Assembly (NCBI GenBank): GCA_030550235.1
Contig: JAUQPU010000003.1
Coordinates: 1 to 64,000, forward strand
Source of the DNA: Thermoproteota archaeon
GTDB taxonomy: Archaea > Thermoproteota > Nitrososphaeria_A > Caldarchaeales > Calditenuaceae
Length of the DNA stretch: 64,000 nucleotides
Reading direction: 5' to 3'
The position numbers and the translations under genes were made by a program. Positions 1 through 64,000 of the stretch are shown here, piece after piece. Every line of letters begins with the position of its first letter. Position 1 is the first letter of the stretch. Under the pieces are notes generated by a model that saw nothing but the letters and a program-made list of their open reading frames with translations, did not search any database and had not been told where the DNA came from.

Positions 1-16
1 GTAAAGGAGGGTAGCG

Positions 17-1138
17 TTGTCGAGTGGTCTTCGCGTGGTCTTAGTTTTGGGGATTGTAAGCCTTTTCGGGGATTTTGTCTACGAGGGTGGGAGGTCGGTT
101 CTACCTGATTATATGCGGCAGCTGGGGATGAGCGCCCTCTTGGTTGGGAGTGTTTTGGGTTTCGCGGAGCTAGCGGGCTGGCCTGCGAGGCCGCTGGGCG
201 GTCTGGTCGCGGATAAGACGGGGAGGTTCAGCGTCATAATCAGGGCGGGGTATGCAGGGTTGATAGTGGTTCCATTGATGGCCTTAGCCCGCGACTGGCT
301 TGCGCTCATGCTCCTAGTCTTGACAGAACGCGTGCTTCGGGGGTTGAGGGCGCCTGCAAGGGATGCGATGCTGGCTAGAATGAGAGGGAGTGTAGGTCTT
401 GGAACGGCCTTCGGGCTCCACGAGCTCCTCGACCAGTTTGGCGCCACTGCGGGGCCCCTGCTCGCAGCAGTAGTCCTGGCCCTCTATCGGAATACGGGGC
501 TCGCCCTCCTATCCCTGCTCATCCCATACCTCTTCCTGCTGATCGTCCTCCTAAGGGTCCCAGAATATTCTGAGCCGCCTCAACGGCTGTCCCGCGCCAA
601 GCCGGCCAGACAGGTATATCTCTTCTCACTCGTCGTGGGGCTGAACGCCGCAGGCCTCCTCCCCCTATCCATAATCCTATACCTCGTCTCGCTAGGTGTG
701 GACCAAGGCTCTTGGCTGGTCCCAGCCACCTACACTCTGGCTATGATTGTGGACGCCGTCGCGGCAATAGCGCTAGGAAGGGTTTTCGATAGGGCTGGGC
801 CCCGCATCTTAGTCCCTGTCATGGTCTTGGCTGTGGTTCCATGCCTCTTTGTTGGGAGGCGGATAGACCTTCTGCTGCTGGCGGCAGGGCTGGTTGGAGT
901 TGTCGTCGGAGCGCAGGAGTCGGTCTTCAGGGCGATGGTGGCACGACTCGCGGTAGCGGGCGGTATAGGCGGCTCCTACGCGGTCTACGGCCTCGCAATA
1001 GGTGCTGGTAGCGCTGCAGCAGGCTTCACCTATGGGTTGATGGTGGACCTGGGCCTCGGCCTCCCATACCTCCTCGCATACTCCATAGCCGCTGAAGCCC
1101 TAGCACTCATAATATTCTCCAAGGCGATAAGCTCATAG
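17..1138 (+). CDS. MFS transporter (intact copy)
   Basis: Membrane transporter of the major facilitator superfamily; substrate unknown. The 373-residue protein is hydrophobic throughout, with about 11-12 likely helices, and has the loop 2-3 signature of the family as GGLVADKTGR at residues 61-70. The TTG start at 17 is supported by AAGGAGG at 4-10. It is the complete member of a duplicated pair: bases 341-516 recur without change at 4227-4402 in a 5'-truncated copy beyond a sugar ABC gene set. The 3' halves of the two copies differ at many positions, so they are related alleles or paralogs that share one identical stretch. Composition is GC-rich like the core genes of the window. Confidence 0.85.
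   Translation: MSSGLRVVLVLGIVSLFGDFVYEGGRSVLPDYMRQLGMSALLVGSVLGFAELAGWPARPLGGLVADKTGRFSVIIRAGYAGLIVVPLMALARDWLALMLLVLTERVLRGLRAPARDAMLARMRGSVGLGTAFGLHELLDQFGATAGPLLAAVVLALYRNTGLALLSLLIPYLFLLIVLLRVPEYSEPPQRLSRAKPARQVYLFSLVVGLNAAGLLPLSIILYLVSLGVDQGSWLVPATYTLAMIVDAVAAIALGRVFDRAGPRILVPVMVLAVVPCLFVGRRIDLLLLAAGLVGVVVGAQESVFRAMVARLAVAGGIGGSYAVYGLAIGAGSAAAGFTYGLMVDLGLGLPYLLAYSIAAEALALIIFSKAISS
341..516 (+). repeat. 176-bp direct repeat, left copy (inside MFS gene)
   Basis: Every base from 341 to 516 matches 4227-4402 in the same orientation. Upstream of 341 the two sites have no similarity; downstream of 516 similarity continues but with many mostly synonymous differences. The pair frames the sugar ABC genes, spacing 3886 bp. 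Confidence 0.9.
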
Positions 1139-1180
1139 TCTCATCGGGCTGGCCGAATTTTACCAATTCTACATACAACT

Positions 1181-1190
1181 TTTATATATA
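1181..1190 (+). promoter_or_regulatory. TATA box for ABC substrate-binding protein gene
   Basis: TTTATATATA lies about 28 bases before the ATG at 1214, the usual archaeal distance from TATA centre to transcription start, so the mRNA is probably leaderless or nearly so. Confidence 0.7.
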
Positions 1191-1213
1191 GCTTCACATG
1201 TATTTAGCCGAGT

Positions 1214-2359
1214 ATGGCTGAGGAGAAAAAAGTTGGTAGGAGAGCGTTTATAGGCACTGTTGCAGGCACTATTGGAGGCCTCGTTGTAGGCGCTGCTGCA
1301 GGATGGGTTGCAAAGCCTGCTGAACGTATCCAGCTGCCGGGCGAAACCGTAACCAGGACAGTAACCGAGATGAGGACAGTCACCGCTACCGCACCGGTTT
1401 CTACGAAGCCTATGAAGATAGGGGTGATAGGAAAGTCAGTACATCCATACTGGTCCGTTGTCGACAAAGGCTCTGCCAAGGCTGGCGAGGAATTGAAGAA
1501 GGCGGGGCTGGACGTGACGGTTAGTTTCTGGGTACCGTATAAGGAGGATGTTCCAGCACAGTTAAAGACAATGGACAGCTACATCGCGGAGGGATATTCA
1601 GGGATTGCTGTAGCCCCATCAGACCCCGATGCAATAATACCCATTATAAGGAAGGCTCTCGACGCTAAAATACCAGTAATCACCATCGACACGGACGCGC
1701 CTAAAAGTGACAGGCTGGCCTACCTAGGCACGGACAACTACATGGCTGGAAGAGCTGCAGGAGAGGCTATGCTTGAAGCGTTGAAGAAAATGGGACTAGC
1801 TAAGCCAGGCGGAAAGATAGCCATGGGAACAGGATCTCTTACCGCCAGAAACTCCCTTGAAAGGATGCAGGGCTTTAGAGACGTGGTGGAGCCGGCTGGA
1901 TACGTTGTACTCGAGCCCGTGAACGATAATGAGGACGCGGCGAAAGCTTTGGAGCTGGCCGCCGCCACTCTAGCGGCCAACCCTGATCTAATTGGAGCCT
2001 TCGGTGTTTACGCATATAATGGCCCCGCATGGGCTCGGGCCGTCGAGGAAGCAAGGAAGGTAGGCAAAATAGCCATAGTTGAGTTCGACGCTACTAAAGA
2101 AAATATAGAGCCGATTAAAGCAGGGATAGTTTACGCGACAGTCGCCCAGAGACAGTACTTCATGGGATATTATGGGGCCAAACTGCTAGCTCTTATGAGC
2201 CAATGGGGCTGGGAATCTGCGCTCAGATTCTACATACCTAGATACCCAAGCAACAAGATTCTTGATACGGGAGTTGACATTGTCAAGAAGGAGAACCTCA
2301 AGGCGTATTACGAGGAAGTAGTTGGGCGTGGAGAACCTGTCGATTGGACACCTGATTAA
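1214..2359 (+). CDS. Sugar ABC transporter substrate-binding protein (RbsB-like)
   Basis: Extracytoplasmic binding protein of a ribose/xylose-type ABC importer. Residues 8-14 (GRRAFIG) form a twin-arginine motif followed by a hydrophobic stretch to about residue 32, and then a Thr/Val-rich tether to about 60, so it is likely Tat-exported and membrane-anchored. The remainder reads as a type-1 periplasmic binding fold, beginning near residue 67 with KIGVIGKS and including an ITIDTDAP segment. The permease follows directly and the ATPase converges from the other strand. The sugar cannot be named from sequence. The gene is more AT-rich than the flanking MFS copies, consistent with acquisition as a block. 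Confidence 0.88.
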   Translation: MAEEKKVGRRAFIGTVAGTIGGLVVGAAAGWVAKPAERIQLPGETVTRTVTEMRTVTATAPVSTKPMKIGVIGKSVHPYWSVVDKGSAKAGEELKKAGLDVTVSFWVPYKEDVPAQLKTMDSYIAEGYSGIAVAPSDPDAIIPIIRKALDAKIPVITIDTDAPKSDRLAYLGTDNYMAGRAAGEAMLEALKKMGLAKPGGKIAMGTGSLTARNSLERMQGFRDVVEPAGYVVLEPVNDNEDAAKALELAAATLAANPDLIGAFGVYAYNGPAWARAVEEARKVGKIAIVEFDATKENIEPIKAGIVYATVAQRQYFMGYYGAKLLALMSQWGWESALRFYIPRYPSNKILDTGVDIVKKENLKAYYEEVVGRGEPVDWTPD

Positions 2360-2373
2360 AACTAAATATAGCC

Positions 2374-2385
2374 TTCCTCTTTTTT
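2374..2385 (+). terminator. Pyrimidine/T-tract, possible terminator
   Basis: A C/T-rich stretch ending in six T sits 15-26 bases after the stop of the binding-protein gene. Archaeal terminators are T-tracts, so this may reduce read-through into the permease. A second TATA-like element (ACTAAATATA, 2361-2370) could give the permease its own start. Confidence 0.4.
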
Positions 2386-2395
2386 GTGAGTATCT

Positions 2396-3394
2396 ATGGG
2401 TAGGAGAATCACCTCCTCTTTTAAGACTACCCAATTATTATTAAGACCTGAAACAACATTAATCTTTACTACATCGCTTATATTCGCATATTTCGCCACC
2501 TCTGCACCCTTGTTCGCTTCCACGTCAAACCTGCAGAATATCGGAAGGTGGGTTGGAACATACGGCTTCATGGTTCTTGGCGAGATGCTTGTGATTATTA
2601 GTGGAGGAATAGATCTATCAGTAGGATCAGTGGTAGCACTTAGCGGGCTTATTCTAGCATATTTTTTAGAGATCGTCGGGATACATTGGATCCCCGCAAT
2701 AGTCCTAACTCTTTTAGTCGCTGCCGCTATCGGTGCACTTCACGGAGCTTTTGTTTCAAGGTTCTCTCCTCCGCTGCCGCAAATAGTCCCTGCATTTCTG
2801 ATAACGCTGGCCACTCAATTTGCCTTAAGAGGGATAGCTCAATTTTGGACAAAAGGCTACCCCATAGTGTTAAGCAAGGATGAGCTCCTAGACTTCATCT
2901 TCTTAGGTAATGGAAGTATCTTAGAGATACCGGTACCGCTTCTTTTGACATTAGTGATATTAGGTATAATTTTTCTCCTTCTCAATCTTTCAAAGATGGG
3001 GAGACATATCTATGCTATTGGAGGCAATCTCGAGGCAGCAATAGTAACTGGCGTGAGGGTAAATAGGGTGAGACTACTATGCTATATCCTAAGCTCCATA
3101 CTATCAGCTGCAACAGGAATAATAATTACTGCTAGACTAAGCGCGGCTTACCCCGGAATCGGCTCGGGCTATGAGCTTCAGGCAATAGGTTCATGTGTTC
3201 TTGGTGGAGTAAGCTTGGTCGGTGGAGAAGGTTTACCATTTGGAGTCTTATTGGGTCTTCTATTGGTAACCGTCATAGAAAATGGACTTGTAGTAATGAA
3301 TGTCTCTCCGTATTTGCATCTGATAATAATAGGTGCATTACTATCAGTAGCTGTTTCGGCAGATTTTCTGAAAAGGTATCGGGTTAGAAGATGA
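2396..3394 (+). CDS. Sugar ABC transporter permease (RbsC-like)
   Basis: Inner-membrane permease of the ribose/xylose/galactose class. It is 332 residues with about 8-10 hydrophobic segments. SGGIDLSVGS at residues 69-78 is the hallmark of RbsC-type permeases, and the cytoplasmic coupling region is seen at about 207-225 (AIGGNLEAA). It follows the binding-protein gene by 36 bases. Its stop codon abuts the stop of the ATPase gene on the other strand, so the transport set is convergent rather than one operon. Codon use is AT-rich relative to the core genes. Confidence 0.88.
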   Translation: MGRRITSSFKTTQLLLRPETTLIFTTSLIFAYFATSAPLFASTSNLQNIGRWVGTYGFMVLGEMLVIISGGIDLSVGSVVALSGLILAYFLEIVGIHWIPAIVLTLLVAAAIGALHGAFVSRFSPPLPQIVPAFLITLATQFALRGIAQFWTKGYPIVLSKDELLDFIFLGNGSILEIPVPLLLTLVILGIIFLLLNLSKMGRHIYAIGGNLEAAIVTGVRVNRVRLLCYILSSILSAATGIIITARLSAAYPGIGSGYELQAIGSCVLGGVSLVGGEGLPFGVLLGLLLVTVIENGLVVMNVSPYLHLIIIGALLSVAVSADFLKRYRVRR

Positions 3395-4123
3395 TCATTC
3401 TGAGATCATTCCACGTATTATGTCGTGCTCAGTCACCTCATTCGCCGGCCTAATGAATACTAATTTTCCTCTTCTTAGCAACATTATTCTGTGTGAGATG
3501 CTGAGGACGTCTGGCAATCTGTGACTTACATATATTACAGAAATGCCTCGTCTGCTTAGCTCTTTAACCACCTCTAACACGTGTCGTGCCGCCTTTACGG
3601 AAAGAGAGGATGTGGGCTCGTCAAGTAGAACTACCTTAGGATTAGATGCAAAAATCCGACCTATCGCAACGATTTGCTGTTGTCCTCCTGACAGCGTGTA
3701 GACTTTGCTATCTAAAGGAATATCGTCTCCTCCCAATTTTGATAATATTTCTTCAGCCCTTCTCCTCATCCTTGACCTATTAAGTAGTATACCCATGAGG
3801 CTTTCCTCTCTTCCAAGGAAAATGTTGTCTACAACTCCTAGGTTGGGCGCTAAAAGTAGCTGCTGGTAAATCATTTCTATGCCTGCAAGTCTAGCCTCGA
3901 GAGGGGAGGCGAATTCAACCCTTTTACCATTAAGGTATATCTCCCCTTTATCCGGTCTGTGGTAGCCTGCTATAGTCTTTAAGAGTGTCGATTTTCCGGC
4001 TGCATTATCTCCAACCAAACCAAGGATTTCTCCCTCATGTAAATCAAAAGTTACACCGTTAAGCGCTTGGATAAAACCAAACCTCTTCGATATCTCCACA
4101 CATCGAAGGAGGGATTCTGCCAT
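3395..4123 (-). CDS. Sugar ABC transporter ATPase (single-domain, RbsA/FrcA-like)
   Basis: ATPase that powers the importer encoded beside it. The motifs are intact (numbered from the GTG one codon earlier): Walker A GDNAAGKST at about 39-47, Q-loop YQQ at 87-89, signature LSGGQ at 145-149, Walker B VVLLDE at 165-170 and H-loop SH at 201. The Ala-Ala-containing Walker A is typical of the sugar (CUT2) class. RbsA normally has two fused ATPase domains; at about 242 residues this has one, as in FrcA-type systems. I chose the ATG at 4123 over the adjacent GTG at 4126. The gene faces the permease, so subunit levels must be balanced from two promoters. Confidence 0.88.
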   Translation of the reverse strand: MAESLLRCVEISKRFGFIQALNGVTFDLHEGEILGLVGDNAAGKSTLLKTIAGYHRPDKGEIYLNGKRVEFASPLEARLAGIEMIYQQLLLAPNLGVVDNIFLGREESLMGILLNRSRMRRRAEEILSKLGGDDIPLDSKVYTLSGGQQQIVAIGRIFASNPKVVLLDEPTSSLSVKAARHVLEVVKELSRRGISVIYVSHRLPDVLSISHRIMLLRRGKLVFIRPANEVTEHDIIRGMISE

Positions 4124-4211
4124 CACTGGCCATCTAAATGTGTAATGCTTCTGAGAAATAAATCCTTAGCTCAAGATAGGCGGCAGTGGCCGGATAAGGG
4201 TTTGTTTAAAG

Positions 4212-5030
4212 GTGGGGTCGTCTGGAGGGTTGAGGGCGCCTGCAAGGGATGCGATGCTGGCTAGAATGAGAGGGAGTGTAGGTCTTGGAACGGCCTTCGG
4301 GCTCCACGAGCTCCTCGACCAGTTTGGCGCCACTGCGGGGCCCCTGCTCGCAGCAGTAGTCCTGGCCCTCTATCGGAATACGGGGCTCGCCCTCCTATCC
4401 CTTCTAATCCCTTATCTCCTCTTGCTGATCGTCCTCCTAAGGGTCCCAGAATATTCTGAGCCACCCCAGAGGCTGTCCCGCGCCAAGCCGACCAGACAAG
4501 TATACCTCTTCTCACTCGTCGTGGGGCTTAACGCCGCAGGCCTCCTCCCCCTACCAATAATCCTATACTTGGTCTCGCAGGCCGCTGGGGCTGGGTCTTG
4601 GCTTGTCCCAGCCGCATACACCGTGGCGATGATAGTGGACGCCGCCGTTGCCCCAGCCCTGGGAAGGGCCTTCGACAGACTTGGGCCGATCGTCCTGGCA
4701 TTTTCAATCGCCCTGTCGGCTGTTCCCTGCCTCCTCGTAGGTGAGAATGTGAGTCTCCTGATGATTTCCGCGGGGGTCCTCGGAGTCGTGATAAGCTCGC
4801 AGGAATCGATTTACAGGGCGATGGTGGCTCACCTAGCGAAGAGCAGCGGCTTAGGCAGTTCATACGCACTCTACGGCCTCTCATTGGGTGGAGGGGGCGC
4901 GGCCGCCGGCTTGGTATTCGGGTTTATGGTGGACCTCGGCCTAGGAATCCCACTCCTCCTCTCATACTCGGCGGCGGCACAGGCCCTAGCACTCGCGATC
5001 TTCTTCAAGGCGATAAGAAAGAGCGGTTAA
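4212..5030 (+). pseudogene. 5'-truncated MFS transporter copy
   Basis: Second copy of the MFS gene at 17-1138, lacking the part for the first ~108 residues (about three or four helices). Homology starts abruptly at 4227. The open frame begins at a GTG at 4212 that has no counterpart in the intact copy, and there is no convincing ribosome-binding site. The rest of the frame is open to the normal C-terminus and differs from copy 1 mainly after residue ~125 of the remnant. Half an MFS protein is unlikely to transport, so I call it a remnant, although expression is not excluded. Confidence 0.75.
4227..4402 (+). repeat. 176-bp direct repeat, right copy (start of truncated MFS copy)
   Basis: Exact match of 341-516. 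Its left edge is the point where homology to the intact MFS gene begins, so it marks one border of the inserted or duplicated block. Confidence 0.9.
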
Positions 5031-5090
5031 AGCTGAAACCAGCGATCTCCGCTCAAGATTTATTGGCTACTCCGCGGAGTGGTTTAAGGA

Positions 5091-5636
5091 GTGCAGGTCT
5101 TCCGCCCATACGTGGACTGGGCCAAGTCAGCGGCGGTCCTCGACAATAGGAGGCTTGGAAAGCAGAGGGTGGAATGTAAGCAAGTTTTGAACACGATACT
5201 CCGAAAACTGGGGTTGATTAGCGACGGGCGCAGGGGCTGGCTCAACCACCCCGTCGTTCTAATGTATTACAACGGTGGGAAACCCTATATTAGAGACTTG
5301 GTCGGCTTCTTCAACGCATGCGTGGAGGAGTGGGTAGGGAGGGGGTTCAAAAGCTCAATCAGCCTCACCGACATCGAGCACCACCTCTCGCCCCTCAACT
5401 CCGCAGAGGGCACACCAATCAGGCGGCTCCATGAGATAGAATACCGTAGAATACTATTAGTCAAGGACCCAGCACACTATGTCAAAGCGTTTACACCGGA
5501 GGAGATAATCGAGGTTCTGGAGACGGAGCCGACACCTATAAACGGTATCAACTCATGGATTTGGAAGAACATGAAGAATTACAGGAGGCTCGTCAGGCGC
5601 GTTAAGCTATTCCTGAAGAGAGAGGGCCTATATTAG
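5091..5636 (+). CDS. Pyrimidine dimer DNA glycosylase-like protein
   Basis: Resembles the T4 endonuclease V-related family (Pyr_excise), which nicks DNA at UV-induced pyrimidine dimers. The family features seen are the N-terminal MQVF-(x)-PY start, LDNRRLGKQRVE at residues 18-28, and WLNHPVVLMY at 50-59. The length, 181 residues, fits the family. The GTG start at 5091 places the conserved segment at the extreme N-terminus as expected, and a TATA-like ATTTATT lies at 5058-5064. Activity is inferred from family membership only. The gene ends in overlapping stop codons with the convergent membrane-protein gene. Confidence 0.7.
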   Translation: MQVFRPYVDWAKSAAVLDNRRLGKQRVECKQVLNTILRKLGLISDGRRGWLNHPVVLMYYNGGKPYIRDLVGFFNACVEEWVGRGFKSSISLTDIEHHLSPLNSAEGTPIRRLHEIEYRRILLVKDPAHYVKAFTPEEIIEVLETEPTPINGINSWIWKNMKNYRRLVRRVKLFLKREGLY

Positions 5637-6136
5637 AGTAGGCTGACCAAAAAGGCCACCACTACGCCGTAAACTATGTGGAGTATAATGCTCAAGGCTA
5701 CGGGCCTCCACCCCAAAGGATGTCTCGTCAGCGAGATGCCTGTTATCGGCTTATGTATCGGCGCGAGTGTCAGAGCCCAGAGTATTAGACCGAACGCAGT
5801 CCCGAGTGTTAAGGGGTCGAGCAGATATAGCTGTGGTAGCATAGCTACTATCAGGGCATAAGCCGCGGCAGCCACTCCTCCGTTAGCGAAGTGGAGAACA
5901 AAACTCAAGGCCAAGACATCCTCGGGGCTGCGCCCCGTCGCTCTGGACATAATCATCTGATTCTCATGCCACTCAAGGATCCCTATAGTCGACCACCGCC
6001 TCCAGAAGAAGAGCTGAGGGAGACTCATTACCGCCGTCGCGACGACCCCCGTCAACAATCCATAAACCAAGACCTCGAGCACTTCAAAGAATATCCGCAG
6101 ATAAGAGCACGAATTAAGCCTAACCTCAGCTCCCAT
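5633..6136 (-). CDS. Hypothetical four-helix membrane protein
   Basis: I do not recognise the family with confidence. The 167-residue protein has an N-terminal polar stretch, then four hydrophobic segments at about 20-45, 83-105, 108-130 and 145-167. Between helices 1 and 2 lies a short soluble loop (residues 46-80) with a WHENQM segment. Its stop codon overlaps that of the convergent glycosylase-like gene. The start ATG at 6136 gives a sensible N-terminus. Confidence 0.65.
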   Translation of the reverse strand: MGAEVRLNSCSYLRIFFEVLEVLVYGLLTGVVATAVMSLPQLFFWRRWSTIGILEWHENQMIMSRATGRSPEDVLALSFVLHFANGGVAAAAYALIVAMLPQLYLLDPLTLGTAFGLILWALTLAPIHKPITGISLTRHPLGWRPVALSIILHIVYGVVVAFLVSLL

Positions 6137-6172
6137 ACTCAGTGAAAACTTTCACCAACCCCATAAATGGCC

Positions 6173-6245
6173 TGGGGCCGGCCGGATTCGAACCGGCGGC
6201 CTCCGCCGTGTAAGGGCGGCGTCATGGCCGCTAGACCACGGCCCC
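6173..6245 (-). tRNA. tRNA-Val (UAC anticodon)
   Basis: On the minus strand the 73 bases fold as a cloverleaf. The 7-bp acceptor stem pairs GGGGCCG with CGGCCCC, followed by discriminator A. The anticodon stem CCGCC/GGCGG encloses loop CUUACAC, with anticodon UAC. The T arm contains the GGTTCGAATCC core. No CCA is encoded and no intron is seen. Confidence 0.95.
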
Positions 6246-6272
6246 TGCCCATGCCATTGCTCTCTTAGCGAT

Positions 6273-6839
6273 TTAATTAATCTCTTCTCGCGGGCTTTCC
6301 TTTTTTCTCAGCTTTCCGAGCCTGCTTGGCTTTATTGTGATCTTTGCGTCTGGGTAGTTTATGTTTAGTTCCTTCCCTTGGTGTATTCGGTCTAGGGCTA
6401 TTGCGAGTGCGGCTATCTCACTGTGCGGCTGGTGGGTGACTGCGACATTTATGTCTGCCTCCTCGTAAACCTCAATGGGCACCTTGCTGGAGCCTACTAT
6501 CAATACGAGCCCCCTCTCCTCGTGGGCCCTTCTAAGCTCCTCCTCCACCTCCTGGATGCCGATGCCGTACATTGTGAGGTGGACTATGTATTCGCCTCTC
6601 GTTTTTCTCTCGGCTATGAAGGTTCTCCAGCTCGGCGTATAGCTAACCTTGAAGTTGCCGCCCCACCTCTCGACCACCTTCGAGACGCTTTCTAAGAGGC
6701 CCGGGTCATACTCGCCTGAGAAGACAACCTCGTCGGCTCCTAATGCTCTTGCTGTGAGGGCGACGTGGCTTGATACTCTCTGGTCTCTCTTGACTCTATG
6801 TCCCAGCCTTAAAACAGCTATCTTACCCAACCCTGTCAC
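6273..6839 (-). CDS. trm56: tRNA (cytidine-56-2'-O)-methyltransferase aTrm56
   Basis: SPOUT-family enzyme that methylates the ribose of C56 in the T loop of archaeal tRNAs, using SAM. Diagnostic segments are RLGHRVKRDQRVSSH at residues 11-25, HLTMYG at 87-92, LIVGSSKVP at 113-121 and NVAVTHQPHSE at 131-141. A longer frame is open upstream, but the GTG at 6839 is the right start: the protein begins at the conserved region and the codon overlaps the tfe stop as GTGA. The 188-residue length is normal. Co-transcription with tfe is a common archaeal arrangement. The tRNA-Val gene lies just downstream. Confidence 0.93.
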   Translation of the reverse strand: MTGLGKIAVLRLGHRVKRDQRVSSHVALTARALGADEVVFSGEYDPGLLESVSKVVERWGGNFKVSYTPSWRTFIAERKTRGEYIVHLTMYGIGIQEVEEELRRAHEERGLVLIVGSSKVPIEVYEEADINVAVTHQPHSEIAALAIALDRIHQGKELNINYPDAKITIKPSRLGKLRKKESPREEIN

Positions 6840-7354
6840 TCTAGTAGCTTGTTTATCTCTGCGAGCTTTTCGTCGACGATTCTGAGCAGCTCTGTGGAGT
6901 CGAAGACCATTAGCCTGCCGCCGCAGCTTGGACATTTGAAGAACTTGTCGAGAGCCTCGTCGAAGATGTATTTCCTGCATCCCTGATTTCCACACCAGTA
7001 GAGCTGGTTGGTCTCGTAGTGCTTCTTCAGCATCCGGAGTCTCTCGGCGATCCTTTTAAGCTGTGTCTTCACAACCCCCTGGACCTGCTCCTGCTGGAGC
7101 CTCCATCGGAAGACCCTCTTATTCAACTCCTTATCAACCACCATGTCGTATGCGACGAGTGAAAGCTCATTAAGCTGGTGGAGGAGCTTTCTCACCCTCT
7201 TCACGTCCATCTGTAAGGCGGAGGCGAGCTCATCCTCCCTCATCCCGGGCCTCGTCAGGAGGAGCTTTGCCAGCTCCTCGGCCTCAGCTCCGCCCATGAG
7301 TCTGAAGACCGATAAGAGACCCTCAGCGTCAATATAGAACATATAGTCCTCCAA
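6836..7354 (-). CDS. tfe: Transcription initiation factor E alpha subunit (TFE)
   Basis: Archaeal homologue of TFIIE alpha, which helps RNA polymerase open promoters. The 172-residue protein has an extended winged helix at about residues 10-90 and a zinc ribbon with Cys at 121, 126, 141 and 144, followed by a short acidic/Leu-rich tail. TTG at 7354 gives the longest sensible form; an ATG four codons later is an alternative. It shares a GTGA overlap with trm56 downstream and is divergent from the degenerate ABC gene. Confidence 0.93.
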   Translation of the reverse strand: MEDYMFYIDAEGLLSVFRLMGGAEAEELAKLLLTRPGMREDELASALQMDVKRVRKLLHQLNELSLVAYDMVVDKELNKRVFRWRLQQEQVQGVVKTQLKRIAERLRMLKKHYETNQLYWCGNQGCRKYIFDEALDKFFKCPSCGGRLMVFDSTELLRIVDEKLAEINKLLE

Positions 7355-7416
7355 CCATATAATAAGTAGCCAGCTTCAATTATATCTATCTCTAAAAACC
7401 ATTCGGCTGGCTGGGG

Positions 7417-8367
7417 TTGGAGGGGTTGGCTGGGATAGTGGCGGCTGAGGTTAGGGGTGTCCACTGTTCCGTGGAGGGTGTGGAGGCTCTTAGGGATGTG
7501 AGTCTGATGGTGTTTAAGGGCGAGGTTACAGCCCTACTGGGGCATCCTGAGGGCGAGGTATTGGTCAACCTCTGGTCTGGTGTCTTGAGGCCTGTTGCCG
7601 GGGCTGTGGCCTCCCTAGGTCTCGACCCATACGCGGAGAGGCGGGAGGTTGCCGGGAGGATTGGGTACTTGCCCGGGGAGGTTTGGCTCCCCCCTGAGCT
7701 TAGGCCTGAAGTGCTCGCCGGCCTGGTGGGTGGGGGTCATGGCCTGGCGCCGCGGGGGGCAGTGGAGCGTTTGAAGAATATCCTGAGGAGGCTAGGTAAG
7801 GAGGGTGTTCTGGGGCGGAGGATATGCGGGCTCTCATCCGAGGATAGACAGGCCCTGGCCGTCGCGTTGACGATGCTCCACGACCCTGAGCTGCTCCTCC
7901 TCTCCTACCCCCTGAGGAGGCTGGGGCCGCTGGCAAGGCTCGAGCTATCCTCTATCCTGAGGGAGTATGTCTCGCCTGGGCGGGCGGTTGTCCTGACCGT
8001 GGACTCGGTCGAGGAGGCAGGCTTCGCGAATAGGCTGATACTGTTTAGGGAGGGGAGAGTGGTGGCGGCTGGTCCTCTCTTAGAGCTCTCAAAGACGATA
8101 GGCGCGGAGAACTACGTGGTAATCCAGGCTCTATACACCCAGAGGACGGTGGACTATCTTGGGAAGATGCCTCAGGTCAAGAGGTTCTCAGTCTCCAGGG
8201 ATGGCTCGATAAAGGTCTGGCTCAGAGACTTTGAATCCGATATGCCTGTCGTGCTTGACCTCCTCATGTCGCTGGGGCTTGGCGTGAGGCTGATTGGTGT
8301 GGAGAGGGTTGACTATCACGTGGCCCTCCTAAACTTTCTCCGGGGTAGAGGCGGTGGTGGTAGATGA
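7417..8367 (+). CDS. Degenerate ABC-type ATPase domain protein
   Basis: The fold is that of a CcmA/NatA-type ABC ATPase, but the catalytic residues are gone. The P-loop position reads LLGHPEGEVL (about 40-49) with no Lys-Ser/Thr. The signature region remains recognisable as GLSSEDRQALAVAL (138-151). The Walker B strand LLLLSYPL (159-166) lacks the Asp-Glu pair, and the H-loop reads VLTVDSVEEA without His. A C-terminal extension (about 225-316) resembles the tail domain of drug or polysaccharide exporters. The start is TTG at 7417. It overlaps the next gene by ATGA, so the two are made together. Probably a non-hydrolysing scaffold or regulatory partner; function unknown. Confidence 0.7.
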   Translation: MEGLAGIVAAEVRGVHCSVEGVEALRDVSLMVFKGEVTALLGHPEGEVLVNLWSGVLRPVAGAVASLGLDPYAERREVAGRIGYLPGEVWLPPELRPEVLAGLVGGGHGLAPRGAVERLKNILRRLGKEGVLGRRICGLSSEDRQALAVALTMLHDPELLLLSYPLRRLGPLARLELSSILREYVSPGRAVVLTVDSVEEAGFANRLILFREGRVVAAGPLLELSKTIGAENYVVIQALYTQRTVDYLGKMPQVKRFSVSRDGSIKVWLRDFESDMPVVLDLLMSLGLGVRLIGVERVDYHVALLNFLRGRGGGGR

Positions 8368-9047
8368 GTTTGTACCTCCAGCTGGAGCTTAGGCTCCTCT
8401 TCGCATCCCTCCTTAGGGTCGCGGTACCAATAATCGTCCCTCTCGCACCCCTCGCGCTCAGGTATGCAGGTGTCTTGAGCCAGGATCTGGTCGAGCCCTC
8501 CTTCATCCTGCTCTACCAGTTCCTAGCGATGGCTTATCTTCCCTTGACGACGGGGCTTGTGAGGGGAGGCTGGAGGCTGGCTTGGCTTCTCAGGCCGCCT
8601 GACTCAGCCCTGCTTCTCACCGCCTCATACACAGGGCTTCTAGCAGCGACATCGGCTCTACCTATAGCGGCCTATAGGCTACTGATCCAACTATCAGGGC
8701 CCATGCAACCCGGCGTCCAGGTTATCATTCTTACACTATCGATAGGTATCCTACACCAGTCCCTCGCCCTCCTATGCCTCTCCACGTTGCGTGACATGAC
8801 GGCCGGCTGGGCGGCCCTACTCACATACCAGGCCATCCTCCTCACACTCGCGGCAAACCTGCTAACACAGGGCCTATCCGGGGCCCACCTCATATCCACG
8901 CCTCTCTTCCCAGCCCTCTTAGCCATAGCGCCCCAAGCGCCTCCGGAAGTGCTCTACACCGCCGCAGCCCTCTGCATAGCCTCCTCACTCCTCTTCACAT
9001 ACCTGGCTGCGAGGAGCATCGTTAGGCCGGCTTCTCCCTGGGGATAG
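8364..9047 (+). CDS. Six-helix membrane protein, partner of degenerate ABC ATPase
   Basis: A 227-residue, very hydrophobic protein with about six predicted helices. It starts within the stop of the ATPase-like gene (ATGA overlap), the layout of an ABC-2-type exporter pair. No clear ABC-2 permease signature is visible, so the family assignment rests on context and topology. Because its ATPase partner lacks a P-loop, active export by this pair alone is doubtful. Confidence 0.65.
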
Positions 9048-9088
9048 ACCCGGATTTAATAATCGGCTCGTCAGCCGCCTCTAGCGGC

Positions 9089-9976
9089 TTGGCAATACTC
9101 GTCGACCGTAACACGCGTGTCCTTGTCCAGGGGATAACTGGGAGGCAGGGAAGCTTCCACACCGAGCAGATGCTGAGGTATGGGACGAGGGTTGTTGCGG
9201 GGGTCACACCGGGGAAGGGTGGGTCGGAGGTTCATGGCGTGCCGGTCTACGACTCTGTGGAGGAGGCGGTCAGAAGGCACCCGGAGATAAATGCCTCGAT
9301 AATCTTTGTCCCCGCGGCCGGGGCGGTGGATGCCTGCTACGAGGCAATAGAGGCGGGTATAGGGCTGCTTGTCCCGATAACCGAGGGGATACCGACCCAC
9401 TGGACTATGCAGCTGGTCAGGTACGCCTCGCTAAGGGGTGTGAGGATAATTGGGCCGAACACTCCTGGCGTCATATCGCCCGGTGAATGCAAGCTGGGGA
9501 TAATGCCGGGCAGCGTATTCACCCGGGGGCCGGTTGGGATTATCTCGAGGAGCGGGACGCTGACCTATGAGATTGCACAGAACCTGACGGAGAAGGGGAT
9601 AGGCCAGAGCACATGTGTGGGGATAGGTGGAGACGCCATAGTGGGGACAGGCTTCATAGAGATACTTGAGCTTATGGCCAGAGATCCTGATACGCGTTGC
9701 GTGGTCTTGATAGGTGAGATCGGCGGCGATGCTGAGGAGAGGGTTGCAGAGTATGTTGTGAGGGAGAATTATCCTAAGCCCCTGGTTGCGTATGTCGCTG
9801 GTAGGACTGCGCCTCCTGGTAAGAGGATGGGGCATGCCGGCGCGATAATCTCGCTGGGTGTCGGCGACGCCTTGACGAAGATGAGAAGGCTCAGGGAGGC
9901 CGGTGTCAGGGTAGCTGAGACGCCTGGAGAAGTTGCAGCCCTAGTCGAGGAGGCACTTAGGGCCCGGCAGAGATAG
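9089..9976 (+). CDS. sucD: Succinyl-CoA synthetase (ADP-forming) alpha subunit
   Basis: Alpha subunit of succinate-CoA ligase, which interconverts succinyl-CoA and succinate with ATP formation. An N-terminal CoA-binding Rossmann domain begins at [10 protein letters not shown] (12-21). SRSGTLTYE is at 153-161, and the phosphorylated histidine lies in [10 protein letters not shown] (His249). The length, 295 residues, is standard. The beta subunit is not adjacent, which is unusual because sucC and sucD are normally paired; it is presumably elsewhere. The start is TTG at 9089 with a TATA-like ATTTAATAA at about 9054-9062. Confidence 0.93.
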
Positions 9977-9977
9977 G

Positions 9978-11135
9978 CTACTTTGAGAGGCTCTCCTCTA
10001 CAATCCCCTCAACGCTAGTGTAGTCGAGCCTCATGCCCTGCTCGTTGAGCGCTCCGCATAGCGCCCTGAGTGAGGCCTTAATCCTCTCAGCGGTCACCAT
10101 GCCCATGCTCCCAATCCTTATCATCCTCCCCTTCATCCTAGCTACACCTACACCCACATGCACACCATACTTCTCAGCCATAATATTCGCGACATCGACG
10201 TCTCGGATGCCCTCAGGCATCTTAACCGCTATGAGTGTTGGAGATCTGAACTCTGGGAGGGGGTATATCTCGAGGCCCAGCTCGCCTAGAGAGCTGTAGA
10301 ATGCTTGGGCCCCCCTTCTATGCCTGTCAACCCACTCATTCAGCCCTGTCTCAAATATCCTGTCTAGGGAGGCATCAAGCCCGTAGAAGAGTGTGACGGC
10401 CGGAGTGTAGGGTGTCTCTCCGCGAGACATGAACTCCCTGTGGAGAGTGAAATCGAAGTAGGTGGGCCTCTTTTTGAGCGACTCAATCTTTTCCCAAGCC
10501 CTCTTTGAGACCGCGACTATGGCGAGGCCCGGGGGCCCGGCGAGGCACTTCTGTGTCCCAGCCACAAGCAAGTCAATACCCATCTCGTCGAAGCTGAAGG
10601 GCACGCCCCCCAGAGAGGTGACGGCGTCCAGAACAAGCAGGGCCCCAGCCCTCCTACACTCGCCCGCAATCTCCTCTATATTCGAGGCCAGGGCCCCGGT
10701 TGATGTCTCGTTATGTACTAGGAGGACCACGTCAACATCCCTATTCTCACTGAGGCCCTTCCTAACATCCTCCACAGTCGGCGCCCTGTTCCAGGGAATC
10801 TCTACGACCACAACGTTCTCGGAGTAGTATCTCGCCGCGGCGGCGAATCGCTCGCCGAACTGCCCAGCGACAAACGCTAAAACCCTGTCACCATCTTCTA
10901 TGACGTTTGAGACGGCGGCCTCTATCCCGCCTGTGGCTGAGCAGGTGAGTAGAAAGACATCCTGCTTTGTGCCTATTATCTTCTTGAGCTTCTCGATGAG
11001 CTGGGTGTGAAATTCTCTAAACTCCCTCCCCCGGTGGTTTATCAGTAGGCTGCCCATGGCCCTGTAGGACTCCTCAGGAATGTCTGTAGGGCCTGGCAGC
11101 ATCAGTATCTCCCGCCAACTTCTACGCGGCTCCAC
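9978..11135 (-). CDS. Class V aminotransferase (alanine-glyoxylate / serine-pyruvate type)
   Basis: PLP enzyme of fold type I that moves an amino group from serine or alanine to glyoxylate or pyruvate. The PLP lysine is K196 in AGTQKCLAGPPG, preceded by the cofactor-binding Asp in LVLDAVTSLGG (about 168-177). The N-terminal LPGPTDIP is typical of this subgroup. The length is 385 residues with a GTG start. It is divergent from a D-2-hydroxyacid dehydrogenase. In archaea lacking SerC such a pair may make phosphoserine, or may handle glyoxylate and hydroxypyruvate; sequence alone does not decide. Confidence 0.88.
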   Translation of the reverse strand: MEPRRSWREILMLPGPTDIPEESYRAMGSLLINHRGREFREFHTQLIEKLKKIIGTKQDVFLLTCSATGGIEAAVSNVIEDGDRVLAFVAGQFGERFAAAARYYSENVVVVEIPWNRAPTVEDVRKGLSENRDVDVVLLVHNETSTGALASNIEEIAGECRRAGALLVLDAVTSLGGVPFSFDEMGIDLLVAGTQKCLAGPPGLAIVAVSKRAWEKIESLKKRPTYFDFTLHREFMSRGETPYTPAVTLFYGLDASLDRIFETGLNEWVDRHRRGAQAFYSSLGELGLEIYPLPEFRSPTLIAVKMPEGIRDVDVANIMAEKYGVHVGVGVARMKGRMIRIGSMGMVTAERIKASLRALCGALNEQGMRLDYTSVEGIVEESLSK

Positions 11136-11225
11136 TCCTCAGCGTTGGAATAGGGCTATAGCGGTATTAATAAACCGTCATTAAGCCAGCTTAATGATAA
11201 AATTAGGGCTGTATCGGCTGAATAC

Positions 11226-12185
11226 TTGTTGGGTGTCGGCGTGGAGAGGGTGTTGATAGCCTGCCCCTTCAGCGAGAAGGGCCTAGAGATGTTGCGCGGG
11301 GCTGGTGTGGAGGTTGACTATAGGCCTAGAATGACACAGGCGGAGCTTGACGAGGCTTATGTAGATTACGACGGCCTCGTGGTCAGAGGGAACCTGCTGG
11401 TCAGGCCTACGCGGGGGAGAGGGAAGCTGAAGGTGATTGTTAGGGCTGGCGCCGGCTTAGATAACATCGCGGTAGAGGAGTTTGCGGGGCTGGGTGTCAA
11501 GGTCTTCAACACTCCAGATGCCGTAGCTGAGTCGGTGGGCGAGTTGGTCATAGGTCTAATGATAAGCCTCTCCAGGGGAATTGTGAAGGCGGCGGCCGCT
11601 CTCTCACGGGGCGAGTGGATGAAGCAGGGCCTCATGGGCCAGGAACTCGCAGGCAAGACCCTCGGCATCATAGGGCTTGGCAGAATAGGCCGCGTAGTCG
11701 CGAGAATAGCCCACGCACTAGGGATGAGGATACTGGTCTACGACATAGTCAGATTCCCGGCTGACCAGCTCGCGCAACTCGGAGCCGAGCAGGTGGGTCT
11801 GGAGAAACTATTATCAGAGTCAGACTACGTAACAATACACACACCACTAACTGAGGAGACGAGGCAGATAATAGGTGAGAGGGAGCTAAGAATGATGAAG
11901 AGGACAGCCTACCTCATCAACACCGCGCGTGGACAGATAGTCGACCAGGAGGCGCTGAAACATGCCCTGAAGGAGGGATGGATTGCAGGCGCGGCCCTCG
12001 ATGTCTTCAAGGAGGAGCCCCCACGCGATATTGAGCTTCTCCAGCTGCCAAACCTAATCCCCACGCCGCACATAGGGGCTCAGACCAGGGAGGCTCAGGA
12101 GAAGGCTGGGCTTGAGGCCGTACAGATTTTAGTAAGGGTGCTCAGGGGGTCAACTGAGGGGCCTCTGGATTATAGGTCTCTTTGA
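11226..12185 (+). CDS. D-2-hydroxyacid dehydrogenase (SerA-like, no ACT domain)
   Basis: NAD-dependent dehydrogenase of the D-3-phosphoglycerate / hydroxypyruvate reductase family. The nucleotide-binding motif is GIIGLGRIG (148-156). The catalytic Arg is in NTARGQIVD, and the His-containing TPHIGAQT lies near residue 285. At 319 residues it ends after the catalytic domain and lacks the ACT regulatory domain of longer SerA proteins. It is divergent from the class V aminotransferase, which suggests serine synthesis or glyoxylate/hydroxypyruvate metabolism. The start is TTG at 11226; a GTG a few codons in is also possible. Confidence 0.87.
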   Translation: MLGVGVERVLIACPFSEKGLEMLRGAGVEVDYRPRMTQAELDEAYVDYDGLVVRGNLLVRPTRGRGKLKVIVRAGAGLDNIAVEEFAGLGVKVFNTPDAVAESVGELVIGLMISLSRGIVKAAAALSRGEWMKQGLMGQELAGKTLGIIGLGRIGRVVARIAHALGMRILVYDIVRFPADQLAQLGAEQVGLEKLLSESDYVTIHTPLTEETRQIIGERELRMMKRTAYLINTARGQIVDQEALKHALKEGWIAGAALDVFKEEPPRDIELLQLPNLIPTPHIGAQTREAQEKAGLEAVQILVRVLRGSTEGPLDYRSL

Positions 12186-12227
12186 GCCGACCTAAATGGA
12201 GGAGTGTAGCGGATACTCGGCTATTGG

Positions 12228-12237
12228 CTTAAATATT
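12228..12237 (+). promoter_or_regulatory. TATA box setting the start of the AbrB-domain membrane protein
   Basis: CTTAAATATT is centred 26 bases before the GTG at 12259. It lies inside the longer open frame that begins at 12196, which argues that the longer start is not used. Confidence 0.6.
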
Positions 12238-12258
12238 CTACGCGACTCCAATAGAAAT

Positions 12259-13755
12259 GTGCCGGTTGCTAGTAGAATCCCGCTCAGAGTCGTGTTTGGG
12301 GCGGCGCTGATAGCCTTGGCGCTAGCTTTGCCTTCAGCCTATGCCCAAGCCTACAACATCACCGTCGAGGACGCGAGGATAAAGGTGAGGCTCTCCTACC
12401 CGCCAGAGGTCGAGATAGGCTCCTGCTTCAACGTCCAGATAGAGGTCACCGCGCTCTCAGCTCTCACCAATCTCTCCCTAAGCCTCAAGATAACCTACTT
12501 CTACGACGGCAACAGCCAGATACTCTACAACAGCGTGCTGATACCCTTAACGAATGTCTCAGGGCCGAGCGTCATACTGTTCAAGAACATAAACCTCTGC
12601 ATACCTACACCAGTGGCCGTAGACCCCTGGATCGAGGCGAAAGTATATGTAAAATACTTCACAGACACCACGCCTGTCGAGATATCGAATACCTTCTACA
12701 TGAGCACAGTGAGACGAGTCTCCTATGAGAGGCTGGCCGCGAGCCTAGCCGAGGCGAATAGAGAGGTCTCAAGGCTACGATCTGAGGTGGCTGATCTCAG
12801 GGCGAGGCTTGATGAGGCCCTTACTCGCAAGAGCGAGTTGGAGGTGAGGGTTGCTGAGCTGACGCAGATTAAGGAGGAGCTGGAGAAGAGGCTGGCTGAG
12901 CTCCAGGATGCAAAGGCCGACCTCGAGAAGCAGCTTTCAGACCTCATGGCCAGATACAGCCAGCTGCTTACAGACGACGCCGCGCTCCAGGAGCGATATA
13001 AGAGCTTAATGGACAACTACGCCCTCCTCCAGAAAAGCTATGAGGAGTTGAGAAGAGACTACGAAACTGTCTCTAGGGACCTGGCATCGACGAGGAGCCT
13101 CTACAGCGAGCTACAGATGAGGCACGACTCCCTCAGGTCCTCTTATGAGGCCTCTGTCAAGACTGTGGGGCAGTTGGAGGGGTCTTTGAAGGAACTTGAG
13201 AGACAGCGCGGGGTCCTCGAGGCGATGCTCGCGCAAGTCACAGGTGAGAGCGGCTTCTTCAAGAACGTGGCCGTCGGGCAGGGAGTGGGGCTTGTCGCTC
13301 TTGGTGGCGTTGCTACGTGGGTGTTGATGAGGAGGAGGGGTAGGGCCGCTGGAATTGTCCAGGCCCCTGCAGCGCCTGCTCCTCAACCGCCCTCGTCTCC
13401 TAGCCCGCCAGCCAGTCCACAGGGCTCAACAACCACCCCCAGCCAGCCCACAACAACTCAGACTACAGCACCAGAGCCAAGACACCCGGTAGAGGAAGCG
13501 CCGGAGAGTGAGGTGGTCCAGAAGGTCATCTCTGGTAGGAGGGTCACAATACCTTCCCGCCTGGCTGAGAGGCTCGGAATAGGGATAGGGGACAGCATAA
13601 AGATAGGGCTGCTGGGAGACAGGCTGATACTTGTGCCGATAAGGGCTAATGGAGCAGCTTATCCACAGCCTGCTGGGCCTGCCTCACAACCTCAACACTC
13701 CTCAGAAACTCGCGTCTCTCAGAATCATCAAGGTCGAGAACGATTACCCGCTTAA
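12259..13755 (+). CDS. Membrane-anchored coiled-coil protein with cytoplasmic AbrB-like domain
   Basis: About 498 residues. In order (numbered from the longer frame at 12196): signal peptide about 28-51 ending ALPSAYAQA, an extracellular beta-rich domain 52-172, a long coiled coil 175-348, one transmembrane helix 357-378 followed by RRRGR, a Pro/Thr-rich linker 385-435, then an AbrB/SpoVT-like swapped-hairpin domain at 440-482 (VISGRRVTIPSRLAERLGI). That last motif is usually DNA-binding or dimerising, here placed on the inner face of the membrane. The final 37 residues read across the 3' end of the convergent mdh gene. The GTG at 12259 is preferred because of the TATA box at 12228-12237. Function unknown. 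Confidence 0.8.
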   Translation: MPVASRIPLRVVFGAALIALALALPSAYAQAYNITVEDARIKVRLSYPPEVEIGSCFNVQIEVTALSALTNLSLSLKITYFYDGNSQILYNSVLIPLTNVSGPSVILFKNINLCIPTPVAVDPWIEAKVYVKYFTDTTPVEISNTFYMSTVRRVSYERLAASLAEANREVSRLRSEVADLRARLDEALTRKSELEVRVAELTQIKEELEKRLAELQDAKADLEKQLSDLMARYSQLLTDDAALQERYKSLMDNYALLQKSYEELRRDYETVSRDLASTRSLYSELQMRHDSLRSSYEASVKTVGQLEGSLKELERQRGVLEAMLAQVTGESGFFKNVAVGQGVGLVALGGVATWVLMRRRGRAAGIVQAPAAPAPQPPSSPSPPASPQGSTTTPSQPTTTQTTAPEPRHPVEEAPESEVVQKVISGRRVTIPSRLAERLGIGIGDSIKIGLLGDRLILVPIRANGAAYPQPAGPASQPQHSSETRVSQNHQGRERLPA

Positions 13756-14581
13756 CGCCGCTGGACCCTAGGACCACAGGAACAACGCTGCAGACACCGT
13801 CTACACCATACTCGCCCCTCAGATAGATACTGGAGGGAATAACGGCGTTCGTATCCCTGAGGATGGCCTCGGCCATAAGCGAAACCCCGGCTCCTGGGGC
13901 GTGGCTCGCCGACCAACCCTTAAGGGATATAACCTCGGCGCCGGCCTTCCTAGTCTTCTCGACAAGCTCCGCTATCTTCTCCTTTGGGAGGAGAGAGGTG
14001 AGGGGCTTGCCTAGCACGTGGGTTAGTCGGGGGAGGAGGACCATGCTGTCGCCGTGCTCGCCGATTATCGGCCCCACGATAGAGGAGCGCGAAACACCCA
14101 GCTCCCTCGCAACCAGATACCTGAACCTTCCGAAGTCCAGCAGGCCGCTAAACCCTACAACCCTCTCCCTCTCAAACCCAGTCTTTTTCAGGGCCACGTA
14201 GGTCATGACGTCAAGGGGGTTTGTGACTACTATGACTCTCGAGCTAGGTGCATACTCCTTAACCTTCTCGGAGACGTCTGAGACTATCGCGGAGTTTTTC
14301 TGGAGAAGATCCATCCTCGTCATGTCGGCCCTCCGCACGACCCCGGCCGTAATCACGACCAAATCCGCGCCCGCCATATCCCTATAGTCGTTCGACCCCG
14401 TGATCTCCACATCCAGGCCGAGTATGGAGGCCATATGTGAGAGGTCGAGCGCCTCACCCTGGGGCAGCCCCTGCACAATATCCAGCAACACGATATCTCC
14501 CAGCCCTTTTAAAGCAATCTGAAGAGCAGCAGAGACTCCAACCCTACCACACCCTACAACACCTATCAGAGGCACACCCAA
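13646..14581 (-). CDS. mdh: Malate dehydrogenase
   Basis: NAD(P)-dependent enzyme of the LDH/MDH superfamily, oxidising malate to oxaloacetate. VVGCGRVG (8-15) binds the nucleotide, and Asp34 in LLDIVQG favours NAD. The substrate loop VVRRADMTRMDLL has Arg rather than Gln at the specificity position, pointing to malate over lactate. Asp149/Arg152 and His176 (IGEHGDSM) are catalytic. The length, 311 residues, is normal. Start is TTG at 14581 or GTG at 14575; an A/T-rich element at about 14597-14608 better fits the GTG. The 3' end overlaps the convergent AbrB-domain gene by 110 bases. Confidence 0.92.
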   Translation of the reverse strand: MGVPLIGVVGCGRVGVSAALQIALKGLGDIVLLDIVQGLPQGEALDLSHMASILGLDVEITGSNDYRDMAGADLVVITAGVVRRADMTRMDLLQKNSAIVSDVSEKVKEYAPSSRVIVVTNPLDVMTYVALKKTGFERERVVGFSGLLDFGRFRYLVARELGVSRSSIVGPIIGEHGDSMVLLPRLTHVLGKPLTSLLPKEKIAELVEKTRKAGAEVISLKGWSASHAPGAGVSLMAEAILRDTNAVIPSSIYLRGEYGVDGVCSVVPVVLGSSGVKRVIVLDLDDSERREFLRSVEVVRQAQQAVDKLLH

Positions 14582-14638
14582 CAGATGCTCAAGGCTCTAA
14601 AAAAGGTATTCTATGAGGCTTACTACACTTCTACTTGG

Positions 14639-15538
14639 ATGTCTGTGACAGCTATCTCGCGGGGCGTATATTTGGTTGATACAGGCGGCCTCAGATTCAA
14701 GAACACGGTCGCTGCCTATGTTGTGGTTGGTGAGAAGTATGCGGCTGTTTTGGACACAGGGTTCAGCTCCTCCTCGCGAAGAGTAGCAGAGGCGATAGCG
14801 AAGATAGGTGCCGCGGATAGGCTCAGATACATAATCCCCACACACGCCCACCTAGACCACTGCGGCGCAACAGGCGACCTGGCGTCCATGTATAAGGGTG
14901 CTGAGGTCTATGCCCACGAGAGGGCTCTTCCCCACCTCCTTAACCCCACCAGGCTACTGGAAAATGTGAAGGCTCTATACGGGGACTATGTCTTCTCCCT
15001 TATGGGCGGTATGAAGCCTGTCGATGAAGAGAGGTCGCATGTGATGCGTGATGGCGCGGAGATAGACTTGGGTGGGCTGACTATACGCTCAATCTACACA
15101 CCAGGCCACGCGCCACACCATCTCTCCCTCCTGCTCATGGAGCCTGGCTACATAGTAACCGGCGACGCAGTCCCATCCAAATACCCATTCACCCAATACT
15201 TCATACCTAACATCGTGCCGCCGAAATACGACCTCAACCAAGCCCTCCAGAGCCTCAAGAAGCTATTCGACCTTGAGCCCCGACTACTCCTCACACCACA
15301 CTACGGCCCAATCCTCCCCTCACACGGCCTCCACGAAAAATACGTCTCAGTAATCACCGAGGCGGTGAAGGCTGCAAGAGAGCTGATCAGCAAGGGTCCC
15401 AGCTTTGATGAGCTAGTCTCAAGGATGGCTGAGGCCATAACAGGCGGTACAGGCCTGGCAGGGCTCCACCCCACAATCCAAACGGCGGTCAAATTTGCTG
15501 CCCTGGCACTCCACCAAACCTACAGCTCATCAACATAG
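14639..15538 (+). CDS. Metallo-beta-lactamase fold hydrolase
   Basis: Zinc- or iron-dependent hydrolase with the motif THAHLDHCG (His, His, Asp, His), a later GHAPHHLSL and a GDAVPSKYPF segment. Substrate unknown; the layout is like glyoxalase-II-type enzymes. A longer frame begins at 14585, only 3 bases from the mdh start on the other strand, leaving no room for two promoters. The ATG at 14639 places the conserved VYLVDTGG region near the N-terminus and is preferred. The 3' end overlaps the convergent phosphatase gene by 19 bases. Confidence 0.82.
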   Translation: MSVTAISRGVYLVDTGGLRFKNTVAAYVVVGEKYAAVLDTGFSSSSRRVAEAIAKIGAADRLRYIIPTHAHLDHCGATGDLASMYKGAEVYAHERALPHLLNPTRLLENVKALYGDYVFSLMGGMKPVDEERSHVMRDGAEIDLGGLTIRSIYTPGHAPHHLSLLLMEPGYIVTGDAVPSKYPFTQYFIPNIVPPKYDLNQALQSLKKLFDLEPRLLLTPHYGPILPSHGLHEKYVSVITEAVKAARELISKGPSFDELVSRMAEAITGGTGLAGLHPTIQTAVKFAALALHQTYSSST

Positions 15539-16344
15539 CGGAAGCCAATACTCCCTGCCCCTATCTCCGCGACCGCGGGCTTGATACCGTAGAACCTGCA
15601 TGAGAAGACTGTATAGAGCTTACCGTCGAAGAGGGCCTCAAACCCCCCCGCTACAGGCTCATGGGATCTGACCAACACCCCACACCCACTCGCCTCTAGG
15701 AACTTTTCAAGAGCCCTACGCCCAAACACCCTCGCATATCCACCGCGCGGGCTGGGCCCAAACCACTCCAGCCCCTCCCTAGGGTCATTCCATAGGGCTT
15801 GAAACACGACCTCATCCTCCAAGTCCTCCCCCTGCTTGCCGCGCGAGGCAACATCCCAGATGGAGGCCGCAGCCTCAGGGACACCTCCATGCACCAGTAT
15901 AACCGACCTGTTAAGCACCCCAGCGATGGGTAGGGTGGAGTAGAGCCTTGTGAAGATGCCGTAGGCTCCGGAGCCGAGCCTCCTAGACACAGCGTCGTAG
16001 AAGCCGTAGTACATGTTCATCTCCCTCGTCTCATGGTTCCCTCTCAGAAGGAGTATCCGGTCAGGCTCGCTAATCTTGGCCTCAAGCAGCCTGACCATGT
16101 TCTCTATCTGGTAGGGGCCCCTGTCCACGTAGTCGCCCAGAAAAACTATCACTCCCCGCCCAACCCTCTCCAAGACGAGCTCACTGGTCTCTAGGTCGCC
16201 GTGAGTGTCACCGACAACCGCCGCGCCCTTAGCATCAATCTCTAGGACAGGCTTCTCAGCCGAGAGTATGGGGAGGGCCTCCTCCACAATCCGCCTAACA
16301 TGGCTGAGACTCAGAGACAACTCTTCAGAGTAACTACCAGCCAC
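15520..16344 (-). CDS. PPP-family serine/threonine protein phosphatase
   Basis: Metallophosphatase of the PP1/PP2A-like family. All core metal-binding motifs are present: GDTHGD (45-50), GDYVDRG (70-76), RGNHE (101-105), the HGG motif in ILVHGGVPE (about 150-158) and RSHEP near 226. At 274 residues it is a bare catalytic domain. PPP phosphatases are found in some archaea and remove phosphate from Ser/Thr. The neighbours do not reveal a target. The downstream end overlaps the metallo-beta-lactamase-fold gene. Confidence 0.92.
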   Translation of the reverse strand: MAGSYSEELSLSLSHVRRIVEEALPILSAEKPVLEIDAKGAAVVGDTHGDLETSELVLERVGRGVIVFLGDYVDRGPYQIENMVRLLEAKISEPDRILLLRGNHETREMNMYYGFYDAVSRRLGSGAYGIFTRLYSTLPIAGVLNRSVILVHGGVPEAAASIWDVASRGKQGEDLEDEVVFQALWNDPREGLEWFGPSPRGGYARVFGRRALEKFLEASGCGVLVRSHEPVAGGFEALFDGKLYTVFSCRFYGIKPAVAEIGAGSIGFRYVDEL

Positions 16345-16385
16345 TCCACTATTTCTGGTTTAAAACAACTTGGGGAAGAGTAGCG

Positions 16386-16502
16386 CTATACCGGTCTTCC
16401 ACACTTGCCGCAGTATTTGTCCTCTGGTTGGAGCGGGTTTCCACAGTAGCCGCAGAACCTGCCTGCCTGGGGCGGCGCTGGCGTGGCCTTAGGCGCGGGG
16501 GG
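16386..16502 (-). pseudogene. Zinc-ribbon tail split off from the DUF4013 gene by a frameshift
   Basis: In the reading frame next to that of DUF4013, the minus strand encodes a Pro/Ala linker and then FCGYCGNPLQPEDKYCGKCG, a classic four-Cys zinc ribbon, ending in TAG at 16386-16388. There is no start codon of its own in a sensible place. Removing one base from the run of six C (minus strand; 16497-16502) joins the DUF4013 frame to this tail without a stop, giving a protein of about 251 residues. The sister gene upstream (17147-17479) also ends in a zinc ribbon. Confidence 0.75.
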
Positions 16503-17142
16503 CTGCCGACTCGTAGGTGTATGCGGCTGACCTTCCCATAAAGACTAGGAAGACCGGCGAGATTATCAGGGTTATAAGCCATCCTATGAAGGGTATGAAG
16601 GATAGCCCAGCCAGTATCAGCCCAATCACAAATATTATAACTATCCATAGTATGTATGTGGGCCAGCCTATAGCTCTGATTCTAGATAATATCTGGTTGA
16701 AATCGAACGCGGCACCCAGCCTCCCAGTCTTAGCCATGTGAGCTATCGCCATAATCCATATAATCATTATGAAGAATGCAAGGATAAACCCTATTACCAC
16801 CAGCGTAGCGCTGATGGCTGCTAACCCTATAAAAAACGGGGAAAAGGAGCCTACGATAGATGCACTTATCCCTAAGGCCGCATAAACCACCGGCACTATC
16901 ATGTAGACAAGTGTTACGACAAAGACCTTGGCCCCATCAACCCAGAGCTCTCCATACTTCTCAAGTGGTGGTGGAGAAGTGTTTCTGGGCGACTCCCTAA
17001 TCACCCTCACAAAGTATCCGAACGTGATGAAGTTTACTATTGGTATAATGCTTAAGACTATCAGTATCGCGAGCCTTCCCAAGTCACTAAGCAGCTTAGC
17101 AGCATAATTGTAGGCGTCCCTTAAGTTATCCTCAAGCCTCAC
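16489..17142 (-). CDS. DUF4013 membrane protein (C-terminus cut by a frameshift)
   Basis: The 217-residue polytopic membrane protein matches the DUF4013 family: an amphipathic N-terminus (DNLRDAYNYA), then about six helices with glycine-rich segments such as TFGYFVRVIRESP. Function of the family is unknown. It lies 4 bases downstream of a PRC-barrel/zinc-ribbon gene, so they are co-transcribed. The stop at 16489-16491 appears to come from an extra C in a six-C run; without it the protein would continue into a zinc ribbon. This may be a real mutation, slippage or a sequencing error. Confidence 0.8.
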   Translation of the reverse strand: MRLEDNLRDAYNYAAKLLSDLGRLAILIVLSIIPIVNFITFGYFVRVIRESPRNTSPPPLEKYGELWVDGAKVFVVTLVYMIVPVVYAALGISASIVGSFSPFFIGLAAISATLVVIGFILAFFIMIIWIMAIAHMAKTGRLGAAFDFNQILSRIRAIGWPTYILWIVIIFVIGLILAGLSFIPFIGWLITLIISPVFLVFMGRSAAYTYESAAPRA

Positions 17143-17146
17143 ATTC

Positions 17147-17479
17147 TCACCCCACCAGCCTCGAGCCGCATCCGGTACAGAACAGCATGTCTGGAGCGTT
17201 TTCCTTGCCGCAGTTGGGGCAAACCTTCATCTGCTGCACTGTGGCTTGGGAAGATTTTTCCTCATGCGCAACGGACTTGACGAGGATTACATCCCCGAAG
17301 GCGATTATCTGGGAGGAGGGTATCGCATCCTCTCCCCCATCTCCCGCCTTATCATAAATCAAGACAATCCTCCCCTCAGCGTCATATCCAATATCCTTAA
17401 CCTTTCCAACCCTTGCAGCCGCATCAGATATAATGTCTTTACCTAATAGCTCCTCCCTTCTAAAATATTTCTTAGCCAA
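17147..17479 (-). CDS. PRC-barrel domain protein with C-terminal zinc ribbon
   Basis: 110 residues. The PRC-barrel occupies about 8-72 (RREELLGKDIISDAAARVG and a following beta-rich part), and a zinc ribbon with Cys at 87, 90, 101 and 104 ends the protein. PRC-barrels often mediate protein-protein or membrane-surface contacts; in archaea they also occur in division-related proteins, but nothing here proves that role. The gene starts with TTG and precedes the DUF4013 gene by 4 bases, so they probably work together at the membrane. Confidence 0.85.
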   Translation of the reverse strand: MAKKYFRREELLGKDIISDAAARVGKVKDIGYDAEGRIVLIYDKAGDGGEDAIPSSQIIAFGDVILVKSVAHEEKSSQATVQQMKVCPNCGKENAPDMLFCTGCGSRLVG

Positions 17480-17746
17480 TAAACACCACCAATATGCTAC
17501 ATATTATTGAGTCGGTAGGGGCGCATATAAGTTTTTAAACAAACCTGAGAAACTTTATCATAGTTTGCAGATCCATTGACCAAAAATGATTCAAGTATGT
17601 GTGGTGATGCATCCCGAGTCTGGAGATGCGGCGGCCATGAGCCATCATACCCTGACACCTGTAACACCTTACAATCCTTAGACCAACACAACAGAGAGTG
17701 TAAAGGGAGAATAAGCTAAATAACCATCATACACCACTGGCTGTCT
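17480..17746. other. Intergenic region, 267 bp
   Basis: Divergent promoter region between the PRC-barrel gene and the hemerythrin gene. On the minus strand a TATA-like ACTTATATG lies near 17527-17535. GCTAAATAAC at 17715-17724 serves the plus-strand gene. No RNA gene or credible ORF seen. Confidence 0.5.
17715..17724 (+). promoter_or_regulatory. TATA box for hemerythrin gene
   Basis: GCTAAATAAC is centred about 28 bases before the GTG at 17747, fitting a leaderless transcript. Confidence 0.55.
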
Positions 17747-18184
17747 GTGAGACCTAGGAGGCTTGAGCTGGAGGAGCTCCTAAAGATTCTTGTGGAGGAG
17801 CATGGGCATGTCAAGTCCCTCCTTGAGAGGCTCGATATGCTGCTTCGGGAAGGAAGATACAGCGAGGCTGCTGAGGAGCTCAGCGGCTTCAAACCCTACC
17901 TAGACCAGCACGTCATAGACGAGGAGGCGACGGTACTTAAGACCCTCCTAGAGGCTTATGGGAGAGATGGCGCCGAACGCGGCGTTAAAGTCTTCCAAGA
18001 ACACAGGGAGATACATCAGTTAATTTCAGAGATGAGAGCCGCCGCTTCCACATCCCCCCAGCGACTGGCGGAGAAGAGGGATAGGCTCAGAGAGATTCTT
18101 AAGAGACATTTTAGAGCTGAAGAGGATGATATTTTTCCATGGGCCTTAGAGACCTATAGGAGGAGGATGGGTGCGGCTAAGTAG
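17747..18184 (+). CDS. Hemerythrin (HHE) domain protein
   Basis: A 145-residue four-helix bundle expected to bind a di-iron centre that reacts with oxygen or nitric oxide. Candidate ligands are His19/His21 (EEHGH), His55 and Glu59 (DQHVIDEE), His86/His90 (EHREIH), and His121/Glu125 (KRHFRAEED). The length is close to the single-domain norm. A second, distinct hemerythrin lies at 24950-25510. Start GTG at 17747 is supported by the TATA box. The physiological role (oxygen sensing, iron storage, NO defence) is not decided by sequence. Confidence 0.88.
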   Translation: MRPRRLELEELLKILVEEHGHVKSLLERLDMLLREGRYSEAAEELSGFKPYLDQHVIDEEATVLKTLLEAYGRDGAERGVKVFQEHREIHQLISEMRAAASTSPQRLAEKRDRLREILKRHFRAEEDDIFPWALETYRRRMGAAK

Positions 18185-18214
18185 GCCTGAGGCCCTGAGA
18201 TTTGGCTCGGCTTC

Positions 18215-19078
18215 TCAGACCCAGATGGCGAACTCACATGAATCAGACATGTTGGCCTGGCAGAGGGTCTCGATGCATGAGACGCTGGTCAAGCCGAAAG
18301 CCACTCTGAATAGCCCTGCGAGAAACCCCCTGAAGAAGTGGCTTCTATTAACGCCCTCGTCTGCCCGCCTCTTCGAACACTCGAATAGCTCCTTAACGTT
18401 TACCCTCCAAAACATCTTACCCAAGTCCGCCTGGTAGTTCTCGGACACACACCACCCGGAGGCCTGTATCTCGGCTAAGGCCAGTTTGACAACCTCCTCG
18501 CCGCTCAGCCCTGTCTCCTTCTTGGTCTGTCTCGCAAATGTCTCACCATACTTCTCCCCCATATCGTATAGTAGTGTATTAGCCGCGGGGCCTAGCTTCT
18601 CCCTCAGGTGGTCCATCATGTCGCAGAAGTAGTCGGCTGCGAATATGATGGCCCTCTTATCACCCATCAAGAGCGGGAACATGTGGCTGTTGACAGCGAT
18701 GCCCTTGGCTAGCGCGCCGTTCACCGAGATACTCTCAACCACGCCCATAGCCCCGAGGCTGTGCTCTATCACTTCAGGGCTCAACCCCGAATCCGTATAG
18801 TCCAAGAAGAGAGAGACGAGCAGTCTCCCATCCAGAATCTTGACCAAAGAGCCGCCTAAAACATCAACAGACCCCTTTGAGGCGATGCTTGAAAGAATAA
18901 CTATGAGCCCTGAGAGGTTAGGAGCGATAGCTGTAATCTCAGCAATGCTTCTATCCTTTCTGATGCATAATGAGGGTAGACTGGTGGGTACGCGTAGTAC
19001 ATTATCCTTGGATATATTCTGTAGGTAATATCCGGCCTCAGGCATTCGAGTTCTTATTGTAGTGTGGGCTTCGACCAC
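18215..19078 (-). CDS. V4R-domain (4-vinyl reductase-like) regulatory protein
   Basis: The C-terminal ~140 residues match the V4R small-molecule/hydrocarbon-binding domain: LLYDMGEKYGETFARQ, then a conserved Cys/Gly-rich end (FFRGFLAGLF, CIETLCQA). The N-terminal half is a separate alpha/beta region with GLIVILSSIA and LVSLFLDYTDSG. V4R proteins in archaea often act as ligand sensors in regulators. The frame is open from an ATG at 19117, but that would overlap the apparent TATA box (CTTATAAAT on the plus strand, 19101-19109). GTG at 19078 lies 27 bases from the box; ATG at 19045 is an alternative. It is divergent from a winged-helix regulator across a palindrome. Confidence 0.8.
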   Translation of the reverse strand: MVEAHTTIRTRMPEAGYYLQNISKDNVLRVPTSLPSLCIRKDRSIAEITAIAPNLSGLIVILSSIASKGSVDVLGGSLVKILDGRLLVSLFLDYTDSGLSPEVIEHSLGAMGVVESISVNGALAKGIAVNSHMFPLLMGDKRAIIFAADYFCDMMDHLREKLGPAANTLLYDMGEKYGETFARQTKKETGLSGEEVVKLALAEIQASGWCVSENYQADLGKMFWRVNVKELFECSKRRADEGVNRSHFFRGFLAGLFRVAFGLTSVSCIETLCQANMSDSCEFAIWV

Positions 19079-19117
19079 GCGATTAACAACAAGGCACATG
19101 CTTATAAATGTTGTCAA

Positions 19118-19141
19118 TCAGTCTGTTTTAAAACAGCCTGA
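19118..19141. promoter_or_regulatory. 24-bp near-perfect palindrome, candidate operator
   Basis: The core CTGTTTTAAAACAG (19123-19136) is a perfect 14-bp palindrome. It extends to TCAG on the left and CTGA on the right with one mismatched pair. It lies between the divergent V4R and winged-helix genes, next to both TATA boxes, so a dimeric regulator bound here could control both. Confidence 0.6.
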
Positions 19142-19160
19142 GTTTAAGTCTGACAGAAAA

Positions 19161-19170
19161 CTTTATATAG
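19161..19170 (+). promoter_or_regulatory. TATA box for the winged-helix regulator gene
   Basis: CTTTATATAG, followed by a possible ribosome-binding site CAGGAG at about 19192-19197, before the ATG at 19203. This mRNA therefore probably has a short leader. Confidence 0.6.
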
Positions 19171-19202
19171 ATGAGCCCCACTAAAAACCTTCAGGAGTAT
19201 GT

Positions 19203-20336
19203 ATGACTAACAATAATTTCGAATTGGCCAAAACATCTAAAAATGTAAATCACAACGGCGAGTTCATCAAACTCCTCGACGCCCTTAAGAGATACGGCCC
19301 ACGAAACCTCTCCCTCATCTCCATGCTAACAGGAATACCGCGGGAGACTGTCCGGTATAAGGTGAAGAAACAGCTCAAGAACCTCGGATTCACAATACAG
19401 ATGATCCCCAACTTCTACAGAATGGGGCTCACAAGACTCTGCGCTAGACTATCATTCACCAGAAATGGAGTGAATATTGCGAAAAATATATTGGAAGAAC
19501 TAGGCACGAACTCGTACTTATCCTACTATTGTAAAATCGCATTCAGTAATGACTACCTAGTCCTCATTAACCCACCGTCAAAATGGGCGGGCATGTTTGG
19601 CGAGCTCTTCAACAACCTAAGGGATCTGGGCATAGTTGAAGACTTTGAAATGAATGAGATTAAAGAAGTAGGATACCCACATGTGACATACAGCCTATTT
19701 AATTTTGAAAGAGGCAATTGGGAGATCAGCGAGGAGGACACGCTAGCCTGCCAAGGAATAATCACGATGCAGAAGGCCTCAAGCGAGGAGAAAGCCAACT
19801 ATCTAATCGACTCAGTAGACCTTGCGATAATCATCGAATTACAAATTGACGCTTTTACACCACTAACAAGGGTCGCATCAAACATTAGCCGCGATTCAAG
19901 GCTACTTAGGTATCACTTCCAAGAGCACATAGTGAGGAAGGGGATAATCGCAGGCTATGTCCTAAGCTGGTTCCCAAGCGGAAAGGATGCACCCAATCTT
20001 TCAAGAATGTGGATCAAGATAGACCAGCTTCCCGCTCACAAGCTCGGTGAATTCTCGAGAGCCATCTCATCATCACCGTTCTGTAAATTTTATCAGGTAC
20101 AGGAGGACAACAGCCTGCTCTTATATCTCCTTATAGACAGACAATTTACATCAGCAATCAGGCACCTATCGAATGTATTCAAGGAACACGGCGTAAATGG
20201 TAAACCATTTATAGTAGAGGATGCTACATTGTTTACACCCACTAAAGAGATGTTTAAGGATGGTTATGGTTGGTTAAAACCACAAATAGATTCAACTAAA
20301 ATTGCGCACGAATTAAGGGCGGTGATGTTACACTAA
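19203..20336 (+). CDS. Winged-helix transcriptional regulator (tandem AsnC-like HTH)
   Basis: 377 residues with two similar halves. Each half starts with a winged-helix DNA-binding segment: about 24-70 (LSLISMLTGIPRETVRYKVK) and about 205-255 (LTRVASNISRDSRLLRYHFQ). Each is followed by an alpha/beta domain of the kind that binds effectors in AsnC/Lrp proteins. No exact family was recognised. It is divergent from the V4R gene with a palindrome between them; the V4R protein may be its ligand-sensing partner. Codon use is AT-rich compared with the core genes. Confidence 0.7.
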   Translation: MTNNNFELAKTSKNVNHNGEFIKLLDALKRYGPRNLSLISMLTGIPRETVRYKVKKQLKNLGFTIQMIPNFYRMGLTRLCARLSFTRNGVNIAKNILEELGTNSYLSYYCKIAFSNDYLVLINPPSKWAGMFGELFNNLRDLGIVEDFEMNEIKEVGYPHVTYSLFNFERGNWEISEEDTLACQGIITMQKASSEEKANYLIDSVDLAIIIELQIDAFTPLTRVASNISRDSRLLRYHFQEHIVRKGIIAGYVLSWFPSGKDAPNLSRMWIKIDQLPAHKLGEFSRAISSSPFCKFYQVQEDNSLLLYLLIDRQFTSAIRHLSNVFKEHGVNGKPFIVEDATLFTPTKEMFKDGYGWLKPQIDSTKIAHELRAVMLH

Positions 20337-20585
20337 ATTAATTTACATTGGATCTTTCCCAGCGGGTGGGCCCTGCATCACTTAATCACCAATATCTTGG
20401 GATAAAGTAAGGGTTATAAAGTTTTTCCATTAAAGTAAATGGATGATTTTTTCATTGGGAATTGGGAAAAAAGGAAATTTTGGTTTACCGCATTTCTGAG
20501 GCTTCTAGGCTTGATTTTTTCTCTTTTTTAAATCTTTCAACACCCTCTATAATTTTCAAACTATTTATCAGGGGTTAATCTGATT
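20337..20585. other. AT-rich intergenic region with T-tracts
   Basis: About 250 bp without a gene. It contains two T-rich tracts (about 20447-20452 and 20514-20527) that could end transcription of the regulator, then a TATA-like ACTATTTATC at about 20560-20569 and GGGGTTAATC at 20571-20580, repeated at 20599-20608. Confidence 0.5.
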
Positions 20586-20616
20586 GTTAGCCTGAGTTGG
20601 GGTTAATCAGGCTAAC
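20586..20616. repeat. 10-bp perfect inverted repeat at the MFS gene start
   Basis: GTTAGCCTGA (20586-20595) and TCAGGCTAAC (20607-20616) are perfect complements around an 11-base loop that contains the TTG start at 20597. It could be an operator or an mRNA hairpin hiding the start codon. Confidence 0.7.
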
Positions 20617-21799
20617 ATCAGGGTTACCGAGGGATTTTTGGATCCTTTTGTCTTCTCTTTTTTTAATTAACATGTTTGCGCTTGGGTTCAGCCCTTTCAT
20701 GGCGTATTTTCTCCGCGAGATTGGTGCGAGTGTTTCTGAGACTGCTTTTGTCTTGGCTCTTTCTAGGGTTGGGTATGGGTTGTTGCTTCTGGTTGGTGGT
20801 GTGGTTGGTGATTTTGTGGGTAGACGACTGCCGCTCATTATAGGGCCAATCGTCATAGGCTTCTCGTTTATTGCGCTCTCAGGGGCCAGAACATGGAGCG
20901 ACGCGATAATCCCACTAACATTCTCGATGCTGCCCACCGCATTCACAGCCCCGGCGGTCTTCGCCTACATAAGCGACATAATCGATGAGCCTAGGTATGG
21001 GAGGGCATACGGGATATATTTCGCCATCATGAACCTCAGCGCCATCCTAGGATACGTCATAGTCGGCCACATTATCGAGATCTATGGCTATGTGGTCAGC
21101 CTTGAATCTGTTGGCGCCGTCTCTATCTTGACTGCCCTGGTCAGGGTCTGGTTGCGGGAGCCTAGGAGAAGTACTACCCTCCCACCGCTCGCGAGATATT
21201 TGAGGGAGGCATATGGAACGCTGAAGGATAGATTCGTTTCTCTGCTGGTCTTGTCGCATGCTCTCTACATTGGGATGGCGACCACGATGGTCTCTGTCAT
21301 CATACCCTCTTGGGCCAGGGATATTGCTTCAATGGGCGAGGCTCAGCTTTCAATAATCTTCGCCATCGAATCCGCAGTCTACTCTGTGTTGTCTCCAATC
21401 GGCGGTAGACTGATAGAGTCCAGTGTATGGTGGCTGCGCCTCAGTATCCTAGAGCTATTGATAAAGATCCCTGCCCTTCTTCTACTAACCCAAACCCTAA
21501 CCTTCTTCCAACTGCTCCTCGTCATGATATTAGACTCAGGTCTAGCAATATTCGTCTTGCCGGTCCTTGACTCTCGACTCTCAGCCGCGCTCGCAAGCAT
21601 TCATAGGGGGGCAATCTGGGGCCTGCAGCAATCCATAACCCAGGCCGCCACAATCTCGCTAACACTGATTGGAGGATATGCCTGGGGTGCTCTGGGGCCC
21701 GTAAACACTGTCCTAGCCTTCCTAGCTTATCCAGTCGGGATGACATTGCTTATCCTCTTTTTAGCTAGGGCTAGCAGGGGTAGCCATTTTTCCGGCTGA
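20597..21799 (+). CDS. MFS transporter
   Basis: A 400-residue membrane transporter with about 12 helices. GGVVGDFVGRRLP at about 72-84 matches the MFS loop 2-3 motif. Substrate unknown; the layout (small-molecule sensor, regulator, transporter) hints at an efflux or uptake system controlled by the upstream genes. The start is TTG at 20597, inside a hairpin; an in-frame TTG 15 codons later is possible. It is not closely related to the duplicated MFS gene at the left end. Confidence 0.82.
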   Translation: MGLIRLTSGLPRDFWILLSSLFLINMFALGFSPFMAYFLREIGASVSETAFVLALSRVGYGLLLLVGGVVGDFVGRRLPLIIGPIVIGFSFIALSGARTWSDAIIPLTFSMLPTAFTAPAVFAYISDIIDEPRYGRAYGIYFAIMNLSAILGYVIVGHIIEIYGYVVSLESVGAVSILTALVRVWLREPRRSTTLPPLARYLREAYGTLKDRFVSLLVLSHALYIGMATTMVSVIIPSWARDIASMGEAQLSIIFAIESAVYSVLSPIGGRLIESSVWWLRLSILELLIKIPALLLLTQTLTFFQLLLVMILDSGLAIFVLPVLDSRLSAALASIHRGAIWGLQQSITQAATISLTLIGGYAWGALGPVNTVLAFLAYPVGMTLLILFLARASRGSHFSG

Positions 21800-21890
21800 G
21801 TAAAGTATTGATGATTTGTTTGTGAAAATGTTAGCCGTCTTACAGCAAGATAAATATCCGGTTTCCATGCAGGTTGGTTAGAGATTAACA

Positions 21891-21899
21891 GGTGAGGTG
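21891..21899 (+). promoter_or_regulatory. Ribosome-binding site for the zinc-ribbon protein gene
   Basis: GGTGAGGTG lies 6 bases before the ATG at 21906. A TATA box (GATAAATAT, 21849-21857) lies about 50 bases upstream, so this mRNA has a leader, unlike many of its neighbours. Confidence 0.6.
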
Positions 21900-21905
21900 T
21901 AAGTC

Positions 21906-22793
21906 ATGAGTCTAGACGTTAAGAAGCAGGAAGCAGGTCTTCTAGTCGGTCTTGACACCAGCCTCTTAGCCGGGTTTATAAAGAGAGTTCTCAGCTACCT
22001 CGGAGTCACAGCCCTACGCCCGAGCATCAGCAATAAAAACGGGGATGGCAGGATAATCTATCCTGAGGCTGACGCGCTATTCAAGACAGGTGGCGAGGAC
22101 ACCGTCAGGATGCTTGAAGCTCTCGTCTCGCTGGGTGTCTTTAGGAGGGTGCTCCTCGAGGTTGTTAAGGTCTGCCCGCACTGCTCCTCATCCTCGATAG
22201 AGATGAGGGAGAAGTGCCCCTCATGCGGGGCTGAGACAGCAATACAGTACTTCGCGGGGGCTAAGACTGTCTGCCCCTCTTGCGGTGCGAGGCTGGATGG
22301 CTCGGTGGCGCTCCTGACCTGTAGGAGATGTGGGTCGAGCTTTACTCTCCAGAGCTGCAAGGATGTCCCGCTATACATGTATGTCTTGGCCGGCCCCTCT
22401 GAGGAGCAGCGTAACCTTCTAGGAGAGTGGTTTGGGAGGAGCCGGGCCTCTGAGAACCTCTCCATAGAGATGGTCAAGGTTATTGATGCCTTCGCCGAGA
22501 AGCTTGACAAGGTTCTGGACGAGTATTTTAAGGCGCGGCCTATGTATCAGGTCTCCCAAACCACTAATGTCCAGCAGCAGGGCGGAGTTACCCAGATCCA
22601 GCTGGCACCTCACCTAGCAAAGACGTACCAGGTTGTGAGGAATAAGGGCAGGGTTACAGCGCTCGATGTCTCGATAGAGACCGGCCGCTCCAGGCCCCTG
22701 GAGAGTGTGTATCTCAACCAGCTCGTAGCCCTCGGACTTGTTACGAAGCAGAGAGTGGGTAAGAAGCTCTACTTCTCCGTGAAGAGTCAGTAG
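21906..22793 (+). CDS. Double zinc-ribbon, winged-helix protein (TackOD1-like)
   Basis: 295 residues. Four CxxC pairs (Cys 90/93, 104/107, 123/126, 139/142) make two zinc ribbons after an N-terminal helical region. Residues about 238-293 form a winged helix (RVTALDVSIETGRSRPLESVYLNQLV). The zinc part, with KVCPHCSSSSIEMREKCPSC, resembles the TackOD1 output domain described in thaumarchaea, but without a receiver domain. Probably a DNA-binding regulator; target unknown. It has its own TATA box and Shine-Dalgarno site. Confidence 0.65.
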   Translation: MSLDVKKQEAGLLVGLDTSLLAGFIKRVLSYLGVTALRPSISNKNGDGRIIYPEADALFKTGGEDTVRMLEALVSLGVFRRVLLEVVKVCPHCSSSSIEMREKCPSCGAETAIQYFAGAKTVCPSCGARLDGSVALLTCRRCGSSFTLQSCKDVPLYMYVLAGPSEEQRNLLGEWFGRSRASENLSIEMVKVIDAFAEKLDKVLDEYFKARPMYQVSQTTNVQQQGGVTQIQLAPHLAKTYQVVRNKGRVTALDVSIETGRSRPLESVYLNQLVALGLVTKQRVGKKLYFSVKSQ

Positions 22794-22837
22794 AGGCTAC
22801 AACTTATAACGTGGCGCCTCTCCAATTCTACCAAGAG

Positions 22838-23488
22838 ATGCCGCGGATAGGGGTGATATTCGACCTCGACGGGACGCTGATAAAGTTTCCCGAGCCATGG
22901 ATCAGGGAGGCTAGGAGGGAGTTTCTCGGCTGGCTTGTAAAAACGTTTCCCGTTGACGCCAAGGCTATAGATGAGCTCTCAATCCCGCAGCTAATTGAGC
23001 TTGTCGCGAACGGCGACCGTTCAAGGTATAGGTATCTCCGAGAGATTGCCAACTCGATTTACATGAAGCGCGAGTTGGAGGCTGCGGCGAGGGCCTCTGT
23101 TAGGGAGGGTGTTGTAGAGCTTCTGGAAGAGCTTAGGCGGAGGGGCGTATCGATGAGCGTGGCGACTAATAATTGTAGGGATGCTGCGACAATCTCGCTT
23201 GAGACTGCGGGAATAAAGGAGTTCTTCAGCTGCGTGGTGAGTAGGAGTGACGTGGAGGAGATGAAGCCGAGCCCGGAGATGCTTCTGAAGGCGGCCTACG
23301 CAGCCAACATCCCTCTGAGCATGGGGATACATGTCGGTGACTCCGTCGTCGACGTCCTAGCCGCCCGCTCCATAGGCATGATGGCCGTCTCTGTCATAGG
23401 GGGCGTCCACAGTAGGGAGAAGCTACTCTCAAGCAGGCCCCACCTAATCATTGAGGAGCCGCTCCACCTCCTCAAGATTCTGACGTAG
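22838..23488 (+). CDS. HAD-family phosphatase (phosphoglycolate phosphatase-like)
   Basis: Haloacid dehalogenase superfamily hydrolase with motif I FDLDGTLIKF, motif II VATNN, the conserved Lys of EEMKPSPEM and motif IV HVGDSVVDVLAA. The helical cap inserted after motif I makes it a subfamily IA enzyme, the class of phosphoglycolate phosphatases; the substrate is inferred. The open frame extends back to a GTG at 22811, but the ATG at 22838 puts motif I at residues 7-13 and lies about 32 bases after a TATA-like AACTTATAAC (22801-22810). Glycerate kinase follows. Confidence 0.85.
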   Translation: MPRIGVIFDLDGTLIKFPEPWIREARREFLGWLVKTFPVDAKAIDELSIPQLIELVANGDRSRYRYLREIANSIYMKRELEAAARASVREGVVELLEELRRRGVSMSVATNNCRDAATISLETAGIKEFFSCVVSRSDVEEMKPSPEMLLKAAYAANIPLSMGIHVGDSVVDVLAARSIGMMAVSVIGGVHSREKLLSSRPHLIIEEPLHLLKILT

Positions 23489-23535
23489 CCGGAGCCTATA
23501 AGTCACCGGAGAGACGCGGCTACTGTGGAAGTGGG

Positions 23536-24924
23536 TTGGAGACGGGGTCGTCTATCGTCAAGAACGTGGAGGAGCTGAAGACGCTTTTCCGCGATAGGGA
23601 GGAAGTGGCCATGGACTTGGTTAGGATTGTCGGGTCGGCTCTGGCTGCCGTTGAGCCGCGGGGGCTGGTTAGGAGGAAGGTCTCGGTTAGAGGTGATGAA
23701 CTGCACGTGGGTGGGGAGTCTGTAGTTCTCAGCGAGTTTAGGGAGGTTTGGATCATCTCTGTAGGTAAGGCCGCTCCAGGTATGGCGCGAGGGATTCTGG
23801 AGGCACTTGGCAGGCCTATTGAGAAGTGTATAGTCATAGCGCCGGCGGGGTCGGATATCTCGATTATAAGAGGCGAGGCGGAAGTCTATCTCGCATCACA
23901 CCCAATACCAGACGGGTCAGGGCTCAGGGCCTCAGCCAGGCTCCTCGAGGAGCTGGATAGGGTGTCCCGCGAGACGTTGATAATCTTTCTGCTCTCAGGC
24001 GGGTCTTCAGCCCTCCTACCAGCACCAGCTGAGGGTCTCACTCTGGAGGATGAGGCTGAGGTCACGGGGATGCTCATGAAATCCGGAGCAACAATCGAGG
24101 AGCTAAACACCGTCAGGAAACATATCTCCTCGATTAAGGGTGGGTTGCTGGCTAGAGCCATGGTGCCTGCGCGCGTCTTAAGCCTCATACTCTCGGATGT
24201 CCCAGGTGACAGGCTGGACGTGGTGGGCTCGGGCCCGACTCTTCCAGACCCTTCAACATTCCGCGAAGCCTACCAGGTGCTTGTCCGCAGAAATGTGTGG
24301 GATGGTGCGCCTGAGAGGGTTAAGAAGCGTATAGAGGATGGTTTGGCTGGGCTGGTGGAGGAGACGCCAAAGCCTGGAGACCCTGCCTTCGAGAGGGTCA
24401 CGAACATATTGATAGGCGGTGTGGGCGATGCCTGCGAGGCGGCTGCCCAGGCAGCCAGGGGGCTGGGGTATAATGCAGAGATTCTGGCGAGGAGTTTTGA
24501 GGGTGAGGCTGGCTCGCTAGGCCTGCTCATGGGCTCGATGGCTCTTGAGGTTGAGGGGAGGCCTGGGAGGCTCTACGTACTGGGGGGAGAGTCGACAGTG
24601 AGGGTTAAAGGAGAGGGTAGGGGTGGTAGGAACCAGGAGCTGGCCCTCGCCGCGCTAACCAGGCTTGGAAGGGGCTGCAGGTCCATAGTGGCCGCTTTTG
24701 GAACCGATGGCGTCGACGGGCCTACAGATGCTGCAGGTGCCGTCGCCTCGTCAGAGCAGGCCCAGATAGCCCGGGACCTAAGCCTAAACCCCCAAGACTA
24801 CCTCGAGAGAAACGACTCCTACACATTCTTCAAAAAAGTAGGCGGCCACATATTCACAGGCCCCACGGGGACAAACGTCGGCGACATAGTGCTGGTCCTC
24901 TCCCCCGGGCAGGCTAAGGCTTAA
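23536..24924 (+). CDS. Glycerate 2-kinase (MOFRL / GckA type)
   Basis: Phosphorylates D-glycerate, in archaea usually giving 2-phosphoglycerate. At 462 residues it has both domains of the family: the N-terminal part with VGKAAPGMARG and LLSGGSSALLPAP, and the C-terminal MOFRL part with GRGGRNQELALAAL and FGTDGVDGPTDAAGA. The start is TTG at 23536. It lies downstream of a HAD phosphatase. With the nearby hydroxyacid dehydrogenase and class V aminotransferase it could close a serine/glycerate route, or serve a non-phosphorylative sugar pathway. Confidence 0.92.
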   Translation: METGSSIVKNVEELKTLFRDREEVAMDLVRIVGSALAAVEPRGLVRRKVSVRGDELHVGGESVVLSEFREVWIISVGKAAPGMARGILEALGRPIEKCIVIAPAGSDISIIRGEAEVYLASHPIPDGSGLRASARLLEELDRVSRETLIIFLLSGGSSALLPAPAEGLTLEDEAEVTGMLMKSGATIEELNTVRKHISSIKGGLLARAMVPARVLSLILSDVPGDRLDVVGSGPTLPDPSTFREAYQVLVRRNVWDGAPERVKKRIEDGLAGLVEETPKPGDPAFERVTNILIGGVGDACEAAAQAARGLGYNAEILARSFEGEAGSLGLLMGSMALEVEGRPGRLYVLGGESTVRVKGEGRGGRNQELALAALTRLGRGCRSIVAAFGTDGVDGPTDAAGAVASSEQAQIARDLSLNPQDYLERNDSYTFFKKVGGHIFTGPTGTNVGDIVLVLSPGQAKA

Positions 24925-24949
24925 ATCCGATGTAGAGTATGCGGCTCTG

Positions 24950-25510
24950 ATGAATCACCACCACGGCCACGAGGCCGTAAACCTTACAGGCTCGCTTGTG
25001 GCGGACCACGAGGTGATTCTGACGGCGCTTGAAAGGCTTGAGGCGAGGCTCGGAGAGATGAGTGGCAGAGGGGCCCTGGATGTCGAGACGATAAACAAGT
25101 TCCTAGTCTTTGCAAGATCCTTCATCGATAGGTGCCACCACGGTAAGGAGGAGAGGTGCCTCTTCCCCTGCATGGAGAGGAGGGGGATACCCCGCGAGGG
25201 TGGGCCGATAGGCGTCATGCTCTATGAACACGAGTCGGGGCGCAGGCTTGTGAGGGAGATTGATGAGCTCTTGAAGTCGTATCGTATGGGTGATACACCC
25301 CCAGAGGCCGTCTTCGCTAAGTGTGAAGAATACATCCATCTCCTACGACAGCACATCTCGAAGGAGAACTCTGTGCTATTCCCCATGGGCGAGTCGGTTG
25401 TGGTCCAGGATGATGTTGTGGAGGTTAATGAGTGTTATGAGGTTGTCGAGGGGAGAGAGATGGGTCATGAGGCCCATGAAGAGCTTAAGAAGCTGGCCGA
25501 GGAGCTCTAA
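24950..25510 (+). CDS. Hemerythrin (HHE) domain protein, second copy
   Basis: 186 residues with the four-helix hemerythrin pattern: DHEVIL (His20), RCHHGKEERCLFP, EHESGR and RQHISKENSVLFP. The KEE and KEN segments after the His positions match the YtfE/archaeal hemerythrin subgroup. The N-terminal MNHHHGHE is His-rich. The C-terminal 40 residues form an acidic tail. It is distinct from the shorter hemerythrin at 17747-18184. The gene follows glycerate kinase by 25 bases. Confidence 0.88.
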   Translation: MNHHHGHEAVNLTGSLVADHEVILTALERLEARLGEMSGRGALDVETINKFLVFARSFIDRCHHGKEERCLFPCMERRGIPREGGPIGVMLYEHESGRRLVREIDELLKSYRMGDTPPEAVFAKCEEYIHLLRQHISKENSVLFPMGESVVVQDDVVEVNECYEVVEGREMGHEAHEELKKLAEEL

Positions 25511-25650
25511 TAAGCCCCCTTCTACCCCTCCTTGCGCACCCAGGGAGGCCAGTCACCCCCTATCCATTGGACACCCAAGCAGCCCTACAGAAGTCCTTAA
25601 GAATCTGTCTGTAAGACGTTAAATGGCTACTTGGGCTCACCATATCAAAT

Positions 25651-25658
25651 TTATTTAT
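25651..25658 (+). promoter_or_regulatory. TATA box
   Basis: TTATTTAT about 45 bases before the ATG at 25699 would give a leader of roughly 15-20 bases for the zinc-ribbon membrane protein gene. Confidence 0.5.
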
Positions 25659-25698
25659 GAATGCTAAGTGGATAGGGTGGAGCGCTGGGTAGGCCTTC

Positions 25699-26277
25699 AT
25701 GGTATCACCGGTACGCGTGGCGGTGTCTATAATCGCGGCCTTCGGCGGGGCTGTCCTCGCCCCGTTGTTAGTATATCTAGGCTTCAGTATTCCCTTCCCA
25801 GCTACAGCGCTGGGGCTGGCGGTAGTGGTGATTGTCCCAGCCCTCCTCTGCAGGTCATTCACTACAGCCTCGACAGCCTCCATAGCCGGCATACTCGCCG
25901 GACTAATAACTTGGCTGACATTGATCTACAACGCAGTCACTGACAGCCTTATACAGATGGTATCCAGCATCCTATCCCTGGACCCGGTGCTGACTTATAT
26001 CATCCTCATGGCCGTGATGGCGCCTGTCTCGGGGGCCTTGGGACTCGCCCTTCCATCCGGTGAGAAGGCGGTTATACGGGCAACGCTAGAGCATGGAGCT
26101 GAGGAGGAAGCTGCTGAGGCTGCGCCCGCGGCTGAAGATGAAAAAAAGTTGGAGGAGCGGGTGGCGGAGGCTGAGGGTGTGGAGGAAGAGGTTTATGTCA
26201 AGTGTCCCCACTGTGGGGAACCGGTGCCTGAGGAGGCTGTCTTCTGCCCCAGCTGTGGTAGGAAGGTTAAACTATGA
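25699..26277 (+). CDS. Membrane protein with C-terminal zinc ribbon
   Basis: 192 residues. Four hydrophobic segments at about 5-28, 33-51, 58-80 and 97-119 are followed by an acidic Glu/Ala-rich linker and a zinc ribbon with Cys at 169, 172, 183 and 186. The ribbon should be cytoplasmic. No family recognised. The layout (helices, linker, ribbon) resembles what the DUF4013 gene would encode without its frameshift. It overlaps the convergent small membrane protein gene by 6 bases. Confidence 0.75.
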   Translation: MVSPVRVAVSIIAAFGGAVLAPLLVYLGFSIPFPATALGLAVVVIVPALLCRSFTTASTASIAGILAGLITWLTLIYNAVTDSLIQMVSSILSLDPVLTYIILMAVMAPVSGALGLALPSGEKAVIRATLEHGAEEEAAEAAPAAEDEKKLEERVAEAEGVEEEVYVKCPHCGEPVPEEAVFCPSCGRKVKL

Positions 26278-26523
26278 GCGTTGGGGGATCCGCGCTCTTC
26301 GTGGAAGGATTGTTAGGCCCAGCCACGCTATGAGCACGGCCATCCCGGCCACAGAGGCGAGGACTAGTAGCCTCAAGTATAGAGGCCTCCAAGCCTCGCT
26401 AGGCGGGTCGAAAAACATCAGCAGATAGGCCGACACAAGCGCCAGCGCAAGACCTATCAACGAGTATCCAACAACCCTCAGAACCCTCTCCTCCCCAGCC
26501 AACTCCCTAGAACCTCCATCCAT
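26272..26523 (-). CDS. Small two-helix membrane protein
   Basis: 83 residues with two hydrophobic segments (about 16-37 and 49-71) separated by a FDPPSEAWRPLY loop, and a basic C-terminus RRARIPQR. No family recognised. It is called because it fills the interval between two real genes and has a clean membrane-protein pattern. It converges on the zinc-ribbon membrane protein gene. Confidence 0.55.
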   Translation of the reverse strand: MDGGSRELAGEERVLRVVGYSLIGLALALVSAYLLMFFDPPSEAWRPLYLRLLVLASVAGMAVLIAWLGLTILPRRARIPQRS

Positions 26524-26569
26524 AGAGGTATTACGAATAGGTTATGAATCCGGGTGCTGTAGATAGTGT

Positions 26570-29398
26570 GTGGAGGGCTTGTCTGAGGATGTGGAGGGGC
26601 TTCTCTGCCGGCCTGTCCTCGAGGCTGTGAGGGAGAAGTTCGGCCAGCTGGTTGAGACTCAGAGGCGCGCCATCCCCCACATACTTAGGGGTGAGAATGT
26701 CCTCATAGTCTCGCCGACCGGCACGGGTAAGACTGAGGCCGCCCTCCTCCCAATCTTCAACACCATACTTACAGAACCCACAGTGGCTCCAGTGTCAACG
26801 CTATACATCACGCCTCTTAGGGCCCTGAACAGGGATCTTCTCGACAGGCTTGAGTGGTGGTCACGCCGCCTCGACATCACCGTCTCTGTCAGGCACGGCG
26901 ACACGTCACAGCGTGAGAGGAGAATACAGGCCCTCAGCCCCCCGCACATAATGATAGTCACGCCTGAGGCCCTACAGTCACTACTGATAGGGCGGGTCAT
27001 TAGGAGGAGCTTCTCAAACCTGAGGTGGGTTGTAGTTGACGAGGTCCACGAGCTAGCGACGGATAAGAGGGGTGCCCAGCTCGCAGTCGCTCTCCAAAGG
27101 CTTAGGAGGATTACCGGCAGGCCCTTCCAGGTGATTGGTCTCTCAGCCACTGTGGGTGAGCCTGAGGAGGTGGCTAGGTTTCTCGTGGATACTGGGGGGA
27201 GCTTCGTGGTCGTGGAGACTAGGATGCCGAGGGCCCTAGAGGTTGACATAGTCTTCCCCGAGCCTAGTGTCGCAGACGTGGAGATGGGCGAGGCGATAGG
27301 CGTAGCCCCCGACGTCGCAGCCAGGATGAGGACGATAATGGAGCTCGTCTCCAACCACTCCTCTACACTAATATTCACAAACACCAGGCCCCTAGCCGAG
27401 GCCCTCGCAAACAGATTCAAGGCCTGGGACGAGGCCCTCCCAGTCTCAATACACCACGGTTCACTCTCTAGGGACCACAGGGTGAGGGCTGAGAGAGACC
27501 TGAAGTATGGAGAGGTTCAGGGGCTCATCTGCACCTCAAGTCTCGAGATGGGTATAGATGTGGGACGGATTGACCTTTGCATCCAGTACAACTCTCCCAG
27601 GGAGGTGACCAGGCTTATACAGAGGATAGGGCGGAGCGGCCACAGGATAGGCGGCATAGCCCGCGGGGTGGTCCTGGTGATGGACTCAGACGATGCGCTA
27701 GAGGCCGTGGTCATAGCTAGGAGGGCTAAGGACGGAGAGCTCGAACCAGTCAGGGTTGTGAGGAACAGCTTAGACGTCGCAATGCACCAGATAGCAGGCC
27801 TGCTCCTCGAATATGGCCGCATAACACGAGAGGAGATATTGTCGCTCCTCAGAAAGGCTTACAGCTTCTCAACCCTCGAGGAGATGGACCTCAACATGCT
27901 TCTTAGATACATGGAGACACTTGGCATCGTCCGGCTTGTTGATGGGACTGTGACAAAGCCAATCAAGACTAGGCGCCTCATAGAATACTACTTCGAGAAC
28001 CTCTCAATGATTCCCGAGGAGAAGCAGTATCTAGTCGTTGAGGAGGAGACTGGAGAGCCTGTAGGGATACTTGATGAGGCCTTCGTCGCGGAGTACGGGG
28101 AGGTGGGGACACGCTTCATACTGGGCGGCAGGGCCTGGCTGATACTTAACCTCTCAGGGACTAGGATCTACGTGGCGAGGCTTAGGGAGGGTGAGGGAGC
28201 CGTGCCGTCCTGGGTTGGGGACGAGATACCTGTGCCTCTTGAAGTGGCGATGGAGGTAGGCTCCATCAGGAGGAGGTATGTGGAGGCTAGAGCTGGGGGT
28301 GTGGGGCCTGTTGAGGCGGTATCATCCCTCGCATCAGAGTACGGCGTCTCTCCAGGGTTTATGGAGAGGTCGCTGAGAGAGGTTGAGCAGCACCTCGCCC
28401 TAGGTATTCCAGTACCTACCGACAGGCAGGCAGTGGTCGAGGAGGCCGGAGAATACGTCATCCTACACATAACAGGTGGGCTGAGAATAAACAGGACACT
28501 AGCCCGCCTACTCTCAGTATACCTAGCCGAGAAGATAGGCGCCCCGGTCTCAGCCCAGTCAGACCCCTACAGGGTTGTGCTCAAGTCCAAGAACCTAGGC
28601 GCCCCAGACATTGTGAAGGCTCTCCACGAGATCGCTGACGAGGAGTTGCTTAGGAGGGCTGTCGAGTCCTCCGGTGTCTTTAGGAGGAGGCTGGTCCACG
28701 TGGCTAGGAAGATGGGTGTGGTGGGTAAGGATGTCAGCCTCCTCGATGTCAGCGCCCAGATGCTTGTAGAGTCTCTGAGGGGGACGCCGGCCTATCTCGA
28801 GGCCCTCAGATTCACGATCTTCACAGACTATGACTGGGAGGGTGTGAAGATGCTTCTGGGAAAGATAAGGGATGGGGAGATAGGTGTGGTAGCCTGTACC
28901 CTGGAAAAGCCGAGCCCCCTAGCCTCCTTAACAATCAACAGATACCAATACGAGTACGAGACCTACACGCCGGAGAGAATGCACAAGCTCATCATAAACG
29001 CCGTCCGCGGCAGGATAAACAGCGAGCTCGTCGTTCTGGCTTGCCTGGAGTGCAGGAAATACGCCGAGATGGTTGAGGTAGGTGAGATAGATAACAGGCC
29101 CCTCTGCCCCAACTGCGGCTCCAGCAGGGTGGGCGTAGTGAAGACCGCGGGGCGTGAGGATGTCGTGAGGATCATGCGTGGGAAGACAGCTGAGTCCCAG
29201 CGGTTCTGGAGGGAGGCTGAGAAGACTGCCCCACTCATCGAGAAATACGGGAAGGCCGCAGCCTTCACACTCTCAGCCCGCGGAGTAGGACCTAAGGAGG
29301 CCGAGCAGCTCCTCAGCCAAGAGCCCCGAATCTCACCCAAACTAATTGAAAAGCTGATAGAGCTGGAGAAGAAAGCCCTCCTAAGAGAGTTCAGCTAG
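26570..29398 (+). CDS. lhr: Lhr-type ATP-dependent DNA helicase
   Basis: Superfamily 2 helicase of the Lhr (large helicase-related) group, linked to DNA repair. At 942 residues it contains Walker A SPTGTGKTEA (48-57), TPLRALNRDL (motif Ia), DEVHEL (motif II), LSATVGEP (motif III), TSSLEMGIDVG (motif V) and QRIGRSGHR (motif VI), then the Lhr winged-helix and core domains. A Cys4 cluster (CLECRK near 829 and CPNCG near 849) near the C-terminus marks the archaeal subtype, followed by a helix-hairpin-helix-like end. The start is GTG at 26570. Confidence 0.93.
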   Translation: MEGLSEDVEGLLCRPVLEAVREKFGQLVETQRRAIPHILRGENVLIVSPTGTGKTEAALLPIFNTILTEPTVAPVSTLYITPLRALNRDLLDRLEWWSRRLDITVSVRHGDTSQRERRIQALSPPHIMIVTPEALQSLLIGRVIRRSFSNLRWVVVDEVHELATDKRGAQLAVALQRLRRITGRPFQVIGLSATVGEPEEVARFLVDTGGSFVVVETRMPRALEVDIVFPEPSVADVEMGEAIGVAPDVAARMRTIMELVSNHSSTLIFTNTRPLAEALANRFKAWDEALPVSIHHGSLSRDHRVRAERDLKYGEVQGLICTSSLEMGIDVGRIDLCIQYNSPREVTRLIQRIGRSGHRIGGIARGVVLVMDSDDALEAVVIARRAKDGELEPVRVVRNSLDVAMHQIAGLLLEYGRITREEILSLLRKAYSFSTLEEMDLNMLLRYMETLGIVRLVDGTVTKPIKTRRLIEYYFENLSMIPEEKQYLVVEEETGEPVGILDEAFVAEYGEVGTRFILGGRAWLILNLSGTRIYVARLREGEGAVPSWVGDEIPVPLEVAMEVGSIRRRYVEARAGGVGPVEAVSSLASEYGVSPGFMERSLREVEQHLALGIPVPTDRQAVVEEAGEYVILHITGGLRINRTLARLLSVYLAEKIGAPVSAQSDPYRVVLKSKNLGAPDIVKALHEIADEELLRRAVESSGVFRRRLVHVARKMGVVGKDVSLLDVSAQMLVESLRGTPAYLEALRFTIFTDYDWEGVKMLLGKIRDGEIGVVACTLEKPSPLASLTINRYQYEYETYTPERMHKLIINAVRGRINSELVVLACLECRKYAEMVEVGEIDNRPLCPNCGSSRVGVVKTAGREDVVRIMRGKTAESQRFWREAEKTAPLIEKYGKAAAFTLSARGVGPKEAEQLLSQEPRISPKLIEKLIELEKKALLREFS

Positions 29399-29440
29399 TC
29401 TACCACACCTCTACTAAACACTGGTAGTCTAAATTTTCTA

Positions 29441-29450
29441 AATATTTATA
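29441..29450 (+). promoter_or_regulatory. TATA box for the Gfo/Idh/MocA gene
   Basis: AATATTTATA is centred about 29 bases before the ATG at 29475; leaderless transcript likely. Confidence 0.6.
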
Positions 29451-29474
29451 GGGGCCAACAGAAGACAACTTGCA

Positions 29475-30473
29475 ATGAAAAAAGCCCGGTTCGCAGTCAT
29501 AGGGCTCGGCTGGTTTGGTGAAAAGCATGTCCATGTCTTGTCAGAGCTCCCTAACGTAGAGGTGGTTGCGGTATGCTCACGTACCGAGTCTAGAGCTAGG
29601 GAGGTCGCGAACAAGTATGGAGCCAAGAGATGGTACACTGATTGGAACAAGGTGGTCAAAGACCCTGAAGTCGAAGCCGTCAGCGTCGTCACGCACGTTC
29701 CAGAACACAAAGAGCCTACAATACTCGCGGCTGAGGCTGGGAAACATGTTCTGGTGGAGAAACCAATAGCCGGAAACCTGAAAGATGCCGACGAGATGAT
29801 AGCCAGTACCGAGAAGAATAAGGTACACTTCATGGTGGGGCACATCCTACGATTTGAAAGCCGCTATGCCCAGGCTAAAAGCATCATAGAGCGGGGAGAC
29901 ATCGGAAAAGTAGTCTCAATATATGCTAGGAGGAATATCCCTGGAGGGTTCGCCGCCCCCCATCTTAGATATGGCTCGCCAATACTTCTTGATGCTATCC
30001 ACGACACAGACCTTATGCTCTGGTACTTGAGAGACAGTGTCAAAAGCGTCTATGCCACGTGGATAAACACTCGCGGCTCACCTAACCCAGAAGTAACTTG
30101 GTCGGTATACAATTTCTCCGCCGGAACCAAAGGAGTATGTGAAAGCCTCTGGCTCCTCCCAGACAATACCGCCTTCGCGATAGATGCGAAAATGGAGATT
30201 CTCGGGTCTGAGGGGGCTGTATACATAGATTGCGGGGACTCGGGTCTAGAGGTTAATGATAAGAGGGGTGTCAAGAGGCATGACACGATGCACTGGCCGA
30301 TAGTCCATGGCGAAGTTACAGGGGCATTAAAGGAGGAGATCAGCTATTTCGTTAAATGTGTGTTAAGCGATGAAAAACCCAGAATAGTTACACCAATCGA
30401 GGCTAGACATGCTTTAGAGGTTGTTTTGGCTGCGGAGGAGTCGGCGAGAACAGGGAAAATAATAACTATCTAA
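29475..30473 (+). CDS. Gfo/Idh/MocA-family NAD(P)-dependent oxidoreductase
   Basis: Sugar or inositol dehydrogenase-type enzyme. An N-terminal Rossmann domain has VIGLGWFGEKH (8-18). VEKPIAGN (about 94-101) holds the catalytic Lys of the family, and the HDTDLMLWYL segment supplies the conserved Asp/His region. The length, 332 residues, is typical. It converges on a xylose-isomerase-like gene, a pairing seen in sugar or polyol catabolic sets. The substrate is not determined. The block is more AT-rich than the helicase gene before it. Confidence 0.9.
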   Translation: MKKARFAVIGLGWFGEKHVHVLSELPNVEVVAVCSRTESRAREVANKYGAKRWYTDWNKVVKDPEVEAVSVVTHVPEHKEPTILAAEAGKHVLVEKPIAGNLKDADEMIASTEKNKVHFMVGHILRFESRYAQAKSIIERGDIGKVVSIYARRNIPGGFAAPHLRYGSPILLDAIHDTDLMLWYLRDSVKSVYATWINTRGSPNPEVTWSVYNFSAGTKGVCESLWLLPDNTAFAIDAKMEILGSEGAVYIDCGDSGLEVNDKRGVKRHDTMHWPIVHGEVTGALKEEISYFVKCVLSDEKPRIVTPIEARHALEVVLAAEESARTGKIITI

Positions 30474-30488
30474 AAATAACCAGTCTAG

Positions 30489-31349
30489 TTAGAGTCTACC
30501 AATTATTTCGAGTAATTTCTCCTTTGTGTCCTTAAGATTCTTTAAAATATCCTTATCATAGAATATCTCCGGCAGGATGTAGCCATCCCACCCTACTTTC
30601 TTCAACAGGTGAAGAACACTTTCATAGTCTATAGTTCCCATTCCAATTGGTAGATGGTAAGGGTATGTGCCATCATTATCTGTGGCATGTATACAGCCGC
30701 AAAGTCTCCCCTTCAGTTCTTCGATAAACACCTCTGGGGGCTGGAAGACATTTGCATTCGCAATATCGAGATATGCCCTGACATTATCTGAATTGACCTC
30801 ATCGACTAGGCTGTGTATCTCACAGGCTAAGTTTAGGAAATTGCTTACCACAGTATTTTCAATACCCATCGTTACCCCCACGTCTTCGGCATGCTTTGCG
30901 CATTCTTTTAAACTTCTAATAAGGCTGGACCAGTATTGCCTATAAGAGTGTTTTGACCTCATAAAATCGGGCTCATCAATTTTTCCCGGGACAGCTAACA
31001 TCGTTGATGTGCCTAGCTCTGCGGCCAAATCCATGTTTAGCTTATACCACTTAACCGCTCTGGCCCTTTCATGCTCCGATTGAGATGCCAGATTATACTC
31101 AAAATCGAAGGATTGCCAGTTACTTGATGTGAAGGGTATAGGGCATGTGGATATGGCCTTCAGGCCGTATGAGTTAAGCATGGATAATTTCTCCAATCTC
31201 TGCTGCTTATCCTTGTATTGGGTGTATACATCGTCTAGGTCAATCCACAACTCTACATATCTAAACCCCATCTCACCAGCTATCCTTAGACAGTCCGTAA
31301 AACCATACCCGGCCTTTACTAGCGTTCCCATCTGAAGAGCGACCTGCAT
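30489..31349 (-). CDS. Xylose isomerase-like TIM barrel protein (sugar epimerase/isomerase)
   Basis: Belongs to the AP-endonuclease-2/xylose-isomerase-like TIM barrel superfamily. Metal-ligand-type residues appear in GIENTVVS (Glu), AYLDIANA (Asp), CIHATDNDGTYPYH (His, Asp) and ILPEIFYD (Glu). The length, 286 residues, fits sugar-phosphate isomerases and epimerases such as IolE/IolH relatives. It converges on the Gfo/Idh/MocA gene with 15 bases between their stops, so both probably act on the same sugar or polyol. Confidence 0.85.
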   Translation of the reverse strand: MQVALQMGTLVKAGYGFTDCLRIAGEMGFRYVELWIDLDDVYTQYKDKQQRLEKLSMLNSYGLKAISTCPIPFTSSNWQSFDFEYNLASQSEHERARAVKWYKLNMDLAAELGTSTMLAVPGKIDEPDFMRSKHSYRQYWSSLIRSLKECAKHAEDVGVTMGIENTVVSNFLNLACEIHSLVDEVNSDNVRAYLDIANANVFQPPEVFIEELKGRLCGCIHATDNDGTYPYHLPIGMGTIDYESVLHLLKKVGWDGYILPEIFYDKDILKNLKDTKEKLLEIIGRL

Positions 31350-31401
31350 ACCATCCCACTACTCTCTTGATAGTTGAATTAGAAGTTATCTTATACGCGT
31401 G

Positions 31402-32010
31402 TTAATATTCTCTTTCATCTACCTCGGAGTCGGCTTTCTCAGTCTCCTTCTCCGACGACTCCATAGTGCCTAGGGATGCAAAGGCCTTGAGCAGCTCCTG
31501 CCTATCAACCTCCACTAGCGTCCTCCAACCAACTGACAGTACACCCTCCTCCGTCCTGTTGAGGTATCCCCTCCTCGAGAGCCTCTCAATAGCGGCCTCC
31601 ACCCGCCACCTCGGGTACTTGGTCTCAAGCATCTCCATAACCTCCTTCTCCGCGGCGCTACCATTCTTGGCGAGGAGATATGCGAGTGTCGCTGAGAGTA
31701 TTGCAAGCTCGTCTAGGCTGTAGCCGAGTGTCTGTATATCTGAAAGGGCGAGAGGGTCTGAGAGCACGATGTAGAAGCGAGCCCTGTCCAAATCCTCAGG
31801 CCCGGTCTCGGGATCTGGGACGATCTTGACTCTGAGGCCTATCTGCTTGAGCCTCGAGTCAAGCGAGTTTATTATCTTGGGGAAGTTTTTACCGAGTCTC
31901 CTCCTCAGCTCCCAGCCCCTAACGCCTGGAAGCCTGTGCCCAGACGCCAGAATCAGGGCTACGGCCTGCGCCATCTTCTTCTCCAGCTTACCAAGATCCT
32001 CCCCGCTCAA
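31402..32010 (-). CDS. Tandem winged-helix kite protein (ScpB / Nse3-MAGE-like)
   Basis: 202 residues with two winged-helix domains at about 12-80 and 88-170, and an acidic tail. The first ends in a strand pair around GLRVKIVPD and ARFYIVLSD. The second starts with ELAILSATLAYLLAKNGSAA, followed by EKEVMEMLE and RLSRRGYLNR. That order and spacing recall the MAGE domain of Nse3 as well as bacterial ScpB. Third gene of an operon after an SMC-like ATPase and a kleisin-like gene, 12 bases from the latter. Inferred role: kite subunit that binds the kleisin and DNA. Confidence 0.7.
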   Translation of the reverse strand: MSGEDLGKLEKKMAQAVALILASGHRLPGVRGWELRRRLGKNFPKIINSLDSRLKQIGLRVKIVPDPETGPEDLDRARFYIVLSDPLALSDIQTLGYSLDELAILSATLAYLLAKNGSAAEKEVMEMLETKYPRWRVEAAIERLSRRGYLNRTEEGVLSVGWRTLVEVDRQELLKAFASLGTMESSEKETEKADSEVDEREY

Positions 32011-32022
32011 GCCATCACCACA

Positions 32023-32745
32023 TTACCCAATGGTCACCGCGAGGGAAGTAGTCCTAGGCTCCTCCGAGACCTTCTCAGCGGCCTTAACCCAGATCTCGCC
32101 TGTCAAAGAGTTGATCCTGACATCGGCCTCCCCCCTCGAGATGAGGTAGCTTAGCAGGTAGGCCCTCACCCTCTTATCGCTCCCCATGTTGATGAAGTCC
32201 CAATACCTCACCCAGCTGCCCATCGATGAAAGCTCCGCTAAAAGCTCCCCCAGCTCACGACTAATCTGGCTCTCAATAGCCGCGTAGGCGCCTGGCTTAC
32301 CAACAGCGAGCTGCGCGCCCTCAAGACCAGCCGAGCCCCTAGTCGGCCTCGAGAGGAAGTGCTGATAACCCCTCAATAGAAGGTCAACCGAGACCTGCTC
32401 CAGCCTAACTATGGGCCTCCAGGCCTGTAGGAGTGCTGCTACTAGAGACTTTGGGTCTGACCCGATTATCTTGGAGTAGACCATCCCAGCGTCTATGAAG
32501 AGGGAAGAAGCCCTCTCTCTAATCCACCTCTGCTGAAGCCCTAGGACGACAGAGACCCTATAGAGCGTCTCAGCGTCGAGGCTGATCGTCTCAACATCCC
32601 TCTCCCTCTCAATTATCTCACGAAGCCTCGCAAGCAAGGAGGAGACGTCGACGCTGAAGGGGTCCAGCCTCCTCGACTCAATCTCGCCGAGAATCGAAAT
32701 CATCCTCATGAGCTCCTCCCTAGAAACCCTGACTACCCTGCTCAT
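32023..32745 (-). CDS. Kleisin-like protein (ScpA / Nse4-type)
   Basis: 240 residues. The N-terminal part (about 12-80) has the ScpA pattern: LDPFSVDVSSLLARL, then ISLDAETLYRVSVVLGLQQ. The C-terminal part (about 195-230) forms a small winged helix with AYLLSYLISRGEADVRI and LTGEIWVKA, similar to the ScpA/kleisin C-terminus that contacts the SMC head. It overlaps the SMC-like gene by ATGA and precedes the kite gene. Known kleisins bridge two SMC heads; I infer the same here from order and pattern. No structure prediction was run. Confidence 0.7.
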   Translation of the reverse strand: MSRVVRVSREELMRMISILGEIESRRLDPFSVDVSSLLARLREIIERERDVETISLDAETLYRVSVVLGLQQRWIRERASSLFIDAGMVYSKIIGSDPKSLVAALLQAWRPIVRLEQVSVDLLLRGYQHFLSRPTRGSAGLEGAQLAVGKPGAYAAIESQISRELGELLAELSSMGSWVRYWDFINMGSDKRVRAYLLSYLISRGEADVRINSLTGEIWVKAAEKVSEEPRTTSLAVTIG

Positions 32746-34490
32746 CCACCATCCACCGAGGTTGTGACGAAGGAGGAGCCTGCCACGTTCTGGACGATTA
32801 TGAGGTTGAAGCCGTCAGTTATGGGGAGTTTTCCTGGTGTGATGAAGAGGAACTGCGTCGAGGGGTAGGACCTCGCTATCTCTACGAGTATCTTCGTCAC
32901 CATCTCCCTGTTTAGCGGGTCGAGGTGTACGTCGAACTCGTCTACAGCCCTTATCGGGGATTTGACATAGCTCTGGAGAGCTAGGAGGAATGCGATTGTG
33001 GCCACTACTCTCTCGCCGCCGCTGTGGGTGTGGGCGTCAACTATAGTCGGCTCCATCCCCCTGAAGCCCGCCAAAAGCTCTAGGCTCGCAGTCACCGGGT
33101 CGTCCAGACCCCTAATCCTGATAAGCCCCTTCCCACCAACGGCCTCCAACAGCCTCTGATAAACCGGGTTGATATCGTCAATAATCTCCTTAAGCTTCTC
33201 CCTCCAGATCTGCCTCCTCCTCTCAACCTCCTCCATCGCCTTCTTAACATTCTCCTCAACCTGCTTGGCCCTGAGCTCAACCTCCCTAAACCTCGAGTCA
33301 GCCAAGAAATACATTGTCTCGGCATCAGGTATAACCTTGCCTAGCGATGCAATCTCGAGTGTTGTAAGCCTCAAGTCATCGAGGACGGCTGAGGGCTCTC
33401 TCTCGGTGGAGACCTCACCGCCCTTCGCGGAGGCGGCGGCCCTCTTCTCCTCAAACTCCCTCAAGAGGCTGTTAATCTCCGACTGGGCCTCAGAGACCTC
33501 CCTCTCGAGGCTCGATATCCTAAACCTCCTCACACCCTCCTCCACAGCGGCTTTCACCAATAGGTCTACGGTCTCGAGAACCTCCTCAGGGGGTCTGGAG
33601 CTGTAGAGCCTCTCGCGGATCTCCTTTCTCAGATTGCTGGCCTCGGCGCCGTATCTATCCGCCTCCTCCTCAAGCCTGGCCTTCTCCCTCAGCATCCTCT
33701 CAAGCGCCATCCTCCTCCTCTCGAGGCTCCTATCCACCTGGTGGACTAGGCTCCACGCATACTCCAGCTCAAGCCTCATCCTCCTCTCCTCCAGCTCCCT
33801 CAGCTGCTGAAGCTTCTGAAGCTCCCTCCGCCAATACTCCACAGCCTCGCCGGCCTCAGATAATAGACGCTTAACAGAAGACTCCTCAGACCTAAGGCTG
33901 TTAAGCCTGCTCTCAGCCTCTAGGAGCCTCTCTCTCAGATTGGAGAGGCCGACGGCATCCTCCATCGATCGGAGCTTCTCGACATTATCCCTGGCAGCGA
34001 AGTTCTCAATCATGTTCTGGTGCATGATTACGAGGGCGTTGTTGGGGTTAATTCCCAGCTTCCGCAACAATTCCTCAAGCTCAGCCTTAGGGGTAAACCT
34101 GTTATTGACATAGTGCCAGTATTCTCCGCTCTTTTTAATGAAGCGAGTGATCGTGATTTCATCGGACTTGATGGAGGGGACTGGCCTCTCGCCGTCAACC
34201 GGCGAGTTGTCCAAGACTACTGTGAGCCTAGCAGCCTCCCTCCCTCTCCTTATAAGGTCGCTGAGCCGCTGCCCCCTCTCTGTATAGGTCTGCCCCAGGG
34301 CGACGGATAGGCCGAGAAGGATTGAGGACTTGCCCGAGCCGTTGGGGCCTGTGATAACGTTCAGCCCGGGTTCAAGCCTGATTCGGGAGTACTCATGAGA
34401 CATGAAGTTCTCGAGGATAACCTCGCGTATATGCGTAGGCCTCGCCTCCACCTCCAGCTGCCCCAGCCGGGTCCTAGCCAACCTCTCCAA
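32742..34490 (-). CDS. Short SMC-like ATPase with Smc5/6-type head
   Basis: 582 residues, about half the length of a true SMC. Walker A GPNGSGKSS (48-56), Q-loop MHQNMIENF (156-164), coiled coil about 183-296, a short middle without a recognisable hinge (297-325), coiled coil about 326-440, signature HSGGERVV (489-496), Walker B/D-loop IRAVDEFDVHLDPLN (513-527). The strand QFLFITPGKLP (546-556) replaces the usual His-switch with TP, and the ENFMSHE start and DEFD box also recall eukaryotic Smc5/Smc6 rather than Rad50 or condensin SMC. The start is TTG at 34490. First gene of the operon with kleisin-like and kite-like genes. Confidence 0.85.
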   Translation of the reverse strand: MERLARTRLGQLEVEARPTHIREVILENFMSHEYSRIRLEPGLNVITGPNGSGKSSILLGLSVALGQTYTERGQRLSDLIRRGREAARLTVVLDNSPVDGERPVPSIKSDEITITRFIKKSGEYWHYVNNRFTPKAELEELLRKLGINPNNALVIMHQNMIENFAARDNVEKLRSMEDAVGLSNLRERLLEAESRLNSLRSEESSVKRLLSEAGEAVEYWRRELQKLQQLRELEERRMRLELEYAWSLVHQVDRSLERRRMALERMLREKARLEEEADRYGAEASNLRKEIRERLYSSRPPEEVLETVDLLVKAAVEEGVRRFRISSLEREVSEAQSEINSLLREFEEKRAAASAKGGEVSTEREPSAVLDDLRLTTLEIASLGKVIPDAETMYFLADSRFREVELRAKQVEENVKKAMEEVERRRQIWREKLKEIIDDINPVYQRLLEAVGGKGLIRIRGLDDPVTASLELLAGFRGMEPTIVDAHTHSGGERVVATIAFLLALQSYVKSPIRAVDEFDVHLDPLNREMVTKILVEIARSYPSTQFLFITPGKLPITDGFNLIIVQNVAGSSFVTTSVDGG

Positions 34491-34623
34491 CCTTCAGAAA
34501 AGACCAGCCACAATAAAGACTATCGCCAGCGGGGCGAAAGTGTAATACGTCCAAATAACCCCCTCCCAGAGGCCCGTTGTGAGGAGATGGTCTTGGCTGA
34601 ACGTTTAAGGCTTGCGGATGCCG

Positions 34624-34632
34624 GTTATATAG
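34624..34632 (+). promoter_or_regulatory. TATA element between the SMC operon and the divergent gene
   Basis: GTTATATAG is centred 24 bases before the ATG at 34652. Read on the other strand the same element would start a transcript near 34600 and give the SMC operon a leader of about 110 bases. Confidence 0.55.
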
Positions 34633-34651
34633 TCTGGGAGAGGGTGGACCG

Positions 34652-35095
34652 ATGGAGCTGGACGTAAAGACGGCGCTTGAGCGGTTCAGGATGTTCATCA
34701 TCTATAACACGTGCCTCAGCCTTATCCCGAAGGGGTATTTGAGGGACCCGACGATCTTCCCGGAGAGGGACCCGGATAAGGGCGAGATATACGTTGAGGC
34801 GGCCAGCAAGATCGAGTTGGCCAAGATCAGGGATATCAGGTTCGTGAAAGTTGCCGATATACTCGGCGTGATATACAAATCGAAGACGGGAAACACTAAC
34901 CTTAAGTGGAGGCAGATAAGGGGAAATATAGGGAGGCTGACAGGCGTGGCCTCCCCAAACTCCATAGTCAACCTTCTAGAGGCGAAGGTCATCACAAGGG
35001 AATACCTAGAGGACTATCTCAAACAGAAGTCTGAGCCCCCGAAGACAGAGGCCGAGGGTCAGGAAACACAAGATACCACTTCAACACCACAGTAA
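34652..35095 (+). CDS. Hypothetical soluble protein divergent from the SMC operon
   Basis: 147 residues; family not recognised. It is charged and helical, with an aromatic/hydrophobic start (ERFRMFIIYNTC) and a disordered tail rich in Glu, Thr and Pro from about residue 125. The TATA box at 34624-34632 supports the ATG. It shares its promoter region with the SMC/kleisin/kite operon, so a linked role is possible but unproven. Confidence 0.6.
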   Translation: MELDVKTALERFRMFIIYNTCLSLIPKGYLRDPTIFPERDPDKGEIYVEAASKIELAKIRDIRFVKVADILGVIYKSKTGNTNLKWRQIRGNIGRLTGVASPNSIVNLLEAKVITREYLEDYLKQKSEPPKTEAEGQETQDTTSTPQ

Positions 35096-35106
35096 TGGGC
35101 TGGCCT

Positions 35107-35505
35107 CTAAGGGGCCACACTCTCACCGCCCACTATCTTCTCCAGCTCATTCAGGAGATCAGAAAGAAGTAGCGTATTCAAACAGTATCTTCCGTTAGCA
35201 ACGTAGATTATGTAAGGAGAGGAGGAGAGTGTCCTTAAGAGCTCGTCGCCTCTCAGCCCCGTCAGCATGGTTATTTCGCCAAGAGTAAAAGTGTCGTCAG
35301 ATGTTAGGCCCAACGCTTTAGACATTGCCCTCCCTAACATGTATATGTACAGATATGGTAAACCCTCAGGGACCTTCCTTTTTGGAAGCACCTTGCCTTC
35401 CTCGGTCAGCATGAGAAGTTCTTTCACCCTCGCGGCCTCCTCGATGACTTTCGCCCCCTCGTCAAAGATTAGCAGCTCTCTAAGATGCTCTCGCTCACTG
35501 TTCAT
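35107..35505 (-). CDS. Small hypothetical protein with winged-helix-like end (paralog A)
   Basis: 132 residues. The N-terminal half is charged and helical, with LMLTEEGKVLPKRKVPEGLPYLYIYMLGRAMS. The C-terminal half looks like a winged helix (FTLGEITMLTGLRGDELLRTL, then a YVANGRYCL hairpin). The neighbour at 35513-35941 has the same layout and matching positions, so these are tandem paralogs, 7 bases apart and probably co-transcribed. Function unknown; a DNA- or protein-binding role is plausible. Confidence 0.65.
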   Translation of the reverse strand: MNSEREHLRELLIFDEGAKVIEEAARVKELLMLTEEGKVLPKRKVPEGLPYLYIYMLGRAMSKALGLTSDDTFTLGEITMLTGLRGDELLRTLSSSPYIIYVANGRYCLNTLLLSDLLNELEKIVGGESVAP

Positions 35506-35512
35506 CTGGCAA

Positions 35513-35941
35513 TCAACTTTGAGATTTTTGTGTTAGAGTCTTTTCGACTCTCTCGAGAATGTCCTGTAGCTTCGCCAGTTGAACAATATATCCACCCCGC
35601 TCCACAGTTGAGACGAGATACTGGTTTTTGAGCTCGTTGAGGCGTGCAGCGACGCTGAAATAATCTGAACCAATCGCTGTTGATATCTCCTCTATGGTGG
35701 CGACATCAGTCTCGATTAAGCCTATCTCTCGGGCCAGCCTCTTGCCAACGAGGTAGAGCAACACCCGTCCCCAGACTGGAATCCTATCTACCGGGACCAT
35801 GAAAATGACTTTTCCATCTCGCGTTAATCTGATAAGCCTCTTGGCCCTGTCTATCAGAGCAGCCGAGAGCTCCTTCTCGTCTATAATCAGCTCCCTTAAC
35901 TTCTCCTTTAGTTCTTGGTCACTGCTTCTTGCCTCGGTCAT
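35513..35941 (-). CDS. Small hypothetical protein with winged-helix-like end (paralog B)
   Basis: 142 residues, a paralog of the next gene downstream. Corresponding parts are LIRLTRDGKVIFMVPVDRIP, VLLYLVGKRLA, then TIEEISTAIGSDYFSVAARL and the VERGGYIVQL hairpin. The ATG at 35941 lies about 28 bases after a TATA-like ACTTAAAAG on the minus strand. First gene of the pair; function unknown. Confidence 0.65.
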   Translation of the reverse strand: MTEARSSDQELKEKLRELIIDEKELSAALIDRAKRLIRLTRDGKVIFMVPVDRIPVWGRVLLYLVGKRLAREIGLIETDVATIEEISTAIGSDYFSVAARLNELKNQYLVSTVERGGYIVQLAKLQDILERVEKTLTQKSQS

Positions 35942-36043
35942 GATTATAAGTGATTTTACATACTTTTAAGTTTTTCGTAAAAAGTAGCTAATATTTTCTA
36001 TAAATTCCGGCTAAATAATGCAGAGTTTCGAGGTTTTACTTTT

Positions 36044-36553
36044 CTATGGCCACTTCATTAGTAAGTTGCGGCACCGGGGGCAGGGCTCCACTCCTTTCAT
36101 GTCTGTATCGAGGATGGTGTTGCTGAAGTACATGACGCATCTTGGGTTGGGGCAGTGTTTTAGGCCTAGCATGTGTCCAACCTCGTGTATGACCTCCTTC
36201 TTCAGCCTCTCAATGAATCTCTCAGGTCTAGGGTGTTTCAGCCTATAGGTCGAGACCACCGCGGACTTGTCCATGGCTAGGCCGAAGCAGAAGTTATATC
36301 CGTCAAAGTATAGGTCGAGCTCTGTAATGTGTAGGTGGTAATATTCCCTGTTAGGAAGCTCTCTTGACAGGGCATCCACCAGCCTCATAGCCTCCACCTG
36401 CCTCCGCACCTGGTCGAGGAACCGCGCCGCAGGGTCCTCCTCAAGCTCCAGCTCCACGGCTGATAGCCCGTAGACGGCGGCCGCCACCACGGCGGCCTCC
36501 CCCCTTTCTCGGCTGATAGTCTTAGGCGAGGAGACGACCAGTCTCGCCGGCAA
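36044..36553 (-). CDS. amzA: Archaemetzincin
   Basis: Zinc metalloprotease of the archaemetzincin family. The 169-residue protein has the full signature: HEVGHMLGLKHC (His123, Glu124, His127, His133, Cys134), then Cys139, Met141, and the second zinc site pair Cys158/Cys161 (CPRC). The N-terminal half supplies the usual alpha/beta fold, with LHITELDLY. The family's physiological substrates are unknown. No signal peptide, so it is cytoplasmic. Confidence 0.93.
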   Translation of the reverse strand: MPARLVVSSPKTISRERGEAAVVAAAVYGLSAVELELEEDPAARFLDQVRRQVEAMRLVDALSRELPNREYYHLHITELDLYFDGYNFCFGLAMDKSAVVSTYRLKHPRPERFIERLKKEVIHEVGHMLGLKHCPNPRCVMYFSNTILDTDMKGVEPCPRCRNLLMKWP

Positions 36554-36590
36554 GCCCGGATAAATTCTAGCGTGGAGTATGATAAGTTTG

Positions 36591-37154
36591 ATGCCTAAGG
36601 TCTATCTCGTGGCCGGTACTCCCGGCGTGGGTAAATCGACCGTGGCGCTGGGGCTGGCTTCTAAGCTTGGGGGGTTGGTGATAGAGCTGAGAGAGCTGGC
36701 CGACCCTGGAGAGGTGGAGGTTCATCCAGCTAAGCTGGCGGCGAGGGCTGGGGCTAGGATTAGAGCGGGTGGAAGAGACGCGGTGATAGCCACCCACATA
36801 GTCTTCAAGCCCCGGGGCATAACTGTGGGCGGGGTGGTAGTTTTGAGGAGATGCCCCCTCAGGCTCATAGAGGAGCTAAGGCTGCGTGGATACCCTGAGG
36901 AGAAGGTGCTTGAGAACGCTGAGGCCGAGCTACTAGGGGTGGTGTATGTTGAGGCTATGCGGCGGATGGGTGGGGGGAGGGTCTTCCAAGTCGATACAAC
37001 CGATAGGGGTGTGGAGGAGACAGTTGAGCTGTGTTATCGGGCCCTCAGGGGTATGTGGGGTGGAGAGGAGGTTAACTGGGTCTCCAGGCTCGAGGGAGAG
37101 GGCAGGCTGCAGGAGCTTCTCTCCAAGCTATCAGCCAGGCGCGTAGGAGTCTAA
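36591..37154 (+). CDS. AK6/Fap7-like adenylate kinase (ribosome biogenesis)
   Basis: P-loop kinase with GTPGVGKST directly after the N-terminus, a VLRRCPLRLIEELRLRGY segment that corresponds to the LID region, and ENAEAELLGVVYVEA, typical of the Fap7/hCINAP family, which assists late small-subunit assembly. The frame is open from an ATG at 36579, but the ATG at 36591 lies 28 bases from a TATA-like GGATAAATTC (36558-36567) and starts the protein as MPKVYLVAGTPG, the expected form. Confidence 0.85.
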   Translation: MPKVYLVAGTPGVGKSTVALGLASKLGGLVIELRELADPGEVEVHPAKLAARAGARIRAGGRDAVIATHIVFKPRGITVGGVVVLRRCPLRLIEELRLRGYPEEKVLENAEAELLGVVYVEAMRRMGGGRVFQVDTTDRGVEETVELCYRALRGMWGGEEVNWVSRLEGEGRLQELLSKLSARRVGV

Positions 37155-37164
37155 AGCACCGTGC

Positions 37165-38211
37165 CTAGAGGCTGTCGTATATCTTGACGGCCTCCCTCGC
37201 TATGGCATCGGCCATCTCTAGGGTGCTTGCATTACCGTTAAGGTCGTAGGTCACGGTCTTCCCCTCCCATATCACCTTCTCAGCCGCCATGAAGATACTC
37301 TTAGCGTGTCGCGGATAGCCTAGATAATCTAGCATCCAGGCAGCTGAGAGGATTGTGGCTGTGGGGTTGACCTTGTAGAGGCCCTTATACTTGGGTGCGC
37401 TACCGTGTGCAGGCTCGAACATCGCGTACCGGTCGCCTATGTTTGCAGAGTATACGAGGCCTATATTGCCTATCAGAGACGAGCATAGCTCCGAGATCAC
37501 GTCCATGAAGAGGTTTGTGCTTAGGAGGACCGTCTGGTTAAACCTCTGCGGGTTCTTGACCAGCTGCTGCGCCATGTTGTCTATGTAGTACTCCTCGAGG
37601 CCTATCTGTGGAAACTCCTTTGAGGTCGCCTCGACGCTGTTCCAGAAGATCGAGTCAGTCAGCCTCAGTATATTCCGCTTAGTTATTGCGATGACTTTGC
37701 TGTAGCCTCGCTTAGCTGCTTCTCTGAATGCGACGCGCGCAATCCTCTCAGCCCCCTTCCGAGTTATCTTCCTAATGGCTATCGCCGTGTCCTGGTCCAG
37801 CATGGCCTCAGCCCCTATGTACAGCCCCTCAGTCGCCTCCCTGACGCAGAGGAAATCCACCTCGCCTAGCGGCCCTACCCTGCCCTTAAAGGTCTTGATC
37901 GGCCTTAGGTTAGCGTAAAGGTCCATCCTCCTCCTAATGTTTACTGCCACGCTTCCTGGCGCGGTGGGGTCTGGTGGCGTTGTTGTCGGGGCCTTGAGGC
38001 ATGCGTCGCTGTTGAGTATGGCCTCCCAGGTCTCGGGGGGTATGAGGTTTGGTAGGCTTGGTTTTCCGGCTGAGAGCCACCACTCATAACCCGCCTCGCA
38101 TCGCACAACCTCAACATCAGGGCGGAGAGAGTCGATAACCCTGAGAGCCGCTTCCGCAAGCTCTGGGCCAGTCCCATCGCCATTAATCACGACTACGCGC
38201 TTCCTAGCCAT
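37165..38211 (-). CDS. Isocitrate/isopropylmalate dehydrogenase family enzyme
   Basis: NAD(P)-dependent beta-decarboxylating dehydrogenase. INGDGTGPE, MDLYANLRPIKTF, CVREATEGLYIGAE, the Lys/Asn region AITKRNILRLTD, YIDNMAQQLVKNP and FEPAHGSAPKY are all in the family order. The length, 348 residues, fits both isocitrate and isopropylmalate dehydrogenase. The substrate-side segment SVAVNIRRRMDLYANLRP looks closer to isocitrate or homoisocitrate than to isopropylmalate enzymes, but I do not call it firmly. With mdh and sucD nearby, a citric-acid-cycle role is plausible. Confidence 0.85.
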   Translation of the reverse strand: MARKRVVVINGDGTGPELAEAALRVIDSLRPDVEVVRCEAGYEWWLSAGKPSLPNLIPPETWEAILNSDACLKAPTTTPPDPTAPGSVAVNIRRRMDLYANLRPIKTFKGRVGPLGEVDFLCVREATEGLYIGAEAMLDQDTAIAIRKITRKGAERIARVAFREAAKRGYSKVIAITKRNILRLTDSIFWNSVEATSKEFPQIGLEEYYIDNMAQQLVKNPQRFNQTVLLSTNLFMDVISELCSSLIGNIGLVYSANIGDRYAMFEPAHGSAPKYKGLYKVNPTATILSAAWMLDYLGYPRHAKSIFMAAEKVIWEGKTVTYDLNGNASTLEMADAIAREAVKIYDSL

Positions 38212-38254
38212 TCAGCTCTACAGCTGAAGACCACCTAACTAATTTTTCCATCAG

Positions 38255-39535
38255 TTACGCCCTCGGCCTCAAGACACTTTTTCCCCTCATATATGGCTGG
38301 AGGACCTCAGGTATCTCAACAGAGCCGTCCCTTCGCTGATAGTTCTCCAGTATCGCAACAATAGTCCTCTCAGTGGCTATAGCTGTGCTGTTGAGTGTGT
38401 GGACGTATTTTGTCTCCTCGATGTGCGGCGCCTCCCTATATCTAATCCTGAGCCTCCTAGCCTGGTAGTCTGTACAGTTGCTGCAGGAGACGACCTCGCG
38501 GTACTTCTGCTGGGCAGGCAACCAGACCTCCAAATCATATTTCTTGGCAGCTATTGGGCCCAACTCGCCAACACAGATGTTGACGACCCTGTAGGGCAGG
38601 CCGAGGGACCTGTAGATCTCCTCGGCATTCCTTATGAGGAGCTCATGCTCCTCCCACGACTGGTCCTCCCTGCAGAAGCTGAACTGCTCAACCTTCTCGA
38701 ACTGGTGAACCCTGAATATTCCCTTTGTGTCCTTGCCATGGGCCCCTGCCTCCTTCCTGAAGCATGGGCTTACACCCGCATACCTCAGTGGAAGCATCCT
38801 GCCGTCAAGTATCTCGTCTGCGTGCATCGCGGCTATTGCGTGCTCCGCAGTGCCTATCAGGTAGAGGTCCTCACCCTCAATCTTGTAGATCATGTCCTCA
38901 AAGTCCTTCAGAGATATGGCGCCTGCAAGCATCTCCCTCCTAATCATGTAAGGGGGCTGGACGATCCTGAAGCCCTTGGCTGCGAGGAAGTCTAGGGCAT
39001 AGTTCACCAGGGCGAGGTTTAGAAGCACTATTTCGTCAAGCAGGTAGTAGAATCTTGCGCCTGCGACTTTTGCGGCGCGGTCTAGGTCTGCCATTGCGAG
39101 GCTGTTAAGTATGTCGACGTGATCGCGGATGTAGTCGTCGATGCGGGTCTCACCCCAACTCCTAACCTCGACATTGTCCTCCTCAGTGGCTCCGTTGGGG
39201 ACAGACTCATGTGGTATGTTGGGTAGGTTGAAGAGGGTCTCTCTGACGAAGTTCTCCGTCTCCTCCAGCTCCTTCTCAAGCCTCTCTATCTCGATGCTTA
39301 TCCTGCTAACTCTTTCCCTCAACTCCTTAATCCTCACTTCATCTCCCTTAATCTTGCCTATCTCTGCGGCGATTGTGTTCCTCTCATGCCTCAGCTCCTG
39401 CAGCCTCGTTATGAGGGCCCTCCTCCTCGCATCCCTCTCAATAACGACGTCCACTATGGACGGGTCTATCCCCCGCCTCGCTAGGCCGGCCTTGAAATAG
39501 TCCGGCCTCTGCCGCATCTGCTTTATGTCTAGCAA
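38255..39535 (-). CDS. serS: Seryl-tRNA synthetase
   Basis: Class II aminoacyl-tRNA synthetase charging tRNA-Ser. The 426-residue protein is of the common (bacterial/eukaryotic/most archaeal) type, not the rare methanogen type. It has an N-terminal coiled-coil arm at about 28-100, motif 2 FRKEAGAHGKDTKGIFRVHQ (about 257-276) and motif 3 in the NGSVEIPEVLQPYM-like end (RRDGSVEIPEVLQPYMRG). The start is at 39535 with an M-L-D-I-K beginning typical of SerRS. Confidence 0.95.
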   Translation of the reverse strand: MLDIKQMRQRPDYFKAGLARRGIDPSIVDVVIERDARRRALITRLQELRHERNTIAAEIGKIKGDEVRIKELRERVSRISIEIERLEKELEETENFVRETLFNLPNIPHESVPNGATEEDNVEVRSWGETRIDDYIRDHVDILNSLAMADLDRAAKVAGARFYYLLDEIVLLNLALVNYALDFLAAKGFRIVQPPYMIRREMLAGAISLKDFEDMIYKIEGEDLYLIGTAEHAIAAMHADEILDGRMLPLRYAGVSPCFRKEAGAHGKDTKGIFRVHQFEKVEQFSFCREDQSWEEHELLIRNAEEIYRSLGLPYRVVNICVGELGPIAAKKYDLEVWLPAQQKYREVVSCSNCTDYQARRLRIRYREAPHIEETKYVHTLNSTAIATERTIVAILENYQRRDGSVEIPEVLQPYMRGKSVLRPRA

Positions 39536-39595
39536 CCCTTAGATGAGGTTTGATCTCGCTGTATTTAACATAGTCACGTCTATAATCCCTACGGT

Positions 39596-40144
39596 TTACT
39601 GTTTTGCCTGGAGCTTTCTCTTTATCTCTGGGTCTGTGATCTCTTTTAGGGCTGACTGTGTGAACTCCTCTGCCAGACCCCTACCAGCCCTCCCCTCCCT
39701 CTCATATGCGATGGCCTGGAGGGCCATCTCGAGCTTGTCAAGCTCCTTGACTAGCCTGGCCTCTTCGCTCGATTGTGAGGAGTATTCGCTGTAGAGCTGC
39801 AGTATTAGGTTTCCAGCTCTTCCCTGTATCCTATACACTATCTCCTGTATAGCCTTCTGCTCCTCGTCTCGGTAGTCCTGGTTTGTCTTCTTTTCGCTGG
39901 GTGTCAGGTCGCCTGTCAAGGCCTCTGCGAGGTCGTGGACTACTGCTAGGGCCGCCGTCTTGTAGGGGTCCAAGCCCCTATCAGCCGCGACGAGCATCGA
40001 GAGTAGTGCTAGGCTGTAGGAGTGGTCGGCGACAGATTCAGGCCGTCTAACACCCCTCCTAACCCAGCCTTCCCTCTTCAGCTCCTTTAGCGCAGCTCCA
40101 AGGCTAAAGGCAGCATCTATCCAGCTCATCCCCGCGCTACTCAC
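39596..40144 (-). CDS. HD-domain phosphohydrolase (YfbR/HDDC2-like)
   Basis: 182 residues. Conserved HD-fold metal ligands are His in SVADHSYSLAL (about 42), His-Asp in VVHDLAEALTGD (about 69-70) and a later Asp in KELDKLE. It resembles 5'-deoxynucleotidases of the YfbR/HDDC2 group. The GTG at 40144 overlaps the end of nop10 by 8 bases; an ATG at 40129 is an alternative start. It belongs to the same minus-strand run as aIF2 alpha and nop10. Confidence 0.85.
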   Translation of the reverse strand: MSSAGMSWIDAAFSLGAALKELKREGWVRRGVRRPESVADHSYSLALLSMLVAADRGLDPYKTAALAVVHDLAEALTGDLTPSEKKTNQDYRDEEQKAIQEIVYRIQGRAGNLILQLYSEYSSQSSEEARLVKELDKLEMALQAIAYEREGRAGRGLAEEFTQSALKEITDPEIKRKLQAKQ

Positions 40145-40274
40145 CAGCTCTTAGCTCGTCTTCACTGAGCATCCGTGATGGTGGGTGAGGATTCACGAGC
40201 TCGCCTCCACAGACTGGGCATTTATCGGTCCGTAGAGTGTAGCGCCGGCAGACAGAGCATCTCCGGAGCCTCAT
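40137..40274 (-). CDS. nop10: H/ACA RNP protein Nop10
   Basis: 45-residue component of the archaeal H/ACA pseudouridylation complex, binding Cbf5. The sequence has the expected zinc ribbon, CSVC (Cys 6/9) and CPVC (Cys 19/22), then NPHPPSRMLSEDE, the conserved Pro-rich strand that runs along Cbf5. The start ATG overlaps the aIF2 alpha stop as ATGA, the classic archaeal aIF2A-nop10 arrangement. It is short enough to be missed by gene callers. Confidence 0.95.
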   Translation of the reverse strand: MRLRRCSVCRRYTLRTDKCPVCGGELVNPHPPSRMLSEDELRAGE

Positions 40275-41056
40275 TTCTTCTCCTCTTCGATAGCAGCCTC
40301 TCCACCCTGCTCCGACATTATCTGAGCCATCCTGTTTAGTGCGAGCTGCTTAAGCTCCTCAACCCTCTCGGGGGTTGCGGCCTCAATCCTCAGGAGATAT
40401 TTCGGAGGCCCGATAACTGTTATGGAAATCTTCTCGCCGCTCTTGGCCAGATTCATGGCCTCCTGAGCCGCCCTCCTGATCAGCCCGACACCGCTCTTCC
40501 CCGCGTAGAGCCTGACCAGGGCCTTTGAGATGCTTACCGTCTTCTTAATCTCTTTTCTGCAAAGCTCTACTAGAGTGTCCTTAACCTCCTTTGGGAGATT
40601 AACCCAGCTGGGCACATCGTCGCCAGCGGCTATATCCTCCATGAGGCCGTAGAGGTCTACGCGCCTATCAGCGGCGGACTTGACTAGGCCCTCCTCAATC
40701 ACCGACCTTTCAACCCCTGTCTTCTCGGCTAGGATCGAGAGCATCCTCGAGACTTTCACAACCCTCTTCCACTCGGCCATCTTCTCCTCCCTCTCCTTCT
40801 GCGAGACCCGCCTCAGCGACACATCCACCTGAAGGTTCTCAGGCGAGCTCCTTACAACCCTGAAGACCGTCCTCTGACCCTCCCTCAGATAGTCCCTAAT
40901 GTTCCGAACCCACTTCATGGAGATCTCTGAGAGGGGAACGAACGCCTCAATACCGTCATACTCTTCAAGCCTCACTCTAACCCCATGCCTCAACACCCTC
41001 GTAACAGTTCCAATCACCAGCTCGCCCTGCTGTGGGAACCTGCTACTCATACCCAT
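40271..41056 (-). CDS. Translation initiation factor aIF2, alpha subunit
   Basis: Part of the heterotrimeric aIF2 that brings initiator tRNA to the ribosome. The 261-residue protein starts with an S1 domain (about 10-88: ELVIGTVTRVLRHGVRVRLE, then VSLRRVSQKEREEKM), followed by the helical domain and an alpha/beta C-terminal domain (ISITVIGPPKYLLRIEA). This is the normal archaeal layout and length. It is followed by nop10 in an overlapping arrangement. Confidence 0.95.
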   Translation of the reverse strand: MGMSSRFPQQGELVIGTVTRVLRHGVRVRLEEYDGIEAFVPLSEISMKWVRNIRDYLREGQRTVFRVVRSSPENLQVDVSLRRVSQKEREEKMAEWKRVVKVSRMLSILAEKTGVERSVIEEGLVKSAADRRVDLYGLMEDIAAGDDVPSWVNLPKEVKDTLVELCRKEIKKTVSISKALVRLYAGKSGVGLIRRAAQEAMNLAKSGEKISITVIGPPKYLLRIEAATPERVEELKQLALNRMAQIMSEQGGEAAIEEEKK

Positions 41057-41086
41057 CGCCCACCTCCAGAATACATAGCCATGCTT

Positions 41087-42313
41087 TTAGCCCTTCGACC
41101 CTCCTCCTCTACCAAGCCTCACATGGGCCTTAGCGAGATGGTGGGCTGCAAGCGCTGCGATGAGGGAGACCTCGCCGGCTAAGACTGTGGCAGCCACTAT
41201 CTCCGCCATCTTCAGGGCGTTTGTGCCAGGTGGATCTCCAGCGCCTGAAACACCCATCAACTCCAGGGCCGTCCTCTGAGCTGGCAGCCAAGTCCCGCCT
41301 CCCACAGTCCCAACCTCTAGGCTTGGAAGCGTGACCGAGACGTAGACACCATCCTCGAGCGCCTCGACCATGGTTAGGCAGAGGCTAGACTCGACGACCT
41401 GGGCCGCGTCTTGGCCTGTGGCTAGGAATACTGCAGCGATTATGTTTGCGGCGTGGGCGTTGAACCCTCCCAACACACCGGCCCTCGCAGAGCCTAGGTA
41501 GAGCTTGGTCAGGGCAACCTTCTCCATAGCCTCGGGAGTCGTCTTAAGCTTCTCCTCAATAATCTTCTGCGGGATTGTGACCTCCGCCGTGACAGTCTTT
41601 CCCCTGCCTAGTACCCAGTTGATCGCCGCGGCCTTCTTATCTGTGCAGAGGTTTCCGCTTAGGGCCAAGTGCCTGGCCCAGGGGTTTGACTCGACTATCT
41701 TGTTAGCCACATTCTCAGCCCCGCGGGTAACCATGTTCATCCCCATGGCGTCGCCCGTCTTGGCCTCAAGCCGTAGAAAGACGTATCTACCGGCGACGAA
41801 GGGCTTCAGGTCGATCATCTCGCCGTGTCGAGTCGTCTCGCTGAATGAGGCTTTAAGAGTCTGCTGCTCCCTCTTAACCCACTCCGCGAGGGCCACGCTA
41901 TGTCTCACGCTGGGCGTCTCGAATACCGGAGCCCGGGTCATCGCGTCTGCTAGAACCGCCGTAAGGGCTCCACCCGACTCTCTCACAGCCGCGCATCCTC
42001 TATTCACACTCGCCACCAGGGCGCCCTCAGTCGTCGCGAGGGGGATATAGTATTCTCCGCGGGCGTATGAGCCCTCAACCCTTATAGGCCCCGCCACACC
42101 GACGGGGATGCTTACAGCGCCTATGGTGTTCTCGCAGTTTCTACCTACTATCTGGTCGAATGGGAGGTCGGATTTGAGGGCTGACAAGTCCTTCCCCAGC
42201 CTCTTTTCGAGAAACCTTCTCCTGAGCTCTGTGGCCTTGACGCTGCTCCCCAGAAGCTCGTCCAGCTTGTAGAGCGGTATCTCGCCCCGCTCTAGGGCCT
42301 CCTCTACACCCAT
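41087..42313 (-). CDS. hmgA: HMG-CoA reductase
   Basis: NADPH-dependent enzyme of the mevalonate pathway, needed for archaeal isoprenoid lipids. The 408-residue protein is the class I soluble catalytic domain. It shows ENTIGAVSIPVGVAGP, the catalytic-Glu segment ATTEGALVASVNRG, DAMGMNMVTRGAE, the Lys/Asn part NLCTDKKAAAINW, GTVGGGTWLP, and the C-terminal catalytic His in LAAHHLAKAH. No membrane anchor, as expected for archaea. Located between DNA ligase and aIF2 alpha, all on the minus strand. Confidence 0.95.
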   Translation of the reverse strand: MGVEEALERGEIPLYKLDELLGSSVKATELRRRFLEKRLGKDLSALKSDLPFDQIVGRNCENTIGAVSIPVGVAGPIRVEGSYARGEYYIPLATTEGALVASVNRGCAAVRESGGALTAVLADAMTRAPVFETPSVRHSVALAEWVKREQQTLKASFSETTRHGEMIDLKPFVAGRYVFLRLEAKTGDAMGMNMVTRGAENVANKIVESNPWARHLALSGNLCTDKKAAAINWVLGRGKTVTAEVTIPQKIIEEKLKTTPEAMEKVALTKLYLGSARAGVLGGFNAHAANIIAAVFLATGQDAAQVVESSLCLTMVEALEDGVYVSVTLPSLEVGTVGGGTWLPAQRTALELMGVSGAGDPPGTNALKMAEIVAATVLAGEVSLIAALAAHHLAKAHVRLGRGGGSKG

Positions 42314-42352
42314 ATCCTCTCCTCCAGCATCCCTAGGGGGTGTTGTTTATAG

Positions 42353-43963
42353 CTATGCGAGGTCCTCACTATCCAGGGGTCTTCCCTTCTTCTCAAGCTG
42401 CCTCTGGTAAAGCGTCCTGAGCCGCTGGAGGGTGTCAACCTCCTGGGGGCTCTTGTCGCTCCTAATCCTGACTATCCTGGCGAACCTTAGGGCTAGGCCG
42501 CTCTCATAATGTGGGCTCTTCTGGATCTCGTTGTAGGCGACTTCCACTACCACCTCAGGCCTAACTGTTACACCCCAACCGGCCTCGTCTGTCTTTATCG
42601 AGAGGAGCCGCTCAGTCATGTGTTGGAACTCTTCATCGGTTAGGCCCTTGAAGGTCTTGCCCACTACCATGAAATTCTTAGTCTCCTCGTCGAGGACGGC
42701 CAGATGATAGTTGCTGAGCCACCCACGCCTCCTACCATGCCCCCACTCCGCAGCAACTATGACGACGTCAAGTGTCTCTGCCGGCTTCAGCTTAAGCCAC
42801 CTTGACCCCCTCCTCCCAGGCGAGTAGGTGCTCTTCGGGTCCTTTGCTAAGACGCCCTCATGCCCCTCGTCCACAACACGTCTCAGAAACTCCTCAGCAA
42901 CGCGTGGGTCGCCTGTCAAGACTCTCGGAGCGAGGACTTCTTGCCTGACGATGGACTCGAGCCTCCGCCTCCTCTCCTCGTAGGGCCTATCTATCAGCAC
43001 CTCGCCGTCGATGTATAGGGCGTCGAATATCCAGAGCCGGAGAGGCAGCTTCTCCACAACCTCCAGCACATCCCTCCTCCTACCCACCCTCCGCATAGTC
43101 TCCTGGAAGGGCAGGGCCCTGCCTGACTCATCGACGGCCACGACCTCGCCGTCCAAGACGGCCGAGCCCGCAGCCACTGTTCCGCGGACAAGCTCGATGA
43201 TGTCTGGGACCCTCGCGGTGATGTCTGTGAGTCGCCTTGTATAGACCCTGACCTCAGGGCCGTTCATGTGTATCTGAACCCTGACGCCGTCGTATTTCGG
43301 CTCTAGGCTGGTGGAGCCTCCGTGGATACTGATTGCATCCTCGACGCTGTCGCAGACTTCAGCGAGCATCGGCCTCACGGGGTTGAAGAGCCTCAGCTCG
43401 ACCTGTCCAAGCTCACCCGCAACAGCCATTCTAACAAGCTCCCCAATATCGCTCACAAGCATGTCCATCCTCCTGACATACTCGAGCTCGGCGCCCAGCA
43501 TCTCTGCAACAGACTCGAGAAGCAGCCCATGATTCACGCCATGCCGCATCTCACCGGATAGAATTCTCAAAACCCACTCAAGCTCCTCCCTACTACACCT
43601 CTGAAAGAGCGACTGCAGGACCGCCACTCTCCTGGAGCGGGAGCCGGAGCCCTGTAGAGAGGCCAGAGCCTTAAGGGTTGACCAGAGGTCCTGGAGCGTC
43701 AGCGGTTCCTGGATTAGGGTTGAGGTGGGCTTGGTGTTAAGCGCCTCACTTATGGTTGACCAGCCCACGCTCAGCGGTCTCCTCCCTCTAAAACCAGGCG
43801 GCAGCCCGAGGAGGAGGTATGCGGCGATCCTCGAGTCCTCAGGCGGCAGCTCACTCAAATACTTAGAGAGGAGGGTGACCTTCATATTCCTACTGCTCGT
43901 CGCTTCGAGAGCTTCGCAAAGCCTCGCAAACCCTCCGAAGCTAGAGGCCACCAACCGGGCCAA
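42353..43963 (-). CDS. lig: ATP-dependent DNA ligase
   Basis: Seals nicks in DNA. The adenylation motif is KYDGVRVQ with the nucleophile Lys at 223, followed by RRLTDITARVPD, LDGEVVAVD, DALYIDGEVLIDRPY and WLKLKP (motifs III to V). At 536 residues it has the archaeal DNA-binding domain at the N-terminus, but is shorter than the usual 560-610 residues, so the true start may differ slightly. I keep the TTG at 43963; a TATA-like CTATAATAG on the minus strand near 43984 leaves little room upstream. Confidence 0.93.
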   Translation of the reverse strand: MARLVASSFGGFARLCEALEATSSRNMKVTLLSKYLSELPPEDSRIAAYLLLGLPPGFRGRRPLSVGWSTISEALNTKPTSTLIQEPLTLQDLWSTLKALASLQGSGSRSRRVAVLQSLFQRCSREELEWVLRILSGEMRHGVNHGLLLESVAEMLGAELEYVRRMDMLVSDIGELVRMAVAGELGQVELRLFNPVRPMLAEVCDSVEDAISIHGGSTSLEPKYDGVRVQIHMNGPEVRVYTRRLTDITARVPDIIELVRGTVAAGSAVLDGEVVAVDESGRALPFQETMRRVGRRRDVLEVVEKLPLRLWIFDALYIDGEVLIDRPYEERRRRLESIVRQEVLAPRVLTGDPRVAEEFLRRVVDEGHEGVLAKDPKSTYSPGRRGSRWLKLKPAETLDVVIVAAEWGHGRRRGWLSNYHLAVLDEETKNFMVVGKTFKGLTDEEFQHMTERLLSIKTDEAGWGVTVRPEVVVEVAYNEIQKSPHYESGLALRFARIVRIRSDKSPQEVDTLQRLRTLYQRQLEKKGRPLDSEDLA

Positions 43964-44079
43964 AATAGGAATCCAGCTATTATAGTGATAGCCCCTACCC
44001 CAAGCCCCTCCCCCCGTAATAACCCCCTACCTGGGAGGAAGTCTTTTATCACCCTCCTATAGCGCGTTTATGGCAGTAG

Positions 44080-44583
44080 TTGGTTAGACCCGGGGCGGAG
44101 AGCGACTCGGAGGCTGTCATCATAAGGCCTGTTAGAGAGGAGGAGCTCCTCAATATCATGGCGATTAACAGGGTATGCCTCCCGGAGAACTACTCCTACT
44201 CCTTCTTCTACTCGACATTCAAGGGCAATCCGGAGAGCTTCCTCGTAGCGGAGGTTGACAGCAGAATCGTAGGCTACGTGATGTGTAGGATTGAGTGGGG
44301 AGGCTCCAAGATAGACACCCTGAGGCTCCGTAAGCTGGGGCACATAGTCTCGATAGCGGTTCTCCCCGAGTATCGCGGGAGAGGGATTGGAAAAGCACTC
44401 ATGCAGGAGGCGCTCAATGCCTTGAAAAACGTCTACGGATGCGACGAAGCCTACCTCGAGGTACGAGTAACCAACACCACAGCAATAAACCTCTACTACT
44501 CGCTGGGATTCAAGGTCGCCAAAGTCGCTAAAAACTACTACATAGACGGTGAAGACGCCTACGTCATGGCCCTCAAACTCTAG
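44080..44583 (+). CDS. N-terminal acetyltransferase (RimI/Ard1-like GNAT)
   Basis: GNAT-fold acetyltransferase. The acetyl-CoA loop is VLPEYRGRGIGKALM (94-108), with LEVRVTNTTAINLYYSLGF, the RimI/NatA hallmark, near 127-145. Archaeal members acetylate protein N-termini. The N-terminal 14 residues are not conserved-looking, so the start (TTG at 44080) may lie slightly downstream. The 3' end overlaps the convergent gene by 4 bases. Confidence 0.9.
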   Translation: MVRPGAESDSEAVIIRPVREEELLNIMAINRVCLPENYSYSFFYSTFKGNPESFLVAEVDSRIVGYVMCRIEWGGSKIDTLRLRKLGHIVSIAVLPEYRGRGIGKALMQEALNALKNVYGCDEAYLEVRVTNTTAINLYYSLGFKVAKVAKNYYIDGEDAYVMALKL

Positions 44584-44933
44584 AAGGCCCCCAGCCCATG
44601 CTCCTTAACCCTTAGGATGAGAACACTCACATGGTTTGGCTCAAGAGAGACTGTATCGCCGAAGGTATGCTTTCCCGAGACCCTGTCGACATGGACGTAT
44701 CTGCCGCCGGGCTGTGCTGCGTCCCTCACGTAGTAGACTATGAAGCTCCCCGTTAGGCCCGCAGTTATGAGGAAGTAGGTCTTGTCGGGCTCAGAGTAGT
44801 TTAGAAAAGGTATTGGTAGTGAGGATGCCAGAAGAACCAGGTCCGTCAGGCTCTCAAGAAGCACCTTGATGACAGACGGCCGAGCCTCTCCAGCAGACAT
44901 CACAAATAGACCCTCCTCTCCAGATAAAAACAT
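44580..44933 (-). CDS. Hypothetical protein
   Basis: 117 residues, family not recognised. It reads as a small beta-rich protein: LVLLASSLPIPFLNYSEPDKTYFLI, then repeated short strands and a GRYVHVDRVSGKHTFGDTV hairpin. The ORF occupies the gap between acetyltransferase and nucleotidyltransferase and has codon use like its neighbours. The first 11 residues may be excess, as an ATG occurs at the 12th codon. Confidence 0.55.
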   Translation of the reverse strand: MFLSGEEGLFVMSAGEARPSVIKVLLESLTDLVLLASSLPIPFLNYSEPDKTYFLITAGLTGSFIVYYVRDAAQPGGRYVHVDRVSGKHTFGDTVSLEPNHVSVLILRVKEHGLGAF

Positions 44934-44974
44934 TGGGTTAGGAAGCTAACCAGGTATGCCGTCCTCTGGCCAGC

Positions 44975-45664
44975 TCAGCCAGCTCGGGTCAGAAACTTCT
45001 CAACCTCCTCGAGGTCCTTATACGTCTCTATGCTCTTCCAGAAGACGCTACCGAATGGGACAGCCCTCAGCTTCTCCAAGGATGCTAGCTTGGGCAGGAC
45101 TTCAATCTCGAGGGAGCCCCGCTCAGGCAGAAAGTCGAAGATCTCGTCCCTGAAGCCATAGATGCCCGCGTTTATCCAGTAGTCGTGGATGATGGGCTTC
45201 TCTCTAAACTCTTGGACGATGTTTGTTTTGGAGTCGAACTTGACGATTCCATAGATGGCGGGAAGTGGTACCAGGCTTATGGCCCCGATCACGCCTTCAA
45301 GAGCCTCCAGAGTAACCATCGGGTTAATATTCGTTATTATGTCGCCGTTAATCACGAGTATCTTCCCCTCGCCCCTGCAGAGGCCCTCCGCGTTCTTCAA
45401 CCCTCCCGCCGTGCCTAGCAGCTCCTTCTCAACCGAGTAGAGTATCTCGATGCCCATGCTGGAGCCGTCACCGAACTTCTCTACAAACTTCTCAGCCAAA
45501 TAACCTACACAGAATACTACCCGCTTGAAGCCATGCCTAATCAGCCATTCAAGCTGCCACTCCGCAATCACCTTCCCACCAACCTCGATAAGGGGCTTAG
45601 GGGTCTTATCGGTTAGAGGCCTGAGACGCTTACCAAGACCACCTGCGAGAATAAGAGCAATCAA
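44975..45664 (-). CDS. Sugar-1-phosphate nucleotidyltransferase
   Basis: Makes an NDP-sugar from NTP and a sugar-1-phosphate. The 229-residue protein is a bare catalytic domain: LILAGGLGKRLRPLTDKTPK (4-23), LINGDIITN-type metal site in ILVINGDIITN, GTAGGL, and the INAGIYGF strand. It lacks the left-handed beta-helix found in the longer enzyme at 61196-62233. The sugar is unknown. It lies directly downstream of the hypothetical gene at 44580-44933 on the minus strand. Confidence 0.9.
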   Translation of the reverse strand: MIALILAGGLGKRLRPLTDKTPKPLIEVGGKVIAEWQLEWLIRHGFKRVVFCVGYLAEKFVEKFGDGSSMGIEILYSVEKELLGTAGGLKNAEGLCRGEGKILVINGDIITNINPMVTLEALEGVIGAISLVPLPAIYGIVKFDSKTNIVQEFREKPIIHDYWINAGIYGFRDEIFDFLPERGSLEIEVLPKLASLEKLRAVPFGSVFWKSIETYKDLEEVEKFLTRAG

Positions 45665-45701
45665 CCTTCAAACACTTCCCTAGCAAGCCCCCTCGATATT
45701 T

Positions 45702-47150
45702 TTACCTTATTACCCTGTATCTTGGACCGCTAGCCGTGTCCTCCACCTGAATACCGGCCTCCCTCAGAGCATCCCTAATCATGTCGGCTATGTCATATCT
45801 CCCTTCCCTCCTAAACCTCTCTCTCAGCCTCAAAACACCGTCAACGACGAGGAATAGCTTCTCACCATCCCCCCTAAGCTCAGGGGGTCTCAAGCCAAGT
45901 ATCTCGAAGACTGTTGAGAGGGCCTGCTGGGCCTTCTCCAGGTCGCCGCTGGTTGGGGTCTTCGTGGAGTCCAAGTAATTATTCACCGTCTTGACAATTT
46001 CCAGTAGATACGCCGAGGCTTGGGGTGTGTTGAGGTCTTCGCTAAGGCTGGCCATGAAGCCCTCAAGCAGGCTGTCAACCTTGCTGGATAACTCTCCACT
46101 GGCCCCACCCTCCACACCACCCTCAACTCTCGCCTCAAGCAGCCTCACATAGCATCCCTCAACCCTCCTCCTAATCTCCACAAACTGCTCCATAACGCCC
46201 TCAGAATAGTCTAGAGGCGCCCTATAGTGTGAGCTGAGTATGAAGAGTCTAATATCGTTGGCCGTGTATTTCTTCAGCGCGTCCTTTATTGAGACATAGT
46301 TTCCGAGGCTCTTAGACATCCTCTCACCATTAACCGTCAAGTAGCCCACGTGGACCCAATACTTCACGAAGGGCCTCTTCCCGGTGATGCACTCCGACTG
46401 GGCTATCTCATTCTCGTGATGTGGAAATATTAGGTCCTGTCCACCACCATGTATATCGAGCTGCTCGCCTAGGTGCTTGATGCTCATAATGCTGCATTCT
46501 ATGTGCCATCCCGGGAACCCCTCACCCCAAGGGCTACTCCACTTGAGTAGATAGCCTGTCTCAGCTCTCTTCCAAAGGGCGAAATCCGCTGGATTCCTCT
46601 TCCCAGGGGCTGGCTCAACCCTATGCTTGATGAGTTCCTCCCTCCTAATCCCCGAGAGCTGCCCATAACCCTCAAAGCTTGAGACATCGAAATAGACGCT
46701 CCCATCAACAACGTATGCGTGCCCCTTCTCTATGAGCCTCTTAATAGCATCCCACATATCCACGACATGCATCGTGGCGCGGGGCTGTATTGTCGGTCTC
46801 TTAATGTTGAGCCTATCCATGTCGCTGAAAAAGCTGAACATGTACTTATCCACCAGCTCCATCGGTGAGAGCCTCTCCCTCTCCGCACCCAACACAATCC
46901 TATCCACCTGAGTATCCTCTCTAAGATGACCCACATCCGTGATATTCCTCACATACTTTACCTTGAATCCCAGAAAGGTCAAGAATCTATAGAGAACGTC
47001 GAAGAGTATGTATGTCTTGGCGTGGCCCAGGTGTGCAAGGTCCTGAACCGTCGGGCCGCAGACATACATCTTCACCTCGGGAGGACTAAGAGGCTCAAAG
47101 ACCTCAACAGACTTGCTGAGAGTGTTATAGATCTTCAGCCGCCTCACCAT
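45702..47150 (-). CDS. cysS: Cysteinyl-tRNA synthetase
   Basis: Class I synthetase charging tRNA-Cys. The 482-residue protein has the zinc-site Cys in YVCGPTVQD, the HIGH motif as HLGH (about 38-41), the zinc ligand region [14 protein letters not shown] with [18 protein letters not shown], and KMSKS as RMSKS in [10 protein letters not shown]. The C-terminal helical domain is complete. The presence of CysRS suggests this organism does not rely on the SepRS/SepCysS route. Confidence 0.95.
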
Positions 47151-47338
47151 CAGCGTGCCTCCCCAAACTAAACGACACCCCCACCAAATAATTCTTTACA
47201 CCCGCCTTACACGCATAGAAAATTTAATCCCCACGGCCACAGCCTGCACCAGCCAAGGACAGGGAAGCCGAAAACCGAATATGCATCGACGCAAAACTTA
47301 ACAGAAACGTAAAGCCAGTCGCTTAATGGGCTGGACAC

Positions 47339-47815
47339 GTGAAGCGGCGGAGTGCAGGAATTCTCCTTTATAGGCGTAGAGGCGGGATCTTAGAGGTGCT
47401 GCTGGTTCATCCTGGAGGTCCGTTCTGGTCTGGTAAGGATGAGGGCGCATGGTCAATACCCAAGGGCCTGATAGAGGAGGGCGAAGACCCTCTAGAGACG
47501 GCAAAGAGGGAGTTTAAGGAGGAGACCGGCTTCGAGCTTGAGGGCGAGTTTATAAACCTTGGAGAGGTGCGGCTCGCCAGCGGAAAGATTATCCAAGCCT
47601 GGGCACTCGAAGGCGACATCGACCCTGAGAAAATCACAAGCAACAAGTTCGCTATAGAGTGGCCTAAAGGGTCAGGAAAAACCCAGGAATTTCCTGAAGT
47701 CGATAGAGCCGCCTGGTTCCGCATAGAGGAAGCTGCCAAGAAGATCCATAAAGGCCAGCTTGAACTGCTCAACAGGTTAATCAGAGCGTTAGAGTCTGCC
47801 GAAGCGAAGCAATAG
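47339..47815 (+). CDS. NUDIX hydrolase
   Basis: 158-residue pyrophosphohydrolase. The Nudix box is GLIEEGEDPLETAKREFKEE followed by TGF. An N-terminal SAGILLYRRRGG strand and a C-terminal helix complete the small fold; ADP-ribose, diadenosine polyphosphate or oxidised nucleotides are all possible substrates. The start is GTG at 47339; a TATA-like GCTTAAT at about 47316-47322 lies just upstream. Confidence 0.9.
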   Translation: MKRRSAGILLYRRRGGILEVLLVHPGGPFWSGKDEGAWSIPKGLIEEGEDPLETAKREFKEETGFELEGEFINLGEVRLASGKIIQAWALEGDIDPEKITSNKFAIEWPKGSGKTQEFPEVDRAAWFRIEEAAKKIHKGQLELLNRLIRALESAEAKQ

Positions 47816-47875
47816 GCTCATGGCGAATCCTACTGGATTGGATGCACCATCGTCATGATTTTTATTTAAGATATT

Positions 47876-48820
47876 ATGGCTTATCGTGGCTGGTTCTTGG
47901 GTAAAAAACAACAACCTCAACCATCAGCATCCCCCTCAGGGCAGGTTATCTCCACGCTTCCCGAATATTGGGACTGGGTTGCCGAGCACTCTTTTCACTT
48001 GAGACAGAGCCAACCAGCCGTAACGGACATCTATTATAGAAAGTTGGTCATCACACTAATCAGCCAGCTTGGATCTGGAGGATGGAGAAGAATCCTCAAA
48101 CTCGACGCCTATAACGAGGCCACTCAAACACAATATGGCTTCCAATTTATAAAAAACGCGGCTGACCTCATTCTGGTCGACATCTCATATGGAATAGCTA
48201 AAAGAGCCTCTCAGAAGGCGTCGAGCAAAAGGCTCAGCAGCAACGTCCACATCGTGGTAGCCGACTTTCGGAGAATTCCACTGCGCTCCGCAAGCATAGA
48301 CATGTCGTGTAGCTTCGGCAGCATTGAACACGTCTCAGAATACTGCGAGGTATTCTACGAGCAGGCTCGCGTAGTCAGAGATGGTGGAGAGGTCTTTGTT
48401 GGCGTCCCCAACTTGCTCAATTTCTCTCTAAGAGCTCTCTCCATGAAAATACTTTACATGCTAGGCTTCATGCAGCAGATGACAAATCCGGAGAAGCATT
48501 TCCTCAAGCCGCAGCTTCGTTCCCTCGCAAAAAGCCTCAAATTATCCAATATCGTCCTCTCGGGATACCACCTCTTCCCCAAGCAGCTCAGGTGGCTCGA
48601 CCTATGGATTGAGTCGAGAGGTAGAGACACCCTACGGAGAAGCAAGGTCTTCCTCTGGCTTCTCAAAGTATTCACATTGATAGAGCTCAAGTATCCCTTC
48701 ACGAGGAACTTCGCAGAGATGATAATAGTTAGGTGCGTCAAGGAATGGGGACAGGGTAGAGAGCCACAAAGTTTACCAAGTGTAGAAGTAGGTATAATCC
48801 AGCGGCGCCAGTCCATTTGA
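47876..48820 (+). CDS. SAM-dependent methyltransferase-like protein (type 11)
   Basis: 314 residues. The central part has the Rossmann-like methyltransferase pattern: LILVDISYGIAKRA (motif I/II region), VVADFRRIPLRSASIDMSCSFGSIEH (motif for the acidic/post-motif region), and RVVRDGGEVFVGVPN. A classic GxGxG motif is not obvious, so SAM binding is inferred. It lies in a cell-surface/lipid cluster and its 3' end overlaps the convergent glycosyltransferase gene by 83 bases. The N-terminus has a Pro/Gln/Ser-rich stretch. Confidence 0.75.
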   Translation: MAYRGWFLGKKQQPQPSASPSGQVISTLPEYWDWVAEHSFHLRQSQPAVTDIYYRKLVITLISQLGSGGWRRILKLDAYNEATQTQYGFQFIKNAADLILVDISYGIAKRASQKASSKRLSSNVHIVVADFRRIPLRSASIDMSCSFGSIEHVSEYCEVFYEQARVVRDGGEVFVGVPNLLNFSLRALSMKILYMLGFMQQMTNPEKHFLKPQLRSLAKSLKLSNIVLSGYHLFPKQLRWLDLWIESRGRDTLRRSKVFLWLLKVFTLIELKYPFTRNFAEMIIVRCVKEWGQGREPQSLPSVEVGIIQRRQSI

Positions 48821-50003
48821 CCGACTTAGTCCTCCATTCCTCCACTAGCTTGGTCCCCAGATATTGTGAAATCGCGATAATGACCGGAGGCAATAGTGGG
48901 AGAATGTAGAAGAGATAGACCAGCTCCCGGAAGACAGAGTTGACGGCTATCCATCCCAGAAGGCCACCGAACCAGTAGACCGCTAACACCCTCGCCGAGT
49001 CATCCCGAACAGACTTGAAAAGAGTATAAACCATGGCAGGAATCATCGGCAATATTATAGTCCAGCTCACCGCTATGTAATACGAGTATTCGACTCTCGA
49101 GTCGAGGAGAGGGCCAACCACAACGCTTGCAGGTCTGAGGCCCGAGCCAGGCTCAACAGCCACCGCCTTAGTCACGGGGTAGTTGAAGAACCACTGCCAT
49201 ATCTCGCTCCTACCCACCGCCGCGGGGTTTCTTATATTCAGGCGCGAGACCATCATCAGGACCCTCTCGAAAATATCTGAGAAGCGGGGGACAAGAATTA
49301 CCCATTCAAGGACATACCAGAGACCAACGGCCAGCCCCCCCGTCAAAGCCAGCGTAAGCAGCGCGACTCTCCAATCATAGCTGAGACTCTGAGCCCGTCT
49401 AGCCCTCTTCGTGACCTTCCTCTGGACGCTCTTCCTGAGCCCCGAATAGAGTAGCATGGGCGTTATGACCACTAGGGCGGCCTCCTTCGACAGGAGTGAT
49501 GCGGCGAAGAATGGGGTTGAGAGAACTTTCCTCCCAAGCCGCTCGTCGAGTAGGAAATAGATACCGGCCAGCAGGAAGACCAGCATGAAGACGTCTAGAC
49601 GCGCGACTCGCGCAAAATAGAAGGTCAGGTTCTCGAAAGCAAACAGGAACGTAGCTATCATCGAGGAGAACTCAAACTCTTTGCGTCCCTGAAGAAGCCG
49701 CCTCACAACGAGAAAAAATAAGGGGACGCAGGCCGTGCCCGCTAGCACTGACGTTATACGCCAGCCAAACGGGTTATCTCCGAACAGTAGCATGCCCAGA
49801 GCGATAATCATCTTGCCGAGAGGGGGGTGAGCCACTACCCGGTCCTGCGGAACTCCCTCCTCATTCCAGCCGAGAATGTTCCGCGCAGCCGGAACATAGT
49901 AGATCTCATCGCCTATCAGGTTGCCAGGAGTATCTATCCTGTGAACCCTGAGAAGAAAAGAAATTAGAGTCAAGACACTCACGTAGATCGACAGTCTCCT
50001 CAT
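48738..50003 (-). CDS. Dolichyl-phosphate-mannose-type (PMT) glycosyltransferase
   Basis: Membrane glycosyltransferase of the GT-C/PMT superfamily, transferring sugar from a lipid-phosphate donor to proteins or lipids on the outer face. The 421-residue protein starts with a helix and then GDEIYYVPAARNIL, where the Asp-Glu pair is the catalytic motif, then HPPLGKMIIALG and LDVFMLVFLLAGIYFL. About 10-11 hydrophobic segments follow. It is divergent from the first PaaK-like gene with a shared TATA region. Its 3' end overlaps the methyltransferase gene. Confidence 0.88.
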   Translation of the reverse strand: MRRLSIYVSVLTLISFLLRVHRIDTPGNLIGDEIYYVPAARNILGWNEEGVPQDRVVAHPPLGKMIIALGMLLFGDNPFGWRITSVLAGTACVPLFFLVVRRLLQGRKEFEFSSMIATFLFAFENLTFYFARVARLDVFMLVFLLAGIYFLLDERLGRKVLSTPFFAASLLSKEAALVVITPMLLYSGLRKSVQRKVTKRARRAQSLSYDWRVALLTLALTGGLAVGLWYVLEWVILVPRFSDIFERVLMMVSRLNIRNPAAVGRSEIWQWFFNYPVTKAVAVEPGSGLRPASVVVGPLLDSRVEYSYYIAVSWTIILPMIPAMVYTLFKSVRDDSARVLAVYWFGGLLGWIAVNSVFRELVYLFYILPLLPPVIIAISQYLGTKLVEEWRTKSVKWTGAAGLYLLLHLVNFVALYPVPIP

Positions 50004-50030
50004 CCGAAGCCCAAGCTACTGAAGCATGCT

Positions 50031-50039
50031 AAAATATAT
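50031..50039. promoter_or_regulatory. TATA region between PMT and PaaK-like genes
   Basis: AAAATATAT is centred about 28 bases from the TTG at 50063 (plus strand) and about 32 from the ATG at 50003 (minus strand). It may serve both directions. Confidence 0.5.
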
Positions 50040-50062
50040 CCATTCGGATCTAATCTTCGCTG

Positions 50063-51358
50063 TTGCGTGAACTCATCTACTGGCTGGAACTGCAGAGGTC
50101 ACAGTGGTACAGTAGGGACAAGCTCCTCGCGATACAGTCGCGCAGGCTCAGAAAGCTTTTAGACCACGCCTATCGAAGAGTTCCCTTCTACAGGAGGCTC
50201 TACGGCGAGAGACTGAATTACGAAGCCGACCCATCAACTATACTCAAGGAGCTTCCGCCTGTGGACAGGTGGACGCTTGTGAACACGCCCCTATCAGAGA
50301 GAACAGCCTCCAACATCAACCTCGCCAAATGCCTCCCTCGACGGGCAGCCGGGACCACGGGCGAACCGGTCACAATACTAGAGACAAAGGGCTCCGCGGC
50401 CTACTGGAAGGCTCTGTACCTCCGGCGGCTATGGGCGTGTGGAGTTAGACCGGGAGACAAAATAATGAGAACACTGCCGACAATTCCGGCAGCAGGCATC
50501 AATTTCTTTTCCACGGGGATATTAAAGGGGCTAAGCAGACTGAATTTGAGATTCATCAACATGTCAAGGAGTGTTGAGGAAAACGTCGCGATGCTGCTTA
50601 AGTTCAAACCCGACGTGTTAATCGCCCAACCTTCTGACCTAGTTACGATTGAAAGGAGATGTGAGCAGCTCGGCGCGGAAGTCGCTGTGAAGACCATCCT
50701 CACCACAGGCGAAGTCTTGACGCCGGCAGTTAGAAGGAGGTTTGAACAGGCCTTCAACGCCACGACATATGACTCCTACAGCACCGTCGAGCTGGGTAAC
50801 ATAGCTTGAGAATGCCCCACGCATGAGGGCTATCACATAAACGTGGATTCCGTTGTTCTCGAACTCTCGGACATCAGGTCCACGGGTCGAGGCCGGTACT
50901 CGGGTAAAGCTGTGGCCACCTGCCTCTACCGCTACGCGACACCAATCATAAAGTATCAGGTGGGAGATATTGTCGAAGTTGTCGACTCCGTGTGATCATG
51001 CGGGCGGGGGCTCCCACTCATGTTGAGGATCGAGGGTAGGGTCGTTGACTGCATCCTGACGAGGGACGGCGGCCTGATATCGCCTTACGTGGTCCTCAAC
51101 GTTGTACAGTCGGTAGAGGGCTTGAGGAAATTTAGGATTATACAGCAGCAGGACTATTCCGTGGAGATATTAGCGTCCATAATCCCTGACGAGGCCGAGA
51201 GAGCTTTAAAGGAGCTTGAAGAGAAGCTACCTCAGGTTCTACACAGACTCAAATACAAGATTACGATAGTAGATGATATCCCAGAATCTATAGGTAACAA
51301 GGCAAAGCTGGTTGAGTCTTTGTCTCTGAGGTTGGAGGCCTCGCGGCGCGGGGGTTAG
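50063..51358 (+). pseudogene. PaaK/CapK-like adenylate-forming enzyme interrupted by two in-frame TGA codons
   Basis: The frame is continuous for 431 residues except for TGA at 50807-50809 and 50993-50995, with no frameshift. Two intact paralogs lie downstream: by alignment the first TGA sits at the Trp of their AWECPT motif and the second at the first Cys of their ECPCGRG motif. All other landmarks are kept, including QSQWYSRDKLLAIQ-like start (LQRSQWYSRDKLLAIQ), PRRAAGTTGEPVTILE (the AMP-binding loop) and the C-terminal domain. Most likely a young pseudogene; readthrough or recoding of TGA is the alternative. TTG start at 50063. Confidence 0.75.
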
Positions 51359-51393
51359 CGCAGAGGCGTTGCAACTGCCCGGTTAGTCAGCAG

Positions 51394-52680
51394 TTATGAG
51401 ACGTAGGACTCGACAAGCTTGAACTTTCTACCTGTGTCATGCTCGATGGTATCGCGAACCCTAATATCATATGATAACCCGCTAAAAAGCTCCCTACACT
51501 TCTCATCTACCTCCCTGAGAACTTTATCGATGTCGCCATCAATTCCTAATTGAACTTCAATCGAGTAGTCGCTTCTTTGGATGATCTTGAACTGCCTGAG
51601 ACCTTGAATATCCTGTAGCGTAAACATGATTGTGTAAGGTGAAATATATTCGCCGCTGGGTCTCTTAACTGAGTCCACGACCCTGCCTTCTATGTTTCTG
51701 AGAAGAGGGAGGCCGCGGCCGCATGGGCACTCGTCATCAATCGGCGTCGCCTTATCGCCCAGATAATATCTTATTATTGGTGTAGCCCATCTGAAGAGGC
51801 TTGTAGCTACAACCTCCCCTGACTCGCCGCTGGCTACGTCTTCGCCATCCTTCAGAAACTCGAGCAAGACAGAGTCTATGTTTATGTGATAGGCTGTGTG
51901 GGTTGGGCACTCCCAAGCCAGTCCTCCAATAGGGGCCACCTCCGTGCATCCGTACCCATCGTAGACTTCTGCGCCGAAGAAGTCAGATATCATGCGGCGA
52001 GTTTTCAGGTCAAGTAATTCCCCCCACGTCACGGCCACTTTCAGATCTATACGAGCCTCCATGCTCTCACACACATCGTGCAAGGCCCTGAAATACGATG
52101 GTGGCGCGATAAGCACCGACGCTCTCTTCTCGATAAAAACCCTCAAGTGGTCCCTGATATCGTCTGCCGATGACAACCTAGCCAGCCTGCTCGTCCTAAT
52201 CCGTCCCCAAAACCCAGCAATATCGGCTATATTCTGTGTGAGGACCTTCTCCGCAGGCCCGGCCACAATTCTAAATATTCTATGCCACGGCCGCACACCA
52301 TAGGACCAGAGCCTCCGGAGGTGGAGACCTTCAAGATACGCCGCAGACTTAGGGTCCTCGAGAATGGTTATAGGTGTCCCCGTAGTCCCCGAGGTTGTTT
52401 TTCTCACACACTTCCTAAGGTCTGTGCCTGCCGCGGCCCTATCTTCTAGAGGGACTTTCCTCAGCTCTTCCTTGAATAATATTGGAAGCTTCTTGACGTC
52501 TCCGGAGGATCTGATCTCGGGGCAGGTCACCCCATAAAGACGCTTGTAGAAGGCTGTTCTATGATATGCGTGGCTCACTATAGCCCTGAGCTTCTCTCCC
52601 TGAATGTCCACCAGCTCCTCTCTACTGAGCCACTGGCTTTGGCTCAGCCACCTCCAATTCCTGAGCACCTCTAATAACAT
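51394..52680 (-). CDS. PaaK/CapK-like adenylate-forming enzyme
   Basis: Member of the phenylacetate-CoA-ligase-like family (COG1541), which activates a carboxylate as an acyl-AMP. It has KTTSGTTGTPITILED (AMP loop), EVYDGYGCTEVAP (ADE motif region), AWECPT, and the CPCGRGLPLL metal/Cys motif before the C-terminal domain. The open frame runs back to TTG at 52713, but the ATG at 52680 gives an N-terminus (MLLEVLRNW...QSQW) that matches the other two paralogs and lies just downstream of the TATA palindrome. Substrate unknown; CapK-type members occur in surface-polysaccharide clusters. Confidence 0.85.
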   Translation of the reverse strand: MLLEVLRNWRWLSQSQWLSREELVDIQGEKLRAIVSHAYHRTAFYKRLYGVTCPEIRSSGDVKKLPILFKEELRKVPLEDRAAAGTDLRKCVRKTTSGTTGTPITILEDPKSAAYLEGLHLRRLWSYGVRPWHRIFRIVAGPAEKVLTQNIADIAGFWGRIRTSRLARLSSADDIRDHLRVFIEKRASVLIAPPSYFRALHDVCESMEARIDLKVAVTWGELLDLKTRRMISDFFGAEVYDGYGCTEVAPIGGLAWECPTHTAYHINIDSVLLEFLKDGEDVASGESGEVVATSLFRWATPIIRYYLGDKATPIDDECPCGRGLPLLRNIEGRVVDSVKRPSGEYISPYTIMFTLQDIQGLRQFKIIQRSDYSIEVQLGIDGDIDKVLREVDEKCRELFSGLSYDIRVRDTIEHDTGRKFKLVESYVS

Positions 52681-52710
52681 GGTTGAGGGCTGCGTGTCTT
52701 TCTCAACATA

Positions 52711-52726
52711 CAATATTTAAATATTG
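52711..52726. promoter_or_regulatory. Perfect 16-bp palindromic TATA element, bidirectional promoter
   Basis: CAATATTTAAATATTG is fully symmetric. Its centre is 26 bases before the ATG at 52745 (plus strand) and 38 before the ATG at 52680 (minus strand). The TTG starts of the longest frames on both strands lie inside it, so both genes must start further in. Confidence 0.7.
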
Positions 52727-52744
52727 CCTCCAACAAAAATCCGA

Positions 52745-53524
52745 ATGATAATTATCATCACATTCCTTATAATATTTCTAGCGCTATCGGTAGCAGTCTT
52801 TGCCTCTGTCAAGTTTTTCTACCGAGACCCTGAACGAGGCATAGTTCAAGCCAAAGACAAGCTCCTGTCGCCGGCCGACGGTACGGTTGTCTCTGTAAGA
52901 AAATACATGGCGGGGGAAACTCCCACTATTAGCAAAGGAGGCAGGAGCTTCAAGGTTCAGGAGTTAGCTGGAACCGACATACTTGATGCTGATGGCGCGC
53001 TAATTTCAATACACATATCGCCTCTCGACATACACACCATAAGGTCTCCTATAGATGGAGAAATCATACACCTAGCTAAGATAAAGGGCGGCCTAAAATT
53101 TATGAGAGACCCGTATTTCGAGGTTGAGAACGAGAGGGTTAGCATCGTTCTTGAGACTTCTGCGGGTAAGCTAGGAATCATAATAGTTGGGGCTCCAATA
53201 GCCTCTTCAGTCAAGACAATGGTCGGTTTGGGTGACAGAGTATACTCTGGGCAGAGAATCGCGCGCATAAGGCTTGGCTCGCTCGCAAGCCTAGTCATAC
53301 CTGCTGAAACCCGGTTATCGCCTCTCGTCAGATGCGGAGAGAAGGTAATGGCTGGACTATCTATAGTGGCCGGGAAGACAGATGTGAGCGACACCAGACC
53401 CATCGAGGAGTGCTACAAGGCAATCCGCTCAACAGTCAAGGAGCGCATCTTTCTAGCCCCTCTAGCAGGATTTGTAGTGTTGAAGAAAATCTACACATAT
53501 CTACTACGCTCCGATAGGAAATAA
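52745..53524 (+). CDS. Phosphatidylserine decarboxylase-like (archaetidylserine decarboxylase) protein
   Basis: About 259 residues. An N-terminal transmembrane helix is followed by a PSD-type domain: FFYRDPERG, KLLSPADGTVVSV, ISIHISPLDIHTIRSPIDG, VGAPIASSVKT and RLGSLASLVIPAE. The GS within RLGS fits the self-cleavage site that forms the pyruvoyl cofactor. In archaea such enzymes convert archaetidylserine to archaetidylethanolamine. The start ATG at 52745 lies 26 bases from the symmetric TATA element; the longer frame from TTG at 52724 overlaps that element. The neighbouring PaaK-like enzymes suggest a lipid or surface role. Confidence 0.85.
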   Translation: MIIIITFLIIFLALSVAVFASVKFFYRDPERGIVQAKDKLLSPADGTVVSVRKYMAGETPTISKGGRSFKVQELAGTDILDADGALISIHISPLDIHTIRSPIDGEIIHLAKIKGGLKFMRDPYFEVENERVSIVLETSAGKLGIIIVGAPIASSVKTMVGLGDRVYSGQRIARIRLGSLASLVIPAETRLSPLVRCGEKVMAGLSIVAGKTDVSDTRPIEECYKAIRSTVKERIFLAPLAGFVVLKKIYTYLLRSDRK

Positions 53525-53612
53525 GTACCTACCATCCAGCCCCCTGTCATGAAGATAGCCTAGAGCATCATGCAACGGACGCCAAGCTGTTCTAAGAGCA
53601 TCTACTATGATA

Positions 53613-54893
53613 TTAAGAAACTTTTACGTATGAGACAATAGGCCTGAATTTTATCTTATCATCTTGGAACTGGTCTGTGGTCTTAATGATGAATGGCGTG
53701 TTCGGGAATAGTAGGCGACATCTTTTTTCAACCTCAGTGGCCACAGCGTCCTCCAATCCTTGACGGGGCTTAATGTAAACCTCTATAACATAGTCGCTCC
53801 TCTGAATGACCCTAAACCTGTGCAGCCCCTCAATCTCTTGTAGGGTGTAGAGAACTGTGAGGGGAAATACTGGAACACCATCCCTACGGACAATAATATC
53901 AACCACCCTCCCATATATCCTGCTAATCAGTGGAAGTCCACGTCCACATGGGCACTCATCATTAAGAATCACGCCGATATCGCCCAAATTATATCTGATG
54001 AATGGCATTGTGTATCTGTAAAGGGTTGTGACATAGATTTCCCCCTCCTCTCCAGGTGACGCCGGTGTGCCATCACGCAAAACTTCCATAAACACGGCCT
54101 CGGAATTGACATGGTATCCTACACGTGTAGGGCATTCCCAAGCTATGTGTCCTACCTCCGCAGCCCCAAATGAGTCAAAAACACGCGTTTGAAAGAACTC
54201 TTCAATAATTTTGCGCGTCTGCTCTGTGAGCAACTCTCCCTGAGTCCGAATCATCCTAAAAGTTAGGTGTGTTTCACTACTTCTGCAGAAGTCAATAAGT
54301 CTAACAAGATAGGATGGGAATGTGGACAAAACCTGCGGTCTCCACATCTTGAACAACTCAACGTGTTTTCGCATGTCTGGTGATAGAGGAACAGGCCTAA
54401 CTCTACTGGTCTTTAAAAAGCCATAAAACCGTCTCTTCTCAGTAACCCTGTATATTTGGAAATCCTTGTCTATAGGGACTGGGCGGATCGTGCAGATTTT
54501 ATCGGTCAATTTAGCACCTTGCGCCAACAGCGACCTTAATCTAAGGGCATCACTATACCATGCCTCTCTATCGTTTTTTATTATCTTCAGAGGCATGCCG
54601 CTTGAGCCAGACGTATACGAAACCTGGTGTTCTTCGGTTATGACTCCTCCTGATACAAGCTTTTCAGTCGGCACTGCACGAATAATCTCCTTAGTTATGA
54701 GAGGGAGTTCCTCAATCCTTGGAGAATTATTCAGGCCTATTGAACTATAGAGTTCTCTGTAGAATGCGACATTATTATATGCATGAGATATGATTGAAGC
54801 GAGTTTCTTAGCTTGAATCTGAGACAACTTCTTTTTATCAAACCACTGTGAACGCTGTAGGGATAAGAAGTGTCTTATGACGTCAAATAGCAC
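53613..54893 (-). CDS. PaaK/CapK-like adenylate-forming enzyme
   Basis: 426 residues, the third paralog in 5 kb. It has QRSQWFDKKKLSQIQ at the start, HQVSYTSGSSGMPLKIIKND (AMP loop), VFDSFGAAEVGHIAWECPT, and CPCGRGLPLISRIYGRVVD before the C-terminal domain. GTG start at 54893 is preceded by a TATA-like element (plus strand ATAATTTATATAC, 54911-54923) at 24 bases. The AMP-loop Ser/Thr content (SGSSG rather than SGTTG) differs from the other two, hinting at a different substrate. Confidence 0.85.
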   Translation of the reverse strand: MLFDVIRHFLSLQRSQWFDKKKLSQIQAKKLASIISHAYNNVAFYRELYSSIGLNNSPRIEELPLITKEIIRAVPTEKLVSGGVITEEHQVSYTSGSSGMPLKIIKNDREAWYSDALRLRSLLAQGAKLTDKICTIRPVPIDKDFQIYRVTEKRRFYGFLKTSRVRPVPLSPDMRKHVELFKMWRPQVLSTFPSYLVRLIDFCRSSETHLTFRMIRTQGELLTEQTRKIIEEFFQTRVFDSFGAAEVGHIAWECPTRVGYHVNSEAVFMEVLRDGTPASPGEEGEIYVTTLYRYTMPFIRYNLGDIGVILNDECPCGRGLPLISRIYGRVVDIIVRRDGVPVFPLTVLYTLQEIEGLHRFRVIQRSDYVIEVYIKPRQGLEDAVATEVEKRCRLLFPNTPFIIKTTDQFQDDKIKFRPIVSYVKVS

Positions 54894-54995
54894 ATAAGCT
54901 CTATTAACCCATAATTTATATACTTTCTGCTGGTGCCCCTTGGCACAACCAGCTCAAACTTGAATTACGCGGGGCATTTGTTAAAAACAGAAAAT

Positions 54996-55005
54996 TAATA
55001 TATAA
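54996..55005 (+). promoter_or_regulatory. TATA box for the NMT1/TauA-like gene
   Basis: TAATATATAA is centred about 28 bases before the TTG at 55028; leaderless transcript likely. Confidence 0.65.
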
Positions 55006-55027
55006 CAAAGCATCTCAAAGCATCAGC

Positions 55028-56074
55028 TTGAATAGAAGGGACATCTTCAAAATCTCTCTTGCCTCTCTGGTGGGAATCTCATTAGGCTACATGGGTGGAA
55101 GGATGTCACAACCCCCGCCAGTAGATGCCTCATTTCAGACCAATAACACCACTGTGGCGACAACTACTGAAAAACCTTCAGAGAAAATACAATTCGCCAT
55201 CTCAGACAGCAAAAACTTTTATCACTATCATATCGGACTCACAGTTAAAGGACTCATAAATCGTGGACATGATGTCGAACTGTCATTCCTAGATGTTGCG
55301 CGGGGTCGAGAGGCTTTTGCCACGAAGCGTGCGCAGATTTTAACTACTAGCCCGATCTTTCTCATGTCGTTAGCTGAGCAAGGGGAAAAGGTCTTGTTAG
55401 GTCCAGTATCATATGTTAACCTGTTTGTGATGGTGGCTAGAAAAGATTTTGACGAGAAAAATTTGTCAAAACCACCAAACATCGGAATTTCAATATTGAC
55501 GTCAACTGGTCATTATATAGCTACCCTATTTCTTAAAGAGCATGAAATAACGGAAGTGAATTGGGTCCAGATAGGCAGGTCAAGGGAGCGTATAGCGGCC
55601 TTAATGAGTGGGAATTTAGACATCTCTGCGATTCAATATGATGAGGCTTTCAATGCGATAGAAAGTGGTGCAGATATTAAGATGCTTGGAGATCCTAAAC
55701 CTTTCTGGGTTTTATTGGGTTTATATGAGGACTGGACTAAACAAAACCAAGAGTTTGTCAAGGATCTCATAAAAACTCTAATCCTAGCAAAAGCGTACTG
55801 TCGTAGTGATAAGGATAAACACGTAAATGAGTCAATTAAATATGCAGAACTAGAGCAATCTCCTGAAATCTCGAGGCTCGTGAGGGATACTTATGAGTTT
55901 TATGATCGTCAAGGTTTTTGGACTACAGTCAATGCACCAGACAGTTTCTATGAAGAGCTGTTCCAATGGTCTGTTGATAACAAGGTCATTGAGGGTAAAG
56001 TTGATTTTCGCTCACTCAACACATATATGAAGCAACTTGCCGACGCCGCCTATGAGGAGATGTTGAGGGCTTAG
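55028..56074 (+). CDS. ABC transporter substrate-binding protein (NMT1/TauA/SsuA-like)
   Basis: 348 residues. NRRDIFKISL at the N-terminus is a twin-arginine-like motif followed by a hydrophobic segment (LASLVGISLGYMGG) and a Thr-rich tether. The binding domain has the features of the NMT1/SsuA family: GIGI-like segments such as PPNIGISILTSTGHYIATL, EVNWVQIGR, and ERIAALMSGNLDISAI. Ligands of relatives include sulfonates, nitrate, bicarbonate and thiamine precursors; which one is not decided. It faces the ATPase and permease genes, which converge on it. AT-rich block. Confidence 0.87.
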   Translation: MNRRDIFKISLASLVGISLGYMGGRMSQPPPVDASFQTNNTTVATTTEKPSEKIQFAISDSKNFYHYHIGLTVKGLINRGHDVELSFLDVARGREAFATKRAQILTTSPIFLMSLAEQGEKVLLGPVSYVNLFVMVARKDFDEKNLSKPPNIGISILTSTGHYIATLFLKEHEITEVNWVQIGRSRERIAALMSGNLDISAIQYDEAFNAIESGADIKMLGDPKPFWVLLGLYEDWTKQNQEFVKDLIKTLILAKAYCRSDKDKHVNESIKYAELEQSPEISRLVRDTYEFYDRQGFWTTVNAPDSFYEELFQWSVDNKVIEGKVDFRSLNTYMKQLADAAYEEMLRA

Positions 56075-56820
56075 CTGAAGAGTTTATCCCATATAATCTT
56101 CCTTAGTCTGGAGAATTCTTGGGTATTCTTAAGTGAGACTCTACGCGGCTTCGGAAGATCAATAGCTACTATATCTTTAATCCTAGCCGGACGTGGCGTC
56201 AGTATACATATTCTGTCACTTAGCAGTAAAGCCTCATCGACGCTGTGTGTGACGTATAATACAGTTAGGCCCCTTTTTTCAATGATTTGTAGTATCTCAT
56301 CCTGCAGTACTTCACGCGTATATGCGTCGAGCGCGCTTAGAGGCTCGTCCATCAAGAGTATTTGAGGGTCAGTGACTAGTGCGCGGGCTATAGCTACCTT
56401 TTGTTGCATTCCTCCTGAGAGTTGGTGGGGGTAATGCTTCTCGAAGCCGTTTAAGCCCATAAATTCTATTATCTTGTTTATTTTTTCCTTAATCTCGGAT
56501 TTGTTCTGCCCCATAAGGACTAGAGGGAGCGCGATATTGTCCCATACGGTTTTCCATGGCACGAGATTAAGAGACTGGAACATGAAGCTGCGGGTCTTGT
56601 CGCGTAGAGAGACTGGGCGGCCTTGGATGAGGACACTGCCGCTGTCTGGCGCGAGCAAACCATGAATTATTTTAAGTAGCGTCGTTTTCCCACATCCATT
56701 AGGCCCGAGAATAGTGAAGAATTCCCCGCGATTTACGTGAAAGTTTACTTGAAGGAGGACTTGGAGGCGTGAGTTATCGACACTCAGAAAACTTTTCGTG
56801 ACGTCGATAATATCTATCAT
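56071..56820 (-). CDS. ABC transporter ATPase (TauB/SsuB-like)
   Basis: 249 residues with intact motifs: Walker A GPNGCGKTT (about 39-47), Q-loop FQSLNLVPW, signature LSGGMQQ (about 138-144), Walker B ILLMDEP (about 155-161), D-loop SALD and the H-loop THSVDEA. The class is that of nitrate/taurine importers. It lies 7 bases after the permease gene on the minus strand and its stop overlaps that of the binding-protein gene. Confidence 0.9.
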   Translation of the reverse strand: MIDIIDVTKSFLSVDNSRLQVLLQVNFHVNRGEFFTILGPNGCGKTTLLKIIHGLLAPDSGSVLIQGRPVSLRDKTRSFMFQSLNLVPWKTVWDNIALPLVLMGQNKSEIKEKINKIIEFMGLNGFEKHYPHQLSGGMQQKVAIARALVTDPQILLMDEPLSALDAYTREVLQDEILQIIEKRGLTVLYVTHSVDEALLLSDRICILTPRPARIKDIVAIDLPKPRRVSLKNTQEFSRLRKIIWDKLFS

Positions 56821-56827
56821 TTTTGAC

Positions 56828-57589
56828 CTAGGTTATCTGTGGTTTCCATTTTAATAATCTTCTCTCCACAAGCTTTATGACTCCAAGCGCGACCTGCGAT
56901 AGGGAGATAATTACGACTATTAGGCCAAAAATCTCTGGTGTGCGGAATACGCTTGAGTATTTGCTCAACAGGCCTCCGACCCCTTCTAGCCGGAAGAACA
57001 TTTCGGAGAGAATTGTGGCAGTGAATGCTCTGACAAGACCTAATCTTAGTCCTGCTATGAGGAATGTTGTAGCTCCGCCTAGGACTATATGTCTCAGCAT
57101 CTGTAGCTGACTCGCACCCAAAGACTTAGCAAGTTCAATCAGCTCCGACTCAATGTAGCGGACACCATGCATCACGTTGATTATCACCGGGATTATTGAT
57201 GCAAAAATCACGTAGACCAGCCTGGCTTCAAACCCTATTCCGAACCAGAGGATGATTATCGGTATGAAGACGAAGCTGGGGGAAGACCCTAAAGCGTATA
57301 CGTAGGGTGAGAGGGCTGTGTGAGCCTTCTTAAACCATCCGATTAACATGCCAATAAACGTGCCCATTATGGCGGCTGTTGCGAATCCCAGTGAGAGAGC
57401 AGTAAGTGTAGTCAATATGGCGAACTGCAGCTCGTCTCTTATGGCTAGTTGTGCAAGGCCTCCTATAGCGGCTGTCGGGGATGGGAGTATAATAGGGCGT
57501 GTAAAGTAGCTGGCTACCTGCCAACCCATCAGAAAAATTACTAGTGGAACCGTCCTGAGAATGATCCCTCTCACATCTCGCCATAACAA
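56828..57589 (-). CDS. ABC transporter permease (TauC/SsuC-like)
   Basis: 253 residues with about six helices. The cytoplasmic EAA-type loop reads ELAKSLGASQLQMLRHIVLGG (the E...G...I...P-like coupling motif) near 162-182. It is co-transcribed with the ATPase gene 7 bases downstream. TTG at 57589 is close to a TATA-like CTATAAATC (minus strand, about 57600-57609), so the GTG at 57574 may be the true start. Confidence 0.88.
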   Translation of the reverse strand: MLWRDVRGIILRTVPLVIFLMGWQVASYFTRPIILPSPTAAIGGLAQLAIRDELQFAILTTLTALSLGFATAAIMGTFIGMLIGWFKKAHTALSPYVYALGSSPSFVFIPIIILWFGIGFEARLVYVIFASIIPVIINVMHGVRYIESELIELAKSLGASQLQMLRHIVLGGATTFLIAGLRLGLVRAFTATILSEMFFRLEGVGGLLSKYSSVFRTPEIFGLIVVIISLSQVALGVIKLVERRLLKWKPQIT

Positions 57590-57721
57590 GTGATGTGATT
57601 TATAGTTTGGTTACTGGCTACCGAATAACTTTAAAGGGGGAAAGAAAGTTTGATAGACGCCATATATATAGATTAGCTGGCTGTCTCTCAGTTGTCGCCA
57701 CTCATAATTGCGTCCTTATGT

Positions 57722-58117
57722 CTACTTCAGTGGAACGTACATCGAGCTCTTAGTAGCTCCGACACCAGGTCTACCATGTTGTACGCGTTTGTTGGTGATG
57801 GAGAATTCGCCGAGGCGGTGTCCAATCATTTCAGGCGTAATCTGCACTGGAATAAACTCTTTGCCGTTATGCACATGGATTGTTAGTCCCACCATTTCTG
57901 GCAATATAACCATTTCCCTTGCATGCGTCCTGATGGGCTTGTTGGTGTTGCTCTGCTTGTATTTTCTGATTTTTATGAGTAGTTTTCGCTGGGCCTCCGT
58001 GAGTCCGCGCTTGAGACTTCTTCTCTGGCGGCTTGGCAGGAGGTTGATGAGCCGGTCTGTGGGCATTTCAAGTAACTGCTGTAGCGTGTAGCCCCGGTAG
58101 GTGAATTCTCTGACCAT
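57722..58117 (-). CDS. rps19: 30S ribosomal protein S19 (archaeal, S15e-like)
   Basis: Small-subunit protein in the head of the 30S particle, contacting 16S rRNA and the 50S. The 131-residue protein has the archaeal/eukaryotic N-terminal extension ([26 protein letters not shown]) and the conserved uS19 core [39 protein letters not shown] and [17 protein letters not shown]. The gene stands alone here; in most archaea it lies between L2 and L22 in the S10 cluster. A strong TATA box precedes it. Confidence 0.95.
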
Positions 58118-58138
58118 CCACTATACCTGTGTGGAGGT

Positions 58139-58149
58139 CGATATATATC
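58139..58149 (-). promoter_or_regulatory. TATA box for the isolated S19 gene
   Basis: GATATATATCG on the minus strand is centred 27 bases before the ATG at 58117, with no Shine-Dalgarno site between, so the mRNA is probably leaderless. Confidence 0.7.
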
Positions 58150-58167
58150 TGTGAGCCGGCGCACCTG

Positions 58168-58671
58168 CTACTGTCTTGCCCTGACACGGGCGTGTCTAGG
58201 CGGCCAGGCCGTCTCCTCAATCCTAGAGAGCGGAACCTTTGTTGTCTCCTTGACAGTCCTAAGTATCAGCTTCGTATCGGTGGAGACTATGCCGTCCAGC
58301 CTGCCTATCTTGTCCAGCAGGATTGCGAGCTCTTCCTTGTTACGTGTCTTGACCTTGAGTATTGCGTAGTAGTCGCCGGTGACGTCGTGTATCTCGGTTA
58401 CTTCTGGGAAGCCTGCGAGCTGGCTTAGGATTTCTGCATACTTCGCAGGTGTAGCCCTCAAGCCTATGAACGCACCTATGCCAAGGTTGAGCTTGGAGTC
58501 ATCGAGTATGGCGGTGAATCCTTTAATGACCCCCTCTTTCACGAGCTTGCTGACGCGGGCGTATACCGCCGCCTCGCTTATGTTTAGCTGTCTTGCTATG
58601 CTCGAGTAGGATGCCCTGCCATCCTCTTGGAGGATGCTTAAAATCTTAACATCTCTCTTATCAAGCCTCAT
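58168..58671 (-). CDS. Lrp/AsnC-family transcriptional regulator
   Basis: 167 residues: an N-terminal helix-turn-helix (RDVKILSILQEDGRAS, ARQLNISEAAVYARVSKLV) followed by the RAM effector-binding domain (GAFIGLRATPAKYAEI to DKIGRLDGIVSTDTKLIL). These proteins form octamers and often control their own gene. Two half-sites AGACTAT and ATAGTCT (58675-58728) flank the promoter. The C-terminal 30 residues are basic and extend past the usual end of the family. Confidence 0.93.
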   Translation of the reverse strand: MRLDKRDVKILSILQEDGRASYSSIARQLNISEAAVYARVSKLVKEGVIKGFTAILDDSKLNLGIGAFIGLRATPAKYAEILSQLAGFPEVTEIHDVTGDYYAILKVKTRNKEELAILLDKIGRLDGIVSTDTKLILRTVKETTKVPLSRIEETAWPPRHARVRARQ

Positions 58672-58674
58672 GCC

Positions 58675-58728
58675 AGACTATAAAATAAAGACCCCCTACT
58701 AATTAAGATTCAGCAACTAAAATAGTCT
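58675..58728. promoter_or_regulatory. Inverted half-sites around the Lrp promoter
   Basis: AGACTAT (58675-58681) and its inverse ATAGTCT (58722-58728) are separated by 40 bases and enclose the AT-rich promoter of the Lrp gene. Paired, spaced half-sites fit autoregulation by an Lrp oligomer. Confidence 0.45.
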
Positions 58729-58746
58729 AACATTTATTTTTCCCAG

Positions 58747-59604
58747 CTATCTCCAAACATCTGATAGGAGCTGATAGTCGCGGGGTAAGAGGCGCCAGCC
58801 ACAAGCTCCCGCATTCTCTTCCAGATGCTCCCTCCTGGAGGCCTTCGGAATAGTTATGACATTCTCCCTCCAGATGACCCAGTTGAGCGCGACTTGTATT
58901 GGGGTCTTCCCATACCTGTTGGCGATCTCCCATAGCGTCTCCGTCCTCTTTGTCTTGGCCTTGAGCTCCATCGCGATTCTGCCTTGCCCGAGGGGGCTGT
59001 AGGCCGTCACTGTGATTCCGTTTCTCTCGCAGTAGGGGAGGAGATCGGCCTCTATCGACCTGTTGTGGAGGCCATACTCAACTTGGTTTGCGGCTATCTC
59101 TGTTGTTGAGAGGTTGCTCTGCGCCTCCTCGACTAGGCGCGTGGAGAAGTTGCTTACACCTATGTATCTGATCTTTCCGTCCTTGTAGAGCTTCTCCATA
59201 GCCTTCATGGTCTCTGAGAGGGGTATCTTCTCGTTGGGCCAGTGTATCATGTATAGGTCCACATACTTTACTCCAAGCCTCTTTAAGCTCCTCTCACACG
59301 CCTGGAGCACATCGTCATAGCGTAGATTGGTGTACCAGACCTTCGTAGCTATGAAGACCTCGTCGCGCGGAAAGACCTTGATGGCCCTTCCAACAAGCTC
59401 CTCCGCGTGCCCAGACGCATACATCTCGGCGGTGTCTATGTGGTTCATGCCTAGCTCCACTGCGTATCTTATGGTCTCGACTATCTCGAGGTCATGTGCA
59501 TAATCCGGTGATTGGGAGCCACCCAGCCTCCAGGTTCCTAGACCCACAGCCGCTATCTTCTCACCGGTCTTGCCGAGCTGCTTATACTCCACAGGCAGCT
59601 TCAC
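58747..59604 (-). CDS. Aldo/keto reductase
   Basis: NADPH-dependent (beta/alpha)8 oxidoreductase, 285 residues. The catalytic tetrad is visible: Asp and Tyr in HIDTAEMYASG, Lys in VFIATKVW and His in YMIHWPNE. The C-terminal cofactor part reads IPKASRREHLEEN. The substrate is not predictable. It converges on the Lrp gene; the two are separated by about 75 bases. Confidence 0.92.
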   Translation of the reverse strand: MKLPVEYKQLGKTGEKIAAVGLGTWRLGGSQSPDYAHDLEIVETIRYAVELGMNHIDTAEMYASGHAEELVGRAIKVFPRDEVFIATKVWYTNLRYDDVLQACERSLKRLGVKYVDLYMIHWPNEKIPLSETMKAMEKLYKDGKIRYIGVSNFSTRLVEEAQSNLSTTEIAANQVEYGLHNRSIEADLLPYCERNGITVTAYSPLGQGRIAMELKAKTKRTETLWEIANRYGKTPIQVALNWVIWRENVITIPKASRREHLEENAGACGWRLLPRDYQLLSDVWR

Positions 59605-59660
59605 CAGTTATCATTTAACTCGGGGGCTTATATTGCTGACGTGGATTTCTGGAGCAGACG

Positions 59661-59670
59661 TTTTTATCTA
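59661..59670 (+). promoter_or_regulatory. TATA box for the HDAC-like gene
   Basis: TTTTTATCTA about 30 bases before the ATG at 59696. Confidence 0.5.
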
Positions 59671-59695
59671 CTAGAGTATCGTTTTCTCTGTCGGA

Positions 59696-60619
59696 ATGTT
59701 GCATATTGCCCGTGGTGAGGAGTTGTTAAAGTATGGCTTCGGAGGGGCGCACCCGATGAACCGGTCGAGGCTCGAGGCCTTCTACAGGGCCCTAGACGAG
59801 GCTGTGGTGAGCTATAGGATCTTCAAACCAGTTATGGCGAGCATGGAGGAGCTTCTGCTCTTCCACGATGAGGATTACATCAAGTTTGTCCAGTTTGCGT
59901 CGTGGCAGGGCTACGGCTACCTCGACTATGGAGACACTCCAGCCTTCCCCGGCGTCTTCGAGGCGGCGTCATACGTTGTAGGTACAACTCTCGGCCTTGT
60001 AAGACTCGTGTTGAGAGGGGAGGGTAGGGGGTTCAACCCCATGGGCGGCCTACACCACGCCATGAGCAGTAAGGCCGCCGGCTTCTGTGTCTTCAACGAT
60101 GCCGCAATCGCAATTAAATATCTCTTGGAAAAGGAGGGGCTGAGGTCGGTGGCCTACGTAGACATAGACGCCCACCACGGCGACGGAGTCTACTACGAAT
60201 TTGAGGAAGACCCCCGCTTAATTTTCTTCGACATTCATCAGGATGGTAGGACGCTCTACCCTGGGACTGGATTCAGGCACGAAGATGGGCGTGGCGAGGG
60301 GAAGGGTAAGAAGCTTAACATTCCCCTCCCGCCTGGCTCGGATGACGTGAATTTTAGAGGGGCCTTCGATGAGGGCCTAGCCTTCCTGGAGAAGCACGAC
60401 TTCGACTTCTTGCTCCTCCAGTGTGGTGCAGACGGTATTGAGGGCGACCCCTTGACTAGGCTGGAATATAGCCCTGCTTCCCATAGATATGCCGCAACGG
60501 CTCTGAGGAAGTTGGCAGATGAGAAGTGTGACGGGCGGCTGGTTGCGATGGGCGGCGGGGGATACAGCCCCGAGAATGTGGCTAGGGCGTGGATGGAGGT
60601 GGTTAAGGCGCTGGCTTGA
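59696..60619 (+). CDS. Histone deacetylase-superfamily deacetylase (AcuC-like)
   Basis: Zinc amidohydrolase related to class I/II HDACs and AcuC. The motif set is complete: GGLHHAMSSKAAGFCVFND (catalytic His pair), YVDIDAHHGDGV (zinc Asp and His), FFDIHQDGRTLYPGTG, LLLQCGADGIEGDPL (zinc Asp) and a Gly-rich end MGGGGYSPENVARAW. The length, 307 residues, fits the archaeal AcuC group. Substrates may be acetylated proteins or small amides. It overlaps the DUF99 gene as TTGA. Confidence 0.93.
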   Translation: MLHIARGEELLKYGFGGAHPMNRSRLEAFYRALDEAVVSYRIFKPVMASMEELLLFHDEDYIKFVQFASWQGYGYLDYGDTPAFPGVFEAASYVVGTTLGLVRLVLRGEGRGFNPMGGLHHAMSSKAAGFCVFNDAAIAIKYLLEKEGLRSVAYVDIDAHHGDGVYYEFEEDPRLIFFDIHQDGRTLYPGTGFRHEDGRGEGKGKKLNIPLPPGSDDVNFRGAFDEGLAFLEKHDFDFLLLQCGADGIEGDPLTRLEYSPASHRYAATALRKLADEKCDGRLVAMGGGGYSPENVARAWMEVVKALA

Positions 60620-61224
60620 GCCTTAGGGGATTCTCAGCCTTTAAGCCAGGATTCAGGGTTTTCGGCGTGGCGGAGAGCTTTAGGCCCATTTTAGGCGAGA
60701 GGTCTTTCTTAGCTGGTGTAGTTATGAGGGCTGACTTTCTGGTGGATGGGTTTGCTGTAGGTAGGTGTCTCGTGGGTGGGATGGATGCGACGGACAGGAT
60801 AATCGAGATGTATAGGGTGCTTGAGAGGGAAGACATTAACCTACTTATGCTGGGGGGCTGCATCATCAGCCTCTTCAATATAGTCGACCTCAACAGGGCT
60901 GCAGAGGAGACAGGCCTACCGCTCCTCTGCGTCACATACAACCCCTCCGAAGGGCTCTCAGACATAATCAAGTCTAGGTTCCCCAGCGACTGGGGGGAGA
61001 GGCTCAGAATATACGAGTCGAACGGGCCAAGGGAGGAGTATGTCCTCAAGACAGGCCACAAGGTCCATGTAAGGCGGGTTGGGCTCTCTAGGGGGGCGGC
61101 CGAGGTTGTCCTAAACAGGATGACTATAAGTGGGAGGGTTCCTGAGCCCATAAGGGTTGCGAGGCTGCTCGCCCGCTCCCTTCTGAGGAGTGAGGCTAAA
61201 ACACGTCTCCAGGCCCAGCAGTGA
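60616..61224 (+). CDS. DUF99 / UPF0215 family protein
   Basis: 202 residues matching the archaeal DUF99 family: FGVAESFRPILG near the start, an AGVVMRADFLVDGF segment, and ATDRIIEMYR, then LMLGGCIISLFNIVDL. Some members have been proposed to act on uracil-containing DNA; I do not rely on that here. The start TTG at 60616 overlaps the stop of the deacetylase gene, so they are co-transcribed. The 3' end overlaps the convergent nucleotidyltransferase gene by 29 bases. Confidence 0.85.
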   Translation: MSLRGFSAFKPGFRVFGVAESFRPILGERSFLAGVVMRADFLVDGFAVGRCLVGGMDATDRIIEMYRVLEREDINLLMLGGCIISLFNIVDLNRAAEETGLPLLCVTYNPSEGLSDIIKSRFPSDWGERLRIYESNGPREEYVLKTGHKVHVRRVGLSRGAAEVVLNRMTISGRVPEPIRVARLLARSLLRSEAKTRLQAQQ

Positions 61225-62233
61225 AGTAGGGTGGAACAGCCGAGCCGGGCCCAATGACCACAGGCCTTTCACGGAGGCCTCTCAGTATGCATCCCCTGCC
61301 AGCCCGCCCATTCTCCCCCACGATGGCGTAAGCGAGCTGGGCGCCACGCTCTACAACGGCTTTCTCCAGCAGGACCACAGAGTCGAGAGTCACGTCCTCA
61401 CCGACCTCAACATCCTCCATGAGGACAGAGGATCGGACCTGAGAGTGTCTCCCAAGCCTGACTTCTCCACCTATGTATGAGTGTTGTAGAGCTGGCGCCT
61501 GGGGGAGTCCAGGCGGCTGGTATTCCCTGAGTGCGAGTAGGTTTGCCTCGAGGTAGCTGGCCGGCGTACCCACGTCGAGCCAGTATCCGTGGGGGTGTTT
61601 GTAGACCGCGATTCGACGGCCGCTCTTCACTAGGAGGGTTATGGCGTCTGTGAGCTCGTATTCTCTTCTGATGGAGGGCTCGATCTTCTCAGCCGCCTCA
61701 ACTATCTCGCCTGGAAGCACGTAGACTCCCGAGTTAATGAGGGCTGGAGCTGAAAGATGTTCCGGCTTCTCAACTATTCCCTTCAAGACTCCGTCTTCCT
61801 CGAGCAGGACACCGAACCTCCTCGCCTCTTCATGCCGGATAGCTAGGACTCCGCCGTCAAACCCCGTGGCGACATGGGCCACTAGCCCCTGCAGCGCCTC
61901 AGCCTCAAAGAAGAGGTCGCCATACACTAGGATAAACTTCTCCTCATCCCTGACGAAGTCGCCTGCGGCGAGAAGGGCGTGGGCCGTGCCAAGCGGCCTA
62001 TCCTGCACCGCCCGCCTAAGATGCGGAGTCTCAACCCCCCTAAGGGCATCCATTATCCTATCACCCGATGGGCTCGTAACGACGCAGGCCTCATCCACCC
62101 CAACGCCCGACAGTACCCTCACTATTCTATGGATGAGGGGCTCACCTGCGACGGGAAGGAGGGGTTTAGGCCTATTCCTGGTGAGCGGGTCAAGCCTCCT
62201 ACCCTCGCCGGCCGCGAGTATTACAGCATTCAA
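61196..62233 (-). CDS. Sugar-1-phosphate nucleotidyltransferase with left-handed beta-helix
   Basis: GlmU/RfbA-like enzyme. The catalytic domain starts MNAVILAAGEGRRLDPLT and has RPKPLLPVAGEP, LGTAHALLAAGDF, LVYGDLFF and INSGVYVLPGE. A C-terminal part with repeated isoleucine/valine-rich turns (SYIGGEVRLGRHSQVR, SVLMEDVEVGEDV) forms a left-handed beta-helix, which in GlmU is an acetyltransferase or assembly domain. The frame is open from an ATG at 62284, but that start lies within 10 bases of a TATA-like AACTTATAG; the TTG at 62233 begins the protein directly at the family's N-terminus. Confidence 0.88.
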   Translation of the reverse strand: MNAVILAAGEGRRLDPLTRNRPKPLLPVAGEPLIHRIVRVLSGVGVDEACVVTSPSGDRIMDALRGVETPHLRRAVQDRPLGTAHALLAAGDFVRDEEKFILVYGDLFFEAEALQGLVAHVATGFDGGVLAIRHEEARRFGVLLEEDGVLKGIVEKPEHLSAPALINSGVYVLPGEIVEAAEKIEPSIRREYELTDAITLLVKSGRRIAVYKHPHGYWLDVGTPASYLEANLLALREYQPPGLPQAPALQHSYIGGEVRLGRHSQVRSSVLMEDVEVGEDVTLDSVVLLEKAVVERGAQLAYAIVGENGRAGRGCILRGLRERPVVIGPGSAVPPYFTAGPGDVF

Positions 62234-62339
62234 CCCTTCTCTAATACACCTCGTAGGTCTGAGGAGAATATCCGTCCGCCTCATCTATAAGTTCTTCACC
62301 CAACCGTGGGAGATGCGTTTATCACCTCGCCGCTAGATT

Positions 62340-63377
62340 ATGTCCCCGGTGCTGAGGCTAGTAGGGCTTGGGCTTGGACCGCCTGAATACATGACGTTGA
62401 AGGCGGTCAAGAAGCTTGAGGAGTCTGACATAGTATATCTGGATACCTACACCAGCCCCCTGCCAAGCGAGCTGGTGGAGTTTCTCAGGTCGAGGCTCGC
62501 GGATAGGCTTAAGCTGGCTGGGAGGTCAGACTTGGAGGAGAAGGCCGGTGAGCTCGTGGAGAAGGCCGAGACCATGAGCGTTGCCGTAGCCGTCCCCGGA
62601 GACCCGCTCATCGCAACAACCCACATAGCCCTCCTGATAGAGGCGGCTGAGAGGGGAGTTGAGTGTGAGGTCGTCTATGGTGTCTCCTCACTCTCAGCAG
62701 CGATAGGAATCTCATGCCTCTCCTCCTACAGGTTCGGCCGGGTCGTCACAATCCCGCGAGAAGCCGGCGAGGAGAGCCTCAGAACAATCTACAGGAGCGT
62801 TGAGGAGAACATCGAATCCGGCCTCCACACCCTCGTTCTCCTAGACGTTTCGGATGGAGGCCTCACAGCGTCTGAGGCGGTTAGGAGGCTGCTGAGTGTA
62901 GGAGCAGCAGTTGGGGGGAGGTTTGGACCTGAGAGTCTAGTCATAATCCTGGCGAGGCTGGGATATGCCGACGAAGTAAGAACAGCATGTAAGGCCGCAA
63001 AGGTGGAGAGCCTCCGCCTCCCCCCACCACCTCATATAATTATTATCCCGAGCCAGCTCCGCTCCTATGAGAGGGAAGCGGTTGGGAAATTGATGCATGT
63101 GGATGAGGAGCTTCTCAGGCCTGATGTGTCGGTAGGCATGCGTAGATCGAGGGCGGAGAGATACATAGCCAAGGCCAGCAGCGTCTTCGCTAAACTCAAC
63201 ATACTCAGCGGGGACGCAGAGACGCATAGGATCCTTGAGCTCGCCCAATCATACCTCGACGACGCCAGATTCTTCCTGAACTCGCAGATGGTCGACGACA
63301 CGCTCATAGCAGTATCATATGCGGAAGGGTTGCTCGACTGCCTAAGAATCCTCGGGAGGGTCGAGTTCACTTGGTGA
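62340..63377 (+). CDS. dphB: Diphthine synthase fused to a DUF357 domain
   Basis: DphB methylates the modified His of elongation factor 2 on the way to diphthamide. Residues 1 to about 258 are the SAM-dependent DphB domain: LVGLGLGPPEYMTLKAV, VAVPGDPLIATTH (SAM loop), YGVSSLSAAIGISCL and PPHIIIIPSQL. Residues about 268-343 are a DUF357-like helical domain (RAERYIAKASSVFAKLN, LAQSYLDDARFFL, VSYAEGLLDCLRILGR). DphB is normally about 260 residues; DUF357 is usually a separate gene beside the FAD synthase. Here it is fused and still precedes ribL, with a 4-7 base overlap. Confidence 0.92.
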   Translation: MSPVLRLVGLGLGPPEYMTLKAVKKLEESDIVYLDTYTSPLPSELVEFLRSRLADRLKLAGRSDLEEKAGELVEKAETMSVAVAVPGDPLIATTHIALLIEAAERGVECEVVYGVSSLSAAIGISCLSSYRFGRVVTIPREAGEESLRTIYRSVEENIESGLHTLVLLDVSDGGLTASEAVRRLLSVGAAVGGRFGPESLVIILARLGYADEVRTACKAAKVESLRLPPPPHIIIIPSQLRSYEREAVGKLMHVDEELLRPDVSVGMRRSRAERYIAKASSVFAKLNILSGDAETHRILELAQSYLDDARFFLNSQMVDDTLIAVSYAEGLLDCLRILGRVEFTW

Positions 63378-63838
63378 AAAAGGCTAGGACGATACTCACG
63401 TCAGGCGTATTCGACATCATCCATCCGGGCCACATCTACCTGCTCCGATACGCGAGTAGGCTAAAGGGGAGGAGAGGCCGCCTAGTTGTGATAATCGCGA
63501 GAGACGAGACGGTGAGGAGGAGGAAGAGGCCGCCAATCTTCAGCGAGTATGAGAGACTGATGATCGTGAGGAGCCTCAAATTCGTTGACGAGGCCTACCT
63601 GGGCTATAGGCCCTTCAGCTTCAAGAAGGTGATTGAGCGCTTCAACCCGGACATAGTGGTTTTCGGATACGACCAGGACAAGATCAGGAGAGAGTTCTTG
63701 AAGGAGGTGGAGAGGGAGGGGTGGAGGGTCAAGGTGGTTAAGGCGCCTAAAATGTCCTCTGCCAGGCTTAACAGCTCATCCAAAGTCCTCGAGAGGATAG
63801 CCAGACTCCTATCTGGCAAGAAGCTGAAGCTATACTAG
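63374..63838 (+). CDS. ribL: FAD synthase (RibL) / cytidylyltransferase-type nucleotidyltransferase
   Basis: Archaeal RibL transfers AMP to FMN. About 154 residues with the nucleotidyltransferase signature GVFDIIHPGHIYLL (HxGH), a RDETVRRRKRPPIFSEYERLMIV segment, and FGYDQDKIR. GTG at 63374 is preferred over the TTG one codon earlier. It overlaps the end of the DphB-DUF357 gene; DUF357 and RibL are commonly adjacent in archaea. Confidence 0.88.
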   Translation: MKKARTILTSGVFDIIHPGHIYLLRYASRLKGRRGRLVVIIARDETVRRRKRPPIFSEYERLMIVRSLKFVDEAYLGYRPFSFKKVIERFNPDIVVFGYDQDKIRREFLKEVEREGWRVKVVKAPKMSSARLNSSSKVLERIARLLSGKKLKLY

Positions 63839-64000
63839 GGGCTTAAACCAAAAACGCTCTTCTCAAGGCTTATCGACTCGAAGACAATTCCCAGCCTCTT
63901 CGCAAACCTATACGACTCAAGTATCTCCTCCCTCGTAGGCCTCCGCGAAATCTCGCTATACTTCGGGTCGAAGTCAGGGCTTAGCGGGTCTGCAAAACAA
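63835..64000 (-). CDS. Unidentified protein, C-terminal 54 residues (cut by window edge)
   Basis: The minus strand has an open frame from the window edge to a TAG at 63835-63837, giving a C-terminal piece that includes FADPLSPDFDPKYSEISRRP and ESYRFAKRLGIVFESISL. The conserved-looking DPLSPDFD and long helix resemble the tail of some archaeal radical SAM or pyruvate-formate-lyase-activating-like proteins, but too little is present to name it. It overlaps the end of ribL by 4 bases. Confidence 0.55.
   Translation of the reverse strand, partial: CFADPLSPDFDPKYSEISRRPTREEILESYRFAKRLGIVFESISLEKSVFGLSP

Follow-up and report, generated by a model that had tools for sequence, protein, structure and literature searches.

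Eukaryotic Smc5/6 is built from Smc5, Smc6, the kleisin Nse4 and the kites Nse1/Nse3, and its SMC subunits carry long arms and a hinge dimerisation domain. In known SMC complexes, the kleisin bridges the two SMCs by binding one at its neck and the other at its cap, and DNA is clamped by the kites together with the engaged heads (PMC10512200). Smc-ScpA-ScpB has a hinge and a ScpB-type kite, and archaeal Smc complexes have been argued generally to be without a working kite (PMC7055376). Coalescin/Sph proteins (the ASRP family) are short archaeal SMC-like ATPases that possess a zinc hook and lack conserved neighbours (PMC9389158). Some archaeal SMCs cluster with Smc5 and Smc6 (Yoshinaga and Inagaki 2021, via PMC9389158); in the account given by that source, these 'SMC5/6-related' proteins are described by head phylogeny alone, with no mention of a kleisin/kite operon, hinge loss or a helicase link.

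We identified a three-gene operon on the minus strand (31402-34490) of a 64,000-nucleotide stretch of contig JAUQPU010000003.1 (the window). The source is the 1.43-Mb Thermoproteota genome of a hot-spring archaeon whose close relatives are Candidatus Calditenuaceae, order Caldarchaeales. In our judgement it is quite likely that the operon encodes a hinge-less archaeal SMC-kleisin-kite complex of the Smc5/6 lineage, acting as an ATP-gated clamp with a probable role in fork or recombination repair. The features of the locus are as follows.

32742-34490, minus strand: SMC ATPase of Smc5/6 type with short arms, predicted to be hinge-less; 582 aa, TTG start (Pfam SMC_N 2.3e-32, PDB profile, tree, AlphaFold2)
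34323-34349, minus strand: Walker A GPNGSGKSS, residues 48-56 (sequence and conservation)
33603-33944, minus strand: predicted outgoing coil, helix 183-296 (AlphaFold2 and conservation)
33591-33602, minus strand: predicted arm tip, a 4-residue turn (297-300) at the hinge position of other SMCs (AlphaFold2 and conservation)
33141-33590, minus strand: predicted return coil and joint, helices 301-356, 366-382 and 390-450 (AlphaFold2, Foldseek)
32760-33140, minus strand: C-terminal ATPase lobe with SGGER signature, DEFD Walker B and ITPG at the His-switch position (sequence, alignment)
32023-32745, minus strand: predicted Nse4-like kleisin with N-terminal helical domain, middle linker and C-terminal winged helix; 240 aa, ATG start (PDB profile, Pfam Nse4_C in homologues, model, Foldseek)
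32056-32289, minus strand: kleisin C-terminal winged helix, residues 153-230, predicted SMC-cap binder (AlphaFold2, Foldseek)
31402-32010, minus strand: kite subunit, predicted from profiles to be an Nse1/Nse3 (MAGE)-like tandem winged helix; 202 aa, TTG start (PDB profile, Pfam)
26570-29398, plus strand: convergent Lhr-type (aLhr1-like) helicase, 942 aa, outside the operon (Pfam domains, conserved C-terminal Cys4)

An earlier, sequence-only reading had described the three minus-strand reading frames, the ATGA overlap of the kleisin gene with the SMC stop, the 12-bp gap before the kite gene and characteristic motifs, all of which we found; the motifs present are ENFMSHE, GPNGSGKSS, SGGER, DEFDVHLDP and QFLFITPG (replacing the His switch). 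To that reading we add the Nse4 likeness of a kleisin it had called merely ScpA-like, a canonical SMC-ScpAB operon in the same genome and the Lhr helicase neighbour. The SMC and kite genes have uncertain start codons, and residues 1-14 of the SMC are disordered in its AlphaFold2 model.

The canonical operon lies on another contig and encodes a 1151-aa SMC, a 240-aa ScpA and a 215-aa ScpB (Pfam SMC_ScpB, 3.8e-34). The 582-aa SMC operon is thus a second, separate SMC set. It shares with eukaryotic Smc5/6 the head clade, the DEFD and ITP motifs, a predicted Nse4-type kleisin and a predicted Nse1/MAGE-type kite. It differs in having one SMC gene rather than two, arms of about 115 residues and one kite gene, and its SMC appears to have neither long arms nor a hinge. 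The source genome holds a single short SMC gene, its other SMC being canonical, and so does not encode the two-SMC heterodimer typical of Smc5/6. With Smc-ScpA-ScpB, which has another head clade and coexists with the short set in this genome, the operon shares the SMC-kleisin-kite operon logic and a kleisin homologous to ScpA.

Several observations place the SMC head with Smc5 and Smc6, as had been proposed from its motifs. In a profile search of the PDB, yeast Smc5 (6.6e-66), yeast Smc6 (2.5e-64), human Smc6 and human Smc5 lead, followed by canonical Smc (2.1e-52) and condensin and cohesin SMCs, with Rad50 far below. Because coil length might bias the ranking of a full-length profile, we built one head-only profile from eight short archaeal SMCs and another from eight canonical ones. 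The short-SMC head profile scores Smc5 (184 bits yeast, 151 human) and Smc6 (141 yeast, 127 human) against at most 134 for canonical archaeal Smc and at most 122 for condensin/cohesin heads. The canonical head profile reaches 431 bits with canonical heads versus 78 with Smc5 and 57 with human Smc6.

A tree inferred by maximum likelihood from 57 heads (324 columns, LG+C20+F+G4), in which yeast and human represent the eukaryotes and Smc1-4 enter through the profile scores rather than the tree, groups short SMCs, Smc5 and Smc6 in one clade (support 100/99). Canonical SMCs (98/95) and Rad50-like proteins (100/99) form clades of their own. The grouping of short SMCs with Smc5 and Smc6 persists after removal of the two longest outgroup branches (100/98), and AU tests reject placing Smc5/6 outside short plus canonical SMCs (p 0.0134) or with canonical SMCs alone (p 0.0086). 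We make no claim about branching order within the clade because the eukaryotic branches are long and come from yeast and human only. The Walker A residues G48, P49, N50, G51, G53, K54, S55 and S56 are invariant in 39 homologues, and the ITPG at the His-switch position aligns with QYFLITP of Smc5 and QTIIITP of Smc6. NCBIfam SMC_prok_A scores the short SMC at 163 bits versus a cut-off of 729, in line with a non-canonical head.

The kleisin of the window alone is unmatched by any Pfam family. A profile of 45 members searched against the PDB is led by yeast Nse4 (2.6e-5) and human EID3 (6.3e-5), with ScpA (0.12) the next of the plausible matches. Pfam Nse4_C was found in 22 of the 45 homologues (best 5.3e-6). 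When eukaryotic Nse4_C was run against six whole genomes, the operon kleisin was the sole match in five, all matches being below the curated cut-off. Comparison by hhalign with ScpA of related genomes gives a probability of 87.7% (E 3.4e-6; ScpB controls <1%). AlphaFold2 predicts a helical domain at the N terminus, a winged helix at the C terminus and, between them, a linker of low confidence; the low pTM (0.37) reflects the loose linker that joins the two domains. Foldseek matches the model best to Nse4 of the Smc5/6 holocomplex (probability 0.99); its C-terminal winged helix matches ScpA-C (TMt 0.68-0.71) and Scc1-C (probability 0.99-1.00, TMt 0.62-0.71 overall). The kleisin-like fold suggested earlier is thus borne out by profile, hhalign and structure comparison, and the protein is predicted to be an Nse4-type kleisin, as expected of an Smc5/6 complex.

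For the kite, a MAGE domain (0.0057) heads the PDB profile matches, followed by two NSE1 entries (0.009 and 0.012). Pfam matches to the window kite (SMC_Nse1 6.5e-4, MAGE 8.6e-3) are individually marginal and below the curated cut-off, but mutually consistent, and recur among 38 homologues (MAGE in 15, SMC_Nse1 in 12). Across the whole source genome, the operon kite is the only match to Pfam MAGE. A ScpB signal is absent by hhalign against 17 ScpB proteins from relatives (probability 0.6%), and we reject ScpB as the closest relative. Sequence profiles thus speak for the Nse3/MAGE-like kite of the earlier reading, and, with the caveat that E-values are marginal, the subunit is probably the Nse1/Nse3 (MAGE)-like kite expected of an Smc5/6 complex.

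These data bear on the improbable alternative that the operon is a duplicated, shortened condensin (a paralogue of Smc-ScpAB) whose likeness to Smc5/6 reflects convergence of fast-evolving heads. The presence of the canonical operon in the same genome and the relationship of the kleisin to ScpA would fit such an origin. The head tree, backed by AU tests, rejects a place among canonical SMCs, reciprocal head profiles clearly part short from canonical heads, the kleisin matches Nse4 best and the kite resembles Nse1/MAGE rather than ScpB. A condensin paralogue is therefore largely refuted already.

The short SMC has very short arms. Its AlphaFold2 model (mean pLDDT 86.9, 39 homologues) contains an outgoing coil formed by a single unbroken helix (114 residues) and a 4-residue turn, followed by the return helices. 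The earlier estimate was about 110 residues for each coil; the return coil spans residues 301-450 with breaks. In 59 short homologues, 235-345 residues separate the head lobes; three canonical SMCs measured for comparison have about 800. By Foldseek, the model is closest to 5xei, which comprises an Smc head, coil and joint. Pfam SMC_hinge is uninformative as a negative test, as it also leaves the canonical SMC of the source genome unmatched, so the absence of a hinge rests on lobe spacing and the AlphaFold2 model. Both agree with the earlier remark that no hinge domain is visible; there is no room for one, and the modelled arms, of about 115 residues, end in a simple turn.

Conserved residues of the coil are head-proximal (W220, which is invariant, W246, R364, Y394, R425 and W429), and the arm tip (271-310) is the stretch of lowest conservation in the SMC. 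This pattern suggests that partners bind near the heads, at the neck and joint, and that the tip does no more than cap the arm. We do not favour an arm-tip patch as a substitute dimer interface.

A scan of genome contigs identified 63 homologous loci and one bacterial chance match. The loci span Caldarchaeales, Hadarchaeota, Geothermarchaeota, Korarchaeia (Methanodesulfokora), Bathyarchaeota and deep Thaumarchaeota. In 58 of 59 loci the kleisin gene comes within about 100 bp after the SMC gene and shares its strand, and in 55 of 55 the kite gene comes next, which argues against a chance arrangement. A few lineages (e.g. G012, G015 and G216) have a rearranged operon, with the SMC gene several kb from the kleisin and kite genes. 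We also surveyed 397 Thermoproteota genomes (completeness at least 85%, 171 genera) with one profile per gene. The SMC, kleisin and kite profiles each match 153 genomes and 80 of the 171 genera, nearly always with one copy per carrier genome. All three genes occur together in about 151 genomes, and one or two occur alone in about 4 (G074, G154, G369 and G383), so the co-occurrence in relatives that the sequence-only reading had put forward for checking is upheld. Kleisin genes are also present in 21 of 28 genomes of Hadarchaeota (the phylum of Hadarchaeum).

Of 48 loci, 31 carry a convergent helicase gene (product about 940 aa) no more than 4 kb from the kite gene, often with overlapping ends. 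The other 17 are without it despite at least 1.5 kb of downstream sequence, and 7 further loci are too short to count. Helicase-bearing loci occur in Caldarchaeales, Hadarchaeia, Korarchaeia, Geothermarchaeota and Nitrososphaeria. In the window, two genes part the helicase from the operon; being convergent, it is not co-transcribed with it. The protein contains DEAD, Helicase_C, WH_Lhr and DEAD_assoc domains (Pfam) and a C-terminal Cys4 that is invariant in 15 homologues. An Lhr core with a C-terminal Cys4 is the architecture of aLhr1 (PMC8301817), and replication forks are a target of archaeal Lhr (PMC7437997). Upstream of the operon, 12 loci carry a divergent orphan ORF of 230 aa without a Pfam, NCBIfam or PDB relative.

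A little less probable than a condensin paralogue is a role in defence against plasmids or phages, as a Wadjet- or Lamassu-like SMC system rather than a housekeeping complex. SMC complexes such as Wadjet do serve in defence (PMC10586767), and PADLOC matches the SMC head to LmuB and mads_3. The kleisin and kite have no PADLOC match, and the operon encodes no nuclease subunit. Unlike mobile defence islands, the operon is nearly always single-copy, extends across whole lineages and keeps its order and neighbours. A defence or viral origin pursued through PADLOC and PHROGs returned generic head matches only and was set aside. Least probable by far is that the SMC belongs with Rad50 or the coalescins (ASRP/ClsN) and is unrelated to its neighbours, a grouping that the earlier reading had singled out for checking: the length is similar, ASRPs being short SMC-like proteins, and NCBIfam gives weak matches to Rad50 and ASRP, but the separate Rad50 clade and the missing CxxC zinc hook (absent in all 59 short-SMC homologues) already refute it, the ASRP/ClsN model reaches only 54.5 bits against a cut-off of 300, and the short SMC belongs to a conserved three-gene set whereas ASRPs have no conserved neighbours (PMC9389158).

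We therefore return to a hinge-less complex of the Smc5/6 lineage. From subunit homology, the operon, co-occurrence, the lack of room for a hinge and the helicase neighbourhood, we infer a stoichiometry, a clamp mechanism and a repair role. The complex would comprise two SMCs, one kleisin and two kites. Two short SMCs would engage head to head around ATP, and one Nse4-like kleisin would bridge them, with its N-terminal helices on one neck and its C-terminal winged helix on the other cap. Bound to the kleisin linker, a kite dimer would keep DNA in place atop the engaged heads. All parts of a clamp are present and the large arm-hinge ring is absent, which suggests ATP-gated clamping. As arms ending in a simple turn offer no second (hinge) closure, the complex would act mainly by clamping DNA, not as a large ring of two compartments. 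The Lhr helicase neighbourhood is the main ground for proposing a role in fork or recombination repair. The complex would most likely work on stalled forks or recombination intermediates, holding or remodelling them with or beside the fork-specific Lhr helicase and leaving bulk chromosome organisation to the ordinary SMC-ScpAB of the same cell.

With less confidence, we favour on balance a broader view in which the operon is a direct prokaryotic sister of eukaryotic Smc5/6. SMC, Nse4 and an Nse1/3-type kite would then pre-date eukaryotes, and many living archaea would run the machine hinge-less, clamping DNA with heads, kleisin and kite alone in partnership with a fork helicase. The archaeal SMCs of Yoshinaga and Inagaki 2021 probably include the short-SMC family, and as far as the account cited above extends, its head affinity is already published. 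In the open-licence papers searched, we found neither the Nse4/kite operon nor the missing hinge or the helicase link, and no description of an archaeal Nse4, an archaeal Nse1/3-type kite or a hinge-free member; an earlier report may exist elsewhere.

To our knowledge, all well-studied SMC complexes are drawn as hinge-closed rings, and most loop-extrusion models use the hinge. A natural hinge-less SMC-kleisin-kite complex across many archaeal lineages would make the purpose of the hinge directly testable, and its small, thermophile-derived subunits should suit structural work. Besides the SMC head, the kleisin and kite would trace to archaea, which bears on the origin of Smc5/6 and fits the proposal that Smc5/6 diverged before cohesin and condensin exchanged kites for hawks (PMC5228436). 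Given the canonical SMC-ScpAB in the same cell, a single prokaryote would hold both SMC lineages, as eukaryotes do. These observations suggest that Smc5/6 arose before eukaryotes did and that a hinge is not essential for an SMC machine to work.

The SMC gene of the SMC-kleisin-kite operon is flanked divergently by conserved orphan genes of two kinds. The shorter is present in about 20 Caldarchaeales loci and gave no family match. The longer, found in Hadarchaeota, Korarchaeia, Geothermarchaeota and deep Thaumarchaeota, has no relative in Pfam, NCBIfam or PDB. In many Caldarchaeales loci, a gene for an archaemetzincin-like protease lies upstream of the operon.

Window 34652-35095, plus strand: 147-aa conserved orphan.
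L089:5213-5923, L080:5268-5945 and some 10 further loci, always on the minus strand: ~230-aa orphan (MVLVAKIFE...).
Window 36044-36553, minus strand: archaemetzincin-like protease (Pfam Peptidase_M54, 1.8e-23).

At the other end of the operon, the kite gene has a convergent aLhr1-like helicase gene as its neighbour (window 26570-29398, plus strand), an arrangement repeated at related loci in several archaeal classes. An earlier study (PMC8301817) examined the genomic surroundings of aLhr1 and aLhr2; no SMC link appears in the passages of it consulted.

Two loci (L148 and L149, in genomes G055 and G046) encode a canonical SMC without a recognisable ScpA or ScpB alongside. A further locus encodes a different SMC-like protein.

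L163:654-2633, minus strand: SMC-like protein of 660 aa that carries a single CPTC motif.

This protein forms a very long branch near Rad50 and is possibly a relative of the ASRP/coalescin family of short, zinc-hook SMC-like ATPases.
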